Origin: Campylobacter upsaliensis
GTDB taxonomy: Bacteria > Campylobacterota > Campylobacteria > Campylobacterales > Campylobacteraceae
DNA length: 64,000 nucleotides
Assembly: GCF_900637395.1 (NCBI RefSeq)
Contig: NZ_LR134372.1
Span: 806,001-870,000 of the forward strand
Reading direction: 5' to 3'
Shown here: in pieces, positions 1-64,000 of the stretch
Numbering within the stretch: the first letter of the stretch is position 1
Layout: every line of letters begins with the position of its first letter
Made by a program: the position numbers and the translations under genes
Notes under the pieces: model-generated
What the model was told of the DNA's origin: nothing
Databases searched by the model: none
The model's input: the letters and a program-made list of their open reading frames with translations, nothing else

Positions 1-146
1 TTAAAAAAGATAAGCTTGAAAAGACTATTGAGCTTTATATTGATAATATCGACTCTGTGCTTGAAAACTCACAAAGCGAGGGCGTAGAGGAGGTTTTAGA
101 AGTAGTGGAATATCTAAGAAAACATCACGGGGAGTGTTTTGAGTGA
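1..146 (+). CDS. 3' end of an unidentified gene
   Basis: An open frame enters from the left edge (frame starting at base 3) and ends at TGA 144-146. It encodes about 47 residues that are rich in Glu, Lys and Val, probably helical, and end in HHGECFE. I do not recognise the family. The stop overlaps the GTG start of the next gene, so the two are probably co-transcribed. Too little is present to assign a function. Confidence 0.6.
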   Translation, partial: KKDKLEKTIELYIDNIDSVLENSQSEGVEEVLEVVEYLRKHHGECFE

Positions 147-754
147 AATTTTTTTTAAGTCTATGTTTGCCCTTAATGCTTTTGGCAAATATCTATGAGG
201 AATTTAGCGATTTTGCTTATAAAAAAAGGGCAGGGCAGGGCTTTAAAATCAGCGATGTAAAGCTTGTTGATTTCTATCAAAATGAAAAATTTTGCCTACA
301 AATTCTTATAGATTCTAAAGAAGTAAGAGTGATAAAAAATTCTATAAAATGCGAAAATTTGGCTAAGGATAAGAGCTTTTTAGATTTTTTAAATAATAAT
401 TTCCTAAGCCTTTATCATCAAGATGACACCGCACTTCAAAAAGAGCTTCTATCTATAAAAAAAGTGATGAGAGACATTATGGTGTATTATAAGCTTAGAT
501 TAAAACTTGATAAAGCTATGACAAAAGATCCAAATATAAGCATTTTAAAGCTTGATGAAAATGGCGGAACCTTACTTTATAAGATTAACAACCAAGCTTG
601 TGTTGGCATAGAGCTTTTTAAGGAAAATAAGATGAATATGAAAATTTATGGCATAGAAAATTTAGATAAAAAGTGCAAATTTTTTATCTCATCTCCAGCT
701 TTTAAAGAGCTTTCTTATACTAAAAACGAATTTAGATTGTATGTTTTGGAGTGA
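143..754 (+). CDS. Hypothetical exported protein, 203 aa
   Basis: The product starts with a basic N-terminus and a hydrophobic stretch (MKFFLSLCLPLMLLANIY), a typical Sec signal peptide with cleavage likely near residue 16. The remainder is a soluble lysine-rich domain with three scattered cysteines. No known domain is recognised. The GTG start lies about 9 nt after a GGGGAG ribosome site within the end of the upstream gene and overlaps that gene's stop. The 3' end overlaps the small minus-strand ORF at 732-878. Function unknown; probably periplasmic. Confidence 0.7.
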   Translation: MKFFLSLCLPLMLLANIYEEFSDFAYKKRAGQGFKISDVKLVDFYQNEKFCLQILIDSKEVRVIKNSIKCENLAKDKSFLDFLNNNFLSLYHQDDTALQKELLSIKKVMRDIMVYYKLRLKLDKAMTKDPNISILKLDENGGTLLYKINNQACVGIELFKENKMNMKIYGIENLDKKCKFFISSPAFKELSYTKNEFRLYVLE

Positions 755-878
755 AAAACGCTTTAATTTTTAAGAAAAAATGACTAAGAATTTGCCAAAG
801 ATTCTGCTCTTTTGAACCTAAAGCCTTAAAAACGCAATTATCCAAATCTTTTTTTTCTTGAACGCTTAAATTTTTCAT
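732..878 (-). CDS. Small hypothetical protein, 48 aa
   Basis: An ATG at 876-878 on the minus strand opens a 48-codon frame beginning MKNLSVQEKKDLDN and ending FFTPKHTI. It is preceded by AAGG at a workable distance and by a TATAAT hexamer (910-915) in the Campylobacter context gcTATAATt. The N-terminus is charged and the middle (LWQILSHFFLKIKAFF) is amphipathic or hydrophobic, so it may bind membranes. It lies between the end of xerH and the end of the 143-754 gene and overlaps the latter by 23 bp. No family is recognised. The case rests on promoter, ribosome site and open frame only. Confidence 0.45.
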   Translation of the reverse strand: MKNLSVQEKKDLDNCVFKALGSKEQNLWQILSHFFLKIKAFFTPKHTI

Positions 879-909
879 TAAAAAACCTTATAAAATATTG
901 CAAGTGCTA

Positions 910-915
910 ATTATA
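910..915 (-). promoter_or_regulatory. -10 hexamer for the 48-aa small gene
   Basis: On the minus strand the sequence reads gcTATAATt, a perfect -10 box in the usual Campylobacter sigma-70 context. It lies about 32 nt upstream of the small ORF's ATG and just past the xerH stop, so it cannot serve xerH. Confidence 0.5.
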
Positions 916-925
916 GCATAAGATT

Positions 926-1993
926 TCATTTTTTACTCAATTCTTCAGCGACTTTAGCGGCTAATTTTAATTTTTCACTATCAAAATGCGTATAAATGCG
1001 TGAAGTATTTAAGCTAGCGTGTCCTAGGGCTTCTTGAACTAAAACGAGATCTTTTTGCTTTTTGTAGAGTAGAGTGGCAAAAGTATGGCGAAGCATGTGA
1101 GCGCCATTTTTTTGCTTTCTAATGCCTGCTTTAAAAAGTATTTGCTCGACTATACGACTCACATAAGCTTGGGTGAGAGGAGTGCCTTTTTTATTGACAA
1201 AGAGTAGGGAGTCTTGACTGAGATAATTAATTTTAACATTATCAAGCAAAGTGAAAATAAGCTCTTTTTTTATCATCACGAGGCGATATTTATTACCTTT
1301 GGCGTGAATTCTTATGTGATATAAGCCATCTTCTTCGCTAATGTCCTTAAGCTTTATATGTAAAGCTTCACTCACTCTTATGCCTGTGAAAATGATGATT
1401 TTAATGATAAGCTTATTGCGTATGGTGTTTGCTTTAAAGTCGGCATTATCGATAGCTTCAAGGAATTTTTTAAGCTCATCTTCGCTCATAAATTCAGGCA
1501 GCTTCACGCCTCTAGCACCAGAGACACCTGCCCAATTTTTGAGATTAATATCGAAAATATGGGCTTTAGAGTCCTCTTCATTTTGTCTATTTAAAAAATC
1601 AAAAAAATTCATCACGGCAATGCGATAATTTTTTTTACTCGCATCAGAAAGTGCTCCTGTGATACTAGCTAAAATCTCTATAATCAAAGCCTCATCGATT
1701 TGTTTTAGAGAGTGAAGCTTGTAAAATGCGAGATAATCAAAAAGTTTTTTGAGTGGATTAAAATAGGTGCTTACTCCTGTAAGACCGGCATTTCTAGCCT
1801 TTTTGACAAGGGCATCAAGAGCATTAATGTGTTTTGGAATTTGTGTTAAGGCGTAATTAACCTCCGCTAAAATGGCTGGATTTTTAAGCTCTTTATTAGA
1901 AAGGGAGCTTAGTTTATATTTTACAAATTTAGTAAGCCAAAACAAAAGAGATTTTTCAAAATTCTCTTCACAATCTAGAGGATATTTCATCAT
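926..1993 (-). CDS. xerH: XerH tyrosine recombinase (chromosome dimer resolution)
   Basis: XerH is the single tyrosine recombinase that resolves chromosome dimers at difH in Campylobacter and Helicobacter, replacing the XerC/XerD pair. The 355-residue protein has an N-terminal SAM-like DNA-binding domain (roughly 1-160) and a C-terminal catalytic domain. Visible catalytic residues are Arg206 in TGIRVSEA, a beta-hairpin Lys near 232, His299-x-x-Arg302 in HMLRHTFA, His325 in LGHAS and the nucleophile Tyr334 in RIYTHF. Length and motifs fit the epsilonproteobacterial XerH type. A candidate difH site lies about 170 bp upstream. Two tandem ATGs give a one-residue ambiguity in the start. Confidence 0.93.
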   Translation of the reverse strand: MMKYPLDCEENFEKSLLFWLTKFVKYKLSSLSNKELKNPAILAEVNYALTQIPKHINALDALVKKARNAGLTGVSTYFNPLKKLFDYLAFYKLHSLKQIDEALIIEILASITGALSDASKKNYRIAVMNFFDFLNRQNEEDSKAHIFDINLKNWAGVSGARGVKLPEFMSEDELKKFLEAIDNADFKANTIRNKLIIKIIIFTGIRVSEALHIKLKDISEEDGLYHIRIHAKGNKYRLVMIKKELIFTLLDNVKINYLSQDSLLFVNKKGTPLTQAYVSRIVEQILFKAGIRKQKNGAHMLRHTFATLLYKKQKDLVLVQEALGHASLNTSRIYTHFDSEKLKLAAKVAEELSKK

Positions 1994-2106
1994 TAAGCCT
2001 TAAATTTTTTAAAAGCTATTTTAGTATTAAAAAAGTAACGAAAGGCTTTTTAAAGTAAATTTGAATTTATAATAATAGTTAAAAAAAATTATAAAATAAA
2101 ACTTAA

Positions 2107-2132
2107 TTTAATCATATAATTTTATGATTAAA
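2107..2132. repeat. 9-bp inverted repeat upstream of xerH
   Basis: TTTAATCAT and ATGATTAAA form perfect 9-bp arms around an 8-bp spacer. It lies about 115 bp upstream of xerH. In such AT-rich DNA a chance origin is possible, but a role as a regulator site or accessory difH element is conceivable. Confidence 0.35.
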
Positions 2133-2159
2133 GGTAAAATTTGTTAAATTTTATAATTT

Positions 2160-2187
2160 TATATTGAAAACTATAATTTTCAAACTT
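2160..2187. other. Candidate difH recombination site
   Basis: The core is TTGAAAA-CTATAA-TTTTCAA: 7-bp perfect inverted arms around a 6-bp centre, the spacing expected of a Xer site. Extended to 11-bp arms, 8 of 11 positions match. It lies just upstream of xerH, where I recall difH being found in C. jejuni. I cannot check it against the published consensus here, so the call rests on geometry and position. Confidence 0.5.
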
Positions 2188-2309
2188 TTATTAAAATACA
2201 CAAAGCTTCACTCTAAATATCTCCTTTAATCTCTATTTTATAGGATATATATCTTTTTAACTTTTGCGTTAAAATAACTTATCCATAAAATTTGACAAAA
2301 TATTTTTTG

Positions 2310-2315
2310 TAAAAT
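2310..2315 (+). promoter_or_regulatory. Possible distal promoter in the xerH-dsbB gap
   Basis: TAAAAT follows a T-run and G (tattttttgTAAAAT), the usual Campylobacter sigma-70 pattern, and a TTGACA lies just upstream at 2292-2297 (12-bp spacing, too short for a classical -35). A transcript from here would have a leader of about 195 nt before dsbB or be a small RNA. Confidence 0.3.
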
Positions 2316-2490
2316 CTCTTGCATTTTGAAAATTTATATTTTACTTTTTAAATTTTCTAAGATGAAATTTGAAAATATGATTTTTTAAAAATTATCAATA
2401 TTATTATTTTATTGATAAAATTTTTTAATGATAAAATAAGTCAAAATTACCCTATTCTCACTCTTTCTTTTTTTATTAGTTTAAGTTTTT

Positions 2491-2496
2491 TATAAT
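2491..2496 (+). promoter_or_regulatory. -10 box for dsbB
   Basis: TATAAT preceded by a T-rich stretch (aagtttttTATAATtt) lies 20 bp before the dsbB start. Transcription would begin close to the AGGAG ribosome site at 2505-2509, giving a very short leader. Confidence 0.5.
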
Positions 2497-2516
2497 TTTA
2501 AAAAAGGAGCTTCATT

Positions 2517-3140
2517 TTGATTTTAGATGAAAAGAAAATTTATTATTTGCTTTTTTGCCTTTGTATTTTCTGTTTGCTTTTATCGCATACTTTTTTTCAA
2601 AATTATCTTTTTATGCGTCCTTGCGAGCAGTGTGTTTATGTGCGTTTGGCTTTCTGTATTTTAATACTTTCTTTCATTTTTCTTTCATTTAAATCTATTC
2701 AATTTTTGGGCTTTACCTTAGCCTTTTTTGGAATTTTTTATGGAGTAAAAGCCTCTTTAAAATTAATGCAAATGCACTCTGCTCTACTTTCAAATAACCC
2801 TTTTCTAGCCTCTTGTTCGACCTATCCGCGTTTTGCTTTTAACTTACCTTTAGATAGATTTTTCCCATCTTTTTTTGCACCGACAGGCATTTGTGCTTTG
2901 GATGCACCTATGCCCCCTAACGATGTGAATTTAAGCACTTTGCAAGATTTTTTTGTCGATTTTTATTCGCAAGGATGGTATTTAGTGCCAAAATTTGAGT
3001 TTATTAGTATGGCGGAGGCTTCTTTGCTTATTTTTAGTTTTATTTTAATCATAATTTTTTTATTTTTTATTAAAAAACTTAATTTAAGAGCTAAATTTGT
3101 AAGTTTTGCTCTTTTTTTAGGCTTGATTTTACTTGCGTGA
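2517..3140 (+). CDS. dsbB: DsbB-family disulfide oxidoreductase
   Basis: This inner-membrane quinone-linked oxidase re-oxidises DsbA. The 207-residue protein shows four N-terminal or central hydrophobic helices plus one near the C-terminus. The first periplasmic loop holds the CxxC pair (PCEQCVYVRLAF, Cys36 and Cys39). A second cysteine pair lies in the later loop at ASCSTYPRF and GICALDAP, as DsbB needs for electron transfer. The start is TTG at 2517, supported by AGGAG 2505-2509 and by the lack of a better in-frame ATG. dsbA follows 44 bp downstream with its own -10 box. Confidence 0.88.
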   Translation: MILDEKKIYYLLFCLCIFCLLLSHTFFQNYLFMRPCEQCVYVRLAFCILILSFIFLSFKSIQFLGFTLAFFGIFYGVKASLKLMQMHSALLSNNPFLASCSTYPRFAFNLPLDRFFPSFFAPTGICALDAPMPPNDVNLSTLQDFFVDFYSQGWYLVPKFEFISMAEASLLIFSFILIIIFLFFIKKLNLRAKFVSFALFLGLILLA

Positions 3141-3154
3141 TTAGGAATTTTTGC

Positions 3155-3160
3155 TACAAT
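3155..3160 (+). promoter_or_regulatory. -10 box for dsbA
   Basis: ttttgcTACAATttt lies between dsbB and dsbA, 24 bp before the dsbA ATG. The T-run and G-C-TACAAT pattern fits Campylobacter sigma-70, so dsbA can be transcribed independently of dsbB. Confidence 0.45.
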
Positions 3161-3184
3161 TTTTTTTATTTTTAAGGAGTTTTT

Positions 3185-3829
3185 ATGTTAAAAAAATCTA
3201 TTTTGACACTTTTTTGTGCGTTGTCTTTTGCCTTTTCGCAAGATTATATCACGCTTAAGGATAAAATTGAGACGAAAAATACTCTCATTGAGGTTTTTTC
3301 TTATAAGTGTATCCACTGTTATAATCATCAAAGATTTGGCACTCTTGAGACTTTAAGGGAGAAAATTCCAAATTTATCTTATGAAATTTATCCCATAAGT
3401 ATAGCTGATGCGAAATTTGGCACGCTTTTAAATGAGCTTTTTGCTTATGCTATTCATACAGATAGGCAAAATAAAAAAGATGCAAGTTACCAAGATAGTC
3501 TAGCTCATCATTTAGCAAAGGCATATTTTGAAAAATATTTTTTGATGAATAAAAAGGGACAAGTCGTTGCTACAAAAGATTTTGAAAATGAAAAAAGCTT
3601 TTTGCAAAATGGACTTAGTGTGCTTAAAATCAGCGAAAAAGAACTAAAAGATTTTATCCAAACAAAAGAGGCCAAAGAGCTTTTAGAGCGTTTTGAGTGG
3701 GCTAACGGAGTCGCTAAAAACTACGGAACACCGGCTTTTGTCGTCAATGGCAGCTATCAAATCAAGCCCGAGGCTATCGATTCTTTTGAAAGCTTACTAA
3801 AAATTATAGAAGAATTAAAAAACAAGTGA
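3185..3829 (+). CDS. dsbA: Periplasmic thiol:disulfide interchange protein DsbA
   Basis: DsbA inserts disulfides into exported proteins. The 214-residue product has a signal peptide (MLKKSILTLFCALSFAFSQ), a thioredoxin-fold active site Cys42-Ile-His-Cys45 (KCIHCYNHQ), and the cis-proline loop GTPAFVVNGSY near the C-terminus. Length matches DsbA. The ATG at 3185 follows AAGGAG at good spacing. It sits directly behind dsbB, its expected redox partner, and is closed by a hairpin terminator that begins at its stop codon. Confidence 0.93.
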   Translation: MLKKSILTLFCALSFAFSQDYITLKDKIETKNTLIEVFSYKCIHCYNHQRFGTLETLREKIPNLSYEIYPISIADAKFGTLLNELFAYAIHTDRQNKKDASYQDSLAHHLAKAYFEKYFLMNKKGQVVATKDFENEKSFLQNGLSVLKISEKELKDFIQTKEAKELLERFEWANGVAKNYGTPAFVVNGSYQIKPEAIDSFESLLKIIEELKNK

Positions 3830-3853
3830 GGCAGTGCATATAGCATTGCCTCA
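3827..3853. terminator. Bidirectional terminator between dsbA and pepE
   Basis: TGAGGCAGTGC and GCATTGCCTCA pair as an 11-bp stem with one G-U, loop ATATA, followed by an AT-rich tail. It starts at the dsbA stop codon and sits between two convergent genes. Confidence 0.75.
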
Positions 3854-3857
3854 TATT

Positions 3858-4679
3858 TTAGTAGTCAAATTCGCTATCTATGGCGATTTTAGAGATGTCT
3901 TTTTTATGCTCTAGCTTTAAAAGTGGAGCTTTTTTATCCATACCCAAAACCTTAACTTTTTTACCATCGATAAGTAAGGCTACACCCTCAGGAAGAGCAT
4001 AAACGATGGATTTTGGATTAAGAATTAAAAATTCCTCCAATCTTTCCTCCCTACTCTCGCCATTATGTCCCACAGGCTTTCCTGAAATAAAATGCGGATT
4101 AATTTGATGTGGAAAAATGTTGAAAGTGTTAAAAGACTCAGGCTCTGCGATAGGCATATCGTTTGTTGTTTGCATAGTGGCACCTGCGACATTTGAGCCA
4201 GCCGACCAGCCCACATAAGGCACACCCTCACTCACTCTTTTAGCGATTAATTCTACAAGTTCATTTTTATAAAGCTGATTGACAAGCTCAAAAGTATTTC
4301 CACCGCCTACAAAAATGGCGTCCGCACTTTTAACTATATCTGCGGCTTTACCCTTATGCACACTTATAATCTCCACACCAAGACTTTCAAGTGCTTTTTT
4401 AACCTGTGCTTCATAAGCATCATAACTCTTTCTAACTCCAGCATAAGGGATAAAAGCGACTTTTTTGCCTTTGAGCTTATTTTTCTCCACAAATTCCTTA
4501 AGCCAAGGAAGAGCGTGATTTAAATAGCCCGTATCCTTATAGCCAGAACTTGAAAGCAAAAGAGCTTTTTGCTTATCTTTTGGGAAATTAAACGCCTCTT
4601 TCGCACTTAAGCTAGAAACGCTAAGACATAAAGCCGCCAAAGAAGCGACACCGACCTTAAGAATCATTCTTCTTTTCAT
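3858..4679 (-). CDS. pepE: Peptidase E (S51) homologue with export signal
   Basis: Peptidase E (alpha-aspartyl dipeptidase) hydrolyses Asp-X dipeptides. The catalytic domain is strongly conserved: nucleophile Ser159 in GWSAGSN, Asp174 in TTNDMP and His196 in QINPHF match the Ser-Asp-His triad of enteric PepE. Unlike the usual cytosolic enzyme (about 230 aa), this 273-aa form begins MKRRMILKVGVASLAALCLS, a signal peptide with a twin arginine, and should be periplasmic. The ATG follows AAAGGAG. It stands alone, convergent with dsbA. A periplasmic aspartyl dipeptidase would suit an organism that grows on amino acids such as aspartate. Confidence 0.85.
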   Translation of the reverse strand: MKRRMILKVGVASLAALCLSVSSLSAKEAFNFPKDKQKALLLSSSGYKDTGYLNHALPWLKEFVEKNKLKGKKVAFIPYAGVRKSYDAYEAQVKKALESLGVEIISVHKGKAADIVKSADAIFVGGGNTFELVNQLYKNELVELIAKRVSEGVPYVGWSAGSNVAGATMQTTNDMPIAEPESFNTFNIFPHQINPHFISGKPVGHNGESREERLEEFLILNPKSIVYALPEGVALLIDGKKVKVLGMDKKAPLLKLEHKKDISKIAIDSEFDY

Positions 4680-4784
4680 TTAATCTCCTTTAAAAATATT
4701 AACCTTTTCATTATAATTTTATTTACTTAATTTTTTGTAAATTTTTATCGTAATGAAAAATAAAAGCAAAATTATTGGCTAATT

Positions 4785-5438
4785 TTAATGCTGTTTCAAA
4801 TTTTTTAAATATCTATAAACACTAGGTTCCGAAATTTTTAAAAATTTCGCCACGATAGGAACAGCCCCTTTAATGTTAAAAATACCCTTTTCGTAGAGTT
4901 TTCCTACAAGCTCTTCTTTTTGTTCTATGCTTAATTGATACTTGGAATTTAAATAACTCGCATCGACACTTTGAGCTAAAATATCTTCTATGCTAGGACT
5001 TAGTGTCTCTATGCTTGGACTATTAAATTCGCATTTACCCAAAAATGCACCCATATCGCCTATTTTTTCTAAATCTATGATTTTACACACTATATCTCTC
5101 ATAATGCTAGTGTCGTGATTGATACATAAAATTCCTACCAAATCATCACCGTGCTTAATGAAAAAGGTCGAACCGCGTATGAGTTTTGACTGCCCTACAA
5201 GAGCCTTATAATCGCACAAAAAGTCCGTTTCTAAATATTTTTTATTTTGGATTAGCTCACTTGCAAAAGCTGTTAGTGGGGAATTTAGAGTGCGTCCGCT
5301 GATGTGATTGTTGGCTATTGCGGCTATTCTTGCTCCGTCTTTTTCGATGATGTGAAAGACGACTTCATATTGCACTCCTAAAACTTCTCCTAAAAAATGT
5401 GTTAATCTAATAAATTGCTCTTTTTGCTCTTCGCTCAT
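4785..5438 (-). CDS. YheO/DauR-type PAS and HTH transcriptional regulator
   Basis: The 217-residue protein has a YheO-like PAS sensor domain (about 5-115: LGEVLGVQYEVVFHII ... STFFIKHGDDLVGILCIN) and a C-terminal helix-turn-helix (about 165-215, ending AVPIVAKFLKISEPSVYRYLKNLK). Members include DauR, a repressor of D-arginine catabolism. It is transcribed divergently from the ridA operon across a 161-bp gap with two TTATTA/TAATAA palindromes, so it probably controls that operon. The neighbourhood resembles what I recall as Cj1387c-Cj1395 of C. jejuni. The effector is unknown. Confidence 0.85.
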   Translation of the reverse strand: MSEEQKEQFIRLTHFLGEVLGVQYEVVFHIIEKDGARIAAIANNHISGRTLNSPLTAFASELIQNKKYLETDFLCDYKALVGQSKLIRGSTFFIKHGDDLVGILCINHDTSIMRDIVCKIIDLEKIGDMGAFLGKCEFNSPSIETLSPSIEDILAQSVDASYLNSKYQLSIEQKEELVGKLYEKGIFNIKGAVPIVAKFLKISEPSVYRYLKNLKQH

Positions 5439-5449
5439 AAAATCCCCTA

Positions 5450-5463
5450 TTATTACTTAATAA
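5450..5463. promoter_or_regulatory. Candidate operator palindrome near the regulator start
   Basis: TTATTA-CT-TAATAA is a perfect 6-bp inverted repeat with a 2-bp centre. It lies just downstream of the regulator's likely -10 box (TAGAAT, complement of 5472-5477), where a bound repressor would block its own transcription. The half-site recurs at 5517-5528. AT richness lowers confidence. Confidence 0.4.
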
Positions 5464-5471
5464 AAGCCTAA

Positions 5472-5477
5472 ATTCTA
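5472..5477 (-). promoter_or_regulatory. -10 box for the YheO-type regulator
   Basis: On the minus strand the sequence reads gagTAGAATtta, about 35 nt before the regulator's ATG, which itself follows an AGGGG ribosome site. Confidence 0.4.
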
Positions 5478-5516
5478 CTCTTTATCTTTAAAAATTTTCT
5501 TAAAAATAAAAAATTA

Positions 5517-5528
5517 TTATTATAATAA
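5517..5528. promoter_or_regulatory. Second candidate operator palindrome
   Basis: TTATTATAATAA is a perfect 12-bp palindrome with the same TTATTA/TAATAA half-sites as 5450-5463. It sits 8 bp upstream of the TTGACA of the ridA promoter, a typical place for a regulator site. Confidence 0.4.
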
Positions 5529-5535
5529 AAAAGTA

Positions 5536-5565
5536 TTGACAAAATATTATTATTAATGATACAAT
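5536..5565 (+). promoter_or_regulatory. Promoter of the ridA operon
   Basis: TTGACA (5536-5541) and TACAAT (5560-5565) are 18 bp apart; an overlapping TATAAT lies at 5565-5570. A perfect -35 is unusual in Campylobacter, which normally relies on the -10 region, so this may be a strong promoter. The ridA ATG follows at 5600 with AAAGGAG before it. Confidence 0.6.
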
Positions 5566-5599
5566 ATAATTTATTTAATTTATATTTAAAGGAGCGTTT

Positions 5600-5962
5600 A
5601 TGTCAAATTATCCTAAGGCTATAGGTCCCTACTCTGCTTATAGAGAGGCAAATGGACTCTTATTTATTTCGGGGCAGCTTCCTATTAACCCTACTTCAGG
5701 AGAGATAGAAAGCGAGGACATTAAAGAGCAGACAAGGCAGTCTTTAAAAAATATAGGTGCCATTTTAAAAGAAAATAGCATTAGTTATGATAAGGTGTTA
5801 AAAAGCACTTGTTTTTTAGCGGATATTAATGACTTTGCAGCCTTTAATGAAATCTATGCAGAATTTTTTCAAGCACCATACCCAGCAAGAAGTGCGTTTG
5901 CAGTAAAAGATTTGCCGAAAAAAGCTAAAATTGAGATAGAGATTATCGCTCAAAAAGGATAA
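5600..5962 (+). CDS. ridA: RidA family enamine/imine deaminase
   Basis: RidA hydrolyses reactive enamines or imines such as 2-aminoacrylate, released by PLP enzymes, to 2-oxoacids and ammonia. The 120-residue protein has the family length and motifs: GPYS near the start, SGQLP, the key arginine Arg97 in PARSAF, and the C-terminal acidic cluster KIEIEIIAQ. It is the first gene of a five-gene operon with gaps of 3 to 10 bp. A PLP lyase two genes downstream could provide its substrate. Confidence 0.92.
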   Translation: MSNYPKAIGPYSAYREANGLLFISGQLPINPTSGEIESEDIKEQTRQSLKNIGAILKENSISYDKVLKSTCFLADINDFAAFNEIYAEFFQAPYPARSAFAVKDLPKKAKIEIEIIAQKG

Positions 5963-5965
5963 GTT

Positions 5966-7405
5966 ATGCTAGGGATTACTTTTTCTTTATTTAGCGTTTT
6001 TTTGCTTGTTTTTATGCTTTATAAAAAGATTAATGCACATATGGCATTGCTTTTAAGTGGGCTTTTATTACTCTCTTTGGCTACTATTTTTGGACTTTCA
6101 CCGCATATTGTGGCTAAGGGTTCTTTAAATTTGGGCTTTTTTGATATCTTTCAAGTTTTTAATCAAACGATGTCAAGCACCCTAGCGGGACTTGGCTTAA
6201 CTTTAATGTGTATAGCGGGTTTTTCTGCTTATATGGACCATGTTGGGGCTTCTTATGCTCTTTTTAAGGTTTTTGAAAAGCCTTTAAAAGCAGTAAAATC
6301 ACCTTATATTTTACTGATAGTTGCCTATTTTATCGTGCAATTTTTGGTTCTTTTTATCCCATCTCACGCTGGTTTGGCACTTTTGCTTATGGTTACGATG
6401 TATCCTATACTCGTTCGCTCGGGCGTTTCGAAGCTTTCAGCTTTAAGTGTCATTGCTATTTGTCAATATATCGACCACGGACCTGGAAGCGGTAATGTTA
6501 TTATGGCGTCAAAAGTCGCTGAGATTGACCCTGCGATTTATTTCGTTCATTATCAATTACCCACAACCCTACCTATCATCATCGCAGTAGGTATAGCTCT
6601 TTATCTTTGTAATAAATTTTTTGATAAAAAAGATCATTTTGTCTTTGACGCTGAAAAGATAGAGCAAGAACTTAATGAAAACAAAGGTAAGGAAGAGGAG
6701 CTTAAAAAGCCTCCTAGAATTTACGCCATTTTGCCCGTTATTCCTTTGGTTTTAATTTTAGGCTTTAGTGCTGTTTTGGATAGTATTTTGGTTTTGCTAG
6801 GTTTTAGCACAGCTGAAGAGGTCAAAGCTGCGGCTAGCACGGCGATTAAAATGAATGTCCCTGTGGCTATGGTTATTTCGACATTTATTGCCATTTTATT
6901 TGAAATGATTCGTTATAGAAGTGTTGTAGATACTTTAAATTCTATTATGATTTTCTTTAAGGGTATGGGGCATTTATTTGTAATTACCGTATCTCTTATC
7001 GTTTGTGGTCAAGTGTTTGCAAGTGGGCTTTTATCTGTAGGTTTTGTCGATACCCTAATAGAATTTTGTAAAAATGCAGGTTTTGGAGTGCTTGCCATTA
7101 TCATTGCTGTTTCGATCTTACTTGCCGTTTGTGCCTTTTTAATGGGAAGTGGTAATGCGGCGTTTTTTAGCTTTGCTCCGCTTATCCCAAATATAGCAAA
7201 GCATTTTAGCGTTGAAACTATCACTATGATAGCTCCTATTCAAATAATGACAGGTTTTGGAAGATGCGTTAGCCCTATTGCTCCGGCAATTCTAGCTATT
7301 TCGGCGATTGCAAAGGTGAGTCCTTTTGCTGTGATTAAGCGAACGGCTATTCCTATGCTTGTAGCGGCTATTGTAAATATTATTATGACTTATATTTATC
7401 TTTAA
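5966..7405 (+). CDS. DcuC-type anaerobic C4-dicarboxylate / amino-dicarboxylate carrier
   Basis: This is a 479-residue inner-membrane carrier with about 12 hydrophobic helices and a charged central cytoplasmic loop (about 225-250). Conserved features include the re-entrant segment IDHGPGSGNVIMASKVAEIDP near residue 170 and GFGRCVSPIAPAILAISAIA near the C-terminus, both typical of DcuC/YfcC-like carriers. The family exchanges fumarate, succinate, aspartate or related acids. It lies 3 bp after ridA and 10 bp before the PLP lyase, so it probably imports the operon's substrate. Substrate specificity cannot be read from sequence. I recall the C. jejuni 11168 counterpart as a pseudogene; here it is intact. 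Confidence 0.85.
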   Translation: MLGITFSLFSVFLLVFMLYKKINAHMALLLSGLLLLSLATIFGLSPHIVAKGSLNLGFFDIFQVFNQTMSSTLAGLGLTLMCIAGFSAYMDHVGASYALFKVFEKPLKAVKSPYILLIVAYFIVQFLVLFIPSHAGLALLLMVTMYPILVRSGVSKLSALSVIAICQYIDHGPGSGNVIMASKVAEIDPAIYFVHYQLPTTLPIIIAVGIALYLCNKFFDKKDHFVFDAEKIEQELNENKGKEEELKKPPRIYAILPVIPLVLILGFSAVLDSILVLLGFSTAEEVKAAASTAIKMNVPVAMVISTFIAILFEMIRYRSVVDTLNSIMIFFKGMGHLFVITVSLIVCGQVFASGLLSVGFVDTLIEFCKNAGFGVLAIIIAVSILLAVCAFLMGSGNAAFFSFAPLIPNIAKHFSVETITMIAPIQIMTGFGRCVSPIAPAILAISAIAKVSPFAVIKRTAIPMLVAAIVNIIMTYIYL

Positions 7406-7415
7406 AGGAGAAAAA

Positions 7416-8579
7416 ATGAATAACAAAACAAAACTTATCCATTGCGGAAGAGGCGATGAAAATGCCGAAGTAAGATCGGTAAATCCAACCCTAATGCGTG
7501 CATCAACCATACTTTTTAAAGATCACGCCACTTGGCAAAAATATAGAGAGTTAAGAAAAACCCAGCGTGTTTTAAGCTATGGTGCTAGAGGCACAGCGAC
7601 AAATTTTGAGCTTGAAAAGCTTATTTGTGAGCTTGAGGGAGGACATAGAGCACAGCTTTTTCCAACGGGCTTGGCAGCTTTAGCTATGGTGCTTTTAAAT
7701 TATGCAAGTAAGGATGCGCATTTTTTAATTACTGATGCGATTTATGGACCTGTGAGGACGATTTGCGACTTATTTTTGAAAAAAATGGGCGTTGAGATTG
7801 ATTTCTTAAAAGCTGATGCAAGTGATGTGGAGGAGAAAATCAAGCCTAATACTAAGCTTATTTTATGTGAGTCGCCGGGATCAATTTTATATGAGATTAT
7901 AGATCTACCAAAGCTTTGTAAAATCGCCCACTCTCACAATATTCCTGTGGCGATTGATAATACCTATTCAAGTGGGTATTTTTTAAATCCTTTAGAACTT
8001 GGTGTGGATATTTCCGTTATAGCGGCGACTAAATATTTAAGTGGGCATTCAGATGTTACTATGGGTATAGTTGTCATTAATGAAAAAGAGTGGAAAAATT
8101 TCGACAAACTTCCAGAAGCTTTAGGGCTTACGACAAGTCCAGATGATGCCTATTTAGTGCTTCGTGGTATGAGAACTTTAGATGTGAGAATGAAAGCACA
8201 CGAAAAAAGTGCTGATGAAGTAGTCGAATTTTTACAAACAAGAAAAGAGCTTAAAACCATCTTTTATCCTAAGTTAAAATCTCACCCAAATCACGACATT
8301 TTCGAACGCGATCACAAAGGTGCTAATGGTATGGTAACGATAGAATTTGCCGAAGGTTACACTAAAGATGATGCGATTAAATTTGTAGATTTATTGCAAT
8401 TTTTCTCCATAGGTGCTAGTTGGGGTGGCTATGAAAGTCTAGCCACGGTAACAACTCCTCCTAGAACAGCGACTGATTGGAGTGCTAGAGGTCCTTTTGT
8501 GAGATTTCATATAGGACTTGAAGATCCTAAAGATTTGATTGCTGATTTAACTCAGGCTTTTAATGGTATTAAAAAATAA
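7416..8579 (+). CDS. PLP-dependent cystathionine beta-lyase family enzyme
   Basis: This 387-residue Cys/Met-metabolism PLP enzyme (fold type I) has the PLP lysine at Lys206 in AATKYLSGHSDV and the ring-stacking aspartate Asp181 in VAIDNTYSSG. MetC-type enzymes cleave cystathionine or cysteine conjugates by beta-elimination to a thiol, pyruvate and ammonia through 2-aminoacrylate, the substrate RidA removes. It may serve methionine synthesis, but its place between a dicarboxylate carrier and a fumarate-lyase-type enzyme suggests catabolism of an amino-acid conjugate. The ATG follows AAAGGAG. Confidence 0.88.
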   Translation: MNNKTKLIHCGRGDENAEVRSVNPTLMRASTILFKDHATWQKYRELRKTQRVLSYGARGTATNFELEKLICELEGGHRAQLFPTGLAALAMVLLNYASKDAHFLITDAIYGPVRTICDLFLKKMGVEIDFLKADASDVEEKIKPNTKLILCESPGSILYEIIDLPKLCKIAHSHNIPVAIDNTYSSGYFLNPLELGVDISVIAATKYLSGHSDVTMGIVVINEKEWKNFDKLPEALGLTTSPDDAYLVLRGMRTLDVRMKAHEKSADEVVEFLQTRKELKTIFYPKLKSHPNHDIFERDHKGANGMVTIEFAEGYTKDDAIKFVDLLQFFSIGASWGGYESLATVTTPPRTATDWSARGPFVRFHIGLEDPKDLIADLTQAFNGIKK

Positions 8580-8588
8580 GGAGTGAAT

Positions 8589-9956
8589 ATGACAGGAGTT
8601 AGCGTATTTGACCAAAGATTATTAGCGAATTCTTGGAGTAGTGAGAGTATGCGTGCGGTTTTTTGCGAAGAAAACCGCATACAAAAATGGCTCGATGTCG
8701 AAGCAGCACTTGCTAAAGCACAAGCTAAGCTTAAGATTATCCCTAAAAAAGCTGCCGATGAAATTGCTAAAAAAGCACATTATAAATTTATGGATATGGA
8801 TTTCATTTTCGCAGAATATAAAAAGACTAAGCACCCCCTAGTGCCAACGGTAAGAGGCTTAGAAAAGGCTTGTGATGATAATTTGGGTGAATATGTGCAT
8901 TTTGGAGTAACAACTCAAGATGTCATTGATACGGGACTTGTATTGCAGTTTAAAGAAGCGATGACTTTGATAAAAAGTGAATTAAAAGCCATAGCAAAAG
9001 CACTAGCTAAACTTGCTAAAACACATAAAAATACCCCTATGATGGGAAGAACTTTAGCACTTCAAGCCCTGCCTATTACCTTTGGGCATAAGGTTGCCAT
9101 TTGGCTTAGTGAGCTTGACCGCCATTTTGAAAGAATTTTAGAGCTTGAAAAAAGACTTTATGTCGGTAGTATAGTAGGTGCTGTGGGGACTAAGGCAAGT
9201 TTAAGTGATGAGTGTAATGAAGTAGAGAAGCTAACTTTAGAAAATTTAAAGCTTGAAGTGCCTAATATCTCTTGGCAGCCAGCAAGAGACCGCTTTATCG
9301 AACTTGGTTTTGTTTTGGGTAATATTAATGCCACTTTTAACAAAATCGCTCATCAAATTTTAATCTTAGCACACAATGAAATTGATGAAGTTGCCGAGCC
9401 TTTTGGTAAAGGTCAGGTAGGCTCAAGCACTATGCCGCATAAAAGAAATCCAGCCGTGAGTGAAAATGCCGTTACCGTAAGTAACGCCCTAAAGGCAAAT
9501 TTAGCCATATTAAGCGATATAGAAAGGCACGAGCACGAAAGAGATGGGCAGGTATGGAAAATGGAATGGAAGCTTTTGCCAGAAATGTTTTTAATGCTTT
9601 CTGTCGTTTTGGAAAATATGAAATTTGCGCTTAGTGATTTGGAAGTTAAAAAAGACAAAATGCTTAAAAATCTCAACACTCTTAATGGCTTTGTTTTAGC
9701 CGAACGCGTGATGTTTGCTTTGAGCGATCATTATGGTAAGCAGCACGCTCACGAAATCGTTTATGAAAATGCTATGCTAGGTATGGAAAAGAAAAAGAGT
9801 TTTAAGGAAGTGTTGTTAGCAGATAAAAGAGTTTCTAAGGTCTTAAAAGAAAGTGAAATTGACGCTTTGCTCGATGCTAGCACTTATGTAGGATATGCAC
9901 CAAAACTTGTCGATGAATTTTTAGCGAAAATTAAAAATAGTGCTATTTTAAAATAG
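8589..9956 (+). CDS. Fumarate-lyase superfamily enzyme (adenylosuccinate-lyase-like)
   Basis: Enzymes of this superfamily eliminate fumarate from N-succinyl-type substrates. The signature loop GSSTMPHKRNP (about 278-288) carries the catalytic serine, and GVTTQDVIDT carries the second conserved region. It is labelled adenylosuccinate-lyase-like, but its place in a carrier/PLP-lyase/PrpD operon away from purine genes suggests a different substrate, such as an N-substituted aspartate. The start is set at ATG 8589, five nt after AAGGAG (8578-8583), in place of the in-frame GTG at 8583 that overlaps the ribosome site. Product 455 aa. Confidence 0.85.
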   Translation: MTGVSVFDQRLLANSWSSESMRAVFCEENRIQKWLDVEAALAKAQAKLKIIPKKAADEIAKKAHYKFMDMDFIFAEYKKTKHPLVPTVRGLEKACDDNLGEYVHFGVTTQDVIDTGLVLQFKEAMTLIKSELKAIAKALAKLAKTHKNTPMMGRTLALQALPITFGHKVAIWLSELDRHFERILELEKRLYVGSIVGAVGTKASLSDECNEVEKLTLENLKLEVPNISWQPARDRFIELGFVLGNINATFNKIAHQILILAHNEIDEVAEPFGKGQVGSSTMPHKRNPAVSENAVTVSNALKANLAILSDIERHEHERDGQVWKMEWKLLPEMFLMLSVVLENMKFALSDLEVKKDKMLKNLNTLNGFVLAERVMFALSDHYGKQHAHEIVYENAMLGMEKKKSFKEVLLADKRVSKVLKESEIDALLDASTYVGYAPKLVDEFLAKIKNSAILK

Positions 9957-9964
9957 GAAATTTT

Positions 9965-11305
9965 ATGTTTTATAGCGAAAATTTAGCAGATTTTATCACA
10001 AATCTTAAATTTGAAACCCTCCCCTTTTCTGTCGTTCAAAGAGCTAAAGAACTTATGCTTGATAGCTTTGGCACGGGTTTGGCGGCAAGTAAGGAAGAAT
10101 GCGTTTTAAACGCTTTTAAAGCCTTTGACGCTTTAAGTTTAGTTAAAAACACGCCTATTTGGGTGAGTGATAAAAAGTTAGATCCCATTTATGCCACTAT
10201 GCTAAATGGCATAGCAGCACACGCTCTAGACTTTGACGATACACATACAGAAGCCATTTTGCACGCTAGTGCCATTTTGACCCCTCTTTGTTTAAGCTAT
10301 GGTTTTCACGCTACTAAAGACGCAAAAAAGATCATAAAAGCCTTTATTGTAGGCTGGGAAGTGGCTGCTAGAGTCGGTATAGCAAGTAAGGGAAGCTTTC
10401 ATAAAAGAGGCTTTCACACAACGGCTATTGCGGGAATTTTTGGTGGAGTGAGTGCGGTGGCTGTTTTGCTTGATTTAGACAAAAAGCAAATCATCAATGC
10501 CTTAGGACTTGCGGGAAGCTTTGCAAGTGGAGTTAATGAATTTTTGTCAAATGGCTCAAATTCTAAGGTCTTACATATTGCTAATGCTATTAAAAATTCT
10601 ATCATCATCGCTCATTTTGCTAAAAATGATATGAGTGGTCCATTAAGCATTTTTGAGGGGCGTGATAATGTCTTTAAATGCTTTGGTATAGAAGAGCAGT
10701 GCGATAAAGACGCACTTAGTGAGGGTTTAAATGAAATTTGGCAAATTATGCAAGTGTCGATTAAGCCTTATCCAAGCTGTCATTTTGCACATGGACTTAT
10801 TGACTGTGCAATTTCTTTAAAAAATGACGGCTTTAAGGCTGATGAGATAAAAAGTATCCATTGTTTTGTTGATGAAGTGCCTATCGCTTTTATTTGTGAT
10901 CCTTTAGAGGCTAAATACACTCCAAAAAGTGCTTATGAAGCTAAATTTTCTATGCCCTTTTTAATGGCTTTAGGTTTTTTCGATGGTAAAATCACTCTTG
11001 ATTCTTATGCAAATTTAAAGCGTAAGGAAGTGCTTGATTTTGCAAGAAAAATCACTTATGAAAAAAGAAGTTCGCAGGGCTTTCCTAAATATTTTCCGGG
11101 ACATTTAGAAGCTACTTTGCAAAATGACAAAAAAATTCAAAAAGATGTTTTCATCAATAAGGGTAATTTTGACAATCCTCTAAGCCTTGAGGAGCTAAAA
11201 GCTAAATTTATGAATAATGCTCTAATTTGCATTGATGAAACTAAGGCTTATGAAATTTGGGAGCAAATCGCAAGGCTTGAAAGTCTAAACGAGCTTTCCT
11301 TTTAA
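9965..11305 (+). CDS. MmgE/PrpD family protein
   Basis: The 446-residue protein belongs to the family of 2-methylcitrate dehydratase, cis-aconitate decarboxylase and iminodisuccinate epimerase. The conserved HALDFDDTH motif is at about residue 80, and PYPSCHFAHG, equivalent to the family's Y-P-x-C-x-x-x-H segment, is near 268. It lies 8 bp behind the fumarate-lyase-type gene. In Agrobacterium an MmgE/PrpD-type epimerase works with a fumarate-superfamily lyase on iminodisuccinate, so a similar epimerase/lyase pair is possible. I recall the C. jejuni 11168 counterpart as broken; this copy is full length. Confidence 0.85.
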   Translation: MFYSENLADFITNLKFETLPFSVVQRAKELMLDSFGTGLAASKEECVLNAFKAFDALSLVKNTPIWVSDKKLDPIYATMLNGIAAHALDFDDTHTEAILHASAILTPLCLSYGFHATKDAKKIIKAFIVGWEVAARVGIASKGSFHKRGFHTTAIAGIFGGVSAVAVLLDLDKKQIINALGLAGSFASGVNEFLSNGSNSKVLHIANAIKNSIIIAHFAKNDMSGPLSIFEGRDNVFKCFGIEEQCDKDALSEGLNEIWQIMQVSIKPYPSCHFAHGLIDCAISLKNDGFKADEIKSIHCFVDEVPIAFICDPLEAKYTPKSAYEAKFSMPFLMALGFFDGKITLDSYANLKRKEVLDFARKITYEKRSSQGFPKYFPGHLEATLQNDKKIQKDVFINKGNFDNPLSLEELKAKFMNNALICIDETKAYEIWEQIARLESLNELSF

Positions 11306-11310
11306 CCCTC

Positions 11311-11328
11311 CCCCCTATTTTAAGGGGG
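11311..11328. terminator. Bidirectional terminator after the ridA operon
   Basis: CCCCCT and AGGGGG form a 6-bp GC-rich stem with a 6-nt loop, followed by TTTTAAAA on the plus strand. It overlaps the stop codon of the convergent YgjP-like gene, so both transcripts may end here. Confidence 0.65.
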
Positions 11329-11965
11329 TTTTAAAATATATATTTTCTCTTTGTCTAAAATCTTGCATATTTTCAAGTAAAAAAGCGTAAAATTCTTTGC
11401 CGTGATGAGGGAATTTTAGGTGTGTTAATTCGTGCAAGATGACATATTCTATCGCTTTTAAAGGCTTTTCCGTAAGCTTTAGATTAAGATTAATGTAGGC
11501 TTTTTTATGATTACAAGAACCCCAACGCGTTTGCATCATTTTAAGACGAATTTTACTTGGATAAAGCCTTGTTTTTCTCTGCCATTTTTTAAGATAAAAA
11601 TTAAAAATAATTCTAGCATTTTTCCTTATAAAAATTTGCAAATGCTCTAAATTTGGCGTTTTTATCTCATTTTTGAAAAGCTGTGCTTTGCTTAAATTTG
11701 GCTCTAAAATAAGCTTGTATTTTTTACCAAGAAATTCAACTTCATCTTCTTTTTTTAAATTTTTTTGATAATTTCTATAAGCGTTTTGAAGCCATTTTTC
11801 ATTTTTTATCAAAAATTCTTCAAGTCTTTCTAAGGGATAAAAATGCGGCATACTAAGTTTAAAATTTCCCTCATTATCTATTCTTAAGATGAGATTTTTA
11901 ATCTGCTTTTTATAGATAAAAATTCGCCATTTTTTCCATATTATACAAGTGCTTTGCCTTGCCAT
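11315..11965 (-). CDS. YgjP-like zinc metalloprotein (M48-related)
   Basis: The zinc-site motif HELTHLKFPHHGKEF (His-Glu-x-x-His plus a downstream His) and the family hallmark TRWGSCNHKKAYINLN identify a YgjP/DUF45 protein, a small predicted zinc peptidase. The protein is basic, 216 aa, with no signal peptide. Its start overlaps the 3' end of the MATE gene by 25 bp, which suggests coupled translation. The substrate is unknown. The extreme N-terminus is uncertain because no strong ribosome site is seen. Confidence 0.8.
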   Translation of the reverse strand: MARQSTCIIWKKWRIFIYKKQIKNLILRIDNEGNFKLSMPHFYPLERLEEFLIKNEKWLQNAYRNYQKNLKKEDEVEFLGKKYKLILEPNLSKAQLFKNEIKTPNLEHLQIFIRKNARIIFNFYLKKWQRKTRLYPSKIRLKMMQTRWGSCNHKKAYINLNLKLTEKPLKAIEYVILHELTHLKFPHHGKEFYAFLLENMQDFRQRENIYFKTPLK

Positions 11966-13254
11966 TTTTTACTTTTCCATCTATAAGCATTAACTAAGCC
12001 TCTTAAAAACTCGTCCGCACAAAAGCCAAGCCACACACCCACTATCCCAAGTCCAGCATAAAAACACAAAGCATAGCCCACAGGTAAAGAAACGCCCATC
12101 ATAAAAACAAGTCCACTAAAAAATGGAAATTTTGCATCGCCACTCGCCCTTAGAGCATTAACCATAACAATATTAAAAGAGCGAAAAACCTCAAGAAAAA
12201 TAGAAAGCGTGAAAAGTGGTATCATAAGCTCCTTAAGCACATTTTCAAGCTTGAGAGTGTTCATAGTAAAATCTTGCAAAATGAAATTAAGTAAAGCCAC
12301 CACCAAAGAAGCCACTAGACTAAGATATAAAGCGACCCAAGTGTGCTTATAGGCAACATTAAAATACCTAGCACCGACAAGTTTGCCGATGATGATTTCA
12401 TTAGCCACGCTTATGGCTTGACCAATAAGCATAATCATCATAGAAATTTGAAAATAAATCGTTTGAACGCTTAAATTTTCTTTACCCAAACTTGCCACAA
12501 AGGCAAAGGCTATGGTGTATTGCACGATCCAAAGTAAATTTTCTCCAGCTGAAAAGCCACCTATATTTAAGATTTTTTTAACAACCTCTTTTTCAAGGGC
12601 AAACATTTCGCGTAATTTTAAATGAATTTTAAGTTTAAAAATGAGTATAAGTAAAAGTGCGATTATGGCTAAAACACGCCCTATGACATTACTAAGCCCT
12701 ACTCCAAAAAGCTCTAAGCTTGTGTGATGCAAGACGATATAATTTCCAAAAATGATAAATCCATCCATTAAAAGCGTTACAAACATCACAAAAAAAGCGT
12801 GATTATACACTCTCACAACGGCTGCCATAACGATACCAATAGCGTCAAAAAAGAGACAAATCGCAAGCATATGTAAATAAATTTGGCTATCTTTTAAAAG
12901 CTCATTGGGAATTTTAAGCAAAGTGAGTAGAAAATCTCCTTGCCATAAAATAAAAAGCATACAAAAAAAGCCCAAAAGTGCATTTAAAAACAAGCTTTGA
13001 TGAATTACTTTCCTAGCAAGAGTGAAATTCCTAGCTCCTAAAGCCTGTGCGATGACTACGCTACAACCCACGCTTAAAAAGCTAAAAATGGTAATGAAAA
13101 GATCTAATATTTGATTTCCAGCACCCATAGCACCGACTAGGGAATTGGAGTATTGAGAGACCATAACGGTGTTGATGATTAAAGAGAGATAGCGTAAAAA
13201 CATCTCGCAAAATATTGGAACACTAAGCTGTTTTAAAGAGAGTTGTTTGTTCAT
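11941..13254 (-). CDS. MATE family efflux transporter
   Basis: The 437-residue protein has about 12 hydrophobic helices in two related halves, as MATE exporters do. N-terminal motifs include MVSQYSNSLVGAMGAGNQI and SVGCSVVIAQALGARN, which match the conserved first-half signature. Such transporters expel cationic drugs using sodium or proton gradients. The gene stands between the chemoreceptor terminator and the YgjP-like gene, which it overlaps. No regulator gene is adjacent. Confidence 0.87.
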   Translation of the reverse strand: MNKQLSLKQLSVPIFCEMFLRYLSLIINTVMVSQYSNSLVGAMGAGNQILDLFITIFSFLSVGCSVVIAQALGARNFTLARKVIHQSLFLNALLGFFCMLFILWQGDFLLTLLKIPNELLKDSQIYLHMLAICLFFDAIGIVMAAVVRVYNHAFFVMFVTLLMDGFIIFGNYIVLHHTSLELFGVGLSNVIGRVLAIIALLLILIFKLKIHLKLREMFALEKEVVKKILNIGGFSAGENLLWIVQYTIAFAFVASLGKENLSVQTIYFQISMMIMLIGQAISVANEIIIGKLVGARYFNVAYKHTWVALYLSLVASLVVALLNFILQDFTMNTLKLENVLKELMIPLFTLSIFLEVFRSFNIVMVNALRASGDAKFPFFSGLVFMMGVSLPVGYALCFYAGLGIVGVWLGFCADEFLRGLVNAYRWKSKKWQGKALV

Positions 13255-13343
13255 TTGTTAAAGTCCTTATTATCTAATTTGCTATTTAAATTTAATTTAC
13301 AAAGTTTGAAATTTAATAAAAATTATAACAAATTTGATTAACT

Positions 13344-13367
13344 AACCCCCACAAAAAAGTGGAGGTT
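13344..13367 (-). terminator. Terminator after the chemoreceptor gene
   Basis: AACCCCCAC and GTGGAGGTT form a 9-bp stem with one G-U pair around an A6 loop, 27 bp beyond the chemoreceptor stop on the minus strand. It separates that gene from the MATE gene. Confidence 0.6.
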
Positions 13368-13393
13368 ATAAGAGTGGGTATAAATTAAAGCTT

Positions 13394-15403
13394 TTAAAAC
13401 TTCTTCTTCTTCACATCTTCAAGGATATTGTTTGCTATATCACTAACAGTATTAGAGATGATAGCACTTTCATTAGCAATTTCTACATTATCCTTAGTGG
13501 TTTGATCTATTTGAGCCACACTTTCATTAATCTGTGTGATACCAGCAGTTTGTTCTTTAATGCTTTCTGCCATATCATTGATAGATTGGACAAGTAAGTT
13601 AGTATTTGCTTCTATCTCACTTAAAGACTTTTGGGTTCTTTCTGCAAGTTTTCTTACTTCATCAGCCACGACGGCAAAGCCTCTTCCGTGTTCTCCTGCT
13701 CTTGCAGCTTCTATGGCAGCATTAAGAGCTAGAAGATTGATTTGATCAGCTATATCACCTATAATGCTTGTTACATTTTTAATATCTTCACTTTGAGCGA
13801 TAACATCACTTGTTTTTTGAGAAACATTTTGCATAGAGGAGGTTATCTCTTCTAAAGCAGCAGCAGTTTCTTCTAAAGAAGCAGCTTGAGAATTTGAACT
13901 TGTAGTAAGGTTTTGCACAGCGTTTTGAAGTTTGGAGCTTTCATTGGCTAAAGAATTTGCAAAATCAGAGCTTTGTTTAAGCATTTTGATGATTTCTTCG
14001 CCTAAGGCATTAGTGGTTACTTCTACACTACCGCTTGCATTTTCTATTTTGTGTCTAAAGTCTAAGTTTTTATACTCTTCAAAAATATCGTGGATTTTAT
14101 TCATATCTTTACCCACTTTAGTTTGTAAGACATCAAGGAGATTATTAAGAACACTTTTAAGTTCTATAAGTTGAGGGTTTCTAGGATTAGCTGTGATTCT
14201 TGCTGTGAGATTGCCACTTTCTACAATGGAAACGGTCTCTACACTTTCTTTCACGGCTTGACTATCTCGGTCTAAGCCTTCTTTAGTGGCTTTGATGTTT
14301 TCGTTAATAGCAGCTGCCATTTGACCGATTTCATCATTCGCACGAGGGCGTAAATTGCCAGGTAATTCTGTCGTTTCTAGATTGATATATTTAAAAAACG
14401 CAAACAAATGCTTGGATACATTTTCAATTCTTGTAGTAATATAATTTTTAACATAATACAAAATGGCGACACTAAGCACCAGCAAACTAATCAAAGAAGT
14501 CAAAACTATGCTAAACAATAAGTCATAGAAAGGCTCGTAAATACTGCGAGTTGGAGCGACAGTAACCATAGTGAAATAGGCATCAGAATTAGCAATTTTA
14601 AAAGGTTGGACCCCAGCCATATACGCACTACCCATATAATCATACTCATAAATTCCTCGTTTATTTTCCATAGAAGCATTTATAATGTTTTGCGCACTTT
14701 CATCAGTATTTACCTCACGCAAATTCTTACCTAAGAAGTCTTTGTTAGGATGCAAGAAAACCACGCCATCTTGAGTCATTAAAAATCTTCTATCCTCGCT
14801 AAAAATACTGCGTCTTGGGTCTAGCAAATCCTGACTTAAAGCACTCACATTATACAAAATGCCTAAGGTTCCTACCTTTTGTTTTTGAGAATTAAAGATG
14901 TTAAAGCTAAAATTGATTGTGAAAATATTTTTATTTTTAATTTGGACATTAAAAGGTTTAGACACAAACATTTTATCATTATTAGTATCAATATTTTGAC
15001 TAAGCACATTTTTAAGACCATTATCCATCACTTCACCCGCTCCATTTGCTGCTATATAAGACTTAGAATGAGGCAAAATGATATAAGCATATTCTATAAA
15101 ATCAGATGAACCCGATAAAGCCTCTAAAACATCTAACAATTCCCTATCACTTAACTCTCCTCGCTCTAATGCTGTATTAAGTCTATTAACCGCAAATTGA
15201 GTTGTTGCACTTACTCGATTGATAAAGCCTTCCGTCTTATTAACATTTCTTGCACCTGCGTTATCAATTAAGGAACGCGCCTCTTTACTTAAAACCTGAT
15301 AACTTTGATAAGAAACAATGAGAGTTAAAAAGAAAATAACTAAAAATACACAACAAAGAACAATGGTGATAATTTTAGTCCCCAGTTTAAAATTATTTAA
15401 CAT
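13394..15403 (-). CDS. Methyl-accepting chemotaxis protein, dCache type
   Basis: The 669-residue transmembrane chemoreceptor has a membrane helix at about 12-34, a long periplasmic double-Cache-like ligand domain (about 40-290), a second helix (about 292-315), a HAMP region, and a cytoplasmic signalling coiled coil whose hairpin tip includes [27 protein letters not shown]. The C-terminus (EDVKKKKF) lacks a CheR/CheB pentapeptide tether. Ligand unknown; domain type suggests amino or organic acids. AAGGAG precedes the ATG. The promoter carries a T14 tract that may vary in length. Confidence 0.92.
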
Positions 15404-15437
15404 TATGATAGCTCCTTTTTATATTTAAAAACTTTGG

Positions 15438-15459
15438 ATTTTACCAAAAAAAAAAAAAA
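15438..15459 (-). promoter_or_regulatory. Chemoreceptor promoter with T14 tract
   Basis: On the minus strand, 14 consecutive T (complement of A14 at 15446-15459) are followed by GG and TAAAAT (15438-15443). This is the Campylobacter sigma-70 layout with an unusually long homopolymer. Length change would alter the distance between the upstream T-rich element and the -10 box, giving possible on/off or graded expression. Confidence 0.55.
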
Positions 15460-15518
15460 CAAATTCTTAAAATAAAATTAAAATGAGATTTTTTTGTCCT
15501 AATGGCATAAAATTAAGA

Positions 15519-15542
15519 TAAGCCCATAAAATATAGGGCTTA
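15519..15542 (-). terminator. Terminator downstream of mogA
   Basis: TAAGCCC and GGGCTTA form a 7-bp stem with a 10-nt AT loop, about 50 bp past the mogA stop on the minus strand. The T tail is broken, so efficiency may be moderate. Confidence 0.55.
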
Positions 15543-15594
15543 AAAGAAAGTTTTAAAAATTTGATTTTGATAAAGGGAAGGTTTGCACTAAAAA

Positions 15595-16128
15595 TTACTT
15601 TTTCTTAGGACGAAAGATTTTAATATTATCCTCATTATTTTCTATATACGCACCACCTATTAAATCTATGCAGTAAGGTATAGCAGGGAAAACAGGCTCT
15701 AAGCACTCTTTTATGGCTTTTGGATTACCCGGGAGATTTAAAATAAAGCTTTTGCCACGAATACCAGCAGTTTGTCTTGAAAGTATGGCTGTGGGGACAA
15801 ATTTAAGGCTTTCTTGTCGCATTAATTCTCCAAAACCCGGCATCATCTTATCGCAAACCGCCTCTGTGGCTTCAGGGGTTACATCTCTAAGTGCCGGTCC
15901 TGTGCCACCACTTGTAACGATAAAATCGCATTTTTTCTCGTCGCTTAAAAAAATCAGTTTTTTAACTATCTCATCATAATCATCAGCAATAAGCTCTTTA
16001 TGAAAAATAATTTGATTTTTAATATAAGAGCTTAAGACTCTCTCCACCTCGCAAGTGGCTTTATCCTCGTAAATTCCACTGCTTGCCCTATCGCTTAGGG
16101 TTAAAATTCCTATGTTAATAATATCCAT
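15595..16128 (-). CDS. mogA: Molybdopterin adenylyltransferase MogA
   Basis: MogA adenylates molybdopterin before molybdenum insertion, a step needed for NapA and other molybdo-enzymes. The MoCF-fold motifs TSGGTGPALRDVTPEA and LPGNPKA are present. The frame can be extended to 16167, but the ATG at 16126-16128 follows AAAGGAG and gives the normal N-terminus MDIINIGILTLSDRAS, so I use it (177 aa). It begins 10 bp after the end of corA. Functionally it supports the nap genes 6-12 kb away. Confidence 0.9.
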   Translation of the reverse strand: MDIINIGILTLSDRASSGIYEDKATCEVERVLSSYIKNQIIFHKELIADDYDEIVKKLIFLSDEKKCDFIVTSGGTGPALRDVTPEATEAVCDKMMPGFGELMRQESLKFVPTAILSRQTAGIRGKSFILNLPGNPKAIKECLEPVFPAIPYCIDLIGGAYIENNEDNIKIFRPKKK

Positions 16129-16138
16129 TTTTTCTCCT

Positions 16139-17116
16139 TTACAACCAACCTTTTTTCTTAAAAACATACACAGGGACGATGATAGAGATTATCATCACAC
16201 CAAGCACAATAGGATAAGCATAGTGCATTTCAAGTTCAGGCATAAATTTAAAATTCATTCCATAAATCGTTCCTATTAAAGTCGGTGGCATCATCGCCAC
16301 AGTAGCAACCGTGAAAAGTTTAATGGTCCTATTTTGCTCGATATTAATTTGTCCTGTGAGTATAGTTTGAATATTATCTAAAATATTAAACTGCGAAACG
16401 CTAAATTCCACAAGCGAATTTAAGTCTTTTAAAACTATGGTTAAATTTTGCTTAATATCCTTATCGATTTTATCGCTTTTTAAAAGAGAGGTCATAGCAC
16501 GGCGTTTATCAAAAAGTGAGTCGCGAACACGCATATTTAAATCTTGCAAATTTGAAATATCCTTTAATAACTCATCATACCCACCCTCATTTTTCTTTTC
16601 TAAAATACTACTTCTTAAACGCCTCGCCTCTTTATCAATCCACTCTAGCAAGTCCGCATCCTTTTCCACACGCACTTCAAACATTTTGTCAATAATATCA
16701 AAACCATCTTCGAAATTTTTAGGACTGGCTAAAATGCGGGTTTGAATTTCATTAAAGGTGCTAAAATCGCTATAACGCACGGTAAAAAGAATATTTTTAG
16801 CCGTAGCAAAGGTGATGATTTCGGTGTGAAGGTTGAGATTTTTCTCATCATCAAGCTTTAAGCCTTTCATTAAAAAATGTGCATTGATTGTAATGCTAGT
16901 GCTATCCTCCCAGTATTTAGCACTTAGCTCTATCTCACCTCTTTCTTCCTCGCTTGGAAATTGCAAGTTAAAATGCGAAGAAATAAAACTAATCTCATCA
17001 GGCTTTGGGTGTAATAAATCTATCCAAAGGATATTTTGTGGCAAAGCTCCGCTTTTAAAGTCAAATTCTAGCCTCTTCACTAAGGCGTCTGGGGTTTTTG
17101 TGTAAATATAGAGCAT
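16139..17116 (-). CDS. corA: CorA-family magnesium/divalent cation channel
   Basis: CorA forms pentameric inner-membrane channels for Mg2+. The 325-residue protein has the long soluble alpha/beta and helical N-terminal part and two C-terminal membrane helices. The signature YGMN at the end of the first helix ([13 protein letters not shown]) and the basic tail KKKGWL are present. It lies 9 bp after the end of purU and 10 bp before mogA, in the same transcriptional run. Confidence 0.93.
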
Positions 17117-17125
17117 TAAATTCCT

Positions 17126-17950
17126 TTAAAAAATAATAGTTTTATTTTTATGGATAAATATTCTATCCTCAAAAACTAAATCTAAGGCGTGAGAAAGAAC
17201 ATTTTTTTCCACATTTCTCCCTGCTTCTTGCATTTGCTTCCAACTAAATTCGTGATTGATATTAATCACATCTTGAGTGATGATAGGACCCTCATCTAAA
17301 TTATTATTAACAAAATGTGCAGTCGCTCCTATAATCTTAACCCCTCTTTCAAAAGCTTGTTTGTAAGGGTTTGCACCGATGAAAGCAGGTAAAAATGAGT
17401 GATGAATATTAATAATTTTACCCTCAAAATGTCGCACAAAATTTGGACTTAAAATTCTCATATATTTAGCTAAAACTAAATAATCAAATTGATAATTTTC
17501 AAGGCACTCAAGCACTCTACCCTCTTGCTCCTCGCGGCTTGTATTTTCAGCACTGATGAGATGATAAGGGATATTAAATTTATCAACCAAGTTTTTTAAT
17601 TCATTATGATTAGAAATCACGGCTTTAATGTTTGCTTCAAGCTCATTGCTATAATGACGGATTAGTAAATCCCCCAAACAATGGCTTTCTTTAGTAGCAA
17701 AAATGACAATATCTTTTTTTCTTTTTTCGTGAAGTTCTATTAATGCTCCCTCTCCAAGCATAGCTTCAAGTGTTCCCACAAAGGCTTTTGGCTCAAATTC
17801 TCCCTCTAAAAGTGCGCGGAAAAAAAACATCTCTTCACCGACAAATTCATCGTTTTTAATAATATTAATATGATATTTAAAAATCACATCAGCAATTCTA
17901 TAAATAAGCCCCTTAGCATCTTTTGTGCAAATTTTTAAGACATAGTGCAT
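17126..17950 (-). CDS. purU: Formyltetrahydrofolate deformylase PurU
   Basis: PurU hydrolyses 10-formyl-THF to formate and THF, balancing one-carbon pools. The 274-residue protein has an N-terminal ACT-like domain (about 1-80) and a C-terminal formyltransferase-fold domain with HHSFLPAFIGANPYKQAFERG, which contains the conserved His and the loop seen in PurU and PurN. The start overlaps the 3' end of cca by 16 bp, so translation is probably coupled. Confidence 0.92.
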   Translation of the reverse strand: MHYVLKICTKDAKGLIYRIADVIFKYHINIIKNDEFVGEEMFFFRALLEGEFEPKAFVGTLEAMLGEGALIELHEKRKKDIVIFATKESHCLGDLLIRHYSNELEANIKAVISNHNELKNLVDKFNIPYHLISAENTSREEQEGRVLECLENYQFDYLVLAKYMRILSPNFVRHFEGKIINIHHSFLPAFIGANPYKQAFERGVKIIGATAHFVNNNLDEGPIITQDVININHEFSWKQMQEAGRNVEKNVLSHALDLVFEDRIFIHKNKTIIF

Positions 17951-19047
17951 TTTAATCCCTCTAAATAAGCCATCATTTCTTTTTCTTTCTCGCTTTGTAA
18001 TTTTAAGCCTAGCATTTTACCAGAAAATCCCTGCTTTAGATAAGTTTGAGCTTGAATTTGACTATGAAATTTCTCCTCATAAACACCTAAAAATTTAGCC
18101 CTTTCAATACGCTTTTGATCCCAAAGCCCTAGCCAAGATTTAAGCGGCATTAAAGAAGCGATTTTTAAAAGCTCTAAATCACTTATCTTTTTTTTAAAAA
18201 AAGGCTGAGAGGCTTGATTTAAAAGCTTTTTTTTAAGCTTAGATTTTTTACAAAATGGCTCTTTAATGTTAAAATAATTAAGATAAAGATATAAAAATAA
18301 AGCTTCATCTTTGACAAATTTCCTAGCATTTTCTAATAATTTTAAAAAATTCTCATCATCAAATTCTGCATCAAAAAGCTTTTTTTCCAGCCCTAAATCC
18401 TGCAAAGTTTTATAAGCTAAAGCTAAATGCTCTCCTTTAAAAAATTTATAAAGCTCAGCATTAATTCTATCTTCGCTTAAATCGCTTATATCCATAGTTT
18501 TCATTAAATTTAAGCTTTGAGAAGCTAGATGAAAATTAAAGCGAGAGACAAAGCCTACAGCCCTTAAAACCCTAAGACTATCCTCCATAAAACTTTTATC
18601 ATCAATATGCCTTAAAATTCCGCTTTTTAAATCTTTAAATCCGCCATAAAAATCCAAAAGTTCACCGCTAAAAATATTAATCATCAAAGCATTAAGGGTA
18701 AAATCACGCCTTTTAGCTGCTAAAGTCTCATCGTTACAAAGTTGGACTTCAAAGCCCTTATGACCGGGGGCATTTTTGTTTTCCGTTCTAGCTAAAGCTA
18801 AATCATAATTTTGAAATTTATAGACAAAAAAGCTTTTTCCATAGCTATTTGCACCAAGTTTTTGCATTAAATCATCAAATTTTTTAGGACTTATATCATA
18901 AACTTCTACATCAAAGTCCCTAAGTTCAAGCCCCAAAAAATAATCTCTCACACTCCCACCGACCAAATAAGCTCTTTGAGTATGAGGGCGTAAAAAATCG
19001 CTTATAAAATGAAGCTTATTTATTAAGTCTATCTTCGATATTTGCAA
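17935..19047 (-). CDS. cca: CCA tRNA nucleotidyltransferase / poly(A) polymerase family
   Basis: The enzyme adds or repairs the 3' CCA of tRNA. The nucleotidyltransferase head has LVGGSVRDYFLG and the metal-binding acidic pair in LRDFDVEVYDI, followed by RRDFTLNALMIN and the BRR-type region RVLRAVGFVSRF. The 370-residue length fits. The frame opens with TTG at 19047, overlapping ciaD by 32 bp. No in-frame ATG lies before the conserved head, so this start is plausible though the ribosome site is weak. The C-terminal half is divergent, as is usual. Confidence 0.85.
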   Translation of the reverse strand: MQISKIDLINKLHFISDFLRPHTQRAYLVGGSVRDYFLGLELRDFDVEVYDISPKKFDDLMQKLGANSYGKSFFVYKFQNYDLALARTENKNAPGHKGFEVQLCNDETLAAKRRDFTLNALMINIFSGELLDFYGGFKDLKSGILRHIDDKSFMEDSLRVLRAVGFVSRFNFHLASQSLNLMKTMDISDLSEDRINAELYKFFKGEHLALAYKTLQDLGLEKKLFDAEFDDENFLKLLENARKFVKDEALFLYLYLNYFNIKEPFCKKSKLKKKLLNQASQPFFKKKISDLELLKIASLMPLKSWLGLWDQKRIERAKFLGVYEEKFHSQIQAQTYLKQGFSGKMLGLKLQSEKEKEMMAYLEGLKCTMS

Positions 19048-19501
19048 GTAAAAACTCTAAAAAATTAATCGTTAGCTCAAGTCTAGCGTCCAAATCTTCT
19101 TTTTTAGTGTCATTAAGCCCCTCAAAAAGCACCAAAATACGCTCTTTTAGGTTTTTCAAAAAGATGTCTTCATTTAAACTTTGCACCTTAGCTATGATGT
19201 TAGGATTTAAAATTTCACTTTCTTCGACAAGCTCCTCTTGCAAAGGTTCTTTCTTCGTTTCGTCTTGTTCGCTAATTTCCAAATTTTCTTGCTCTTCTTG
19301 GAATTTTGCCATTTGAATTTGTTCTAAAATGTCTTCTTGGCTTGTTTTTAAATGATCATCTTCAAGCACTTCTATTTTAGTTTCATCTGCTTTTTGATGT
19401 TCTTCCTCTTGCTCTTTTAGGCTTTGAAGTTGCCTTTCTTGTTCTTTGATTTGATGATGCACTTCATCAATCGTTTTTTTTGCTAAATCCTCTAAATTCA
19501 T
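19016..19501 (-). CDS. ciaD: CiaD-like secreted invasion effector
   Basis: The position directly before cca-purU and the N-terminus MNLEDLAKKTIDEVHHQIKE match what I recall for C. jejuni CiaD (Cj0788), an effector said to be exported through the flagellar system and to act on host MAP-kinase signalling. The 161-residue protein is highly acidic and coiled-coil rich (long Glu/Gln/Lys stretches at about 15-95) with a helical C-terminus. I use the ATG at 19499-19501, which overlaps the stop of the upstream TPR-like gene as ATGA, instead of a GTG five codons earlier. I could not identify a clear MAP-kinase docking motif by eye. Confidence 0.72.
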   Translation of the reverse strand: MNLEDLAKKTIDEVHHQIKEQERQLQSLKEQEEEHQKADETKIEVLEDDHLKTSQEDILEQIQMAKFQEEQENLEISEQDETKKEPLQEELVEESEILNPNIIAKVQSLNEDIFLKNLKERILVLFEGLNDTKKEDLDARLELTINFLEFLLANIEDRLNK

Positions 19502-19743
19502 ATTTTTATCAACCACCTTTTAAATTCGTTAATCTCTTCTTCGCTTTGCATAGTGAGAAAAAAATCAAGCATTTGTATGTTTAAATCCTTATTTTTAGAA
19601 CGCAAACCACTTAACCTTCGAATAGCCACAATGGCATTTTCATTACTAGGATCATTTTTAAGTATCTTTTTATAAATTTCTAAAGCCTCGTTTTTAAGTC
19701 CCTGTGCTTCATAAATAGAGGCTTCTGTGATAGTATTTTTCAT
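19498..19743 (-). CDS. Small TPR-like protein upstream of ciaD
   Basis: The 81-residue product MKNTITEASIYEAQGLKNEALEIYKKIL resembles one tetratricopeptide repeat (about 5-40), followed by an Arg/Lys-rich and acidic helical tail. The frame is open to 19836, but the second of two tandem ATGs (19741-19743) is 5 nt behind AAGGA and is the likely start. It overlaps ciaD by ATGA, so the two are translationally coupled; I recall the same neighbour in C. jejuni. It might be a chaperone or partner for CiaD, but this is only inference from position. Confidence 0.72.
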   Translation of the reverse strand: MKNTITEASIYEAQGLKNEALEIYKKILKNDPSNENAIVAIRRLSGLRSKNKDLNIQMLDFFLTMQSEEEINEFKRWLIKI

Positions 19744-19789
19744 CATTTTCCTTGAAAAAATTTGAAATATTTTAGCACAAAGCTTTATT

Positions 19790-20386
19790 TTATTCAAGCA
19801 AAAAGCTAAGGGCAATTCCAACGATACATAAGGCACTAAATTTGCCGATTTTATCCAAATGTGCGTTCATAAAATGCTTAAAAACACTTCCGCCTAAAGC
19901 ATAAAGACTAAGGCAAGAAAATTCTACACTAAGGATTAAACTCATTAGAAAAAATAAATTTAAATGGATAAAAGAGGGCAAAAGAGAAAAGAAAAAAATC
20001 CACACTTTTGGGTTACTTACTGAAGTGATAAAGCCTTGCAACATAAGGGAAAATCGCCGTTTTTTTGTGATTTCATCTTGTTTTATACTTAATTTAGTCC
20101 GCCATAATTTAACACTCATATAAAGTAAAAAAGCGACGCTAAAATATTTTAAAATTTGAAAAATAAACTCAAATTGTGATAGAAAATTTAAGCTCAAAAT
20201 GCAAATTCCAACAGCCAAAGCAAGTCCTACCAACTGCCCCACCATAACCCATAAAGTCGCTTTGTAACCTAAGCTAAGTCCCAAAGAAAAAGCTAAAAGC
20301 ATATTAAAACCGGGCAAAAGAGAGATGGGTATAAGAGTAAGAAATAATAAAAAATATTCCACAAAAATCCTTATAATCTTAAACAA
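19790..20386 (-). CDS. LysE/RhtB family amino acid exporter
   Basis: The 198-residue protein has six hydrophobic helices and the family motif region at residues 20-35 (ISLLPGFNMLLAFSLGLSLGYK), where the usual PGP is PGF, plus SNPKVWIFFFSLLPSFI in the middle. The family exports lysine, threonine, homoserine or similar amino acids. It overlaps the azlD stop by 16 bp and forms an exporter cassette with azlC-azlD. Confidence 0.8.
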   Translation of the reverse strand: MFKIIRIFVEYFLLFLTLIPISLLPGFNMLLAFSLGLSLGYKATLWVMVGQLVGLALAVGICILSLNFLSQFEFIFQILKYFSVAFLLYMSVKLWRTKLSIKQDEITKKRRFSLMLQGFITSVSNPKVWIFFFSLLPSFIHLNLFFLMSLILSVEFSCLSLYALGGSVFKHFMNAHLDKIGKFSALCIVGIALSFLLE

Positions 20387-20688
20387 ATCATATAAAAAAT
20401 CGTCCCTAAAATAATGCTTAAAAGTGCATTTTTAAATTTAAAATGAAAAAGAAAGACAAAAACACAAGCTAAAATCATATCAAGTCCGTAAGGAGAACGC
20501 ATAAAATCTACCCCATAAAAGGTGTAAAAAAATAAAATGATTATGATAAGTAAAGGCATATTTTTCTGTATAAAAAGCAAATTTTGACTTTCTTTTTTAT
20601 GCTTAAAAAGAGCATAGGACAAAACTCTAGAAAGATAAGTGCCAAGAAAAGCCGCAAAAATCATCATTAAAATATAATTTTCAAACAT
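20371..20688 (-). CDS. azlD: AzlD-family branched-chain amino acid exporter subunit
   Basis: The 105-residue protein has four predicted membrane helices and the family pattern GTYLSRVLSYALF near the N-terminus. AzlD is the small partner of AzlC; together they export branched-chain amino acids. It overlaps azlC by 8 bp and the LysE-type gene by 16 bp, which indicates coupled translation of all three. Confidence 0.83.
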   Translation of the reverse strand: MFENYILMMIFAAFLGTYLSRVLSYALFKHKKESQNLLFIQKNMPLLIIIILFFYTFYGVDFMRSPYGLDMILACVFVFLFHFKFKNALLSIILGTIFYMICLRL

Positions 20689-21352
20689 ATTTTTTTCCTA
20701 AAAGAAGTAAAGCAAGTCCCACACTCAAACAAAAAGCAAACATATATGCCTTATCAATGCAAAAAAGTGCGATGAGTGAAAGCAATGTGGCAAAAAGAAG
20801 AATTTTTAATTTGGGATTTTGCTTATAAAGCTCATAAGCTAAGACGATAAAAAGCGCATTAAGAGAAAATTCTATCCCACTATAATCAATCTTAACATTT
20901 TGCTGAAACAAAAATCCAAGCAAAGAGCCTAAAATCCAGTAGCTATGATTTAAAAGGCAAATAATAAAAATTAACCGAGAATGTCCTTTTTGCTTTAAAT
21001 TTTTTATCTGTCTTTTTTTAGAGCTAATGATAGCAAAGCTTTCATCTGTGAGTGCGAAAATAGCATAATGCTTTAAAAAATTCATCTTTTTAAATTCTTC
21101 TAGCAAAGATAGGGTGTAAAAAAAGTGCCTGAAATTGACTAAAAATGAGGTTAAGGCGACCTCTAAAAATCCTGCCCCACCGCTTATTAAAGCAACTAAA
21201 ATAAACTGCCCTGCCCCAGCATAAACGACCACAGAGCTTAAAAGCACTTCATAAAAGCTAAATCCAGCACTAGAAGCTAAAATTCCAAAAGCCATTCCAA
21301 GAGGGATATAGCCCATTAAAACAGGCAGAGTAATCGCTAAAAGTTTTTTCAT
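20681..21352 (-). CDS. azlC: AzlC-family branched-chain amino acid exporter subunit
   Basis: The 223-residue membrane protein carries the AzlC signatures: GYIPLGMAFGILASSAG at the N-terminus, VVYAGAGQFILVAL, and NFRHFFYTLSL. Its ATG overlaps the stop of the small gene at 21349-21513, so it is read on from the nap operon. In C. jejuni, as I remember, this exporter block is absent between the nap genes and the ciaD region. Confidence 0.88.
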   Translation of the reverse strand: MKKLLAITLPVLMGYIPLGMAFGILASSAGFSFYEVLLSSVVVYAGAGQFILVALISGGAGFLEVALTSFLVNFRHFFYTLSLLEEFKKMNFLKHYAIFALTDESFAIISSKKRQIKNLKQKGHSRLIFIICLLNHSYWILGSLLGFLFQQNVKIDYSGIEFSLNALFIVLAYELYKQNPKLKILLFATLLSLIALFCIDKAYMFAFCLSVGLALLLLGKKYV

Positions 21353-21513
21353 TTGTTTTTAAAAAGGCTTTCTATATGTTTGCGTTTTTCTTGCTCTAGG
21401 GTTAAATTATTTTCTTCTTTTTGAATTTTTTCTTGCTTAACATCTTTAAAATAATAATAATCTATGCCAAAAAGTAAAGCGATAATAAAAAGCAAGGGAA
21501 GTAAAAAAACCAT
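21349..21513 (-). CDS. Small single-span membrane protein after napD, 54 aa
   Basis: The ATG at 21511-21513 (minus) opens a 54-codon frame: MVFLLPLLFIIALLFGIDYYYF, one membrane helix, then a charged Lys/Glu/Gln-rich tail ending SLFKNK. The stop overlaps the azlC ATG (ATGA), and the gene starts 46 bp after napD. I recall a small hydrophobic protein in this position in C. jejuni (Cj0786), which supports it being real. The ribosome site is weak (AAAGAAAG). It could be a membrane anchor or assembly factor linked to Nap; nothing in the sequence proves this. Confidence 0.65.
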   Translation of the reverse strand: MVFLLPLLFIIALLFGIDYYYFKDVKQEKIQKEENNLTLEQEKRKHIESLFKNK

Positions 21514-21559
21514 ATGCACAACTTTCTTTAAAATTTAAAGAAAGAATTGTAGCGAAAAT

Positions 21560-21895
21560 TTAGGACATTTTTTGAAAAACACTGCCATTATAAACGACAT
21601 TTTCAGCTTTTTCGTTTTTTTCTATACTCTCTATTGCGCCGCTATTAAGTGCTTTTTGTATATCTTCATCTAAATCTTGATAAGAAAAGATCATATTGAT
21701 ACTAATTAAATTTGGTAAAGCTTCAAGCTTTTTGTAGGCTTTAAGCTCACTATCTAAATCCTCACTCTCTATTACCACGACCAATTTATCTTTTTCTTTA
21801 AGCTCCACAGAGCAAAGCTCTATCTTAGCGATACTTTCGGCTAAAGTGTCAATCATCTCTTCTTTAGCGACAATCAAAACGCTAGAAAGATTCAT
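21560..21895 (-). CDS. napD: NapD, chaperone for periplasmic nitrate reductase
   Basis: NapD binds the twin-arginine signal of NapA and delays export until the cofactors are in place. The 111-residue protein has the NapD ferredoxin-like core (MNLSSVLIVAKEEMIDTLAES, SINMIFSYQDLD) with a C-terminal extension. It overlaps napL by one base, at the downstream end of napAGHBLD. Confidence 0.88.
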   Translation of the reverse strand: MNLSSVLIVAKEEMIDTLAESIAKIELCSVELKEKDKLVVVIESEDLDSELKAYKKLEALPNLISINMIFSYQDLDEDIQKALNSGAIESIEKNEKAENVVYNGSVFQKMS

Positions 21896-22830
21896 TATAA
21901 ACTCCTCATCAAAATTACCTTACCAAAACCAGAAATCAGCAAAGTGCTATCATCTAAAAATACGATAAATTCACTCATCATATCCAAATCTTCAAATTTC
22001 TTAACGCTTTTTAAAGTAGCTGTTTCAAAAAGCTCCGTAATACCGCTATTATTATCACTAAAAGCAGCTAATTTTCCACTAGGACTTAAGGCGCAAGCAT
22101 AGATTAAAAAATCTTTTTGCAAAAAATTTTGCTCCTCTTTTCTTATCACACTCACACGCCTATCCGTGCCACAGCTTAAAATTACGCCATTTTTGTAACT
22201 CACTTGATAAATATTATCCTTATGTATAGCATTATAATTTTTAAGAATTTGCCATTTTTCTAAGTCAAAAAGCTCCACTTCTCCACTTTCAAACCCAGCT
22301 ACAAAACTCTTTTTATCCTCACTTAAAACAATGTCATTAAGGCTAGAGTGAGAAAATTTAAAGCTTTTTAATTCCTTAAAATCCAAATTTAAAAGCTTGA
22401 CTTCAGAGCCTATTAAACCAACAAGCAGGGTATTTTCATCGATAAAAAAGGCACGATTTATCCCCTCAAATTCAAGTTTTTTGGTTTGCTTTAAATGATT
22501 ATTTTCATAAATGCTTAAATTTTTACTCCCAAAATCGCCCTCACTTAAAACGAGCATTTTATTATTAAGCACATCAATATAATAAATTTTAGCCCCTAAA
22601 GTTTCATAATAATTTTGCACTTTTTCAAATTTAACAAAGGGTTCATTTAGAAAAAGATCTTCATCTTGCCCTTTTAAATTTTGTGTCTCTAGGATATAAA
22701 TTTCCCCCTCATCTGTGCCTATATATAAGCTTTTTTCTTCAAGCTTTAAAGCGGTAACATTAGAATTTAACTCCACCTTAAAGCCCATAAGCTCCAAACT
22801 CAACACAAGAAGAAGGAGGAATTTTTTCAT
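21895..22830 (-). CDS. napL: NapL, periplasmic beta-propeller-like Nap accessory protein
   Basis: The 311-residue protein has an N-terminal signal peptide (MKKFLLLLVLSLELMGFKV) and repeating WD40-like beta strands (LYIGTDEGEIYIL, FVAGFESGEVELFDL, ILSCGTDRRVSVI). NapL occurs in epsilonproteobacterial nap operons and its biochemical role is poorly defined. It overlaps napB and napD by one base each. Confidence 0.87.
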   Translation of the reverse strand: MKKFLLLLVLSLELMGFKVELNSNVTALKLEEKSLYIGTDEGEIYILETQNLKGQDEDLFLNEPFVKFEKVQNYYETLGAKIYYIDVLNNKMLVLSEGDFGSKNLSIYENNHLKQTKKLEFEGINRAFFIDENTLLVGLIGSEVKLLNLDFKELKSFKFSHSSLNDIVLSEDKKSFVAGFESGEVELFDLEKWQILKNYNAIHKDNIYQVSYKNGVILSCGTDRRVSVIRKEEQNFLQKDFLIYACALSPSGKLAAFSDNNSGITELFETATLKSVKKFEDLDMMSEFIVFLDDSTLLISGFGKVILMRSL

Positions 22831-23351
22831 TATTTTACGCCCTCGTTCATCACATCAAGTAAGTTGGATTTGCTCTTAAGTGCTTCATTTTTAAATTCCG
22901 CTTTAAAGGTATTACCCACCAAAGGTTTAGCATCACTTTGAGCGACATGGCACTGAATGCAATTATATCTTACCTCGCTAATTACATCGCCCGTTGGTTT
23001 ATTTTTTCGAAAATCATAATAATGACTCGCAGGAGCAGCGATAGCACCGACATCTTGAGCGATAGCTTTATCGTGGCAAGTTAAGCAAGAATTACTCTCC
23101 TTTGTGATAGGGAGCATACCATCAAGATTATGCGAGATAAGTGGTGGAGCGTTTTCAAAAGCTCTTTCTAAAAGAGCTGATTCTCCAGCACCTAAGCCAC
23201 TATAATTAATATCGCTTAAAACTACGCTATTTTCATTATTTAAATTCGCCTTTCTAAGTCCAATTTGCTCAGAACTTACCCCATTATTCACCGCACAAGC
23301 TGCTAAAAATAAAGCCGCCGCCGCAGAAACTAAGAAAATTTTATTTTTCAT
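22830..23351 (-). CDS. napB: NapB, di-haem cytochrome c subunit
   Basis: NapB passes electrons to NapA. Two CxxCH haem-binding motifs are present (SCLTCHDKA and NCIQCHVAQ), as are distal histidines in the PASHYYDF region. The N-terminus MKNKIFLVSAAAALFLAACAVNNG looks like a lipoprotein signal, with Cys19 of the LAAC box, so the mature cytochrome could be lipid-anchored. The 173-residue gene overlaps napH by 11 bp and napL by one base. Confidence 0.92.
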   Translation of the reverse strand: MKNKIFLVSAAAALFLAACAVNNGVSSEQIGLRKANLNNENSVVLSDINYSGLGAGESALLERAFENAPPLISHNLDGMLPITKESNSCLTCHDKAIAQDVGAIAAPASHYYDFRKNKPTGDVISEVRYNCIQCHVAQSDAKPLVGNTFKAEFKNEALKSKSNLLDVMNEGVK

Positions 23352-24132
23352 CTTTTTTCCTTAAATCAAAAATATTAAAACTCAAAGCATCATCATTGCA
23401 TACATCAATGCACCTACCACACCTTATACATTCGCCAGAATTCACACTCGCACTTTCCTTTCCTATCATCCAAAGCACTTGCTTTTCAGGGCAAACGCTC
23501 ACACAATGATAGCACTTAGTGCATTTACTTACCCTATGCTTAATTTTAAGCAGGGCAAAACGCGTCATTAAAGCGTAAAAAGCTCCTAAAGGACATAAAT
23601 GCGAACAAGTCGCTCTAGGACTTAAAAATGCGTCAATGCAAAAGATCACAAAAGCAACAAAAAGCCAAGAAGCCCCTCCAAAAATAATCCCTCTATGCAC
23701 GATTCCTATATAAGAAATTCCTTCAAACACAGGCAAAGAAAGCGTGAAAGATAAGATTAAAACCAAGATTAAAAGATAATAACGCAAATTTTTGCTTAAA
23801 ACTAAGCTTTTATTTGATTTAAATCCAAATTTCGCTCTTACAAAGGCAGCAAAATCTGTAATTAAATTCACAGGACATACCCAAGCACAAAAAGCCCTAC
23901 CCAAAAATACTCCATATAAAACAAGCACCACACAAGCTCCAAGCAAAGCCATAAAATCCACACTAAAACTAGCAAGATAAATTTGAAGCACGGCAAAAGG
24001 ATCGCTTAAGGGTATGGTAGAAAAAAGCTTAGATGAGCTTAAATCACCCTTTAAAATGAAGTCAAAGGCACTAAAAGCAAAAAGCACTAAAATCAAAATT
24101 TGAACCACGCGTCTTAAAATGAGATATTTCAC
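23341..24132 (-). CDS. napH: NapH, membrane iron-sulfur quinol dehydrogenase
   Basis: The 263-residue protein has four membrane helices, the conserved CxxxCP loops (FCAWVCPVNL and TCSHLCPLGAF) and two C-terminal 4Fe-4S motifs (CTKCYHCVSVCP and CIRCGRCIDVC). With NapG it moves electrons from menaquinol to NapB/NapA, which is the usual arrangement where NapC is missing. Overlaps napG by 4 bp. Confidence 0.93.
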   Translation of the reverse strand: MKYLILRRVVQILILVLFAFSAFDFILKGDLSSSKLFSTIPLSDPFAVLQIYLASFSVDFMALLGACVVLVLYGVFLGRAFCAWVCPVNLITDFAAFVRAKFGFKSNKSLVLSKNLRYYLLILVLILSFTLSLPVFEGISYIGIVHRGIIFGGASWLFVAFVIFCIDAFLSPRATCSHLCPLGAFYALMTRFALLKIKHRVSKCTKCYHCVSVCPEKQVLWMIGKESASVNSGECIRCGRCIDVCNDDALSFNIFDLRKKDEK

Positions 24133-24881
24133 AACAAATCCTCCGCGTTTAGATAGTCTTTAGCCTTTTCATTATCGAGCTTTCTTTGCGTGCTAGAATT
24201 TTTGAGCTTATCTTCATCTTGCTTATCCCAGCCTTTAACATAATGTGCCCCAGCTTTACCCAAAACATAAGCTCTTGGTAAAACGCGTATCGCTGCTTCT
24301 TCGGTAATGCAAGCCTTCTCACAAAGCCCACAGCCTACACAATATTCATGATCGACCACAGGTAGCAAAAAAGCGTGTTTAGCGGTGCGTTCGTTTCGTT
24401 TTGTTTCGATTTTTAGGGCTTTGTCTATTAAAGGACAGGCTCTATAACACGCATCACATTGTATGCCCCAGTGTGCCACACAAGAAGCACTATCGACTAT
24501 GGCTATACCCATTTTAAGCTCTTTAATGCCATTTTCTTCTTTAAGATAATTTTTATCTAAAGCGTCAGTTGGGCAATCCTTAATGCAAGGGATATTCTCA
24601 CAAAGATAGCAAGGAATTTCACGCGGCTTAAAAAAAGGTGTGCCATTTTGTGGTGCATCAAGCAAGGAGGCAAGTTTTAAAGTATCGTAAGGACAGGCTT
24701 TCACGCATAATCCACAACGAATGCATTTACTCAAAAATCTCTCCTCATCTTCAGCTCCGGGAGGACGCAAAAATACACTCTCATCAGCCTTTAAAGCTAA
24801 AGTCGCTAAAAAGCCTCCTCCAGCACAAAGACACAAGCCTTTAAAGCTTTTGACGAAAAATTCCCTTCTGTCCTTCATCAT
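24129..24881 (-). CDS. napG: NapG, periplasmic ferredoxin-type protein
   Basis: The 250-residue protein begins with a twin-arginine signal (DRREFFVKSFKG) and has four 4Fe-4S cysteine clusters: CIRCGLCVKACP, CYLCENIPCIKDCP, CVAHWGIQCDACYRACP and CVGCGLCEKAC. It forms the quinol-oxidising NapGH module. It starts at the napA stop (one-base overlap); tandem ATGs make the first residue uncertain. TatBC in this window would export it. Confidence 0.93.
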   Translation of the reverse strand: MMKDRREFFVKSFKGLCLCAGGGFLATLALKADESVFLRPPGAEDEERFLSKCIRCGLCVKACPYDTLKLASLLDAPQNGTPFFKPREIPCYLCENIPCIKDCPTDALDKNYLKEENGIKELKMGIAIVDSASCVAHWGIQCDACYRACPLIDKALKIETKRNERTAKHAFLLPVVDHEYCVGCGLCEKACITEEAAIRVLPRAYVLGKAGAHYVKGWDKQDEDKLKNSSTQRKLDNEKAKDYLNAEDLL

Positions 24882-27655
24882 TAAGCCTTAGTGATTTTTA
24901 CCGCACATTTTTTAAAGTCTGTTTGCTTAGAAAGCGGACAAGTCGCATCAAGGGTTACTTTGTTAATATACACATTTTCATCAAACCACGGCACATAAAC
25001 AAGCCCTTTAGGTGGCTTATTTCTTCCTCTCATATCGACTTTAGCTTTGACTTTACCGCGTCTTGATTCCACCCATACCAAATCGCCTTGTTCAAGCTTG
25101 AGCTTTTTGCAATCTTCCTCGTTCATATAGCAAAGTGCTTCAGGCACAGCACGGTAAAGCTCTGGCACACGCATAGTCATAGTCCCACTATGCCAATGTT
25201 CTAAAACTCTACCAGTAGAAAGCCAAAATGGATACTCCTCGCTCGGTCTTTCAGGTGCTTTCATAAAAGGTCTAAAGAAAATTTTAGCCTTATTTTTAAT
25301 GCTAAACTTCTCTTCCGTTTTAGGCTCAAGCAAGTCGCCTTTTTGTAAATTTTTATCAAAATCTCCATAAAAAGCAAAATCGCTCTTTGGCGCAGCTTTT
25401 TTCGCATAATAATCAAATTTGGTATTAAATCTCCACTGAGTTTCTTTACCATTTACCACAGGCCATCTTAATCCTCTTACCTGATGATAGGTGTTAAAGT
25501 CTGCTAAGTCGTGTCCGTGTCCTAGTCCAAATTTGCGGTATTCCTCCCAAAGGTATTTCTGCACGAAAAAGCCATAGCCTTTAAATTCCTTTCCATCGCT
25601 ACCAATGATCCTTCTTTCATCGCCATTGACTTCACTATTATCATAACCTTTAGCAATTTTATCATCAGCCTTAAATTTCTTAGCTTCGGCATTAGCAAAA
25701 AGCACATCATAAAGCGTGTCCTCTTCACTATATCCCATAGCCTTAGCTTCGTCTAAAACACTTGGTAAATTTAATTTCTCATCGACTTTTTTCTCACCCC
25801 AAACTTCCTTAAGCTTGAAGCGTTTGGCAAATTCCATCACCTGCCAAGTATCACTCATCGCCGCACCCACAGGTAAAACCTGTTGTCTCCAGTGCTGCGT
25901 TCTTCTTTCTGCGTTACCATAAGAACCCCATTTTTCATAAATCATCGCACTAGGCAAAATCAAATCCGCCACTTTCGCTGAAATTCCCGGATAACAATCA
26001 CTCACAACGATAAAATTATCCATATTACGCGCTGCTTCTATCCAGTGATTTGCATTAGCGGTATTTTGCCAAGGGTTATTCACTTGAACCCAAGCAAATT
26101 TAATTTTGCCATCTTCTAAATCACGCATAATTTTAAGATAAGGCGAACCCGGCTTTGGATTAATTGTCCCATTAGGAACTTTCCAAATTTTTTCAGAAAT
26201 AGCTCTATGCTTAGGATTAGCCACGACCATATCTGCTGGTAAGCGGTGTGAAAAAGTGCCGACCTCTCTAGCCGTGCCACAAGCTGAAGGTTGTCCTGTA
26301 AGTGAGAAAGCACCATTGCCCGGCTTTGCTTGTTTGCCTAGTAAAAAGTGTATCATATAGGCTTGTTCATTAACCCAAGTGCCTCTTGTGTGCTGATTAA
26401 AGCCCATAGTCCAAAAGCTCACTACTTTGCGATTTTTTTCTATATACAAATTTGCAAGCTCTTGTAATTTTTTCTTATAATCTTCCAAACTCTCATCATC
26501 ATCGCCCTTAGAAACCTTAGCTACATAGTCTAAAGTATAAGGCTCAAGTGCCTTTTTAAAGTCTTCAAAAGAAATTTCCCAGTTTTTATCTGGCACACCT
26601 TGATGTGTCATTTTAAGCGTATCACCAGCCTTAACACCCAAATAAGAAAGAGCAGTCGCCTCTTCTTCATCTAAGATTATGCTATTTTCTTTCGCAACCG
26701 TGTCTTTTTCGCTCTTTTTAAATTTAGGGTGGTTAGCATTTGCCCTCATACCATAGCCTATATCGGCATATCCTGTCGCAAAAACGCAGTGATTTTTAAT
26801 AAAATCTTTATCCATAGCTTCAGGGTGATTATAAACAATTTCCCTCGCGATGAAATTTAAAATCGCTAAATCCGTATTTGGCTTAAAGATGATTTCAGTA
26901 TCTGCTATATGGCTTGTGCGGTTTGAAAAAGTGCTAAGATTAACAACCTTAACCTTATCTAAATTACTTAGCTTTCTATCACTCACCCTAGACCATAAAA
27001 TAGGATGCATTTCAGCCATATTAGCTCCCCAAGTGATGATAGTGTCGGTTAGCTCTATATCATCATAACAGCCCGATGGCTCATCAACGCCAAAAGTTTG
27101 CATAAAGCCCACAACAGCAGAAGCCATACAATGCCTTGCATTTGGGTCAATATTATTTGTCCTAAAACCAGCTTTTGCAAGTTTGACGCTTGCATAGCCT
27201 TCTTGGATGGTATATTGCCCGCTACCAAAAATTCCAACGCCAGTAACTCCAAGCTCATTATAAGCTTTTTTAAATTGCTTTTCCATTTCATCAAAAGCTC
27301 TTTGCCACGAAACTTGCTGAAATTTACCTTTTTTATCAAATTCTCCCTTACTATTGACACGAAGTAAAGGCATTACAAGGCGGTCTTCACCATACATAAT
27401 TTTAGCATTAAAATAACCCTTAATGCAGTTAAGCCCACGGTTTACAGGTGCGGCAGGGTCTCCTTTAATGGCGACTATTTTGCCATCTTTTCTAGCCACC
27501 ATAATCCCACAGCCCGTTCCGCAAAATCGGCATACGGATTTATCCCATTGCCACTCTTCTTTAGGTGCAGCCATTAAAGAGCTTGGCACACTCATACCAG
27601 CGACACTTGCAGCACTTGCAATTGCCGTATTTTTGATAAAGTCCCTTCTATTCAT
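24881..27655 (-). CDS. napA: NapA, catalytic subunit of periplasmic nitrate reductase
   Basis: NapA reduces nitrate to nitrite with a Mo-bis-MGD centre and one 4Fe-4S cluster. The 924-residue protein starts with a Tat signal ([17 protein letters not shown]). The N-terminal cluster motif [13 protein letters not shown] ends in CIKGYF, and the molybdenum-ligand cysteine lies in [12 protein letters not shown]. The length matches the long epsilonproteobacterial NapA. It is the first gene of napAGHBLD, with its own -10 box upstream. Cofactor assembly links it to mogA and export to tatBC. Confidence 0.97.
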
Positions 27656-27683
27656 TTTTTTCCTTTCAAGGTAAAATCGCTAT

Positions 27684-27689
27684 ATTTTA
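27684..27689 (-). promoter_or_regulatory. -10 box for the nap operon
   Basis: On the minus strand tttttgctgGTAAAATat precedes napA by about 30 nt, followed by AAAGGA before the ATG. The T-run, G and TAAAAT fit Campylobacter sigma-70. I looked for a clear NssR or Fnr-type inverted repeat nearby and did not find one. Confidence 0.5.
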
Positions 27690-27798
27690 CCAGCAAAAAT
27701 GTTAATAAGATGATAAATTAAGAAAAAAATGAATAATTTTTAAGCTATGGATTTATAGGACTTTTTTACTCTTTTTAATCATTACAAAACATAAAAAA

Positions 27799-29580
27799 CT
27801 ATTGATTTTTAAAATAGCCCATTTGAAACATTTTTTGATAAATTTGTGCGGTTAAAACCCCAGTCGTTGTGCTTTTGCCACCGTGTTCAAGTAGTATGGT
27901 AACGACATAACGAGGCTTATTATAAGGTGCATAGCTTGTAATCCAAGTATGAGAACGCGTGTAATATTTAAGCTCGGCTTCATTGACCCTATTTTTATCC
28001 GCTTGAGAAAAACCTATAACTTGTGCTGTGCCTGTTTTGGCTGCCACTTTAATAGGCAAATGATTAAGATAGCGATAAGCCGTTCCACCTTGCTCATTTG
28101 CCACAGCATACATTGAATTCCTAATATAAGGAAGTTGGCTTTTTTCAAAAAGTGTAAAAACTTCCTTAGGGGAGCTGAGATTTTTATCTTTTAAAAAATG
28201 AGGACTAACTTCCTCTCCTGTGGCAATTTGTGCGGTGTATTTGGCAATTTGCATAGGAGTTACTAAAAAATTGCCCTGCCCTATGCTAGTATTAAGCGTT
28301 TCGCCTTGATACCACGGCTTTTTATAGCGTTGCATTTTCCACTCTTTACTTGGCACGACTCCGACAAATTCATTAGGCAAATCTACGCCCGTTTTTGCCC
28401 CAAAGCCTATGCGTGAAAGCGTGGAGGCTATAAGATCTATCCCTACTTTTAAGCTCCCTTCATAAAAATACACATCACAACTATGCTTGATGGCGTGTTT
28501 TAAGTCCATAGAGCCGTGTCCGCTTCGATTCCAACAGCGAAAATTTCGCCCTGCTAACTCAACAGAACCAGAGCAATAAAACTCAGTGGCGGTATTGATG
28601 GAATTTGAATTTAAAAAAGCAAGTCCAACGCCCATTTTCACAACGGAGCCGGGTGGGTAATTTGCATTAACTAAGCGATTTGTAAAGGGGTGGTCTAAAT
28701 TTTCTATTAAGGCTTTCCAGTCTTTTGTGGAAATTCCACGCACAAAAGGATTAAGGTCGTATTCAGGAAAGCTTGAAGCGGCTAAAATTTCTCCACTATA
28801 AGCGTCCATTATCACGGCTGCTCCGCTATTATCGGCAAAAATTTCGCTCAAATAACTCTGCAAAGCTATATCTATGCTTAAACTAATATCTTGTGAGCTA
28901 GAGTCCTTGTAAGAAAGCTCCTCTAAAACTTGATTGAAGGCATTAACCTTATAAACTCTCTCGCCTTTTTGTCCTTGCAAAATTTCATTATAATAACGCT
29001 CAATGCCACTTTTTCCCGTGTAATTTGTAAGCTTTGCTATCTCATTTTCACTTATATCTTGCAAATTTGCCTTTTGGGTGTAGCCTATGATATGCGAGGC
29101 TAATTTGCCATAAGGATATTTGCGTTTAGTCGTGGGGATAATGCGGATATTTTCATTTTGAGAAAGCTGTGAAAAATGCGGACTAATCTCATCATAGCTT
29201 AGAAAATCAATCACCTCGATAAAGTCTTGGTTATAGTAAGAATCAGCCCTCTTATAGTTTCTTACCAATATCGTTGCGTTAAGATCTGGAAAATGCTCTT
29301 GCAATTTGGCAATTTCAAGCTCTAGCTTACCCCTATGCTCCTTTTTAATGCTTAAATAAGGCTTAAGAGCTATGCTAAACCCTAAATCGTTCATCGCCAA
29401 AATTGAGCCATTTCTGTCTAAAATTTCGCCTCTTGTTGGGACCAAATATTCTGTTTTAATGGAATTTTGTCTTGCAAGCTCCTCATAATAAACATTAGAT
29501 TTTATACTAAGATAATACACCCTACTTAACAAAAGCACAAAGAAAAGAAAAATAAAAGCCACAACAAGACGCATTCTCAT
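27799..29580 (-). CDS. mrdA: Penicillin-binding protein 2 (elongation transpeptidase)
   Basis: PBP2 cross-links peptidoglycan during side-wall growth. The 593-residue protein has one N-terminal membrane anchor (about 7-25), a PBP dimer domain, and a transpeptidase domain with the three active-site motifs: Ser-x-x-Lys in PGSVVKMG, Ser-x-Asn-type SCDVYFYEG, and Lys-Thr-Gly in AKTGTAQV. It is the last gene of the envelope run from nadK and overlaps the mreD-like gene by one base. Confidence 0.94.
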   Translation of the reverse strand: MRMRLVVAFIFLFFVLLLSRVYYLSIKSNVYYEELARQNSIKTEYLVPTRGEILDRNGSILAMNDLGFSIALKPYLSIKKEHRGKLELEIAKLQEHFPDLNATILVRNYKRADSYYNQDFIEVIDFLSYDEISPHFSQLSQNENIRIIPTTKRKYPYGKLASHIIGYTQKANLQDISENEIAKLTNYTGKSGIERYYNEILQGQKGERVYKVNAFNQVLEELSYKDSSSQDISLSIDIALQSYLSEIFADNSGAAVIMDAYSGEILAASSFPEYDLNPFVRGISTKDWKALIENLDHPFTNRLVNANYPPGSVVKMGVGLAFLNSNSINTATEFYCSGSVELAGRNFRCWNRSGHGSMDLKHAIKHSCDVYFYEGSLKVGIDLIASTLSRIGFGAKTGVDLPNEFVGVVPSKEWKMQRYKKPWYQGETLNTSIGQGNFLVTPMQIAKYTAQIATGEEVSPHFLKDKNLSSPKEVFTLFEKSQLPYIRNSMYAVANEQGGTAYRYLNHLPIKVAAKTGTAQVIGFSQADKNRVNEAELKYYTRSHTWITSYAPYNKPRYVVTILLEHGGKSTTTGVLTAQIYQKMFQMGYFKNQ

Positions 29581-30074
29581 TAAATCTTACCTTTAAAAAA
29601 CACAAAAGCAAACAAAGCTTCAAAACATATAGAAATAAAATAAGAAAAACTAAACAAAATTGTTTTTTCATTATTTGCATAAGAAAAAACAAGCTCTAAA
29701 ATCACCACAAAAAGATAGGCACAAAAAACGAAAACAATAGGTGTCGTGCTTGACATCTTTAAATTTGTTTTAATCCACCCCGCCAAAGCATAGTAAAAAA
29801 TAAAAAAGGCTATCCAAGAAGAAAAAGGAAAAAAATCGTGAGTGATATCTGCAAAAAGCAAGAAAAATAAAGAAAAATACCAACGAAAATCAAGCTTTAA
29901 AAGCGTCTTTTCTCTCTCCTCTAAAAGCATAAACATATAGCAAAAAAAGAAGCCGTAAAATAAAGGAAGATAAGAAAAAACAGAACTTAAAATTTCATAA
30001 AAAATAAAAAAAATTCCTAAAAACACATAAGAAAAATTTAAGCTCTTATTATAAACACTTACCCTTTTCATCAT
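29580..30074 (-). CDS. MreD-like small integral membrane protein
   Basis: The 164-residue protein has about five hydrophobic helices separated by short basic loops. Sequence motifs are poor, but an MreD-sized membrane protein directly ahead of mrdA is the common arrangement of rod-shape genes. It overlaps engB (ATGA) and mrdA (one base). The MreD assignment is inferred from position and topology and is not supported by a clear motif. Confidence 0.6.
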   Translation of the reverse strand: MMKRVSVYNKSLNFSYVFLGIFFIFYEILSSVFSYLPLFYGFFFCYMFMLLEEREKTLLKLDFRWYFSLFFLLFADITHDFFPFSSWIAFFIFYYALAGWIKTNLKMSSTTPIVFVFCAYLFVVILELVFSYANNEKTILFSFSYFISICFEALFAFVFFKGKI

Positions 30075-30661
30075 AATCCTAGCGTCTTTTCTAAGATGAT
30101 ATTTTCTAACAAAGCTAAACCACTTTTATTTAAATTTGAAATCAGTAAAGAATTTTCAAAATCATTTTTAAGTTTTGTTTTTTGACTTTGATTAAGCTTA
30201 TCTGCCTTAGTAAAAACTTTTAAAATTTGCTGATCGCCCCTCAAAAAACTTTTTAAATACGCATCGACACCTAAATCAATCTCTAAATTTGTATGTCTAG
30301 CATCGATAAGGTGTAAAAAAAGCTTTATAGAGGTGCGGAGTTTAAGAAATTCGTCTAAATTTTTATTCCAAATTTCTTTAAGATTTTTAGAAACCTTAGC
30401 ATAGCCAAAACCGGGCAAATCAATAAAGTGAATTTTAAATTCTTCTTCATTTTTCTTGCATTTGATTTCAAAAAAATTAATAAGCTGGGTTTTTCCCGGT
30501 GTGCTTGAGCTTTTGGCGAGTTTTTTTTGCTTACAAAGTGTGTTAATGAGCGAACTTTTTCCCACATTTGAACGCCCTAAAAATGCCACTTCAGCACAAT
30601 TTGCTTCAAAATTTGGGTCAAATTTAGCTAAAGAAGTGAGAAAAGTGGCGTTACTTATCAT
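30071..30661 (-). CDS. engB: Ribosome biogenesis GTPase EngB/YsxC
   Basis: This small GTPase helps assemble the large ribosomal subunit. Visible motifs: G1 GRSNVGKSS, switch-region threonine in STPGKTQLIN, G3 DLPGFGYA, and G4 TKADK. The frame extends to a TTG at 30679, but the ATG at 30659-30661 gives the usual start MISNATFLTS and reduces the overlap with lptA, so I use it (196 aa). Confidence 0.92.
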   Translation of the reverse strand: MISNATFLTSLAKFDPNFEANCAEVAFLGRSNVGKSSLINTLCKQKKLAKSSSTPGKTQLINFFEIKCKKNEEEFKIHFIDLPGFGYAKVSKNLKEIWNKNLDEFLKLRTSIKLFLHLIDARHTNLEIDLGVDAYLKSFLRGDQQILKVFTKADKLNQSQKTKLKNDFENSLLISNLNKSGLALLENIILEKTLGL

Positions 30662-31115
30662 TTTCAAGCTCAAAAACAAAACGCGCAGGTTTATTTTGCC
30701 TGCTTTGCACTTGATAGATATTTGCTTTTCTATCGACTATGATTTTATCTCCATAAAGTTTTTTATCTGTGTTGATTTCGTGGATAAAGGCATTGCCATT
30801 GATCTCATAGGTATCTTTAGCAACATTGTAGATAAATTTATCTCCACTTCCTTTATAGGTTTTATCGTTAAGCATAATGCTAAATTTAGGATTTTTACTC
30901 GCTTCATAACGCAAAGGTTTTCTATTTTTATCCATAAAAATGACAAGCTCTTCGGCATTTAGCACATCTTTGCCTCTACTTACGACAACATTACCACTTA
31001 AGACACTCTTGCCTGTGTTTTCATCAGCATAAAAATTAAGTGCTTTAACCTCAATCTTATCGGCAAGTAAAACATTAAAGCTTAAAAAAAATCCAATGAT
31101 TAATTTACAAGCCAT
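30651..31115 (-). CDS. lptA: LptA, periplasmic LPS transport protein
   Basis: LptA forms the bridge that carries lipooligosaccharide across the periplasm. The 154-residue protein has a signal peptide (MACKLIIGFFLSFNVLLA) and an OstA-like beta-jellyroll with repeating patterns (SVLSGNVVVSRGKDVLNAEELVI). It overlaps lptC by 16 bp. LptB is encoded at 43 kb in the same window. Confidence 0.87.
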   Translation of the reverse strand: MACKLIIGFFLSFNVLLADKIEVKALNFYADENTGKSVLSGNVVVSRGKDVLNAEELVIFMDKNRKPLRYEASKNPKFSIMLNDKTYKGSGDKFIYNVAKDTYEINGNAFIHEINTDKKLYGDKIIVDRKANIYQVQSRQNKPARFVFELENDK

Positions 31116-31621
31116 GCATTAACTCCTTGCACTTTTAAAATTTTGTTTTTAGTATCGTAATTTAGCGTATTTCCCTTAACTACATTATTATTAAAAAGGG
31201 CTTTAAAATTTGTATCAGTGCTAATTTGCTTACTTGCAGTATTGTATTTGACCTTTTCACTCATAATTTTAACTTCATCACTAATATAAACAACATCTCC
31301 TTCAAAAACGATATTTTCTTGCTTTTTACCCAAAACCTCTAAAGAATTTGCACTCAAATTAAAATCTCCACCTAAATTAACGAAATTTTTAAATACATCT
31401 TTATCATTATAACGCGTCCAAGTTTTTGCTTCATAGTAGGACTTTACGCTACTTGCATTTAATTCATAAGCGTATAAATGATGTGCTTCGACATTTTTAA
31501 AATCAAGTGCATAGTTTTTTAAATCCATAGTGTAAGGATTTTGCATACCAAGCAAAGCAAAAATAATACTAAAAAGAGTAATCAAAATTCCAAAAATTTT
31601 TATCGCCAAAGTGCGTCCCAC
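31100..31621 (-). CDS. lptC: LptC-like LPS export protein
   Basis: The 173-residue protein has one N-terminal membrane anchor (IKIFGILITLFSIIFALLG) and a periplasmic beta-jellyroll domain related to LptA. LptC links the inner-membrane LptBFG complex to LptA. The frame opens with GTG at 31621, 22 bp inside kdsC; no ATG lies before the membrane helix, so the exact start is uncertain. Its position between kdsC and lptA matches the usual gene order. Confidence 0.82.
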   Translation of the reverse strand: MGRTLAIKIFGILITLFSIIFALLGMQNPYTMDLKNYALDFKNVEAHHLYAYELNASSVKSYYEAKTWTRYNDKDVFKNFVNLGGDFNLSANSLEVLGKKQENIVFEGDVVYISDEVKIMSEKVKYNTASKQISTDTNFKALFNNNVVKGNTLNYDTKNKILKVQGVNAWLVN

Positions 31622-32088
31622 TCTTTTTGCATAGCATTTCTTTCGATGATAAGCTCTATCATTTGTGCTACGGCACCACGCCCCCCTTTTTTCTTAAGCT
31701 TTACATCGACTTTTAAATCCTTATGTGCGTCTTTAGGCTTAAAACTAAGTTTGACAGCTTCAAGCAAGGCTTTATCGTTATGATAATCGCCTATGGCAGC
31801 ACATTGTGAAAAGTCTAAATTTAATTTTACTAAAAGCTCTTTGGCACAGCTTAATTTATCTTTAATGCCCTGAAAGACAAATTCGATTTTTAAATCTTTA
31901 GCTCTTTGCTCTACGCAAGGACTATTACGCCCTGTGATGATAGCTATTTTTTTGCCAAGCTTAAGCCACGCTTCAATGGCAGCTCCGTCCTTTACATCAA
32001 ATTCTTTAATCTCACCACCATTTTGCGTGTAAATAATCTTACCATCAGTTAAACAGCCATCAATATCTAAAAAAATAAGCTCTATCAT
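31600..32088 (-). CDS. kdsC: KDO-8-phosphate phosphatase KdsC (HAD family)
   Basis: KdsC removes phosphate from KDO-8-P in lipid A-core synthesis. The 162-residue HAD phosphatase has motif I FLDIDGCLTDGKI, motif II in AIITGRNS, and the late acidic motif AIGDYHNDKALLEAV. There is no cap domain, as in tetrameric KdsC. It lies one base after rlpA ends and overlaps lptC. Confidence 0.9.
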   Translation of the reverse strand: MIELIFLDIDGCLTDGKIIYTQNGGEIKEFDVKDGAAIEAWLKLGKKIAIITGRNSPCVEQRAKDLKIEFVFQGIKDKLSCAKELLVKLNLDFSQCAAIGDYHNDKALLEAVKLSFKPKDAHKDLKVDVKLKKKGGRGAVAQMIELIIERNAMQKEWDALWR

Positions 32089-32089
32089 C

Positions 32090-32920
32090 TTACTCTCTCA
32101 CGACAAAAGCCCCAGCAAAAGCCCCGCTACTGGCAAAATCTCTTGCCTCATCTTCACTTCTAAAGCCTGTTAAAAAGACGCGGTTTAGCCCATCAACAGA
32201 GCTTGTGCGTATAGTAGAGCTATAACTGCGGTAGGTTTTGTATTTTGACGCGGTGATTTCAGCTCCAGAGCGGTTTTTAAATGCACCAATTTGCACCATA
32301 AAATTTCCTCCCTCATAGACATTTCCACCGCTAGAAATTGCACCGCCACTTCCATAATTTACATTAGAATGCACGACTTCATTGCCCGAATTTTTATTAC
32401 CAAAGCCTATAACTTCAAGTCTTACAGGTGCTGTTCCAGCGTGAATCATATCAATTTTTCCTGCCGCACCTTTAGATAAGTCGATAATGCGGTTATGCGC
32501 AAAAGGTCCGCGGTCATTTACACGCACGGTAACTTGACGATTATTATTTAAATTTGTAACCTTTAAAATCGTATTCATCGGTAAAGTTTTATGTGCTGCT
32601 GTTAGTCCGTTTTGATCATAAGTTTCGCCATTACTTGTTTTTTTGCCGTGAAAGCCCGGTCCATACCAGCTTGCTATCCCATCTGCTGTTTCGCCCACTT
32701 CAACAACGGTTGGATAATAAGTCTTACCATTAATTGTATAAGGCTTCATCGTGCCTTTACTGCCTGATTTAGACGGATCGCTTTTAAAATCATTAGTAGG
32801 GTAATAAACTTGTGCATTTCCATTAAAATTATCTCTAATATAGCTTGTAACTCCACAGCCACTTAAAAATAAAAGCGTAAAGCTAGCGAGAGCTAACTTG
32901 AGCATATGAGTTTTTTGCAT
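32090..32920 (-). CDS. rlpA: RlpA-type septal ring lytic transglycosylase (lipoprotein)
   Basis: RlpA-type proteins cleave denuded glycan strands at division sites. The 276-residue protein has a lipobox (LLFLSGCG), a double-psi beta-barrel domain (GIASWYGPGFHGKKTSNGE, TAAHKTLP, NDRGPF), and a C-terminal SPOR domain (about 207-276: GGNFMVQIGAFKN). The ATG at 32920 follows AAGGAG. The first 38 bp overlap the mltD end. Confidence 0.9.
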   Translation of the reverse strand: MQKTHMLKLALASFTLLFLSGCGVTSYIRDNFNGNAQVYYPTNDFKSDPSKSGSKGTMKPYTINGKTYYPTVVEVGETADGIASWYGPGFHGKKTSNGETYDQNGLTAAHKTLPMNTILKVTNLNNNRQVTVRVNDRGPFAHNRIIDLSKGAAGKIDMIHAGTAPVRLEVIGFGNKNSGNEVVHSNVNYGSGGAISSGGNVYEGGNFMVQIGAFKNRSGAEITASKYKTYRSYSSTIRTSSVDGLNRVFLTGFRSEDEARDFASSGAFAGAFVVRE

Positions 32921-33995
32921 TTTTCTTCTCCTTAATCGGTATTATAAGTTTTTGATTAATGCTTAAATGATTTTTACGAATTTTATTTAATTCTCTAATA
33001 TCTTCTGCGTTAATACCGTGCATTTTGGCGATTTTATAAAGCGAGTCTCCCGATTTAACAATATAAGTTTTTGTCATCGGTATCGTTGTATCGACTTTTT
33101 CAAGCTTGACATTTTTGAAATTTTTTTCAAAAAAGGCGACCTTATTAAGCGGGATATACATATAATAGCCCTTTCCCGGAGGAGTGAAGCTATGTCTAAA
33201 TTGCGGATTATATTTTTTAAGTGTAGCTAAATTAAGCCCTGCACCCTTTGCAATGTCCCTAAGTGCCACAGATGAGGGGATATCAACCTTAACAAAATCA
33301 TTACTCAAAGCATAATTCATCAAAGACGGGTCTTTTTGTAATAAAAATTCCCTATCACTTGCCAAAAAAGCAAGAGTTAAAATTTTGCGTATGAAATCTC
33401 TTGTCTCTAAAGAAAGATATTTTTTATCCGCATCAAGTAAGACGCGTAAATCATCACTCCCAGCCTGCTTAATCGCCTTTCTTAGCTTACCATTACCACA
33501 ATTATAAGCCAAAAGTGCTAAATACCACTTGCCAAATTCATCTTTAAGCTCCTTGATGTAAGTCGTAGCGGCGTGGGTGGATTTCACAAGATCAAGCCTT
33601 TCATCAACATATGCATCGACCCTAAGTCCTAATTTTATCGCCGTTGGACGCATAAATTGCCAAACGCCAGCAGCTTTAGCGTTTGAAACGCTTCCCACTT
33701 TTAAGCCCGATTCAACCATAGCAAGATACAAAAGCTCCTGAGGAACATCTTCTTGAGATAAAATTTTTCTAATCATAGGAGTGATTTTAGAAAAATTTTG
33801 CACTGAATTTACCAAAACTCCCGCGTGTTTTGACTCCAAATCCTTTCTCACTTCCACGAAAATCAAATCGCTCATAAAGCTAGGATCAATGTCTAAATGC
33901 CTTAAAATTTGCACTTGCTTTTCATAATGCTCTGGTGCGTAAGTTTGAGAAAAAACGGAGGTTAATAATAATAAAATTAAAATTATTTTTTTCAT
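32883..33995 (-). CDS. mltD: MltD-like membrane-bound lytic transglycosylase
   Basis: The 370-residue protein has a signal peptide (MKKIILILLLLTSVFS), an SLT-fold catalytic domain with the catalytic glutamate in AMVESGLKVGSVSNAKAAG followed by GVWQFM, and a C-terminal LysM domain (YIVKSGDSLYKIAKMHG). It cleaves peptidoglycan to 1,6-anhydro products. It overlaps tatD by one base and rlpA by 38 bp. Confidence 0.9.
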   Translation of the reverse strand: MKKIILILLLLTSVFSQTYAPEHYEKQVQILRHLDIDPSFMSDLIFVEVRKDLESKHAGVLVNSVQNFSKITPMIRKILSQEDVPQELLYLAMVESGLKVGSVSNAKAAGVWQFMRPTAIKLGLRVDAYVDERLDLVKSTHAATTYIKELKDEFGKWYLALLAYNCGNGKLRKAIKQAGSDDLRVLLDADKKYLSLETRDFIRKILTLAFLASDREFLLQKDPSLMNYALSNDFVKVDIPSSVALRDIAKGAGLNLATLKKYNPQFRHSFTPPGKGYYMYIPLNKVAFFEKNFKNVKLEKVDTTIPMTKTYIVKSGDSLYKIAKMHGINAEDIRELNKIRKNHLSINQKLIIPIKEKKNAKNSYAQVSSR

Positions 33996-34792
33996 TATTT
34001 TCCTTTAAAAAACAAAGCTTTAGAATTTTTTAAACAAAGTCTTAAAAGCTCATCTTTAGATAAATTTAAAAGCTCACTCATTTTATCCGCGACAAAATGC
34101 GTCAAAAGTGGCTCGTTTCTTCTCCCTCTAAAAGGCTCTGGGGTAAGATAGGGTGCGTCCGTTTCGATGAGCAATTTTTCCCTAGGAATTTGAGGTAAGA
34201 TTTCTACCAAATTTTTAGCATTTTTAAAAGTCAAAACCCCTCCTATACCAAAATAAAAGCCATCATCTGCCAAACCAAGCAAAAGCTTACTTGCATTAAA
34301 ACAATGCAAAACCCCACCGCAAAGCTCTTTTGTGTGTTCTTTTAAAATGTGATAAGTGTCCTCATTTGCCTCACGCGTATGGATAATAATGGGCTTTTTA
34401 AATTCTTTAGCAAGTTGAATTTGAGCCAAAAAACAATCTTTTTGCAATTTTTTCTCGCCCTCATCTTTCAAGCGGTAATAATCCAGCCCACATTCTCCCA
34501 CAGCTACGCATTTTTCATCTTTTAAATAAGCTCTTAATATTTCTTCATCATAGCTTTTTAACTCATAAGGATGCACACCCGCAGCAAAAAAAACATTTTC
34601 ATAGCTATGTGCGATTTCACAGGCTCTTGGAAGGTCCTTAATGTCTGCACCGGGGATAATGATTTTTTCTATGCCGTTATTAAAAGAGTGCTTTAAAAGC
34701 TCGTCTAAATCATCAAAATAACGCTCATCATCTAAATGACAATGCGTGTCGATGATCGTCCCCTCATCTTTAAATTCAAGATTTAAGAACAT
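33995..34792 (-). CDS. tatD: TatD-family metal-dependent hydrolase/DNase
   Basis: The 265-residue TIM-barrel hydrolase has the metal-ligand motif IIDTHCHLDD, GVHPYEL, VGECGLDYYR, IIHTRE and the late ETDAPYLTPEPFRG. TatD proteins are 3'-5' exonucleases or quality-control hydrolases. Its start overlaps cbrR by 10 bp. Confidence 0.92.
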   Translation of the reverse strand: MFLNLEFKDEGTIIDTHCHLDDERYFDDLDELLKHSFNNGIEKIIIPGADIKDLPRACEIAHSYENVFFAAGVHPYELKSYDEEILRAYLKDEKCVAVGECGLDYYRLKDEGEKKLQKDCFLAQIQLAKEFKKPIIIHTREANEDTYHILKEHTKELCGGVLHCFNASKLLLGLADDGFYFGIGGVLTFKNAKNLVEILPQIPREKLLIETDAPYLTPEPFRGRRNEPLLTHFVADKMSELLNLSKDELLRLCLKNSKALFFKGK

Positions 34793-36021
34793 ACTTCTAT
34801 TCTATCCTTGCCATTATTTTTAGCGGCACTTAAAGCTTTTGATGCTTTTTCAACCAAATCATCAAGCTTGGCACCAGAATTTGCAAAAACAACACCTAAA
34901 GAAGCGGTAAAGAAAAGCTCATCTAAATTAATCAAAATGCCAGCATTTTTGATATTAACGCGTATGCGAGAAAGAATTTTAAGCGCTCTTTCCTGACTAA
35001 TATTTTTAAGTAAAATTCCAAATTTTTCAGCACTATAACGCCCTAAAATATCACGCCCCTTAGTTTCAGCGATCATTTCATCGGCACAAATTTTAATAAT
35101 GCTATCGCCTATTTCAAAGCCGTATTCATCATTAATGCTTTTTAATTCGTCAATATCTAAAAACGCAAAAGCGAATTCTTGCTCTCCACTCGCAATATCA
35201 TTGAGATAATCCTCAACCTCAGATCTAAAAGTATAGTGATCCTTAAGACCTGAAGTATGGTCTAAATTATTATAGGTTTTGATAAATTTTTTATCTTGCA
35301 TATAGTTTAAAACTCTATCTAAACGGCAGTTAAAAAGCTCCTTTAGTAAGGGTTTGATAAGATAATCATTTGCACCATTTTTAAGAACTCTAGCTTCTGC
35401 TACATCATCTTTTTCGCCTAGCAAAATAACTCCCAAATCATCATCGTTATACTTCGTTCTAATCTCAGTCAAAAGCTCCTCACCACTTACCACAGGCATT
35501 TTCGCATCAGCGATAATGAGCTTTGTATCATCATTATCCTTTAAATAAAGCAAAGCCTCCTCACCGTGTGCGGCAGCTAGGACTTTAAAAAGTCTTTGGG
35601 AAAGAAATTTTTTAATTTCATTACGCTCCGGAAGTTTCGCCATAGCTAAAATGACCTTTGTCTTAGCGTAATAGCTAAGTGTAGAAATCGCATCTAAAAT
35701 TTGATCGACGCAAGTATCGCTTTCTTTAAAAATATAATCAAGGATATTTTTATGCATAAATTCTTCGCGTTTGTTTGTATCATTACTTGCTGTTAAAACG
35801 ATTGCGGGGATTTTATCAGCGACCACATCGACAATTTCCCCGTTCATCGCATCAGGCAAACATAAATCCACAAAGCTTAAAAAATAGTCATTATTTAGCA
35901 TAGCAATAGCCTCAGCCATAGTATGAGCGATATCAACTTCGTAATTTAAGGTATTTTGTATCTTTTTAGCTAAAAGCTTACTTAGCATTTTATTATCATC
36001 AATTAGTAAAATTTTTCTCAT
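34783..36021 (-). CDS. cbrR: CbrR-like double response regulator with degenerate GGDEF
   Basis: The 412-residue protein has a receiver domain (about 3-120, with acidic pocket LIDDN and phospho-acceptor Asp in FVDLCLPD), a second receiver (about 130-250) that keeps IIADAKMP but lacks the acidic pair (ILAMAKLP), and a C-terminal GGDEF-fold domain (about 265-410). In the last domain the catalytic GGEEF is SAEKF (GRYSAEKFGI), so cyclic-di-GMP synthesis is unlikely. C. jejuni CbrR, in the same neighbourhood, is linked to bile resistance. Start set at ATG 36019-36021, 5 nt after AAGGGA; a GTG at 36024 is too close. Confidence 0.88.
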   Translation of the reverse strand: MRKILLIDDNKMLSKLLAKKIQNTLNYEVDIAHTMAEAIAMLNNDYFLSFVDLCLPDAMNGEIVDVVADKIPAIVLTASNDTNKREEFMHKNILDYIFKESDTCVDQILDAISTLSYYAKTKVILAMAKLPERNEIKKFLSQRLFKVLAAAHGEEALLYLKDNDDTKLIIADAKMPVVSGEELLTEIRTKYNDDDLGVILLGEKDDVAEARVLKNGANDYLIKPLLKELFNCRLDRVLNYMQDKKFIKTYNNLDHTSGLKDHYTFRSEVEDYLNDIASGEQEFAFAFLDIDELKSINDEYGFEIGDSIIKICADEMIAETKGRDILGRYSAEKFGILLKNISQERALKILSRIRVNIKNAGILINLDELFFTASLGVVFANSGAKLDDLVEKASKALSAAKNNGKDRIEVCS

Positions 36022-36048
36022 CACTTTCCCTTATAAATAAAAGTCAAA

Positions 36049-36054
36049 ATTGTA
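36049..36054 (-). promoter_or_regulatory. -10 box for cbrR
   Basis: On the minus strand tttgcTACAATttt lies in the 55-bp recN-cbrR gap, the widest gap in this gene run, about 28 nt before the ATG. It may give cbrR and downstream genes an independent promoter. Confidence 0.4.
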
Positions 36055-36076
36055 GCAAATTTAAACCACATTTTAG

Positions 36077-37600
36077 TTAATCCTCAAACAAAGTCCTTGC
36101 AAATTGCAACGCTTCATCGCTGATTTGCTCTCCACTTACCATTCTAGCTAACTCCTTAATTCTCTCTTCTTTTTCAAGCTTTTTGACATAACTTTGTTTG
36201 CCATTTTTTTCTACTAGAAAATGATTATGTGCTTTTGAAGAAAGCTGGGGCAAATGAGAAATGGCAAAAATTTGATAAAAGCGACTCAATTCATCTAAAA
36301 CTTTAGCTATACTCATCGCCTCTTTTCCGCTTAAATTTGCATCGATTTCATCTAAAAATATAATGCCACGCCCAGAATTTAAAATTTTACACTCGGTTGC
36401 GATAAAAGCAAGTCTTAGGCGGTTTAATTCTCCTGAGCTAAGATTTTTAAGCTTGGTTTCACTCACGCTTAATTTAATTTCATCTTTTCCAAAAAGATTA
36501 ATTTCATCATTTTGCACACAATCAAGTTTTAAATTTTTCATATAAAGTTTAGCTAAATAATCATTTAAAAAATTTTCCAAAACTCCCAAATTTCTTACCC
36601 TAGCTTCACTTAAAATATGTGCTTTTTTTTCTAACTTTTCCTTTAAATCGCGATTTAAAAGCTCTAATTCTTTTTTCTCAAAACTCAAATTTTCATAATG
36701 CTCTAATTCTTTTTTCTTAAGTTCAAGAGTTTCTAAAGCCCCTTCAATGCTTTCATAACGCTTGATAAGATAAGACAAGTCGCTAATGCGGTCTAATAAT
36801 GCCTCAATGTCAAAGTCAAGCTCTTCCATTTTTTGATTTTCAGCAATAATGCGTAATTCATTAAAACATTCACTAAAAAAATTCGCATCCACTTCGCTTA
36901 AATTTAAAGCATCTAAAACGGCTTTTTCATATTCAAAAATTCCACCGACTTTATTCCACGCTTCTTCTATTTTATCGCGCTTTGAAAGTCTTTTTTTAAG
37001 TTTTAATAATTCTTCATATTCGCCTGATTTTGGATTGATTTTAGAAATTTTTTCAATGTGCGTTTGGGCAAGTTCTTTTAGCTCCTCAATTCTCCTTTCT
37101 TCCTCTAAAACCCTATTAAGCTTTAAGGAATTTTCATTGTATTCTTTAAAAATTTGCTCGAATTTTTCTTTAGTTTCATTAAATTTTGGATTTTTCGCAC
37201 TCTCTAAAGCGTCTAAGAGCGTGAGAAATTTTTCATTGCTAAATTCATTATTATCCTTAACGCTAAGATATTTTATGAAGCTTTTGCTAAGGCTTTGGAG
37301 GCTTTTTTTAGCTATGCTTTGATTATTAATAAAATATTTTGTGCTTTTTTCCTTAAGCATTTTAAAGACATTTTCGCTCTCGCTTTCTATGCCAAAGCTT
37401 TCTAAATCAAGCTCATCATCAAGCTCAAGCTCAACAAATTTAGCCTCACTCTCACCAAAGCCAAAAGCCGCAAGTATCCCCTTAAATAGCACAGATTTCC
37501 CCGCTCCACTTAATCCACTAAAAACAGTAAGCCCTTCACTAAGCTTTAAATTTGCCTCTTTAAAGCTCAAATTTTCTTTCATTAAAATACGACTAATCAT
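36077..37600 (-). CDS. recN: DNA repair ATPase RecN
   Basis: RecN is an SMC-like protein for double-strand break repair. The 507-residue protein has an N-terminal ATPase half with Walker [10 protein letters not shown], a coiled-coil middle (about 140-320), and a C-terminal half with the signature [12 protein letters not shown] and Walker [12 protein letters not shown]. The start is set at ATG 37598-37600, overlapping the nadK stop as ATGA, in place of a TTG one codon earlier. It is slightly shorter than enterobacterial RecN, as in other campylobacters. Confidence 0.92.
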
Positions 37601-38460
37601 CAATTGCCCCAGTTTAATTTTTCTTTTAAAATTTGAAAATAGTCCCTATTTTTAGGGTGGATTAAGCCCACGCCTTTATCGCTTAATCCTACCTTAATGC
37701 TTTTAAATTCATCGACTTCATAATGCTCTTGCCCATCCACGCACAAAATGCAGTCCTTAGCACCTACCTCAAGCTCAAAGCCACGCGGTAAAACAATGGG
37801 TCTTTGCGTAAGAGAATGCGAACAAACGGGCGTTAAGATAAAAACTTCCGCTAAAGTATAGACTATGGGACCATTTGCACTTAAATTATAAGCTGTTGAG
37901 CCTGCTGGAGAAGCTATGATAAGACCATCTCCAAAGTATTGATTAAAAATTTTACCCCTTCTAAAAACCTCAATACTCACCATAGAATTCATTTGTTTTC
38001 TAAAAAAAACAATATCATTAAAGGCATTTTTGCGTAAAATTTGACCAGCTTTTGTCTCAAGTGTAAGTTCGAGCATAAAGGGCATTTCAAGTCTAAATTG
38101 ACCTTGAAAAAAGTCCTCAAAAAAATTAGGAGCATCTTGCAAAGATAAGGTAGTCAAAAAGCCAAGCTTCCCTGCATAAATTCCCAAAATAGCCTTTTCA
38201 TACTCATAAGCCTTTCTACAAAGTGAGATTAAAGTACCATCTCCACCTAAAGAAATCACAAAATCACTCATTTCAAAAAGCCCATTAAGCTCAAAACTTG
38301 CCAAATTGAGCCTTTGTGAGCTTTCTTTAAAGAGCAAAAGCTCAACGCCCTTTTTTTTCAAAATGCTTTCAAGATTTGCGATTTCAGTATCTAAATTTGA
38401 ATTTGGTCTTGAAACAAGCCCAACTTTCTTAACATTTTTGTAATTAAATTCCTTTTGCAT
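37600..38460 (-). CDS. nadK: NAD kinase
   Basis: NadK phosphorylates NAD to NADP. The 286-residue protein has the conserved GGDGT motif ([11 protein letters not shown]), the NE/D-type region FNDIVFFR, and the glycine-rich [15 protein letters not shown]. It is first in the minus-strand run of twelve overlapping genes. A TATAAT ends 5 nt before its ATG, so the message may be leaderless. Confidence 0.93.
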
Positions 38461-38465
38461 AAAAA

Positions 38466-38471
38466 AATTAT
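38466..38471 (-). promoter_or_regulatory. nadK -10 box, implying a leaderless mRNA
   Basis: On the minus strand ttttgtTATAAT is followed by TTTTT and then the nadK ATG. Transcription normally starts 6 to 8 nt after the -10 box, which puts +1 at or beside the A of the ATG. No ribosome site exists in between. Confidence 0.5.
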
Positions 38472-38504
38472 AACAAAACTTAGCAAAGCAAAAGAATAAA
38501 GATA

Positions 38505-38510
38505 TTATAA
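38505..38510 (+). promoter_or_regulatory. -10 box for aspS
   Basis: gatatTATAATttc lies 31 bp before the aspS ATG, which follows AAGGA. It faces away from the nadK promoter in the same 80-bp gap. Confidence 0.5.
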
Positions 38511-38540
38511 TTTCACAAATTTATCTTTGTAAGGAAAAAA

Positions 38541-40292
38541 ATGCGTAGTCATTATAATACAGACTTAAATAAAGCTAATATCGGCGAGGAAGTGAGACTT
38601 TGCGGCTGGGTTAATAGCTACCGCGACCACGGCGGAGTAATTTTTATCGACCTAAGAGATAGAAGTGGGCTTATCCAACTAGTATGCGATCCAAACGATA
38701 GTCAAAAAGCTCACGAAATAGCCTCTAGCGTAAGAAATGAATTTGTTTTAATCGCTCACGGAAAGGTGCGTCCAAGAGGCGAGGGACTTATTAATGCCAA
38801 GCTTAAAACAGGTGAAATTGAAGTTGTGGTAAGTGAGCTTATTGTGGAAAATGAAAGTATGGTGCCACCTTTTGCCATAGGCGATGAAAGCGTTAATGAA
38901 GAGCTTCGTTTAAAATACCGCTTTTTAGATCTTAGAAATCCACGCCTTTACGAAAATTTCGCTTTACGCTCAAAGGCTTGTATAGCAGCTAGAAATTCCT
39001 TAGCAAATATGGGCTTTTTGGAGGTGGAAACGCCGATTTTAACCAAGGCTACGCCAGAGGGGGCGAGGGATTATTTAGTGCCTTCTCGTGTGCATCAGGG
39101 TGAATTTTACGCCTTGCCTCAAAGTCCGCAGCTTTTTAAGCAACTTTTAATGTGTGCGAATTTTGACCGCTATTTTCAAATCGCAAAATGCTTTAGAGAT
39201 GAAGATTTAAGAGCGGACAGACAGCCTGAATTTACGCAAATTGATGTAGAGATGAGCTTTTGTGAACAAAAAGATGTTATGGCAGTGGCGGAGACCTTTT
39301 TGAAAGATATTTTTGCTGCTTGTGGTAAGCAAATTAGGACGCCTTTTAGACAAATGAGCTATAAAGAAGCTATGGAAAATTATGGGAGCGATAAGCCTGA
39401 TTTGAGATTTGATTTAAAACTGATCGATGTGATTGACATTTTCGCCAAATCAAACAACGAAATTTTTACAAATATCGCAAAAGATCCTTATAAAAATCGC
39501 ATTAAAGCCCTAAAAGTGCCAAAGGGAGATACGATTTTTTCAAAAAGGCAAATGCAAAGATTTGAGGAATTTGTGCGTAAATTTGGAGCTCAAGGCTTGG
39601 CTTTCATACAAGCTAAAGAAGACGGACTTAAGGGTCCGCTTTGCAAATTTTTTGGCGAAGAAGATCTAAAAGAGCTTGAAAAACGCTGCGAACTTGAGGT
39701 CGGTGATGTCGTATTTTTTGGTGCTGGAGTAAAAAAGGTCGTGTTAGATTACATGGGGCGTTTTAGACTTTTCTTAGCGGAGGAATTAAAGCTTTTAGAC
39801 CCTAACATTTTAGAATTTTTATGGGTGGTGGATTTCCCTATGTTTGAAAAAAATGATGACGGCTCTTATTCTGCTATGCATCATCCTTTCACTATGCCTA
39901 AAAACATTGATGAAGAAAATTTGGAAGAAATATCTTCCATAGCTTACGATGTGGTTTTAAACGGCGTTGAGCTTGGTGGTGGAAGTATAAGAATTCACAA
40001 AAATGAAATCCAACAAAAAGTCTTTAAACTTCTTAATATCAACGAAGAGGAGCAAAGAGAGAAATTTGGCTTCTTGCTTGATGCCTTAAGTTTTGGAGCA
40101 CCGCCACACGGAGGTATAGCCATAGGACTTGATAGGCTTATAATGCTAGTAAGCAAAGCAAGTAGCATAAGAGAGGTCATAGCCTTTCCTAAAACGCAAA
40201 GAGCACAGTGCCTGATGACAGAAGCACCGAGCGAAGCAAGTAAAGAGGCTATGAGAGAACTTGGACTAAAATTAAGGGAGAGTGTAAAATGA
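38541..40292 (+). CDS. aspS: Aspartyl-tRNA synthetase
   Basis: This 583-residue class II synthetase is of the bacterial type: N-terminal OB-fold anticodon domain (about 1-110), catalytic core with motif 2 ([19 protein letters not shown]) and motif 3 ([12 protein letters not shown]), and the inserted GAD domain. It charges tRNA-Asp, and in organisms that use GatCAB perhaps also tRNA-Asn. The stop overlaps the adk start by 4 bp. Confidence 0.97.
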
Positions 40293-40864
40293 AAGAATTG
40301 TTTTTAATCATAGGAGCGCCGGGTAGCGGCAAAACAACAGATGCAAGTTTAATCGCCAAAGATGATGTTAATATCACGCATTATTCTACGGGCGATTTAT
40401 TAAGAGAAGAAGTTGCAAGTGGCAGTGAACTTGGCAAAACCATAGATAGTTTTATCTCTAAAGGAAATTTAGTGCCTTTAGATGTGGTGATTAACACTAT
40501 TGTTACAGCACTGAAAAACGCACCGACAAAAACTATCATCATCGATGGCTACCCTAGAAGCGTAGAGCAAATGATAGAATTTGATAAGGTTTTAAACGGA
40601 CAAAATGAAGTCATTTTAAAAGGCGTGATTGAGGTTCGCGTAAGTGAAGAGATCGCTAAAGATAGAATTTTAGGCAGAAACCGCGGAGCTGATGATAATG
40701 AAGAAGTGTTTTATAATAGAATGAAAGTTTATATTGAGCCTTTGGAGGAAATTTTAAGCTTTTATCAAAAGAAAAAATTACATTTCATTATAGACGGCGA
40801 AAGGGCTATCGAGCCTATTGTAGCGGATATGAGAGAATTAATCAAAAAAATTCAAAATATTTAA
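40289..40864 (+). CDS. adk: Adenylate kinase
   Basis: Adk interconverts ATP + AMP and 2 ADP. The 191-residue protein has the P-loop GAPGSGKTT, the AMP-binding STGDLLREE and DGYPRSVEQ, and a short LID ([11 protein letters not shown]) without zinc cysteines. It is co-transcribed with aspS (4-bp overlap). Confidence 0.95.
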
Positions 40865-40872
40865 TGAAAAAG

Positions 40873-40902
40873 TGGCATTTGCTGATATTAAAGCATTTGC
40901 CA
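40873..40902. terminator. Imperfect hairpin between convergent adk and argG
   Basis: TGGCATTTGC and GCATTTGCCA can pair at 8 of 10 positions with a 2x2 internal loop. On the minus strand it is followed by ACTTTTTCATT, a T-rich tail suited to ending argG transcripts. It is weaker in the plus direction. Confidence 0.4.
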
Positions 40903-40984
40903 AACTTTCATTTCGTAAATCTTATACAAAATCAAGCAAGGGATAAAAGCTTTCACTCTATCCCAATTTTAATCATTTTACAAA

Positions 40985-42205
40985 TTAAAATTTGCGTCCA
41001 TTTTTACCAGCGATGATAAAACGAAGAGCATTAAGTTTGATAAAGCCTTCGGCATCTTTTTGATTATACACTTCATCTTCTTCAAAGGTGCAAAAAGCGG
41101 CATTAAAGAGGCTATCATTCGCACTTTCACGCCCTACGACCATCACGCTACCCTTATAAAGCTCCAACCTTACCTTACCATTGACAAATTTTTGACTCTC
41201 ATCGATTAAGGCTTGAAGCATTAATCTTTCCGGAGAAAACCAAAAGCCATTATAGATAAGATGAGCATATTTAGGCATTAGCTCATCTTTTAAATGTGCT
41301 GCTTCTCTATCAAGCGTAATGCTTTCAATGGCTCTATGTGCCTTTAGCAGTATCGTCCCGCCCGGTGTCTCGTAGCAACCCCTACTTTTCATACCTACAA
41401 AGCGATTTTCTACGATATCAAGGCGTCCTATGCCGTGTTTTGAGCCTAGCTCGTTAAGTTTTGCTAAAAGTCCTGTTGGAGTTAAAAATTCGCCATCTAC
41501 TGCCACTAAATCGCCCTGTTTAAATTCAAGCTCTATAATTTGACTTTCATTTGGTGCCTCTTTAGGACTTTTAGTCATTCTCCACATATCATCTTCCGCT
41601 CTTGCTGCAGGGTCTTCTAAAACAAGTCCTTCGTAAGAAATGTGAAGTAAATTTGCATCCATTGAATAAGGAGATTTACCCTTTTTCTTGGAAATATCTA
41701 TGCCGTGTTTTGCTGCGTAGGCTAAAAGCTTTTCGCGACTATTTAAATCCCACTCTCTCCAAGGAGCGATGATTTTTAAATCAGGATTAAAGGCTAAATA
41801 ACCAAGCTCAAAACGCACCTGATCATTACCCTTGCCAGTAGCACCGTGGCTAACTGCATCAGCTCCTGTTTGTAGGGCGATTTGTGCTTGAGTTTTGGCG
41901 ATTAGAGGGCGTGCTATGCTTGTGCCAAGTAGATATTCTCCCTCATAAATAGCATTTGCTCTAAACATAGGGAAAACATAATCTTTAACAAATTCATCTT
42001 TTAAATCTTTAATGAAAATATTTTCTTCTTTAATGCCAAGTGATAAAGCCTTAAGCCTAGCGGGTTCAAGCTCCTCACCCTGCCCTATGTCTGCTGTGAA
42101 GGTAACGACCTCACACCCATACTCATCTTGAAGCCATTTTAAAATAATGCTCGTATCAAGCCCACCAGAATAAGCCAAAACCGCTTTTTTAACTTTATCT
42201 TTCAC
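40985..42205 (-). CDS. argG: Argininosuccinate synthase
   Basis: ArgG joins citrulline and aspartate in arginine synthesis. The ATP pyrophosphatase motif AYSGGLDTS is near the N-terminus, and the family blocks [18 protein letters not shown] and [13 protein letters not shown] follow. The open frame extends to 42307, but GTG 42203-42205 follows AAAGGAG with 6-nt spacing and gives the expected start ([15 protein letters not shown]), so the product is 406 aa. It has a TAGAAT -10 box at 42235-42240. Confidence 0.95.
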
Positions 42206-42234
42206 CTTAAACTCCTTTATAAAATTTCCGTAAA

Positions 42235-42240
42235 ATTCTA
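42235..42240 (-). promoter_or_regulatory. -10 box for argG
   Basis: On the minus strand cttttttgcTAGAATttt sits 29 nt before the GTG start, with AAAGGAG between. It is a good Campylobacter sigma-70 match and also supports the GTG start, since the longer frame would begin upstream of it. Confidence 0.55.
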
Positions 42241-42315
42241 GCAAAAAAAGCCTTAAGTGAAAGTTTTTTAAAGCAAAATTTGTTCCAAAATAATTTTTAA
42301 TTTGCATTTTTTTGC

Positions 42316-42321
42316 TAAAAT
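42316..42321 (+). promoter_or_regulatory. -10 box implying a leaderless rlbP-type mRNA
   Basis: cattttttTGCTAAAATct is a strong Campylobacter -10 context. The ATG of the S4-domain gene begins 8 nt after its last base, and the intervening TCTCCCTT cannot bind 16S rRNA. Transcription probably starts on or next to the ATG. Confidence 0.5.
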
Positions 42322-42328
42322 CTCCCTT

Positions 42329-42574
42329 ATGAGAGTTGATAAATTTTTAAATGTAGTTAATATTACTAAACGCCGTAGCATAGCTGAGGATATGTGTAAG
42401 AGTAAGGTTGTGGATATTAATGGCACTATTGTAAAGCCTAGCAAAGATGTGAAAATAGGCGATATTATCACGCTTCATTTAAATGAGCGTAAAGAAAGCT
42501 ATAAGGTCCTTGCCCTACCTACAAGTAAAAATATACCAAAAAACGCACAAAGCGAGTATGTGAGTAAGCTGTGA
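42329..42574 (+). CDS. S4-domain RNA-binding protein (Hsp15/RlbP type)
   Basis: The 81-residue protein is essentially one S4 RNA-binding domain: [41 protein letters not shown]. Hsp15 relatives bind 50S subunits carrying stalled peptidyl-tRNA. The frame is open from 42302, but the standard family start MRVDKFL is at 42329. The message may be leaderless. The stop overlaps the tsaE GTG by 4 bp. Confidence 0.85.
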
Positions 42575-42978
42575 GGGAATGGATTTTAAAACAAGATGAG
42601 CTTAATGAGCTTTTAAAATACTTGCCAAATAGTGGCGTTGTGCTACTTCGTGGAGATTTAGCAAGTGGGAAAACAAGTCTAGTCCAAGCCTTGCTAAAAA
42701 AAATAGGTTTTGACGAAAACGCAAATTCGCCGACTTTTTCTTTAATGCAAAGCTATGAAAAAGATGCAAAAAAAATTTATCATTATGACATTTATCAAGT
42801 GGGTTTAAATGGCATTTTGCAAAATGGCTTATTTGAAAATTTTTTTGAAGAAGGTTTGCACTTGGTTGAATGGGGCGATGAAAATTTAGAAAAAGCTTTA
42901 AAAAAAATGGGAATTAAGCCCTATATCATAGAAATTTTTCCTTTAAATCAAAAAAGAAAGTATGTGATTTATGAGTAA
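42571..42978 (+). CDS. tsaE: TsaE, ATPase for tRNA t6A synthesis
   Basis: TsaE works with TsaB/TsaD in making threonylcarbamoyl-adenosine at tRNA position 37. The 135-residue protein has the P-loop GDLASGKTSL, NSPTFSLMQSY, IYHYDIYQV and VEWGDEN motifs. The start is GTG at 42571, overlapping the previous stop. It overlaps lptB by 8 bp. Confidence 0.92.
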   Translation: MREWILKQDELNELLKYLPNSGVVLLRGDLASGKTSLVQALLKKIGFDENANSPTFSLMQSYEKDAKKIYHYDIYQVGLNGILQNGLFENFFEEGLHLVEWGDENLEKALKKMGIKPYIIEIFPLNQKRKYVIYE

Positions 42979-43699
42979 ATTAGAAGTTTTACATTTAGAA
43001 AAAGTGATTAAAAAAACGAAAATTATCCACGACATCTCACTTGAAATTCAAAGTGGAGAGGTCGTGGGACTTTTAGGTCCTAATGGTGCTGGCAAAACGA
43101 CAACTTTTTATATGATATGCGGTCTCATTACACCTAGTGGAGGTCAGGTCAAACTCAATGGCACAGACATCACTAAAGAACCGCTTAATAAAAGAGCAAG
43201 GCAGGGCATAGGCTATTTGCCACAAGAAAGTAGCGTTTTTAAGGATTTAAGCGTGGAAGATAATTTGCTTTTGGCTGCTGAAATTTTTTATAAAGATAAA
43301 AAAATTTTAAATGAAAAAGTGGAAAAAATGCTAGAACTCTTAAGCATAGAGCCTATACGCCTTAGAAAGGGCTTAAGTCTAAGTGGAGGGGAAAGAAGGC
43401 GTTGTGAAATCGCAAGAAGCTTGATGTGTGAGCCTAAATTCTTACTTTTAGATGAGCCTTTTGCGGGGGTTGATCCCATCGCTGTGGCTGAAATTCAAAA
43501 TCTTATCAAAGAGCTTAAAAGACTTGATATTGGAATTTTAATCACAGACCACAATGTCCGCGAAACCTTAGCCATTTGCGATAGGGCTTATGTTATCAAG
43601 CAGGGCACACTTTTAGCTAGTGGAAATGCTAAAGAAATCGCACATAATCAAGATGTGAAAAAATACTACTTAGGAGCGGAGTTTAAACTCCTTGATTGA
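42971..43699 (+). CDS. lptB: LptB, ATPase of the LPS export ABC transporter
   Basis: LptB powers extraction of lipooligosaccharide from the inner membrane. The 242-residue protein has Walker A GPNGAGKTT, the signature LSGGERRRCEIARSL, Walker B FLLLDEPFAGVDP and H-loop ITDHNVRET. Its stop overlaps the rpoN ATG. The lptB-rpoN linkage is common in proteobacteria. Confidence 0.95.
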   Translation: MSKLEVLHLEKVIKKTKIIHDISLEIQSGEVVGLLGPNGAGKTTTFYMICGLITPSGGQVKLNGTDITKEPLNKRARQGIGYLPQESSVFKDLSVEDNLLLAAEIFYKDKKILNEKVEKMLELLSIEPIRLRKGLSLSGGERRRCEIARSLMCEPKFLLLDEPFAGVDPIAVAEIQNLIKELKRLDIGILITDHNVRETLAICDRAYVIKQGTLLASGNAKEIAHNQDVKKYYLGAEFKLLD

Positions 43700-44955
43700 T
43701 GTTAAGACAAAAATTAAGCCAAAGTCCTAAAACAAAGCTTTCTAACACCTTACGCTCTTGGCTTCCTCTTTTGCAAGCAAATATCGAGGATTTAAAAGAA
43801 AGCTTAGATAAATTTGCTGAGGATAATCCTTTTTTAAGCATAGAAGAAAAAGCACAAACTCAAAAAAATGGACAAAACTATTATGATAATTTCTTTAAAC
43901 GCAATGCCAAAAGCGACATTTTAGAGCAAAAAGCTTTAAGAGAGCAAAGCGTTTGGGAGCTTTTAGACGAGCAAATTATCCCCCCTCTTTTTCCCACTGC
44001 AAAGTCTCAAACCATAGCTAATCAAATCATACAATGCCTCAATCACGAAGGCTATTTTGAATATGATGAAACAATTTTGAGAGAATTTACCAAAGAAGAG
44101 GTAGAAAAAATTCGCACACGCTTTAAATATTTAGAGCCTGTGGGTGTAGGGGCGATAGACTTTAAGGAAGCCTTTTTATTTGCCTTAGAAAATATAGAAA
44201 TTAAAAATGATGAGCTTTATGAATTTAGCAAAATGCTCATTTTAGATTTTGAAAATATTCAGCAATATACAAAAGAAAAGCTTTATAAAGAAGCTATTGA
44301 GATGATTAAAAAATTTTCTATCCCGCCTTTTTTGGAGTATTTTGAAGAAAGCAGAGCAATAGTGCCTGATATTTTTATCTTTAGAGAAAATGGGGAAATT
44401 AAAGTTAAAATTAACGATGATTATTACCCAGAAATTCACATAGAAACAGACGGCTTAGAACACGAATTTTTAAGCAGCTATTTAAAAGAAGCTAGAAATT
44501 TAGTCGATGCACTTGCTATGCGTAAGGCGACCTTATATAAAATAGGCTTAATGATAGTCGAGCATCAATATGAATTTTTTTTAGGAAAAGAAATTAAGCC
44601 TATGACCTTGAAAGATTTAGCACAAGATCTAGAGCGTAATGCCTCGACCATTTCAAGAGCCATTGCTAATAAATATTTAAGTTGTGATAGAGGGCTTATC
44701 CCTCTAAAAGATTTTTTTGCCTTTGCACTTGATGGAGATGGAGAGACTTCAAATGCTAGCGTTAAGGACTTTGTCGCAAATTTAGTCAAAAATGAAAACA
44801 AACAAAAGCCCCTAAGCGATAGTAAAATTTTAGAACTTATCTTAGCGGAATTTAAAATCGACATAGGAAGAAGAACGATTACAAAATACCGCAAACAACT
44901 AGGCATCACAAGCTCTACAGATAGAAAAAAACTTTACGAGCTAGAAGGCTCGTAA
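43699..44955 (+). CDS. rpoN: RNA polymerase sigma-54 factor
   Basis: Sigma-54 directs transcription of middle flagellar genes with FlgR. The 418-residue protein has the Gln-rich activator-interacting N-terminus (MLRQKLSQSPKTKLSNTLRSWLP shows the conserved start), the core-binding domain, an HTH (about 320-345, LAQDLERNASTISRAIANKYL) and the RpoN box GRRTITKYR. ATG 43699 is used in place of TTG 43696. It is convergent, 2 bp from flgH, whose promoter looks sigma-54 dependent. Confidence 0.95.
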   Translation: MLRQKLSQSPKTKLSNTLRSWLPLLQANIEDLKESLDKFAEDNPFLSIEEKAQTQKNGQNYYDNFFKRNAKSDILEQKALREQSVWELLDEQIIPPLFPTAKSQTIANQIIQCLNHEGYFEYDETILREFTKEEVEKIRTRFKYLEPVGVGAIDFKEAFLFALENIEIKNDELYEFSKMLILDFENIQQYTKEKLYKEAIEMIKKFSIPPFLEYFEESRAIVPDIFIFRENGEIKVKINDDYYPEIHIETDGLEHEFLSSYLKEARNLVDALAMRKATLYKIGLMIVEHQYEFFLGKEIKPMTLKDLAQDLERNASTISRAIANKYLSCDRGLIPLKDFFAFALDGDGETSNASVKDFVANLVKNENKQKPLSDSKILELILAEFKIDIGRRTITKYRKQLGITSSTDRKKLYELEGS

Positions 44956-44957
44956 AA

Positions 44958-45656
44958 TTAAAACGGCCACACCGCCTCGATAAACTTACTACCCCAAGGC
45001 TTTCTCGTGCTTCTATCCACTTCACCTTCGGTTTTGTAAAGAATTTTCGCATCGGCTATGTATTTACTATCTATAGTATTATCCTGCCCTATATCATAAG
45101 GGCGAATCACACCGCTAAGTTGGATAATTTGCTTCTCGCCGTTAATCAAAAGCTCCCTAGAACCTTCAATGAAATAATTTCCATTAGAAAGAATTTTAAT
45201 CACCCTTGTAGAAATAGTCGTATTAAAACTTTCATTTCTACTTTGTGTGCCTGTGCCTGTGTAGTTGTTTGTGCTATTTGTTTGAAAGCCTATGTTGGAA
45301 TAGGAATTGACCCTATTTAAGACCTGATTGACAGCGCCTGTGCTACCCACTAAAGCGCCGCCGCCCAAATTGGCATTATTTGTTCTGCTAGTCGTTTTGT
45401 TTGCTTGTGTGCTTTGCGTTGTGCTTTCTTGTATGATGACGGTAACTAAGTCATTGACATTCATCGCCTTTTTGTCGGAAAATAAAGGATTATCCCCCTT
45501 GCCAAATAAGGATCCCGGTGCTGATTCTACATTATGACTTTGCTTAGGTGCAAGCTCTTCGACATAAGTTGGCGGTTTCATCGAAATTTCAGGATCTACC
45601 ACAGCACTACATCCAAAAAATGCAAATGGTAATATATATACGAAAACTTTTTTCAT
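44958..45656 (-). CDS. flgH: FlgH, flagellar L-ring lipoprotein
   Basis: FlgH forms the outer-membrane L-ring of the flagellar motor. The 232-residue protein has a lipobox (FAFFGCSAV, Cys16) and the family regions GSLFGKGDNPLFSDKKAMNVNDLVTVII and the C-terminal SGVIRPYDIG ... ADAKILYKTEG. A sigma-54 promoter lies about 60 bp upstream. AAGGA precedes the ATG. Confidence 0.95.
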   Translation of the reverse strand: MKKVFVYILPFAFFGCSAVVDPEISMKPPTYVEELAPKQSHNVESAPGSLFGKGDNPLFSDKKAMNVNDLVTVIIQESTTQSTQANKTTSRTNNANLGGGALVGSTGAVNQVLNRVNSYSNIGFQTNSTNNYTGTGTQSRNESFNTTISTRVIKILSNGNYFIEGSRELLINGEKQIIQLSGVIRPYDIGQDNTIDSKYIADAKILYKTEGEVDRSTRKPWGSKFIEAVWPF

Positions 45657-45693
45657 TTCTGTCCTTTGATATGAATTTTTTATATTTTTTCGT

Positions 45694-45699
45694 TACAAT
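45694..45699 (+). promoter_or_regulatory. -10 box for pta-ackA
   Basis: atattttttcgtTACAATaa lies 58 bp before the pta ATG in the flgH-pta divergent gap. The T-run and TACAAT fit the Campylobacter pattern. Confidence 0.4.
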
Positions 45700-45714
45700 A
45701 ACTTCAAAACCTTA

Positions 45715-45734
45715 GAAAGCAAAGAGCGTTCCAA
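45715..45734 (-). promoter_or_regulatory. Sigma-54 promoter of flgH
   Basis: On the minus strand the sequence reads TTGGAACGCTCTTTGCTTTC. The -24 GG and -12 GC are separated by exactly 10 nt, and the flanks GGAA and TTTGCTT match the Campylobacter sigma-54 consensus. It lies about 60 nt upstream of the flgH ATG. A -12 element here places +1 near 45707. Confidence 0.78.
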
Positions 45735-45756
45735 GTTTAAATTCAAAGGAAAAATA

Positions 45757-47259
45757 ATGGCAAATCTTTATCTTATGCGGTCAAAAAGCGATGATTTAAA
45801 TACCCTCATCACCAAAAAACTTTTAGCAAACTACACAAAACATTATAAAAATGTAGCCATTTACTGCCCTGTGATTTATGTGCATAGAATAGCTGCCGTG
45901 CAGGAGTGGCTTGAAGAATTTAACATCAAACAAAGCTCAAAAGAAAGTTACGGCTTTACCTTACGCGATGCGATGAATACCTTTAGCCACGATCCTCACT
46001 ATTTTTTCAACAAAATTTTAGAAGAATATGAAAATTTAAAAGCTAAATATGACTTTGTTTTAGTAACAAGTTTTTCGGAATTTGGCATTTTAGACGGCTT
46101 TGAATTAAGCGTTAAACTTGCTAAAAATCTTAACACCCCCATAGCCGCCATTATCGATCAAAAAGACCAAAATATAGCAAGAAAGATCTTTGATGAAAGC
46201 CTTAAGGGCGAAAAATACGCCTTAATTGACGCAAATTTTGATTTTAATGAGCTTATGAATTTAAAAGAATATGAATTTATCACACCCAATCGTTTTAAAT
46301 TTGAGCTCATTAAAAAAAGTGTGAAAAATAAAAAAATCGTTGTTTTGCCAGAAAGCGATGATGAGAGAATTTTAAGAGCAAGTGAAATCCTACTTAGAAG
46401 TAATGTCGTTCATCTCATCTTACTTGGAAATGAGACTAAAATCAAAGAAGATGCCCTAAAGCTTGGACTAGATCTTAATGGCATTGAGGTGCTAGATCCT
46501 GCAAATTCGCCCCTATGTGAAGAATTTAGCGTTATGCTTTATGAGGCAAGAAAGGCTAAGGGTATGAGCCTAGAAGAAGCCGCTAAACTCGTTAAAGATA
46601 GAACTTATTTTGGCACTTTACTTGTGCATAGTCAAAAAGCCGACGCTATGGTAAGTGGTGCTTCAACGACTACGGCTGAAACTATACGCCCTGCCCTTCA
46701 AATCATCAAAACAAAAGAGGGCATTAATTCCGTCTCTGGCATTTTCTTTATGGGGCTTGAAGATAAGGTTTTAGCCTTTGCGGATTGTGCGGTTAATCCT
46801 AACCCAACAGCCGAGCAACTCGCTCAAAGTGCTTATGTAAGTGCTTTGAGTGCTAAGGCTTTTGGGCTTGAACCGCGTATTGCTATGCTATCTTATTCTA
46901 GTGGAGATAGTGGCAAGGGTGAAAGTGTGGATTTAGTCAATGAAGCTTTAAAAATCGCTAAAGAAAAATATCCAGACCTTCAAATTGATGGACCTATGCA
47001 GTTTGACTGCGCTTATGATAGTAAAACCGCTGCAAAAAAAATGCCAAATTCCACCATAGCAGGCAAGGCAAATGTTTATATTTTCCCTAATCTTGACGCG
47101 GCAAATATTTGCTACAAAGCCGTGCAAAGAACGGCAAATGCCCTTGCCATAGGACCAATTTTACAAGGACTTAAAAAGCCTGTTAATGATTTAAGTAGAG
47201 GCTGTTTAGTAGAAGATATAGTCGATACCGTAATTTTAAGTGCGATTCAAGCACAATAA
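45757..47259 (+). CDS. pta: Phosphate acetyltransferase
   Basis: Pta converts acetyl-CoA and phosphate to acetyl phosphate. The 500-residue protein has an N-terminal P-loop-type/DRTGG-like region (about 1-165) and the C-terminal PTA domain starting at about KKIVVLPESDDERIL, with MVSGASTTTAETIRPALQII and LSYSSGDSGKGESVD. It pairs with ackA 9 bp downstream for acetate excretion or uptake. Acetyl phosphate may also feed response regulators. Confidence 0.95.
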   Translation: MANLYLMRSKSDDLNTLITKKLLANYTKHYKNVAIYCPVIYVHRIAAVQEWLEEFNIKQSSKESYGFTLRDAMNTFSHDPHYFFNKILEEYENLKAKYDFVLVTSFSEFGILDGFELSVKLAKNLNTPIAAIIDQKDQNIARKIFDESLKGEKYALIDANFDFNELMNLKEYEFITPNRFKFELIKKSVKNKKIVVLPESDDERILRASEILLRSNVVHLILLGNETKIKEDALKLGLDLNGIEVLDPANSPLCEEFSVMLYEARKAKGMSLEEAAKLVKDRTYFGTLLVHSQKADAMVSGASTTTAETIRPALQIIKTKEGINSVSGIFFMGLEDKVLAFADCAVNPNPTAEQLAQSAYVSALSAKAFGLEPRIAMLSYSSGDSGKGESVDLVNEALKIAKEKYPDLQIDGPMQFDCAYDSKTAAKKMPNSTIAGKANVYIFPNLDAANICYKAVQRTANALAIGPILQGLKKPVNDLSRGCLVEDIVDTVILSAIQAQ

Positions 47260-47268
47260 GGATTAAAA

Positions 47269-48453
47269 ATGAAAATTTTAGTTTTAAATTCTGGCTCTTC
47301 TTCCATTAAATTCAAACTTTTTGATAATAAAATAGTCTTAGCAAGTGGTTTGGTCGAAAAAATAGGCAATAATCAATCTAAAATCGAACTTAAAAATGTC
47401 AAAACGGGCACAAAAATGCGTCGCGATACACATATAGGTAATCACGAAAAAGGCTTACAACTAGTCGAAGAGCTTTTTAATGAAAGTGGGATTTTAAAAG
47501 ATTTAAACGAGCTTGATGGTTGCGGACATAGAATTGTGCATGGAGGGAAAAATTTAACGGAGCATTGTTTAGTTAATGACTTCGTGCTAGAGGAAATTGA
47601 TCGCGTTAGCACCATAGCCCCACTTCACAATCCAGCCCATTTAGCGGGGATTAAAACTATGCTTAAAGCCGCTCCTAAAGTTCCAAATGCGACCATTTTT
47701 GATACGGCTTTTCATAAGAGTATGCCCGATTACGCTTATATGTATGCTTTGCCTTATGATTATTACACAGAATATAATATTAGAAAATATGGCTTTCACG
47801 GCACTTCGCACTCTTATGTAAGCTCAAGAGCGGCGATTTTAATGCAAAAAGAAAATATTAACGCCATAAGCGCACATCTTGGCAATGGTGCTAGTGTGTG
47901 CGCCATAGAAAATGGAAAAAGCATAGATACCTCTATGGGCTTTACACCTCTTGAGGGTTTGATGATGGGGACAAGGTGCGGAGATATCGACCCTGCCACC
48001 CTACCCTTCATCGCTAAGGCTAAGAATTTAAACGCCGATGAGCTTGATACTATGATGAATAAGCAAAGCGGACTTTATGGCGTTTGTGGCTATAACGACT
48101 TTCGCGATGTAGTAAGTGAAATTCAAAATGGTAATAATCTCGCTCGCCTCGCCCTTGATATGTATTGTTATCGTTTGGCTAAATATATAGGCTCTTATTT
48201 TGCCATCTTACCGCATACAGACGCCTTGATTTTCACTGCTGGAGTAGGAGAAAATGCCTCTTTAGTGCGTCAAAAAACCTGTGAAAGACTTAAACATCTA
48301 GGCTTTGAGCTTGATGATAGCCTAAATGAAAGTGATAAGGATGGGGAAAGAGAGATTAGCAAAGCAAATTCTAAAGTGAAAATTTTTGTTATCCCCACAG
48401 ATGAAGAGCTTGAAATCGCTAAAATCACAGAAGAGCTTATCAAAAAAGCTTAG
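47269..48453 (+). CDS. ackA: Acetate kinase
   Basis: AckA makes ATP and acetate from acetyl phosphate. The 394-residue ASKHA-fold enzyme has LVLNSGSSSIKFKLF at the N-terminus, GHRIVHGG, FDTAFH, RKYGFHGTSH and HLGNGASVCAI, all family signatures. Completes the pta-ackA pair. Convergent with the ABC importer genes, 8 bp apart. Confidence 0.97.
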   Translation: MKILVLNSGSSSIKFKLFDNKIVLASGLVEKIGNNQSKIELKNVKTGTKMRRDTHIGNHEKGLQLVEELFNESGILKDLNELDGCGHRIVHGGKNLTEHCLVNDFVLEEIDRVSTIAPLHNPAHLAGIKTMLKAAPKVPNATIFDTAFHKSMPDYAYMYALPYDYYTEYNIRKYGFHGTSHSYVSSRAAILMQKENINAISAHLGNGASVCAIENGKSIDTSMGFTPLEGLMMGTRCGDIDPATLPFIAKAKNLNADELDTMMNKQSGLYGVCGYNDFRDVVSEIQNGNNLARLALDMYCYRLAKYIGSYFAILPHTDALIFTAGVGENASLVRQKTCERLKHLGFELDDSLNESDKDGEREISKANSKVKIFVIPTDEELEIAKITEELIKKA

Positions 48454-48461
48454 ATGAAGGC

Positions 48462-49190
48462 TTAGTGGTTTAAAACCTTATTTAAAAATTCTCTAAGCCT
48501 TTCATTTTTAGGATTTTCAAATACGCTTATTGGGCTTTCATCAACGGCGATTTGCCCCTTGTCCATAAAGAAAATGCGATTTGCCACATTTTTCGCAAAG
48601 CCCATTTCGTGCGTTACTACAAGCATAGTTAAACCCTCTTTTGCCAAATCTTTTATAATGTTTAAAACCTCACCTATCATTTCAGGATCCAGTGCGGAAG
48701 TAGGCTCGTCAAATAAAATCACATCAGGATTCATCATCAAGCTTCTAGCTATGGCTATGCGTTGCTTTTGACCGCCTGAAAGTTTGTGTGGCATATAGGT
48801 TTTTTTATCTTCTAAACCCACTTTAGAAAGCAAAAGTTCTGCTTTAGCTATAGCTTCATCTTTGCTTAAAATTCCTGTTTTAATGGGCGTTAAGATTAAA
48901 TTCTCAAGGACATTTTTATTTGCAAAAAGGTTAAAATGCTGAAAAACCATACTAACTTTTTGACGAATTTTATTAATATCAACCTTTTTGTCTAAAATAT
49001 TTTCTCCTTTGATAAAAATTTTACCACTATCAGCAAGTTCTAGCTTATTAAGACAGCGTAAAAAGGTGCTTTTACCGCCTCCGCTAGGTCCTATTAAAGC
49101 CACAACATCACCTTTTTTGATTTGCGTGCTAATGCTTCTTAAAACTTCTAAATCTCCATATTTTTTACACAAATTTTCGGTTTTAATCAT
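48462..49190 (-). CDS. Polar amino acid ABC transporter ATPase
   Basis: The 242-residue ATPase is of the GlnQ/HisP type: Walker [10 protein letters not shown], signature [15 protein letters not shown], Walker [16 protein letters not shown]-loop [10 protein letters not shown]. It follows the permease gene with an 8-bp overlap. No periplasmic binding protein gene is adjacent, so the importer must use one encoded elsewhere. Confidence 0.92.
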
Positions 49191-49923
49191 TTTTATTTAA
49201 CCTTTTTTCTAACAATCTCACACCTAAGCTAAAAATTTTAACACTCACATAATATACAAGCCCTGTGAAAATAATGGGCTTAGGATTATAAAGCACAGCT
49301 TGCAAACTCTTACTTTGCATTGTAATATCCACCACGCTTATAAAGCCTACAACGGAAGTTTCTTTAAAAAGAGAAATAAACTCATTTGCAAGGGCGGGCA
49401 AAATATTTTTAAGTGCTTGAGGTAAAATAATCTCTCTCATCGTGCTTTGATAATCAAGCCCCATAGCCCTAGCCGCTTCCATTTGCCCCTTATCAACGCT
49501 ATTAATGCCACTTCTTACAATCTCAGCAATATAAGCCGAACTATTAAGTCCAAGTGCTAAAATCGCCGCATAAAGATTATCTAAAAAGGTAAAAATCACA
49601 AAAGCAAAAATCATAAGCTGTAAAATCACAGGCGTTCCGCGTATAATGTCGATAAATTCATCAACGATAAAATTAAGCACCCCAAAAGGAGAAAAGCGAA
49701 TCAAAGCCAAAATAAAGCCAAAAACAAGCCCTATACAAACTGCACAAAAAGTAAGTAAAATTGTAACGCCATAACTTAGCATATAAGCCTTAGCATTAGG
49801 GGTAAAAGCATACCGCACCTCATTACCCTCACTTACTTGCAAAATTTCGTAAGGGAAAGAAAAATAGCCCCATAAAATGATGATGGTAAAAAATACAAAT
49901 GCTTGCATACTTTTTTGGGTCAA
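49183..49923 (-). CDS. Polar amino acid ABC transporter permease
   Basis: The 246-residue membrane protein has about five helices and the EAA loop [30 protein letters not shown] segment (near residue 155), plus [14 protein letters not shown] typical of HisM/GlnP permeases. The open frame begins with TTG at 49923, 7 nt after AAGG; an ATG five codons later is the alternative. Forms an importer with the ATPase gene downstream. Confidence 0.9.
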
Positions 49924-50007
49924 AATAAAGCCTTAATACTAAAAATTAAAGCCCAAATTTTAGAAAAATAATCTTTTATTTTTCTTTAAAGATTTAAAAA
50001 AATGTGT

Positions 50008-50013
50008 TAGAAT
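50008..50013 (+). promoter_or_regulatory. -10 box for the panB-queA gene series
   Basis: aatgtgtTAGAATttt lies 24 bp before the ATG of the small membrane protein gene, with AAAGGG between. It may drive the series through queA. Confidence 0.4.
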
Positions 50014-50036
50014 TTTTAAAATTTCAAAGGGTAAAA

Positions 50037-50189
50037 ATGGCAATTTTAGAATTTATTTTAATCTTTCTTTTTGTTTTGTTAATGGCATTTTTAATCATAG
50101 GCTTTAATCGCCAAATGCTAGAAAAAGCCAAAGAAAGAGAAAAAAGATTGGAAAAATACAGCAAAAGACGCGATTTTAAGGAAAAATGA
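50037..50189 (+). CDS. Small membrane protein at the head of the pan-tat-queA series, 50 aa
   Basis: The product [21 protein letters not shown] has one N-terminal membrane helix and then a highly basic tail (Lys/Arg/Glu, ending KRRDFKEK). The ATG at 50037 follows AAAGGG and is preferred to an ORF start at 50004. Its stop overlaps the panB start region. The family is not recognised; topology suggests a cytoplasmic basic tail, perhaps binding nucleic acid or a partner protein. Confidence 0.65.
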
Positions 50190-51013
50190 TGAGAAAAAGC
50201 ATTATTAATTTTCAAAAACAAAAAGCAAATGGGGACAAAATCACTATGGTAGCAGCTTACGATTATCCTAGTGCTAAGGCTTTAGATGAGGCTGGGGTGG
50301 ATGTGATTTTAGTCGGTGATTCTGTGGCTATGGTGCTTTTAGGACACGAGGATACGCTAAGTGTAAGTATGGAGGAAATGCTAATTTTCACCAAAGCTGT
50401 CTCAAAAGCCGCTAAAAATGCCTTTGTTTTAGCTGATATGCCCTTTATGTCTTATCAAAGCTCGGTTTATGACGCCTTGCAAAATGCGGCGAAATTTATG
50501 AAAGAGGGTCGTGCAAATGGCGTGAAATTAGAGGGAGGGAGAGAATTTAGTGAGTGCATTAAAGCCTTAAATCGTGCCTCCATCCCAGTTATCGCTCACA
50601 TAGGACTAACCCCGCAAAGTGTCAATGCTATGGGAGGATATAGGGTGCAAGGTAAAAGCAAAGAAGCCGCACGAAAACTCATAGACGATGCCAAAGCCGT
50701 GCAAGATGCGGGTGCTAGTATGGTTTTAATGGAATGTGTGCCAAGCAAATTAGCGAAAAAAATCACTCAAATCCTAGAAGTGCCTACCATAGGCATAGGA
50801 GCGGGGAAACACTGCGATGGGCAGGTTTTAGTCTATCACGATTTTTTAGGACTTCATCAAGGATTTAAACCCAAATTTGTCAAACAATTTGCCAACCTAA
50901 ATCCAAATGAAGGTATAAAAGCCTACATTAATGCCGTTAAAAGCGGAGAATTCCCAAGTGAAAAATATAGCTTTTCTTTAGAAAATGACGAGTGGATTGA
51001 AGAATTATATTAA
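50189..51013 (+). CDS. panB: Ketopantoate hydroxymethyltransferase PanB
   Basis: PanB makes ketopantoate from alpha-ketoisovalerate in pantothenate synthesis. The 274-residue TIM-barrel enzyme has [25 protein letters not shown] split over residues 20-45, [10 protein letters not shown] and [14 protein letters not shown]. The second of two tandem ATGs (50189) is 6 nt behind AAGGA and gives the usual MRKS start. Confidence 0.95.
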
Positions 51014-51871
<858 letters not shown>

Positions 51872-51911
51872 GTATTTTTAGATAAAATGCTATCTTTTTT
51901 AAGGCTTTTTT

Positions 51912-52268
51912 ATGAGTATGGGTGAAATTATCGTTATTTTAATTGTCGCTATTTTGGTTTTGGGACCGGATAAGCTTCCAGACGCCATAGTGCAAATTGC
52001 TAAGATTATTAAGGCTATCAAGCGTAATATTAATGACGCTAAAGCTGGCATTGAAAAAGAAATTCGCATTAAAGAGCTTAAAGACGAAGCGCAAAAATAC
52101 CAAGATGAATTTTCACTAAGTAATGAAAACATACGCAAAAAGCTTAGTTTTGAGGAATTTGACGACTTAAAAAGAGATATTTTGGATAAAACAAAAGTGG
52201 ATTTAACTTTTGATAGTAGAGAAAAAGAAACTCCCCCACAAAATCCTACGGAAAAAGCAAATGTTTGA
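51912..52268 (+). CDS. tatB: Twin-arginine translocase subunit TatB
   Basis: The 118-residue protein has the short N-terminal membrane helix (MSMGEIIVILIVAILVLGP), the hinge GPDKLPD and an amphipathic helix, then a charged coiled tail. TatB forms the receptor with TatC for folded proteins such as NapA. It overlaps tatC by 8 bp. Confidence 0.92.
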   Translation: MSMGEIIVILIVAILVLGPDKLPDAIVQIAKIIKAIKRNINDAKAGIEKEIRIKELKDEAQKYQDEFSLSNENIRKKLSFEEFDDLKRDILDKTKVDLTFDSREKETPPQNPTEKANV

Positions 52269-53007
52269 AGAGCTAAAACCCCATTTAATCGAACTTAGAA
52301 AAAGGCTACTCATAAGCGTTTTATGTGTTATAGTGATGTTTTTTATCTGTTTTACTTTCAATAAATATATCCTAGATGTCCTTACTATGCCCCTTGAAGC
52401 TGTTTTGCCTGAAATTTCAAAGCAAATTAACTTCATCGAAATGGCAGAGCCTTTATTTACCGCGATGAAAGTGGCATTTTTCGCGGCGTTTTTGCTATCT
52501 TTACCTGTGATTTTTTGGCAGTTTTGGAGCTTTGTCGCGCCCGGACTTTATGATAATGAAAAACGCCTTGTCGTGCCTTTTGTCATTTTTGCTAGTGTGA
52601 TGTTTATTTTAGGCTGTGTGTTTTGCTATTTTGTCGTTGTGCCTTTTACTTTTAAATTTCTCATCGATTTTGGTGCAAGTGTGCAAAATTTTAAGCCTAT
52701 CATTAGCATAGGGGCTTATGTAGGCTTTTTTACAAAGCTTATGATAGCCTTTGGTTTGGCGTTTGAAATGCCTGTTTTGACCTATTTTTTCGCTAAGCTT
52801 GGCTTGATTGACGATGCTTTTTTAAAAAGACAATTTAGAATCGCCGTTTTAATCATCTTCGTTTTTTCTGCGATGATGACCCCGCCTGATGTTTTTTCGC
52901 AATTTTTACTCGCCATACCACTTTGCGGACTTTATGGAATTTCTATTCTCATCGCCAAAAAAGTCAATCCCACCCCTACCGATAATAATGAAAGGAATAA
53001 ACAATGA
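52261..53007 (+). CDS. tatC: Twin-arginine translocase subunit TatC
   Basis: The 248-residue protein has six membrane helices and the TatC signatures: MFEELKPHLIELRKRLL, SLPVIFWQFWSFVAPGLYDNE, and the late MTPPDVFSQ. The frame extends to 52210, but the family start MFEEL is the ATG at 52261, overlapping the tatB end. No tatA was seen in the window. Confidence 0.95.
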   Translation: MFEELKPHLIELRKRLLISVLCVIVMFFICFTFNKYILDVLTMPLEAVLPEISKQINFIEMAEPLFTAMKVAFFAAFLLSLPVIFWQFWSFVAPGLYDNEKRLVVPFVIFASVMFILGCVFCYFVVVPFTFKFLIDFGASVQNFKPIISIGAYVGFFTKLMIAFGLAFEMPVLTYFFAKLGLIDDAFLKRQFRIAVLIIFVFSAMMTPPDVFSQFLLAIPLCGLYGISILIAKKVNPTPTDNNERNKQ

Positions 53008-54500
53008 AATATGACGGCTATATACAATCTAGTGATTACGAAGATTTGTATTTTGATGTAATTCAACCTAATATTATTAATCTTAATCTCCTCTTTGCAG
53101 GCTTTAAACCGGTCAAGAACAAGCATTATTTAGAACTAGGCTTTGGTATGGGACGCTCATTATTAACCCACGCTGTAAGCAATGAAGGGCATTTTGTCGG
53201 CACAGATTTTAATGAAAATCAAGTCGCATTTGCTAAAAACATCTGCGAACAAGCCAAAATTTCAAATCTTACCCTTTATGCAGACAGCTTTGAGCAGCTT
53301 TTAGAACGCTTTAGGAAAATGAGAGCTAAGGGCGAGGAAGTAGGCTTTGACTTCATAGTCTTGCACGGAATTTATTGTTGGGTTAATGAGGAAAATCGCC
53401 AAATTATCCTTAGCATTATCAAGGAATTTTTGCGTGAAGGTGGCGTTGTGTATATTAGCTATAATTGTTTGCCAGGTAGAGCAACAAATATGGACGCAAG
53501 GCATATTTTCAAACTTTACTCGCAAAAAAAACATACAGAAAATTTTGACAAAATTTTTTCTTTCACAGAAAAATTTGCACAATTAGAACCGGAAAATACC
53601 ATCAATAAAAACATTTTAGACACCATCAATACACACCGTCATTCTCATCCTATCTACCGCATTCACGAATTTCTATGTGATTCTTGGTATTTGCCTTATT
53701 TTAGTGATATGGCTGAAACTATGAAAAAACTGGGAAATTTGAATTATATTTGTGAGTGCGTATTAGCCTATCATTTTAAAAATTTTACTCCTAAACAAGA
53801 GAATTTCTTAGCTCAAATTAACGATGTGATTTTTAAAGAACAAATGAAAGATTTTATCCTTAATAAACAATTTCGTTACGATTTGTACGGCAAACGGCTT
53901 GCCAAACTTAGCAAAAAATGGATTGATAATTATCTTTTTAATACGCAATTTATGCTTTTAGATTATCCTACAAGCCACACCTTTAAGGACTGCGAGGAGA
54001 ATTTAAAATGGGCTTATATTGAGCTTATTTCAAGGCTTGAAAATGAGAACTTCACTCCTAAAAGTGCCAAAACACTTATGATGGGTATTGATATAAATCA
54101 AAGGGTTTTTTTCTCACTCTTAATTAATCTTATGGCTCTCAATCTTGTAGGCATTTGTGTGCCAAATACGACACGCAAAATTGACGAGGTCAAATTTTAT
54201 AATCACAGCCTTTTGAAAAATCAAAAGCTAAGTGAGGAATATATTTTTGCCTGTGCGCTTACTGGAGGAGGAATTTCACTAGATAGCTTAGAAAGAGCTT
54301 TTCTCAATCATTATTTTAACGAAAATCAAATGAATTTAGAAGAGCTATTTGAGCGGATTTATCAAAATGAAAATTTCCACTTCAATGACGCAAATAACCA
54401 AGCTTGTAAAGATAGAGAAAGCGTTTTCACTCAACTCAGCTTACATTACAAAAAATTTTTAAGGCGTCTGCCTATACTAATGAAACTTGAAATGTTTTAA
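53004..54500 (+). CDS. Class I SAM methyltransferase with C-terminal regulatory domain
   Basis: The 498-residue protein begins with a Rossmann methyltransferase domain: motif I YLELGFGMGRSL, acidic VGTDFNENQV, and DFIVLHGIYCWVNEENR. The latter half (about 215-498) resembles the methyltransferase regulatory domain found in some bacterial enzymes of unknown substrate. It overlaps tatC by 4 bp and queA by one base, so it belongs to the operon. In C. jejuni I recall tatC next to queA, with no such gene between. Confidence 0.82.
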   Translation: MKYDGYIQSSDYEDLYFDVIQPNIINLNLLFAGFKPVKNKHYLELGFGMGRSLLTHAVSNEGHFVGTDFNENQVAFAKNICEQAKISNLTLYADSFEQLLERFRKMRAKGEEVGFDFIVLHGIYCWVNEENRQIILSIIKEFLREGGVVYISYNCLPGRATNMDARHIFKLYSQKKHTENFDKIFSFTEKFAQLEPENTINKNILDTINTHRHSHPIYRIHEFLCDSWYLPYFSDMAETMKKLGNLNYICECVLAYHFKNFTPKQENFLAQINDVIFKEQMKDFILNKQFRYDLYGKRLAKLSKKWIDNYLFNTQFMLLDYPTSHTFKDCEENLKWAYIELISRLENENFTPKSAKTLMMGIDINQRVFFSLLINLMALNLVGICVPNTTRKIDEVKFYNHSLLKNQKLSEEYIFACALTGGGISLDSLERAFLNHYFNENQMNLEELFERIYQNENFHFNDANNQACKDRESVFTQLSLHYKKFLRRLPILMKLEMF

Positions 54501-55519
54501 TGGATAAAGATTTAAGCCTTTCAAATTACAATTATACCTTACCAAAAGAGCTTATCGCCACGCACCCAGCCCAGCCTAAAGAAGCGGCGAGGCTTTTAAT
54601 TTATGAGCGTGAGAAAGATAAGATTACACACACCACTTTTGCGAATTTGGAGCAGTTTTTGCCTGATTGTGCCATATTTTTTAACGATACTAAGGTCATT
54701 AAGGCTAGAATTTATGGGACAAAAGAAAGCGGAGGGAAAATTGAGCTTTTTTTACACTCTAGCGTGAGCGAGTGCGAATTTAACGCACAAATTAGAGGCA
54801 GGGTTAAAAAAGGCGAGATTTTACATTTTAAAGAGGGCTTGAGTACTGAAATTTTAGAGCTTTATGCGGACGGCTTACGCAAAGTTTGCTTTAAACAAGA
54901 TGAAAATTTGCTTAACACCCCTAAGCTTTACGCCCTTTTAGAAAAGATAGGGCATATCCCCTTACCGCCCTATATCAAAAGAGCCGACACACTTAAAGAC
55001 ACGCAGGATTATCAAAGCATTTTTGCTAAAAATTTAGGTGCTGTGGCAGCCCCTACGGCGAGCTTGCATTTTAGTAAGGCTATGCTAGAGAGTCTTAAAA
55101 AACGCCACGAAATTCACACCATAACCCTACACATAGGCGCAGGGACTTTTAAAAGCGTAGAATGCGAAGACATAAGAGAGCATCAAATGCACAGCGAATT
55201 TTTTCACATCAACGAAGCCGCAAAAGCGTGTATCGATAGCAAAAAGGCAATTTTAGGCGTAGGAACGACTGCGACTAGAAGCATTGAACATTATGTTAGG
55301 ACGGGGCTTTGTAGTGGGGCGTGTGATTTATTTTTACACCCTTTTAATAAGCCTTTAAGGCAAAATTTTCTCTTAACGAATTTCCACTTACCAAAATCCA
55401 CGCTTATAATGCTTGTATCCTCTTTTATAGGGCGTGAAAAGACCCTAGCACTCTACAAAGAGGCGGTTTCGTTACGATACCGCTTTTATTCTTACGGCGA
55501 TGCGATGCTAATTCTTTAA
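54500..55519 (+). CDS. queA: QueA, tRNA ribosyltransferase-isomerase
   Basis: QueA transfers the ribosyl part of SAM to preQ1 in tRNA to give epoxyqueuosine. The 339-residue protein has the family blocks YTLPKELIATHPA, FFNDTKVIKARI, GRVKKGE, GAVAAPTASLHF and HIGAGTFKSVE. Last gene of the plus-strand run, overlapping the convergent SMR gene by 4 bp. Confidence 0.95.
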   Translation: MDKDLSLSNYNYTLPKELIATHPAQPKEAARLLIYEREKDKITHTTFANLEQFLPDCAIFFNDTKVIKARIYGTKESGGKIELFLHSSVSECEFNAQIRGRVKKGEILHFKEGLSTEILELYADGLRKVCFKQDENLLNTPKLYALLEKIGHIPLPPYIKRADTLKDTQDYQSIFAKNLGAVAAPTASLHFSKAMLESLKKRHEIHTITLHIGAGTFKSVECEDIREHQMHSEFFHINEAAKACIDSKKAILGVGTTATRSIEHYVRTGLCSGACDLFLHPFNKPLRQNFLLTNFHLPKSTLIMLVSSFIGREKTLALYKEAVSLRYRFYSYGDAMLIL

Positions 55520-55836
55520 GCCGTTTTAAGCGTAATCACTGCGATAATGATGATAAAAATCCCAACCCAGCCGATAGGCTTTAATTTCTGCTTAAAAAAA
55601 TACCACCCCCCCAAAGTCGTGCCTAAAATCCCTATACTTCCCCAAAGTGTGTAAGCGATAGCCAGTTTCATACCCTCCAAGCTTAAAGCAAGAAGATAAA
55701 AGGCAAGCCATACAAGTAAAATGGATAATAAGCCCCATTTAAGATTCCTAAAGCCATTAGATTTATTTAAAGCGAGATTAGCCACGATGTCTAAAAGTGC
55801 GGCTAAAACGACATAAAGCAAGTAGATATTAAACAT
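55516..55836 (-). CDS. SMR family transporter subunit, 106 aa
   Basis: The 106-residue protein has four membrane helices with the SMR pattern, including AYTLWGSIGILGTTLGGWYFF. It overlaps the second SMR gene by 8 bp; paired SMR proteins often form hetero-dimers exporting cations, polyamines or guanidinium. A G7 run on the coding strand (complement of 55606-55612) encodes the LGG segment. Confidence 0.85.
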   Translation of the reverse strand: MFNIYLLYVVLAALLDIVANLALNKSNGFRNLKWGLLSILLVWLAFYLLALSLEGMKLAIAYTLWGSIGILGTTLGGWYFFKQKLKPIGWVGIFIIIIAVITLKTA

Positions 55837-56182
55837 TTTCCACCTCTTTTTCGTCCTCGTGTTTCTCCCCCAAATTCACAAGCACAATGCCTACAATAGC
55901 AAGTGCCAAGCCTATATATTCTTGCGTTTTTAAGGAAGTGCCAAAGATAAAAACGGCGATAAGGGTTATCAAACTAAGCCCCACAATTTCCCAAATCGCA
56001 TACGCCACACCTACGCTAATCGTGCGTATAGAAAGAGACATAAAATAATACGCCACAGCTATCATAGCGAACATAAAGCCATAAACGAAAATTTGATTAC
56101 CCTCCTGTGAGTAATTCATCACAGAAACGCCAAAAACTTCACATACGATAGCAAGCATTAGAAAAATCCACGCTTTTAGCAT
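55829..56182 (-). CDS. SMR family transporter subunit, 117 aa
   Basis: The 117-residue partner has four helices, the conserved membrane Glu15 in AIVCEVFGVSVMNYS, SVGVAYAIWEIVGL, and a charged C-terminal tail (EKHEDEKEVENV). The ATG follows AAGGAG and a TAGAAT -10 box at 56242-56247. Together with the downstream gene it probably forms a heteromeric exporter; substrate unknown. Confidence 0.88.
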   Translation of the reverse strand: MLKAWIFLMLAIVCEVFGVSVMNYSQEGNQIFVYGFMFAMIAVAYYFMSLSIRTISVGVAYAIWEIVGLSLITLIAVFIFGTSLKTQEYIGLALAIVGIVLVNLGEKHEDEKEVENV

Positions 56183-56241
56183 AAGTCTCTCCTTAAATTT
56201 GCAAAAGTGAAATTTAACACAAAAAAGCTTTTAATTTGTTT

Positions 56242-56247
56242 ATTCTA
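56242..56247 (-). promoter_or_regulatory. -10 box for the SMR gene pair
   Basis: On the minus strand aatttTAGAATaaac lies about 60 nt before the first SMR gene. The upstream DNA is T-rich. No riboswitch-like structure was evident in the 196-bp gap. Confidence 0.35.
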
Positions 56248-56341
56248 AATTTAAAAAATGTTTAAAAACAAATAATAAAACTAAAGCAAAGATAAAACTA
56301 AAATCAAACAAAAAAAAGTCAAAAAGCAAATAAAAACTCAT

Positions 56342-56369
56342 AAGGACACAAGCCTTAGCTTATATCCTT
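56342..56369 (-). terminator. Terminator of the autotransporter gene
   Basis: AAGGACACAAGC and GCTTATATCCTT form a 12-bp stem with two G-U pairs when transcribed from the minus strand, and a 4-nt loop. On that strand it is followed by ATGAGTTTTTATTTGC. It lies 10 bp past the autotransporter stop. Confidence 0.7.
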
Positions 56370-56378
56370 TAAAAAGTC

Positions 56379-59249
56379 TTAAAAAGTCTTATGCAGTCTT
56401 AAACTAGCAGTGTGTGATGTTGCACTTTCTCCAAAGAGGAATTTATAGCCTAAACTTACATCTACTCCATAAGGATTTATCCACATAAAAGCTCCCCCTA
56501 ATTGTGAATAGTATTTTGATGTTTCAAAATGATTGGTAAAGTTTTGATTATTGATTTTAGTTTGGGTATCTATTTCATTATTAAGATTGACCCTTACACC
56601 TCCATCAAGCTGAATAGCAACATTATCTTTTCTTTTAAACCAATTCAAACTTGCTGTTGCATAAGTGATACCATAAGTCATATCATCTAAGCTTTCTTTA
56701 TAGGCTAATTTATTCCCTTTCATATCAAAGCCTTTTAACTTAGCTCCTGTATGACCTATGCCTATTTGAGGAGTAAGATATTGGCTATGATCTTGTAAGT
56801 TATAATAAATAATAGAAGCTAAAAATACTCTAGCATCATAAGCATAGTTTTTTGCATCTCCTTGAGATTTAAAACCACTTACTGGTTCCCTTTCAAGATC
56901 TGCTTTAGTATAAGAGCCTCTTATATCCACTCCACCAAAAAGTTGTCCTATATGACTTTGAGCTAGTTCTATGCTATATTTTGAACCAAGTAAGAAAGTA
57001 TCACTATCAAAATTAAAGACATCATCAGCTAAATGAGTCTTATTTTTCTCTACTGCTCCATAAAGCATTAATAAGCTATTATCAAAATATGTATGTCCTC
57101 CTGCTAAGATACCAGAGCTTGTTCCATCTGCTTTTTCTGGTATATCTGCTAAGTCTGTTTTAATCTTAGAATAATAAGGACGCACAAAGATATCAAAATT
57201 TGTATCAGGTTGGGTTCTTTTATATCTTAAAGAAGCACGACTTGCTTCATTTAAGAAAGAATCAAATAATAAAGAACGACGCCCTAATTGATTGATAAAG
57301 GCTTGAGAGAATAAACCTGCCGCACCAAGATTAGCATTAAAACGGGTGTCTATGGTTTGAGTTTGTGCATTAAATTTCCCATAAAAGCCACTTTGTTTAA
57401 GATCTTGTGAAAAGTCTGCACTTTTAACATAAACATTTCCAACTCCAGTATTAGCAGCACCTGATACTGAATTAGCTAAAGAAACACTTTTACCAATTTG
57501 TGTATCCTCACTCACTAAGGCTATGGTAAGTTTATCTATGGCTACTTTAGCTTGAGTGGTATTAGCATTATTTGTATCTACAAGCTTAACAGTTGCATAG
57601 GTTTCTTGTGCTGTGGTGGCTGTTCTTACTTCACCAAAATTTAAAGTAGGAGCAGCACCACTTGCTATTCTAAAGGTAGAAATTCCATTATTATAGCCTA
57701 TATTCATATTATCATTAATATTAATCTTACCATTTCCACCTATTTCTATATTAGCAATTCTACCTTGTTGCATATTATTTAGTTCAAAATCACCTGAAGT
57801 AATTTTAAGATTTTCAATAGTGCCTTGGTAATTGTTTAGGGAGCCACCTTGAGTGGTAAAGAGGCTAATGTTTTGTTGAAGGTTATTAAAGCTTCCGCCT
57901 TCTTGTTTTAAAGAGCCTATCGTTCCACCTTGATAAGTAAAGTTTCCTCCTTTTTGAGTAAGAGTTTGTATAGTGCCTCCACTTTGCATTGTGTTTCCAC
58001 CTTCTTGAGTGTAGGTTTGGATAGAGCCTTGATTATTAACATTACCTCCTGTGTTATTAAGCATAGTGATAGTTCCACCTGTATTCATAACCCTACCGCT
58101 AGTATTAGTTAAGGTTGCTATAGTGCCGCTTTGATTTGTTACACTTGCATTGGCATTATTGTTATTAAGCGTAGTGATGGTTCCGCCTGTATTCATTACA
58201 TTACCGCTACCATTATTGTTGAGGGTGGTGATAGTTCCGCTTTGGTTGGTTATAGTATTCATATTATTAAGAGTGCTAATTGTTCCGCCTTGATTTGTCA
58301 AATTTCCGCCTCTGTTATAGAGAGTGCTTACTTTAGCATTATTATTTATAGTTGTGCTACCTCCATTTTGATTAAGGGTTGTGATAGTTCCGTTATTAAG
58401 AGTGCTTGTGCCATTATTTTGCTGGAAAGTATTTATCGTTCCATTTGTGCCATTTAAAGTGGCATTACCACCATTATTTTCTATCGTTTTTATCGTCCCA
58501 CTTTGATTGTTAAGGGTTAATTTAGCCCTATTGTAGTATAGATTAATGCTATCTATCGTTCCTGTGTTTGTTAAATTTGAAATTGTCGATTCTTGATTAT
58601 AGTGACCATTCATAAGCCATAGTTGTTTTATTGTGCCTTGGTTATTAAAAGTGCCTGTAATCAATCCTTCTTGATTATATAATGCGCCTATCGTTCCTGT
58701 GTTTGTTAAATTTGTGATAGATTCAGAATTGGTAAAATCATTTATCGTTCCATTATTAGTGAAATCATTTATCGTTCCAAGATTTAGCATATAGCCTTTA
58801 TCTATCGTTCCACTATTAGTGAAATTATTTATCGTTCCCTCATTGCGGATAGATTGTTTTTTGTTATCAGCTACCGTGATGCCTCCATTTGAGCCTATGG
58901 TAATGCCATTTACCCTAGTGTTCCTGCTCACAGAGACACCGCCCCCAGCACCGCCTGAGGCATTAGCAGTAAGCTTAGCATTGATAGTTAAAGTTCCTGC
59001 GGAGTTATTATTTGTATAAAAAATCCAGTTTTTGTCATTAACCGTGCCTCCGTTTGAGATTGTTAAATCATTGCCATTTTGGCTACTTCCATCAGGCTTA
59101 TTATGCACCCACGCTGCTTGCAAAGGGCTATATAAGGCAGTGATGACGCTTAAGGCTAAGAAAGAGGGGATTAAACGACTTTTGAAACTATGAGAGTCTA
59201 AGCGACTCTGGGGTAAATTTTGAATTCCTTGCTGATTACAGAAGAGCAT
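56379..59249 (-). CDS. Phase-variable autotransporter (OFF as sequenced)
   Basis: The main frame encodes 956 residues: an extended signal region with a hydrophobic core (SFLALSVITALYSPLQAAW, about 28-47), an Asn/Gly/Thr-rich passenger with many repeats of a GGTITTLNN-like unit (about 170-490), a linker, and a C-terminal beta-barrel (about 680-956) ending in the outer-membrane signature Phe (RLHKTF). The natural start is probably ATG 59294-59296, preceded by AAAGGA and a TATAAT. Between it and this frame lies a G16 tract, and with 16 G the frames do not join; 17 (or 14) would give MKKDLINSLAGGGGGAMLF. The ATG at 59249 has no usual ribosome site. Likely an adhesin. Confidence 0.85.
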   Translation of the reverse strand: MLFCNQQGIQNLPQSRLDSHSFKSRLIPSFLALSVITALYSPLQAAWVHNKPDGSSQNGNDLTISNGGTVNDKNWIFYTNNNSAGTLTINAKLTANASGGAGGGVSVSRNTRVNGITIGSNGGITVADNKKQSIRNEGTINNFTNSGTIDKGYMLNLGTINDFTNNGTINDFTNSESITNLTNTGTIGALYNQEGLITGTFNNQGTIKQLWLMNGHYNQESTISNLTNTGTIDSINLYYNRAKLTLNNQSGTIKTIENNGGNATLNGTNGTINTFQQNNGTSTLNNGTITTLNQNGGSTTINNNAKVSTLYNRGGNLTNQGGTISTLNNMNTITNQSGTITTLNNNGSGNVMNTGGTITTLNNNNANASVTNQSGTIATLTNTSGRVMNTGGTITMLNNTGGNVNNQGSIQTYTQEGGNTMQSGGTIQTLTQKGGNFTYQGGTIGSLKQEGGSFNNLQQNISLFTTQGGSLNNYQGTIENLKITSGDFELNNMQQGRIANIEIGGNGKININDNMNIGYNNGISTFRIASGAAPTLNFGEVRTATTAQETYATVKLVDTNNANTTQAKVAIDKLTIALVSEDTQIGKSVSLANSVSGAANTGVGNVYVKSADFSQDLKQSGFYGKFNAQTQTIDTRFNANLGAAGLFSQAFINQLGRRSLLFDSFLNEASRASLRYKRTQPDTNFDIFVRPYYSKIKTDLADIPEKADGTSSGILAGGHTYFDNSLLMLYGAVEKNKTHLADDVFNFDSDTFLLGSKYSIELAQSHIGQLFGGVDIRGSYTKADLEREPVSGFKSQGDAKNYAYDARVFLASIIYYNLQDHSQYLTPQIGIGHTGAKLKGFDMKGNKLAYKESLDDMTYGITYATASLNWFKRKDNVAIQLDGGVRVNLNNEIDTQTKINNQNFTNHFETSKYYSQLGGAFMWINPYGVDVSLGYKFLFGESATSHTASLRLHKTF
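57850..58790 (-). repeat. Passenger-domain repeat region of the autotransporter
   Basis: About 20 imperfect copies of a unit of roughly 30-50 bp encode the GGTITTLNN/NQSGTI pattern. Fragments such as the one coding for TNTGTI (near 58560 and 58694) are nearly identical. Such arrays can expand or shrink by recombination, changing passenger length. They form a regular beta-solenoid-like sequence. Confidence 0.75.
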
Positions 59250-59296
59250 TGCCCCCCCCCCCCCCCCGCAAGAGAGTTAATAAGATCTTTTTTCAT
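59198..59296 (-). other. Out-of-frame leader ORF of the autotransporter
   Basis: Starting from the ATG with the good ribosome site, the present tract length gives MKKDLINSLAGGGGGQCSSV and so on, stopping at TAG 59198-59200 after 32 residues. This is the expected truncated product of the OFF state. Confidence 0.75.
59252..59267 (-). repeat. Poly-G tract, 16 G on the coding strand
   Basis: Sixteen consecutive C on the plus strand give G16 near the 5' end of the autotransporter gene. Campylobacter lacks efficient mismatch repair and uses such tracts for on/off switching. From ATG 59296 the gene is in frame with 14, 17 or 20 G and out of frame with 16. Assembled tract length may be a population majority or a sequencing error. 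Confidence 0.93.
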
Positions 59297-59333
59297 AACT
59301 AAATCCTTTCTAAATAAGATAAAAATAATCGTA

Positions 59334-59339
59334 ATTATA
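59334..59339 (-). promoter_or_regulatory. -10 box of the autotransporter gene
   Basis: On the minus strand tttttccttATAATt holds TATAAT about 38 nt upstream of the ATG at 59296, with AAAGGA between. This supports 59296 as the true translation start. Confidence 0.5.
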
Positions 59340-59380
59340 AGGAAAAATTAATGAAAAGTAAAGAGGAATTTGAAAAATCG

Positions 59381-59394
59381 TTTTTTTTTTTTTT
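59381..59394. repeat. T14/A14 homopolymer between the ATPase and autotransporter genes
   Basis: Fourteen T on the plus strand are followed by GTAAAAT, a promoter-like layout pointing right, antisense to the ATPase gene. On the minus strand it is A14 about 40 nt upstream of the autotransporter -10 box. Length variation could modulate either. Confidence 0.6.
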
Positions 59395-59423
59395 GTAAAA
59401 TGTGTAAAAATAGGAGTTAAAAA

Positions 59424-61136
59424 CTAAAATCCTACAATTTTACTTTTATCAAAACTTCCCTCAAGTTCTTTTTGTATGCTTTCTAAAAAAGCTCTCATCG
59501 TAAAAATGCCGTCCTTTGAAATGGCTGTTTTTAGGGCTGTGTTTTTCACTACCATAAGAATTTGTGCGCCACTTAGCTCGTATTTGGCTAGAGTTTCAAG
59601 CTCAAAAGCCTCTTCAAAATCCGCATTTTGAGGCAGAAATTTCTCCCACATCTTAAGCCTGTCCTTAAAATCAGGCTTTTTAAATTCAATCTTTAAATCA
59701 AAACGCCTAGAAAACGCACTATCAAGGCTTTCTAAAAAATTGGTCGTGGCGATTAAAACTCCGCTAAAACGCTCGATTTGCTCTAGGAAGATATTTTGCA
59801 TTTGATTGTGCATTTTATCACTTCCACTGCCTCCCTCTATGCGTGTGCTTAAAAACTGGTCTGCTTCATTTAGCAGTAAAATGGGGCTTTGCTTACAAGA
59901 ATTGGCGATATTTTTATAAGTGTCAAAAATTTTCCGCACATTTTGTTCGCTCTCGCCTACCCATTTGCTTAAAATTTTAGAGCAATCAAAGCTTAAAACC
60001 GCCTTTTTCATAGCCTTAGCTACGCCAAATGCTGACATCGTTTTACCTGTGCCTGGAGGTCCGTAGAAAATAATCTTTGCTTCGATATTTTTAGAGCTTT
60101 TAATCCCCCATAAACTAAGCCTTTCAAGGACTTTTTTATCTTTTTGTTTTAGGATATTGCTTAAAAGCTCTTTGGTGTTTTCTGGCATTATGATGTCATT
60201 AATGTCGATATTTGGCTCGATAAGTTCGAAAATTTCTTGCTCTTTGACAAGGCTTTCAAGTTTTAGCTTTTGATTTTGTTTGGTAGGAGAATTAATCACC
60301 CTTTCTAACACTTCATCGCTGATAAAAAAGCTCTTAGAAAGCTCTCCAAAAGCGTTTAAATACTCATCATACTCGATTAAATTTAAAAGCTTAGAATCGT
60401 CCTCTAAAAGCTTTTTATTTTGACGCAGTTCAAGCTCGTTTTCACTGATGAGATTAAGGAGGGCGTTTTGCTCTCTGGCGGCTGAGTTTTCGTGGCTTAG
60501 GGTGTATTCCTCCTTTAAGAGTGATAAGAATAGAATTTGCTCTTTAGCGTTTAGGGCGTGTTCTTTGAAAATCGCATTTAAGACATTATGAAATTTGCTA
60601 AGTTTCAAGCACTCTTTAATATACTTTTCAAATTCTTTAATGTGGCTTTTAAGCACGGCATAATACTCGCTATGCCTTGCGAAAGAAAGCTTTTCATAAA
60701 GCTCCACTTTTAAAAACTCGTCCCTTAAATACTCCAAATAAGCCCCATAAGCTTTAATTTTAGGCACTTCAAAGGAGGTTTTGCTGTCTAAAAAGTCTAA
60801 AAAATACTGACTAAGGCTTAGTTCGCTTTGAAGTAAGACTAGCTTAGAATTGCTTAATTTATTTGAATCGATATTTTTAAAAAAGCCCGAACCACTCGTT
60901 ACAAAACCGCGTTTAATCAAGCCTTTTAAATCCTCTAAATAATCTAAATAAGCATAATCTTTCTCCCCAAAAAGTCCCACAAGTAAGCTAAAAGCACTCA
61001 CGGAGGCACTGGCACAAACATAGCTTTTACAAAGCTCTTTCAAAATCAAGGCTTCATTTTTAGAGCATTGAAGTCTTTGATAAAGCTTGGTTTTTTCAAT
61101 TTTAGGTTCGTTTAAAAATTCTTTAAGTTCAAGCAT
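59424..61136 (-). CDS. AAA+ ATPase
   Basis: The 570-residue protein has a long helical N-terminal part (about 1-310, no known domain) and a C-terminal AAA+ module: Walker A GPPGTGKT, Walker B ILLLNEADQF (Asn-Glu form), sensor 1 ATTNF, and arginine-finger SRRFD. The family resembles Cj0377 of C. jejuni, whose role is not known to me. It lies 8 bp after the lipoprotein gene, in a run with yajQ. Confidence 0.87.
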   Translation of the reverse strand: MLELKEFLNEPKIEKTKLYQRLQCSKNEALILKELCKSYVCASASVSAFSLLVGLFGEKDYAYLDYLEDLKGLIKRGFVTSGSGFFKNIDSNKLSNSKLVLLQSELSLSQYFLDFLDSKTSFEVPKIKAYGAYLEYLRDEFLKVELYEKLSFARHSEYYAVLKSHIKEFEKYIKECLKLSKFHNVLNAIFKEHALNAKEQILFLSLLKEEYTLSHENSAAREQNALLNLISENELELRQNKKLLEDDSKLLNLIEYDEYLNAFGELSKSFFISDEVLERVINSPTKQNQKLKLESLVKEQEIFELIEPNIDINDIIMPENTKELLSNILKQKDKKVLERLSLWGIKSSKNIEAKIIFYGPPGTGKTMSAFGVAKAMKKAVLSFDCSKILSKWVGESEQNVRKIFDTYKNIANSCKQSPILLLNEADQFLSTRIEGGSGSDKMHNQMQNIFLEQIERFSGVLIATTNFLESLDSAFSRRFDLKIEFKKPDFKDRLKMWEKFLPQNADFEEAFELETLAKYELSGAQILMVVKNTALKTAISKDGIFTMRAFLESIQKELEGSFDKSKIVGF

Positions 61137-61144
61137 TATTTCCC

Positions 61145-61615
61145 CTAAAAACGGCTAATCATTATCCTAAGCCCTGAAATTTCATCTTTAAAACGCAGTT
61201 TTTCATCGCAAATTTCATAAAATATCACGCTATCTTTACGGCGTAATTTCTGGCTAAAACCGCAAGGCGTTTTTTCTAAATTTTCGCCCTCAAAAAGAGG
61301 CTTTAACTCTAAAATGTCGCGTAAAAAGTCCTCATAATAGGCGTTTTTTAGGTATTTTTTATTAAATTCTTTTTTCGCATAACAAACGCCATTAAGACAA
61401 ATTTTTTCTTTAAGATTAAGCTTAAAAAAGGGCTTGGCGAATTTATAAAGCTCTAAAGAAAGGACGGAGCTTTCACGCTTTAAAAAACCCGCCTCGTTAA
61501 TCTTAAAGCTAGAAGAAGAGATGAAAACCTGCATACTTTGAGCCTTTTTATTTTCACTCTTTGTCGCACACGCACACAAAAATAAAACGCAAATTAAGCT
61601 AAGAAAATATTTCAT
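61145..61615 (-). CDS. Hypothetical lipoprotein, 156 aa
   Basis: The N-terminus [21 protein letters not shown] is a lipoprotein signal with lipobox LCAC. The mature part is basic, with a conserved-looking [21 protein letters not shown] segment (near residues 77-97) and a paired cysteine. No known domain is recognised. It overlaps yajQ by 4 bp, as I recall for C. jejuni. Confidence 0.78.
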
Positions 61616-62103
61616 TTTAAATTTTTAAAGCTAAGATTAAGCTCTAAATCAAGCTCTTTGACAAGCTTTATCACTGCTTGTAAATCGTCAATTTGCTTCG
61701 CACTCACACGCACTTCCTCGCCTCTTATTTGAGAGCTTACCTTGAGTTTGCTATCCTTAATCGCCTTATTGATTTTTTTAGCGTTTTCGCTGTCTATGGC
61801 GTTATTAACCTTTAAATTTAGCTTAAAAACAGCCCCACTCTCACGGGATAGCTCCTTAATACCCTTAGGATTAATCCCTCTTTTGATAAGCTTTGAAATC
61901 ACAATATCTTTTAAAACCTCAAGCTTTGCTTCACTCGAGCATAAAAGCTTAAAAACGCTTTCTTTTTCGCTAAATTCTAGCTCACTTTTCACGCCTTTTA
62001 AATCGTATCTGCTCTCAAGCTCTTTTTTAGCTTGTTCTAGGGCGTTTTTAAGCTCCCCACAATCAACCGCTCCGCTAATGTCAAAACTATGCTCACTTGC
62101 CAT
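61612..62103 (-). CDS. yajQ: YajQ family nucleotide-binding protein
   Basis: The 163-residue protein has the YajQ features: [22 protein letters not shown] at the start, [11 protein letters not shown], and [20 protein letters not shown] near the end. Some family members bind cyclic di-GMP and regulate transcription; others are proposed RNA-binding proteins. Overlaps the dehydrogenase gene by 11 bp. Confidence 0.93.
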
Positions 62104-63025
62104 TTTCTACCCACTCCTTTAAATTTTCATAAACTTTTTGGATTAAAGTTGCTAAACTTTCCTTACTCGCCCAAGCAATGTGCGGGGTGATTAAAAGCTT
62201 ATTTTTATTTTTCACGCTTAAAAGGGGGTGATTTTTAAGCATAGGCTCATTTTCTAAAACATCAAGCCCCACTCTAAAATTCTTTTCATCTAAAGCTTTT
62301 GCTAAATCTGCTTCATTAATAATGCCTCCACGCCCTACATTAATCAAAATCGCCTCATTTTTAAGCATTTTAAGCTCTTTGTAAGAAAGTAAATTTTTCG
62401 TTTTATCATTAAGCGGTGCGTGAATACTAATAATATCGCAAGTTTTTAAAAGCTCGTTAAGCTCTATTTTCTCATACTCTGCGTTATGATTTGCTCCGCT
62501 TGTAGAATAATAGCACACCCTAGCTCCAAAGGCACTTGAAATTCTAGCCACTTCTTTACCTATGGTCCCAAGTCCTATAATGCCGTGTTTTTTACCGCTT
62601 AAATCACTTAGCATTTGTGTAAAATCGGTAAAAATTTCACTCTCGCACCACTTGCCCTTTTTTACCCAGTCATTATAAAAAATCGTTTGATTTAAAAAAG
62701 CAAAGATTAAAGCAAAGCTATGTTGAACGACACTTTTTGTCGAGTATCCTGCGACATTTTTAACGATAATGCCTTGCTTTTTAGCATACTCAAGGTCTAT
62801 ATTATTAAGCCCGGTTGCGGTTTCTAAGATGAGTTTTAAATTTGTATTTTTAAGGACATTTTCATCTAAAATGACCTTATTAACCATCGCTACATCGGCA
62901 TTTTTAAGCCTTTCGATGACCTTATCTTTTGATGTGGTAGCGTAACTTACAAAGTCCCCAAATTCGCTAAATAAGCTTAAATCCGCTCCGCCTAAAGTCG
63001 CAGAGTCTAAACATACGATTTTCAT
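62093..63025 (-). CDS. D-2-hydroxyacid dehydrogenase, NAD-dependent
   Basis: The 310-residue protein has the Rossmann motif [13 protein letters not shown], substrate-binding Arg in [13 protein letters not shown], the Glu in DVLENEPM, and catalytic His in ITPHIAWAS. It belongs with glycerate/hydroxypyruvate or lactate dehydrogenases; the substrate is not readable from sequence. It runs into yajQ. Confidence 0.92.
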
Positions 63026-63033
63026 TTCACTCC

Positions 63034-63804
63034 TTAACTTAACTTTTTCTTTAAAAATTCATAAGCTTCGTTGATTTTTTGAAATTGCTCTACGCCCTTT
63101 TTAAGCTCTTCTTCGCTGACATTATTTGCGTTTAAGATGTCGGGGTGGTATTTTTTCGCTAAAGCTCTATACTGCTTTTTGACCTCACTTAAACTTGCTC
63201 CAGTCTTAAGCTCCAAAAGTGCGTAAGCTTCATTTTCGTTTAATTCTTTTTTAGGGCTTTTAAGCCTAGAAAGGCTTTCTATAAAGGCTTCAAGCTCACT
63301 TTTTGCTATATTAAAAGCTCTTGCGATTTGCTCTAGGAGTTCTCTTTTTTTCGCATTAAATTCCCCATCAATCAAAGCCATAAAAACAAGCACTCTAAGC
63401 ACATTTAGCCTTTCATTTTTAGGGAGGGGGACCTCTTTTAAAAAATCCTTAGCCACTTCAAAAACATCATTTAAATTTTCTTTATGCTCGTTAAAAGCGG
63501 ACTTTAAAAACGCCCTTTCTTTCTCATCTTTCGCATTTGCGTCTAGGAGTTCGCTTATCATTTCAGCTTCTTTTTCACTGACCCTGCCATCACTTTTAGC
63601 AATCTTAGCCAAAAGGGCGATGACATAGTAATTCATACGCCTTTTAAACTCCTCAACCCTCTCTTGCATTACCCCCCTAGCAAAGCCTCTTGCAAAGCCC
63701 TTAGCACCGCGACTAGCTGAATTTACAAATTCGCTTTTGCCCCATTTTTTATAATATAAATAAAAAATGAAAGCGACTAAAATAAGAAGTAAAATTCCAC
63801 TCAT
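63034..63804 (-). CDS. DjlA-like membrane protein with TerB and DnaJ domains
   Basis: The 256-residue protein has an N-terminal membrane helix (LLLILVAFIFYLYY), a TerB-like helical domain (about 58-180, with AKSDGRVSEKEAEMI), and a C-terminal J domain with the HPD motif (AKKYHPDILNAN). It is a predicted membrane-bound DnaK co-chaperone. Its ATG overlaps the purL stop. Confidence 0.9.
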   Translation of the reverse strand: MSGILLLILVAFIFYLYYKKWGKSEFVNSASRGAKGFARGFARGVMQERVEEFKRRMNYYVIALLAKIAKSDGRVSEKEAEMISELLDANAKDEKERAFLKSAFNEHKENLNDVFEVAKDFLKEVPLPKNERLNVLRVLVFMALIDGEFNAKKRELLEQIARAFNIAKSELEAFIESLSRLKSPKKELNENEAYALLELKTGASLSEVKKQYRALAKKYHPDILNANNVSEEELKKGVEQFQKINEAYEFLKKKLS

Positions 63805-64000
63805 AGTATTTGCTCTTTAAAACTTTCAAAATAGAGCTTTTTAAGCTCCTCACAACTTAAACTAAGGCTATCAAAAATGAATTCTTGCTTTTTCGTGCTA
63901 AGTCCTAGTTTGTAAGCTTTCACGCCATATTCTTTTGCCAAAGTTAAAAACGCCTCCTCATCACTCACGCCCACAATAGCCCTTGAAGCACTTTCCTCAA
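63801..64000 (-). CDS. purL: 3' end of purL (formylglycinamidine ribonucleotide synthase)
   Basis: The frame entering from the right edge gives EESASRAIVGVSDEEAFLTL, matching the C-terminal domain of PurL (the S-A-S-R region), and ends at TGA 63801-63803. Sixty-five residues are visible. It overlaps the DjlA-like gene as ATGA, an order I recall from C. jejuni (Cj0955c-Cj0954c). Confidence 0.85.
   Translation of the reverse strand, partial: EESASRAIVGVSDEEAFLTLAKEYGVKAYKLGLSTKKQEFIFDSLSLSCEELKKLYFESFKEQIL

What the first reader, a model, noticed from the sequence alone, without database searches (positions are those of the whole stretch)
59252..59296. G16 tract puts the autotransporter start out of frame
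The ATG with promoter and ribosome site (59296) and the 956-codon frame are 47 bases apart across the tract, so 16 G gives a 32-residue product and 17 or 14 G restores the full protein. This is the expected phase-variation layout for a Campylobacter surface adhesin, captured in the OFF state.
Basis: seen in the sequence. Interest (0 to 1): 0.72.

Follow-up and report, generated by a model that had tools for sequence, protein, structure and literature searches.

The report
Slipping-G switch in autotransporter family
A run of 16 Gs puts the start of a predicted bacterial surface-protein gene out of step with its body, so this copy is likely switched off; seven sister genes in the same genome carry the same kind of run, which would let cells vary their coat.

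Summary
On the minus strand, G16 (59252-59267) separates a start codon with promoter-like site and ribosome site (59296) from a 956-codon frame (59249). They are 47 bases apart, out of register; the product from 59296 as it stands is 32 residues. The gene is an autotransporter by Pfam cut-off on its C-terminal piece and by predicted folds.

Beyond the finding, it is one of eight dispersed genes in this genome with the same cassette: A-tract, promoter, leader, G14-G17. Seven share a 99.2-100% identical 3' end, mostly under divergent passengers. Three of eight are in frame. Of 43 related loci examined, 34 have tract and open frame joined: 10 in frame, 24 out, all 24 with long frames. Conflicting sites and flanks point to recombination between copies; at the window's own address a close relative holds another passenger and barrel behind the same leader.

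Caveats: an assembled G16 may be miscounted, "adhesin" is untested, and the tract could itself act as ribosome site for the ATG at 59249. It works like neisserial Opa, in an unrelated protein family.

The parts
59381..59394 (-). A14 tract upstream of the promoter (T14 on +); possible second homopolymer switch of expression level (inferred)
   Evidence: A11-A15 at the same place in 13 of 13 copies looked at
59334..59362 (-). promoter-like site TTTACT-17-TATAAT
   Evidence: consensus match only; conserved in the sister copies
59304..59309 (-). ribosome site AAAGGA, 7 nt before the leader ATG
   Evidence: read; predicted pairing with the 16S tail -5.7 kcal/mol
59198..59296 (-). leader start and the 32-codon frame read from it as the sequence stands, with its stop
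59252..59267 (-). G16 tract, the predicted slippage switch
   Evidence: G14-G17 in all eight copies of this genome
56379..59249 (-). 956-codon autotransporter frame (gene-caller style start at 59249)
   Evidence: relatives
57720..59072 (-). passenger region, predicted beta-helix (about residues 60-510)
   Evidence: AlphaFold2 model; weak Foldseek matches to autotransporter passengers, best E 0.042
56532..57191 (-). autotransporter beta-domain (Pfam PF03797 stretch)
   Evidence: 33.5 bits, cut-off 26, on the 353-residue piece; barrel model

Best explanation
A run of 16 Gs lies between the leader start codon and the long frame of a predicted autotransporter and puts them out of register, so this copy is likely off; slippage at the run would switch it, and seven sister genes in the same genome, each with its own G run, would be switched independently. 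Mechanism: ribosomes start at the leader ATG (inferred), read into the poly-G and either go on into signal peptide, beta-helix passenger and barrel, or stop early (out-of-frame copies as they stand give products of 9-41 residues). Slipped-strand mispairing (inferred) changes the run between generations. Recombination between copies keeps the barrel end and the promoter-leader alike while different passengers sit behind the same kind of switch (the sequence pattern is shown, the process inferred). The outcome would be a population with many combinations of exposed surface proteins.
For: Eight loci in the genome with the same promoter, ribosome site, ATG, 26-31 nt leader and G14-G17. 3 of 8 are in frame, 5 of 8 out. 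Of 43 loci from this and other Campylobacter genomes, 34 join tract and open long frame: 10 in, 24 out, and the 24 keep 797-1443 codons; 10 of 34 fits one in three (P(X<=10)=0.39). 20 of 34 have no in-frame ATG in the 30 nt after the tract, so the leader ATG is the only near start. Tract lengths differ where flanks are the same: G7, G8, G9 in seven copies of G013, G15 and G16 in four copies of G048; P0003 of another strain matches L061 at 100% over 877 residues but is read through the leader in another frame. 16 of the 120 listed relatives are gene calls that begin with Met shortly before a Gly run. Autotransporter nature. Recombination.
Against: No expression, read-level or passage data. The G run pairs more strongly with the 16S tail (-10.5 kcal/mol) than the leader's own site does (-5.7), beyond the strongest 1% of random positions (-8.1), so a start at 59249 is possible. 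14 of 34 copies do have an in-frame ATG within 30 nt after the tract. Copies within a genome are not independent, so the one-in-three fit is weak. 8 of 43 loci have no such tract and one has a stop between tract and frame. 0 of 124 C. jejuni-type relatives show a Gly run near the start. Pfam on the whole 956-residue protein found nothing.
Confidence: 0.78

Rival explanations
1. The G run acts as a Shine-Dalgarno sequence for the ATG at 59249, so the protein is made in every phase, and the leader only modulates translation or adds an N-terminal extension in one phase of three.
For: Predicted pairing of the run with the 16S tail is -10.5 kcal/mol, against -8.1 for the strongest 1% of 2000 random positions. 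An in-frame ATG follows the tract within 30 nt in 14 of 34 copies, at 2 nt in the window's gene (sequences). The protein from 59249 still has a hydrophobic N-terminal stretch (read by eye).
Against: 20 of 34 copies have no such ATG, yet share tract and leader. In P0085 the methionine after the tract is gone while leader and long frame are read together. The promoter-leader is conserved across the eight copies and in 4 copies of G048 and 1 of G040.
Confidence: 0.13
2. The count of 16 is an assembly error or a majority of a mixed culture, and the copy is in frame in many cells. This concerns only the state of this copy, not the switch.
For: Long homopolymers are error-prone in all sequencing (recalled); no reads could be examined.
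Against: Other copies in the same assembly show a range of lengths, G14-G17, not one systematic value.
Confidence: 0.15
3. The tract lies in a promoter or leader that is not translated and changes transcription by spacing, as published for capC.
For: [quoted passage not shown] upsaliensis among capC carriers.
Against: Here a promoter-like site, a ribosome site and a start codon all lie upstream of the tract, and in-frame copies are open from that ATG through the tract to the end of the gene. The same paper lists its C. upsaliensis CapC as translated from a frameshifted gene.
Confidence: 0.04
4. The gene is a decaying pseudogene and the frameshift is permanent.
For: PMC7168839 reports lineage-specific decay of capC and capD genes in C. 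jejuni and C. coli (abstract and passages); 2 of the 9 copies in G013 have lost tract and leader from the long frame and L106 has a stop between tract and frame.
Against: The long frame is intact for 956 codons here, and for 797-1443 codons in all 24 out-of-frame copies; 5 of 7 variable codons in the last 300 codons differ only silently among seven copies.
Confidence: 0.03

Closest known systems
CapC / CapD autotransporters of Campylobacter (PMC7168839; sections 5 and 8 and passages read)
   Same: Autotransporters with conserved C-terminal barrel, divergent passengers and a poly-G tract near the 5' end; different alleles at one chromosomal address; CapD has the tract in the coding sequence, as here.
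   Different: In C. jejuni and C. coli one address, mutually exclusive alleles, no genome with several intact capC; here eight loci in one genome. C. jejuni-type relatives align to the window's barrel piece at about 20% identity and 0 of 124 show a Gly run near the start.
CapA (Cj0628) of C. jejuni (review PMC8355987, passages read)
   Same: A phase-variable autotransporter; the review reports roles in adhesion, invasion and chicken colonization.
   Different: Described there as a single gene; I did not compare its sequence with the window's gene.
Opa proteins of Neisseria gonorrhoeae (PMC13183285; abstract and section 39 read)
   Same: About ten dispersed, separately phase-variable loci per genome with recombining alleles; the frame switch sits near the 5' end of the gene (repeat position recalled).
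   Different: Another protein family and another repeat (pentamers, recalled). Opa genes are in frame less often than one in three; here 10 of 34 does not differ from one in three.
SabA of Helicobacter pylori (PMC2715451; abstract read)
   Same: Slippage tracts in both promoter region and coding region, like the A and G tracts here.
   Different: Not an autotransporter (recalled); CT repeats in the coding region rather than poly-G.
Hsr of Helicobacter mustelae (PMC2846917, passages read)
   Same: An antigenically variable autotransporter whose passenger varies by recombination.
   Different: One expression site with adjacent silent cassettes; here my protein search of the own genome showed eight loci, each with its own promoter-leader-tract and a long frame, and no separate passenger-only piece among its 10 matches.
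Poly-G contingency loci of C. upsaliensis RM3195 (Fouts et al. 2005, PMC539331, passages read)
   Same: Longer, more numerous and more variable G tracts in C. [quoted passage not shown] poly-Gly rather than poly-Pro reading.
   Different: 'autotransporter' does not occur in its main text; its supplementary tables were not read.

Membership tests
Type Va autotransporter | C-terminal beta-domain | tested here: met
   PF03797, 33.5 bits against cut-off 26 on the 353-residue piece, though none on the whole protein; model with a long helix and 12 strands of 12 or more residues, pTM 0.75; Foldseek to EstA 9.3e-16, NalP 4.5e-14
Type Va autotransporter | beta-helical passenger | tested here: met
   predicted strands with mostly high pLDDT over about residues 60-510; Foldseek matches are autotransporter passengers but weak, best E 0.042
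Type Va autotransporter | Sec signal peptide | not tested
   hydrophobic N-terminal stretch seen by eye; no signal-peptide predictor was run
Repeat-mediated translational phase variation | repeat tract between start codon and long frame, out of register | tested here: met
Repeat-mediated translational phase variation | tract length varies | tested here: inconclusive
   varies between copies and between strains; not tested within a population
Repeat-mediated translational phase variation | expression follows tract length | not testable with these tools
   needs protein and tract data from clones
[quoted passage not shown]
   a start codon with ribosome site lies upstream of the tract and is in frame in 3 of 8 copies of this genome; would be met only if 59249 is the true start
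CapD family | poly-G tract within the coding sequence | tested here: met
   but sequence membership in CapD was not tested
Opa family | Opa outer-membrane protein homology | tested here: not met
   the protein is a PF03797 autotransporter; Opa itself was not compared
Opa-like multi-locus switch (as a way of working) | several dispersed loci with separate switches, exchanging sequence | tested here: met
   eight loci; conflicting sites; flanks. That they switch is inferred

The most novel reading that the evidence does not exclude
Campylobacters of several lineages run an Opa-like coat-shuffling system built from autotransporters: four to nine dispersed loci per genome in five genomes seen here, whose barrel ends, and in the upsaliensis group the promoter-leader cassettes too, are overwritten by gene conversion, whose passengers are exchanged at fixed chromosomal addresses behind the same switch, and each of which, in the upsaliensis group, carries two homopolymers: A11-A15 before the promoter for level and G12-G17 in the leader for on or off. 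The G run may also serve as a ribosome site and give a third, low-level state.
Probability: 0.35. Interest if true: 0.72.

Novelty: new variant of a known kind. Interest (0 to 1): 0.52.

Why it matters
Single phase-variable autotransporters are known in Campylobacter. A homogenised, multi-locus, separately switched set is another scale of surface variation: with eight loci the on/off combinations alone number 256. It could explain why many C. upsaliensis autotransporter records are labelled partial or frameshifted, and it warns that gene calls starting just after the G run may reflect the phase of the sequenced culture. It also offers a system in which slippage and gene conversion leave separable marks, so their shares in surface diversity can be measured.

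Tried and rejected
1. That the published capC 'promoter' tract is in general an intragenic tract misread: tested on C. jejuni-type relatives, 0 of 124 proteins have GGG in the first 40 residues, so not extended to C. jejuni. 2. Poly-G as ribosome site: not rejected, kept as rival. 3. Naming relatives through genome contigs: two scans found no relative; species names come from protein records and from equal contig lengths. 4. A clean inversion between L061 and L063: three of the four flank matches it predicts were found, the fourth (upstream of L061 against upstream of L100) was not found at 300 nt or more; left as flank exchange. 5. Leader cassette genus-wide: 31 of 49 genomes pass E 0.001, but only 13 places in 3 genomes reach E 2.4e-8 or less; the rest are short, AT-rich matches that I take for chance. 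6. G-quadruplex in the mRNA: an idea only, not tested. 7. Papers: nine searches. In the six on this subject (18, 19, 31, 32, 48, 67) no title or abstract start that I was shown described an eight-copy family in the C. upsaliensis group; those listings were capped, and subscription journals and supplements were not searchable.

Full report
What is there. On the minus strand the order is: A14 (59394-59381), TTTACT-17-TATAAT (59362-59334), AAAGGA (59309-59304), ATG 59296, 29 nt up to the tract, G16 (59267-59252), CA, ATG 59249, then 956 codons to 56379. The two ATGs are 47 bases apart and so in different frames; from 59296 the product as it stands is 32 residues. G16 is the only C or G run of 8 or more in the window. 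The finding is accurate.

What the gene is. The C-terminal 353-residue piece passes Pfam's Autotransporter cut-off (33.5 against 26 bits), although the whole protein found nothing. The barrel model (mean pLDDT 77, pTM 0.75) has a long helix and 12 strands of 12 or more residues among shorter ones; its best matches are EstA and NalP, with AaaA and EspP close behind. The full-length model shows a beta-helical passenger over about residues 60-510, but its barrel part is poor, and matches to solved passengers are weak (Ag43, E 0.042). What it binds is unknown; 'adhesin' is an analogy with CapA (review PMC8355987, passages).

It is one of eight. Searching the own genome (1,671,550 bases, one contig) found eight loci, by protein and by leader DNA. 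Each has the same kind of promoter, ribosome site, ATG, 26-31 nt leader and G14-G17, and A14 or A15 upstream. The 110 nt before the tract are 65-100% alike; DNA farther up is unrelated (42-58%); nucleotides 120-600 after the tract are 41-69% alike apart from one near-identical pair (L061 and L064); the last 900 nt are 99.2-100% alike in seven of eight. The eighth (L067) has another barrel type, about 47% alike. The genome holds 67 runs of nine or more G, so these loci are part of a wider set, in line with Fouts et al. 2005 for C. upsaliensis (PMC539331, passages).

Frame states. In the own genome 3 of 8 are in frame and 5 of 8 out, the window's copy among the latter. Relatives were fetched from other Campylobacter genomes: the window protein matched in 11 of 49 genomes; a C. 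jejuni relative matched in 6 of 49 at E 1e-60, with nine copies in G013. I fetched most but not every match of these two searches. One count over 43 loci: 8 have no tract near the long frame, 1 has a stop between, 34 have tract and frame joined. Of these 34, 10 are in frame and 24 out; the 24 keep frames of 797-1443 codons. An earlier script took the wrong one of two tracts in L112; searches set that right. 10 of 34 fits one in three (P(X<=10)=0.39), with the warning that copies within a genome are not independent. For Opa a recent paper finds fewer in frame than that (PMC13183285, section 39); I see no such deficit, but the sample is small.

Does the length vary? Seven copies in G013 have the same leader and the same 60 nt after the tract but G7, G8 or G9. 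In G048 four copies with the same leader have G15 or G16. The predicted protein P0003 from another strain equals L061's 877 residues at 100%, but its start lies at another ATG, in another frame of the leader, which implies another tract length. This is evidence for slippage between lineages and copies, not within a culture.

Which start? 20 of 34 copies have no in-frame ATG in the 30 nt after the tract, so for them the leader ATG is the only near start. 16 of the 120 listed relatives are gene calls that begin with Met shortly before a Gly run: 11 of the C. upsaliensis group (P0002, P0003, P0008, P0010, P0013, P0016, P0017, P0022, P0041, P0085, P0096) and five of C. lari or C. armoricus; none is a mapped N-terminus. 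P0085 lacks the methionine after the tract. Against this, the G run pairs at -10.5 kcal/mol with the 16S tail, beyond the strongest 1% of random positions (-8.1), while the leader's own site at -5.7 is just short of the strongest 5% (-5.9), and 14 of 34 copies do have an in-frame ATG after the tract. A leaky or dual start at 59249 is therefore a serious rival.

Recombination. L061 (162 kb) and L064 (1,092 kb) are 98-100% alike in every 150-nt window. Yet at all seven variable columns from 842 to the end of the 1353-column 3' alignment (842, 956, 1174, 1182, 1183, 1277, 1319) L064 agrees with L062 and L061 with L068; L066 goes with L061/L068 at 842 and 956 and with L062/L064 at 1277 and 1319. 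Farther upstream the columns are mixed, and some (67, 377, 437) do not follow this pairing. L061-L068 and L064-L062 are only about 39-72% alike in the first half of the gene. Five of seven variable codons in the last 300 are synonymous only. Within genomes the last 900 nt are almost uniform: 4 G048 copies 99.8-100%, 4 G028 copies 100%, 3 G001 copies 100%, 2 G021 copies 100%, 9 G013 copies 99.9-100%. Between G048 and G040 they are 89.7% alike, and between G048 and the window's gene 45%. In one search I compared 4 of 6 G028 loci and 3 of 4 G001 loci.

Same address, other gene. The gene upstream of the window's copy (570 codons, 59424-61136) is 95% alike in G048, and both flanks of the window's copy match both flanks of G048's L103 at 92-93%. 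L103 has the same kind of leader and a G tract but another signal, passenger and barrel. So address and switch are shared by the two species while the gene behind has been exchanged. For L063 and L061 the upstream and downstream flanks match different G048 copies (L063: upstream L102, downstream L100; L061: downstream L102), as a crossover between copies would leave; the fourth flank match that this predicts was not found.

Names. The organism is not given. The nearest named proteins are of C. upsaliensis, with C. felis and C. vulpis behind.

Judgement. The finding is real and the reading mostly right. A specialist would expect a phase-variable Campylobacter autotransporter. The eight-locus, homogenised, address-keeping family with two homopolymers per cassette is less expected, and I saw no description of it in the searches named under Tried and rejected. 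It works like Opa (many loci) and SabA (two repeat tracts) but belongs to the autotransporters.

Noticed in passing
window 59381-59394; L061-L067, L100-L104: A second homopolymer: A11-A15 on the coding strand about 125 nt before the G tract, some 18 nt upstream of the -35 site in the window, in 13 of 13 copies looked at, with similar surroundings. It could tune transcription, as promoter repeats do for SabA.
   Followed up: partly
L140-L148 (G013, 1,520,669-base contig): A separate nine-copy autotransporter family with the last 900 nt 99.9-100% identical; seven copies carry the same leader and a G7-G9 tract, two have lost it.
   Followed up: partly
L061, L064, L065, L066, L067, upstream of the tract: A further ATG lies 14 nt before the leader ATG in another frame, overlapping the ribosome site region. 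P0003 is annotated from it, so such leaders might give protein in two of three phases at different levels.
   Followed up: no
L061/L063 against L100/L102, L155-L158: Flanks of family members are exchanged between this genome and G048, as if the copies had served as crossover points for chromosome rearrangement; one expected flank match was missing.
   Followed up: partly
L067 (G000:C1:138500-144000): The eighth copy has the other barrel type (ending as in G048's copies, 86-87% alike over about 1.5 kb) behind the same promoter-leader-tract cassette.
   Followed up: partly
whole genome G000: 67 runs of nine or more G on either strand (37 forward, 30 reverse), several clustered around 175-185 kb and 1458-1480 kb; the genes there were not looked at.
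   Followed up: no
window 15446-15459: The only other run of ten or more A or T in the window, A14; context not examined.
   Followed up: no
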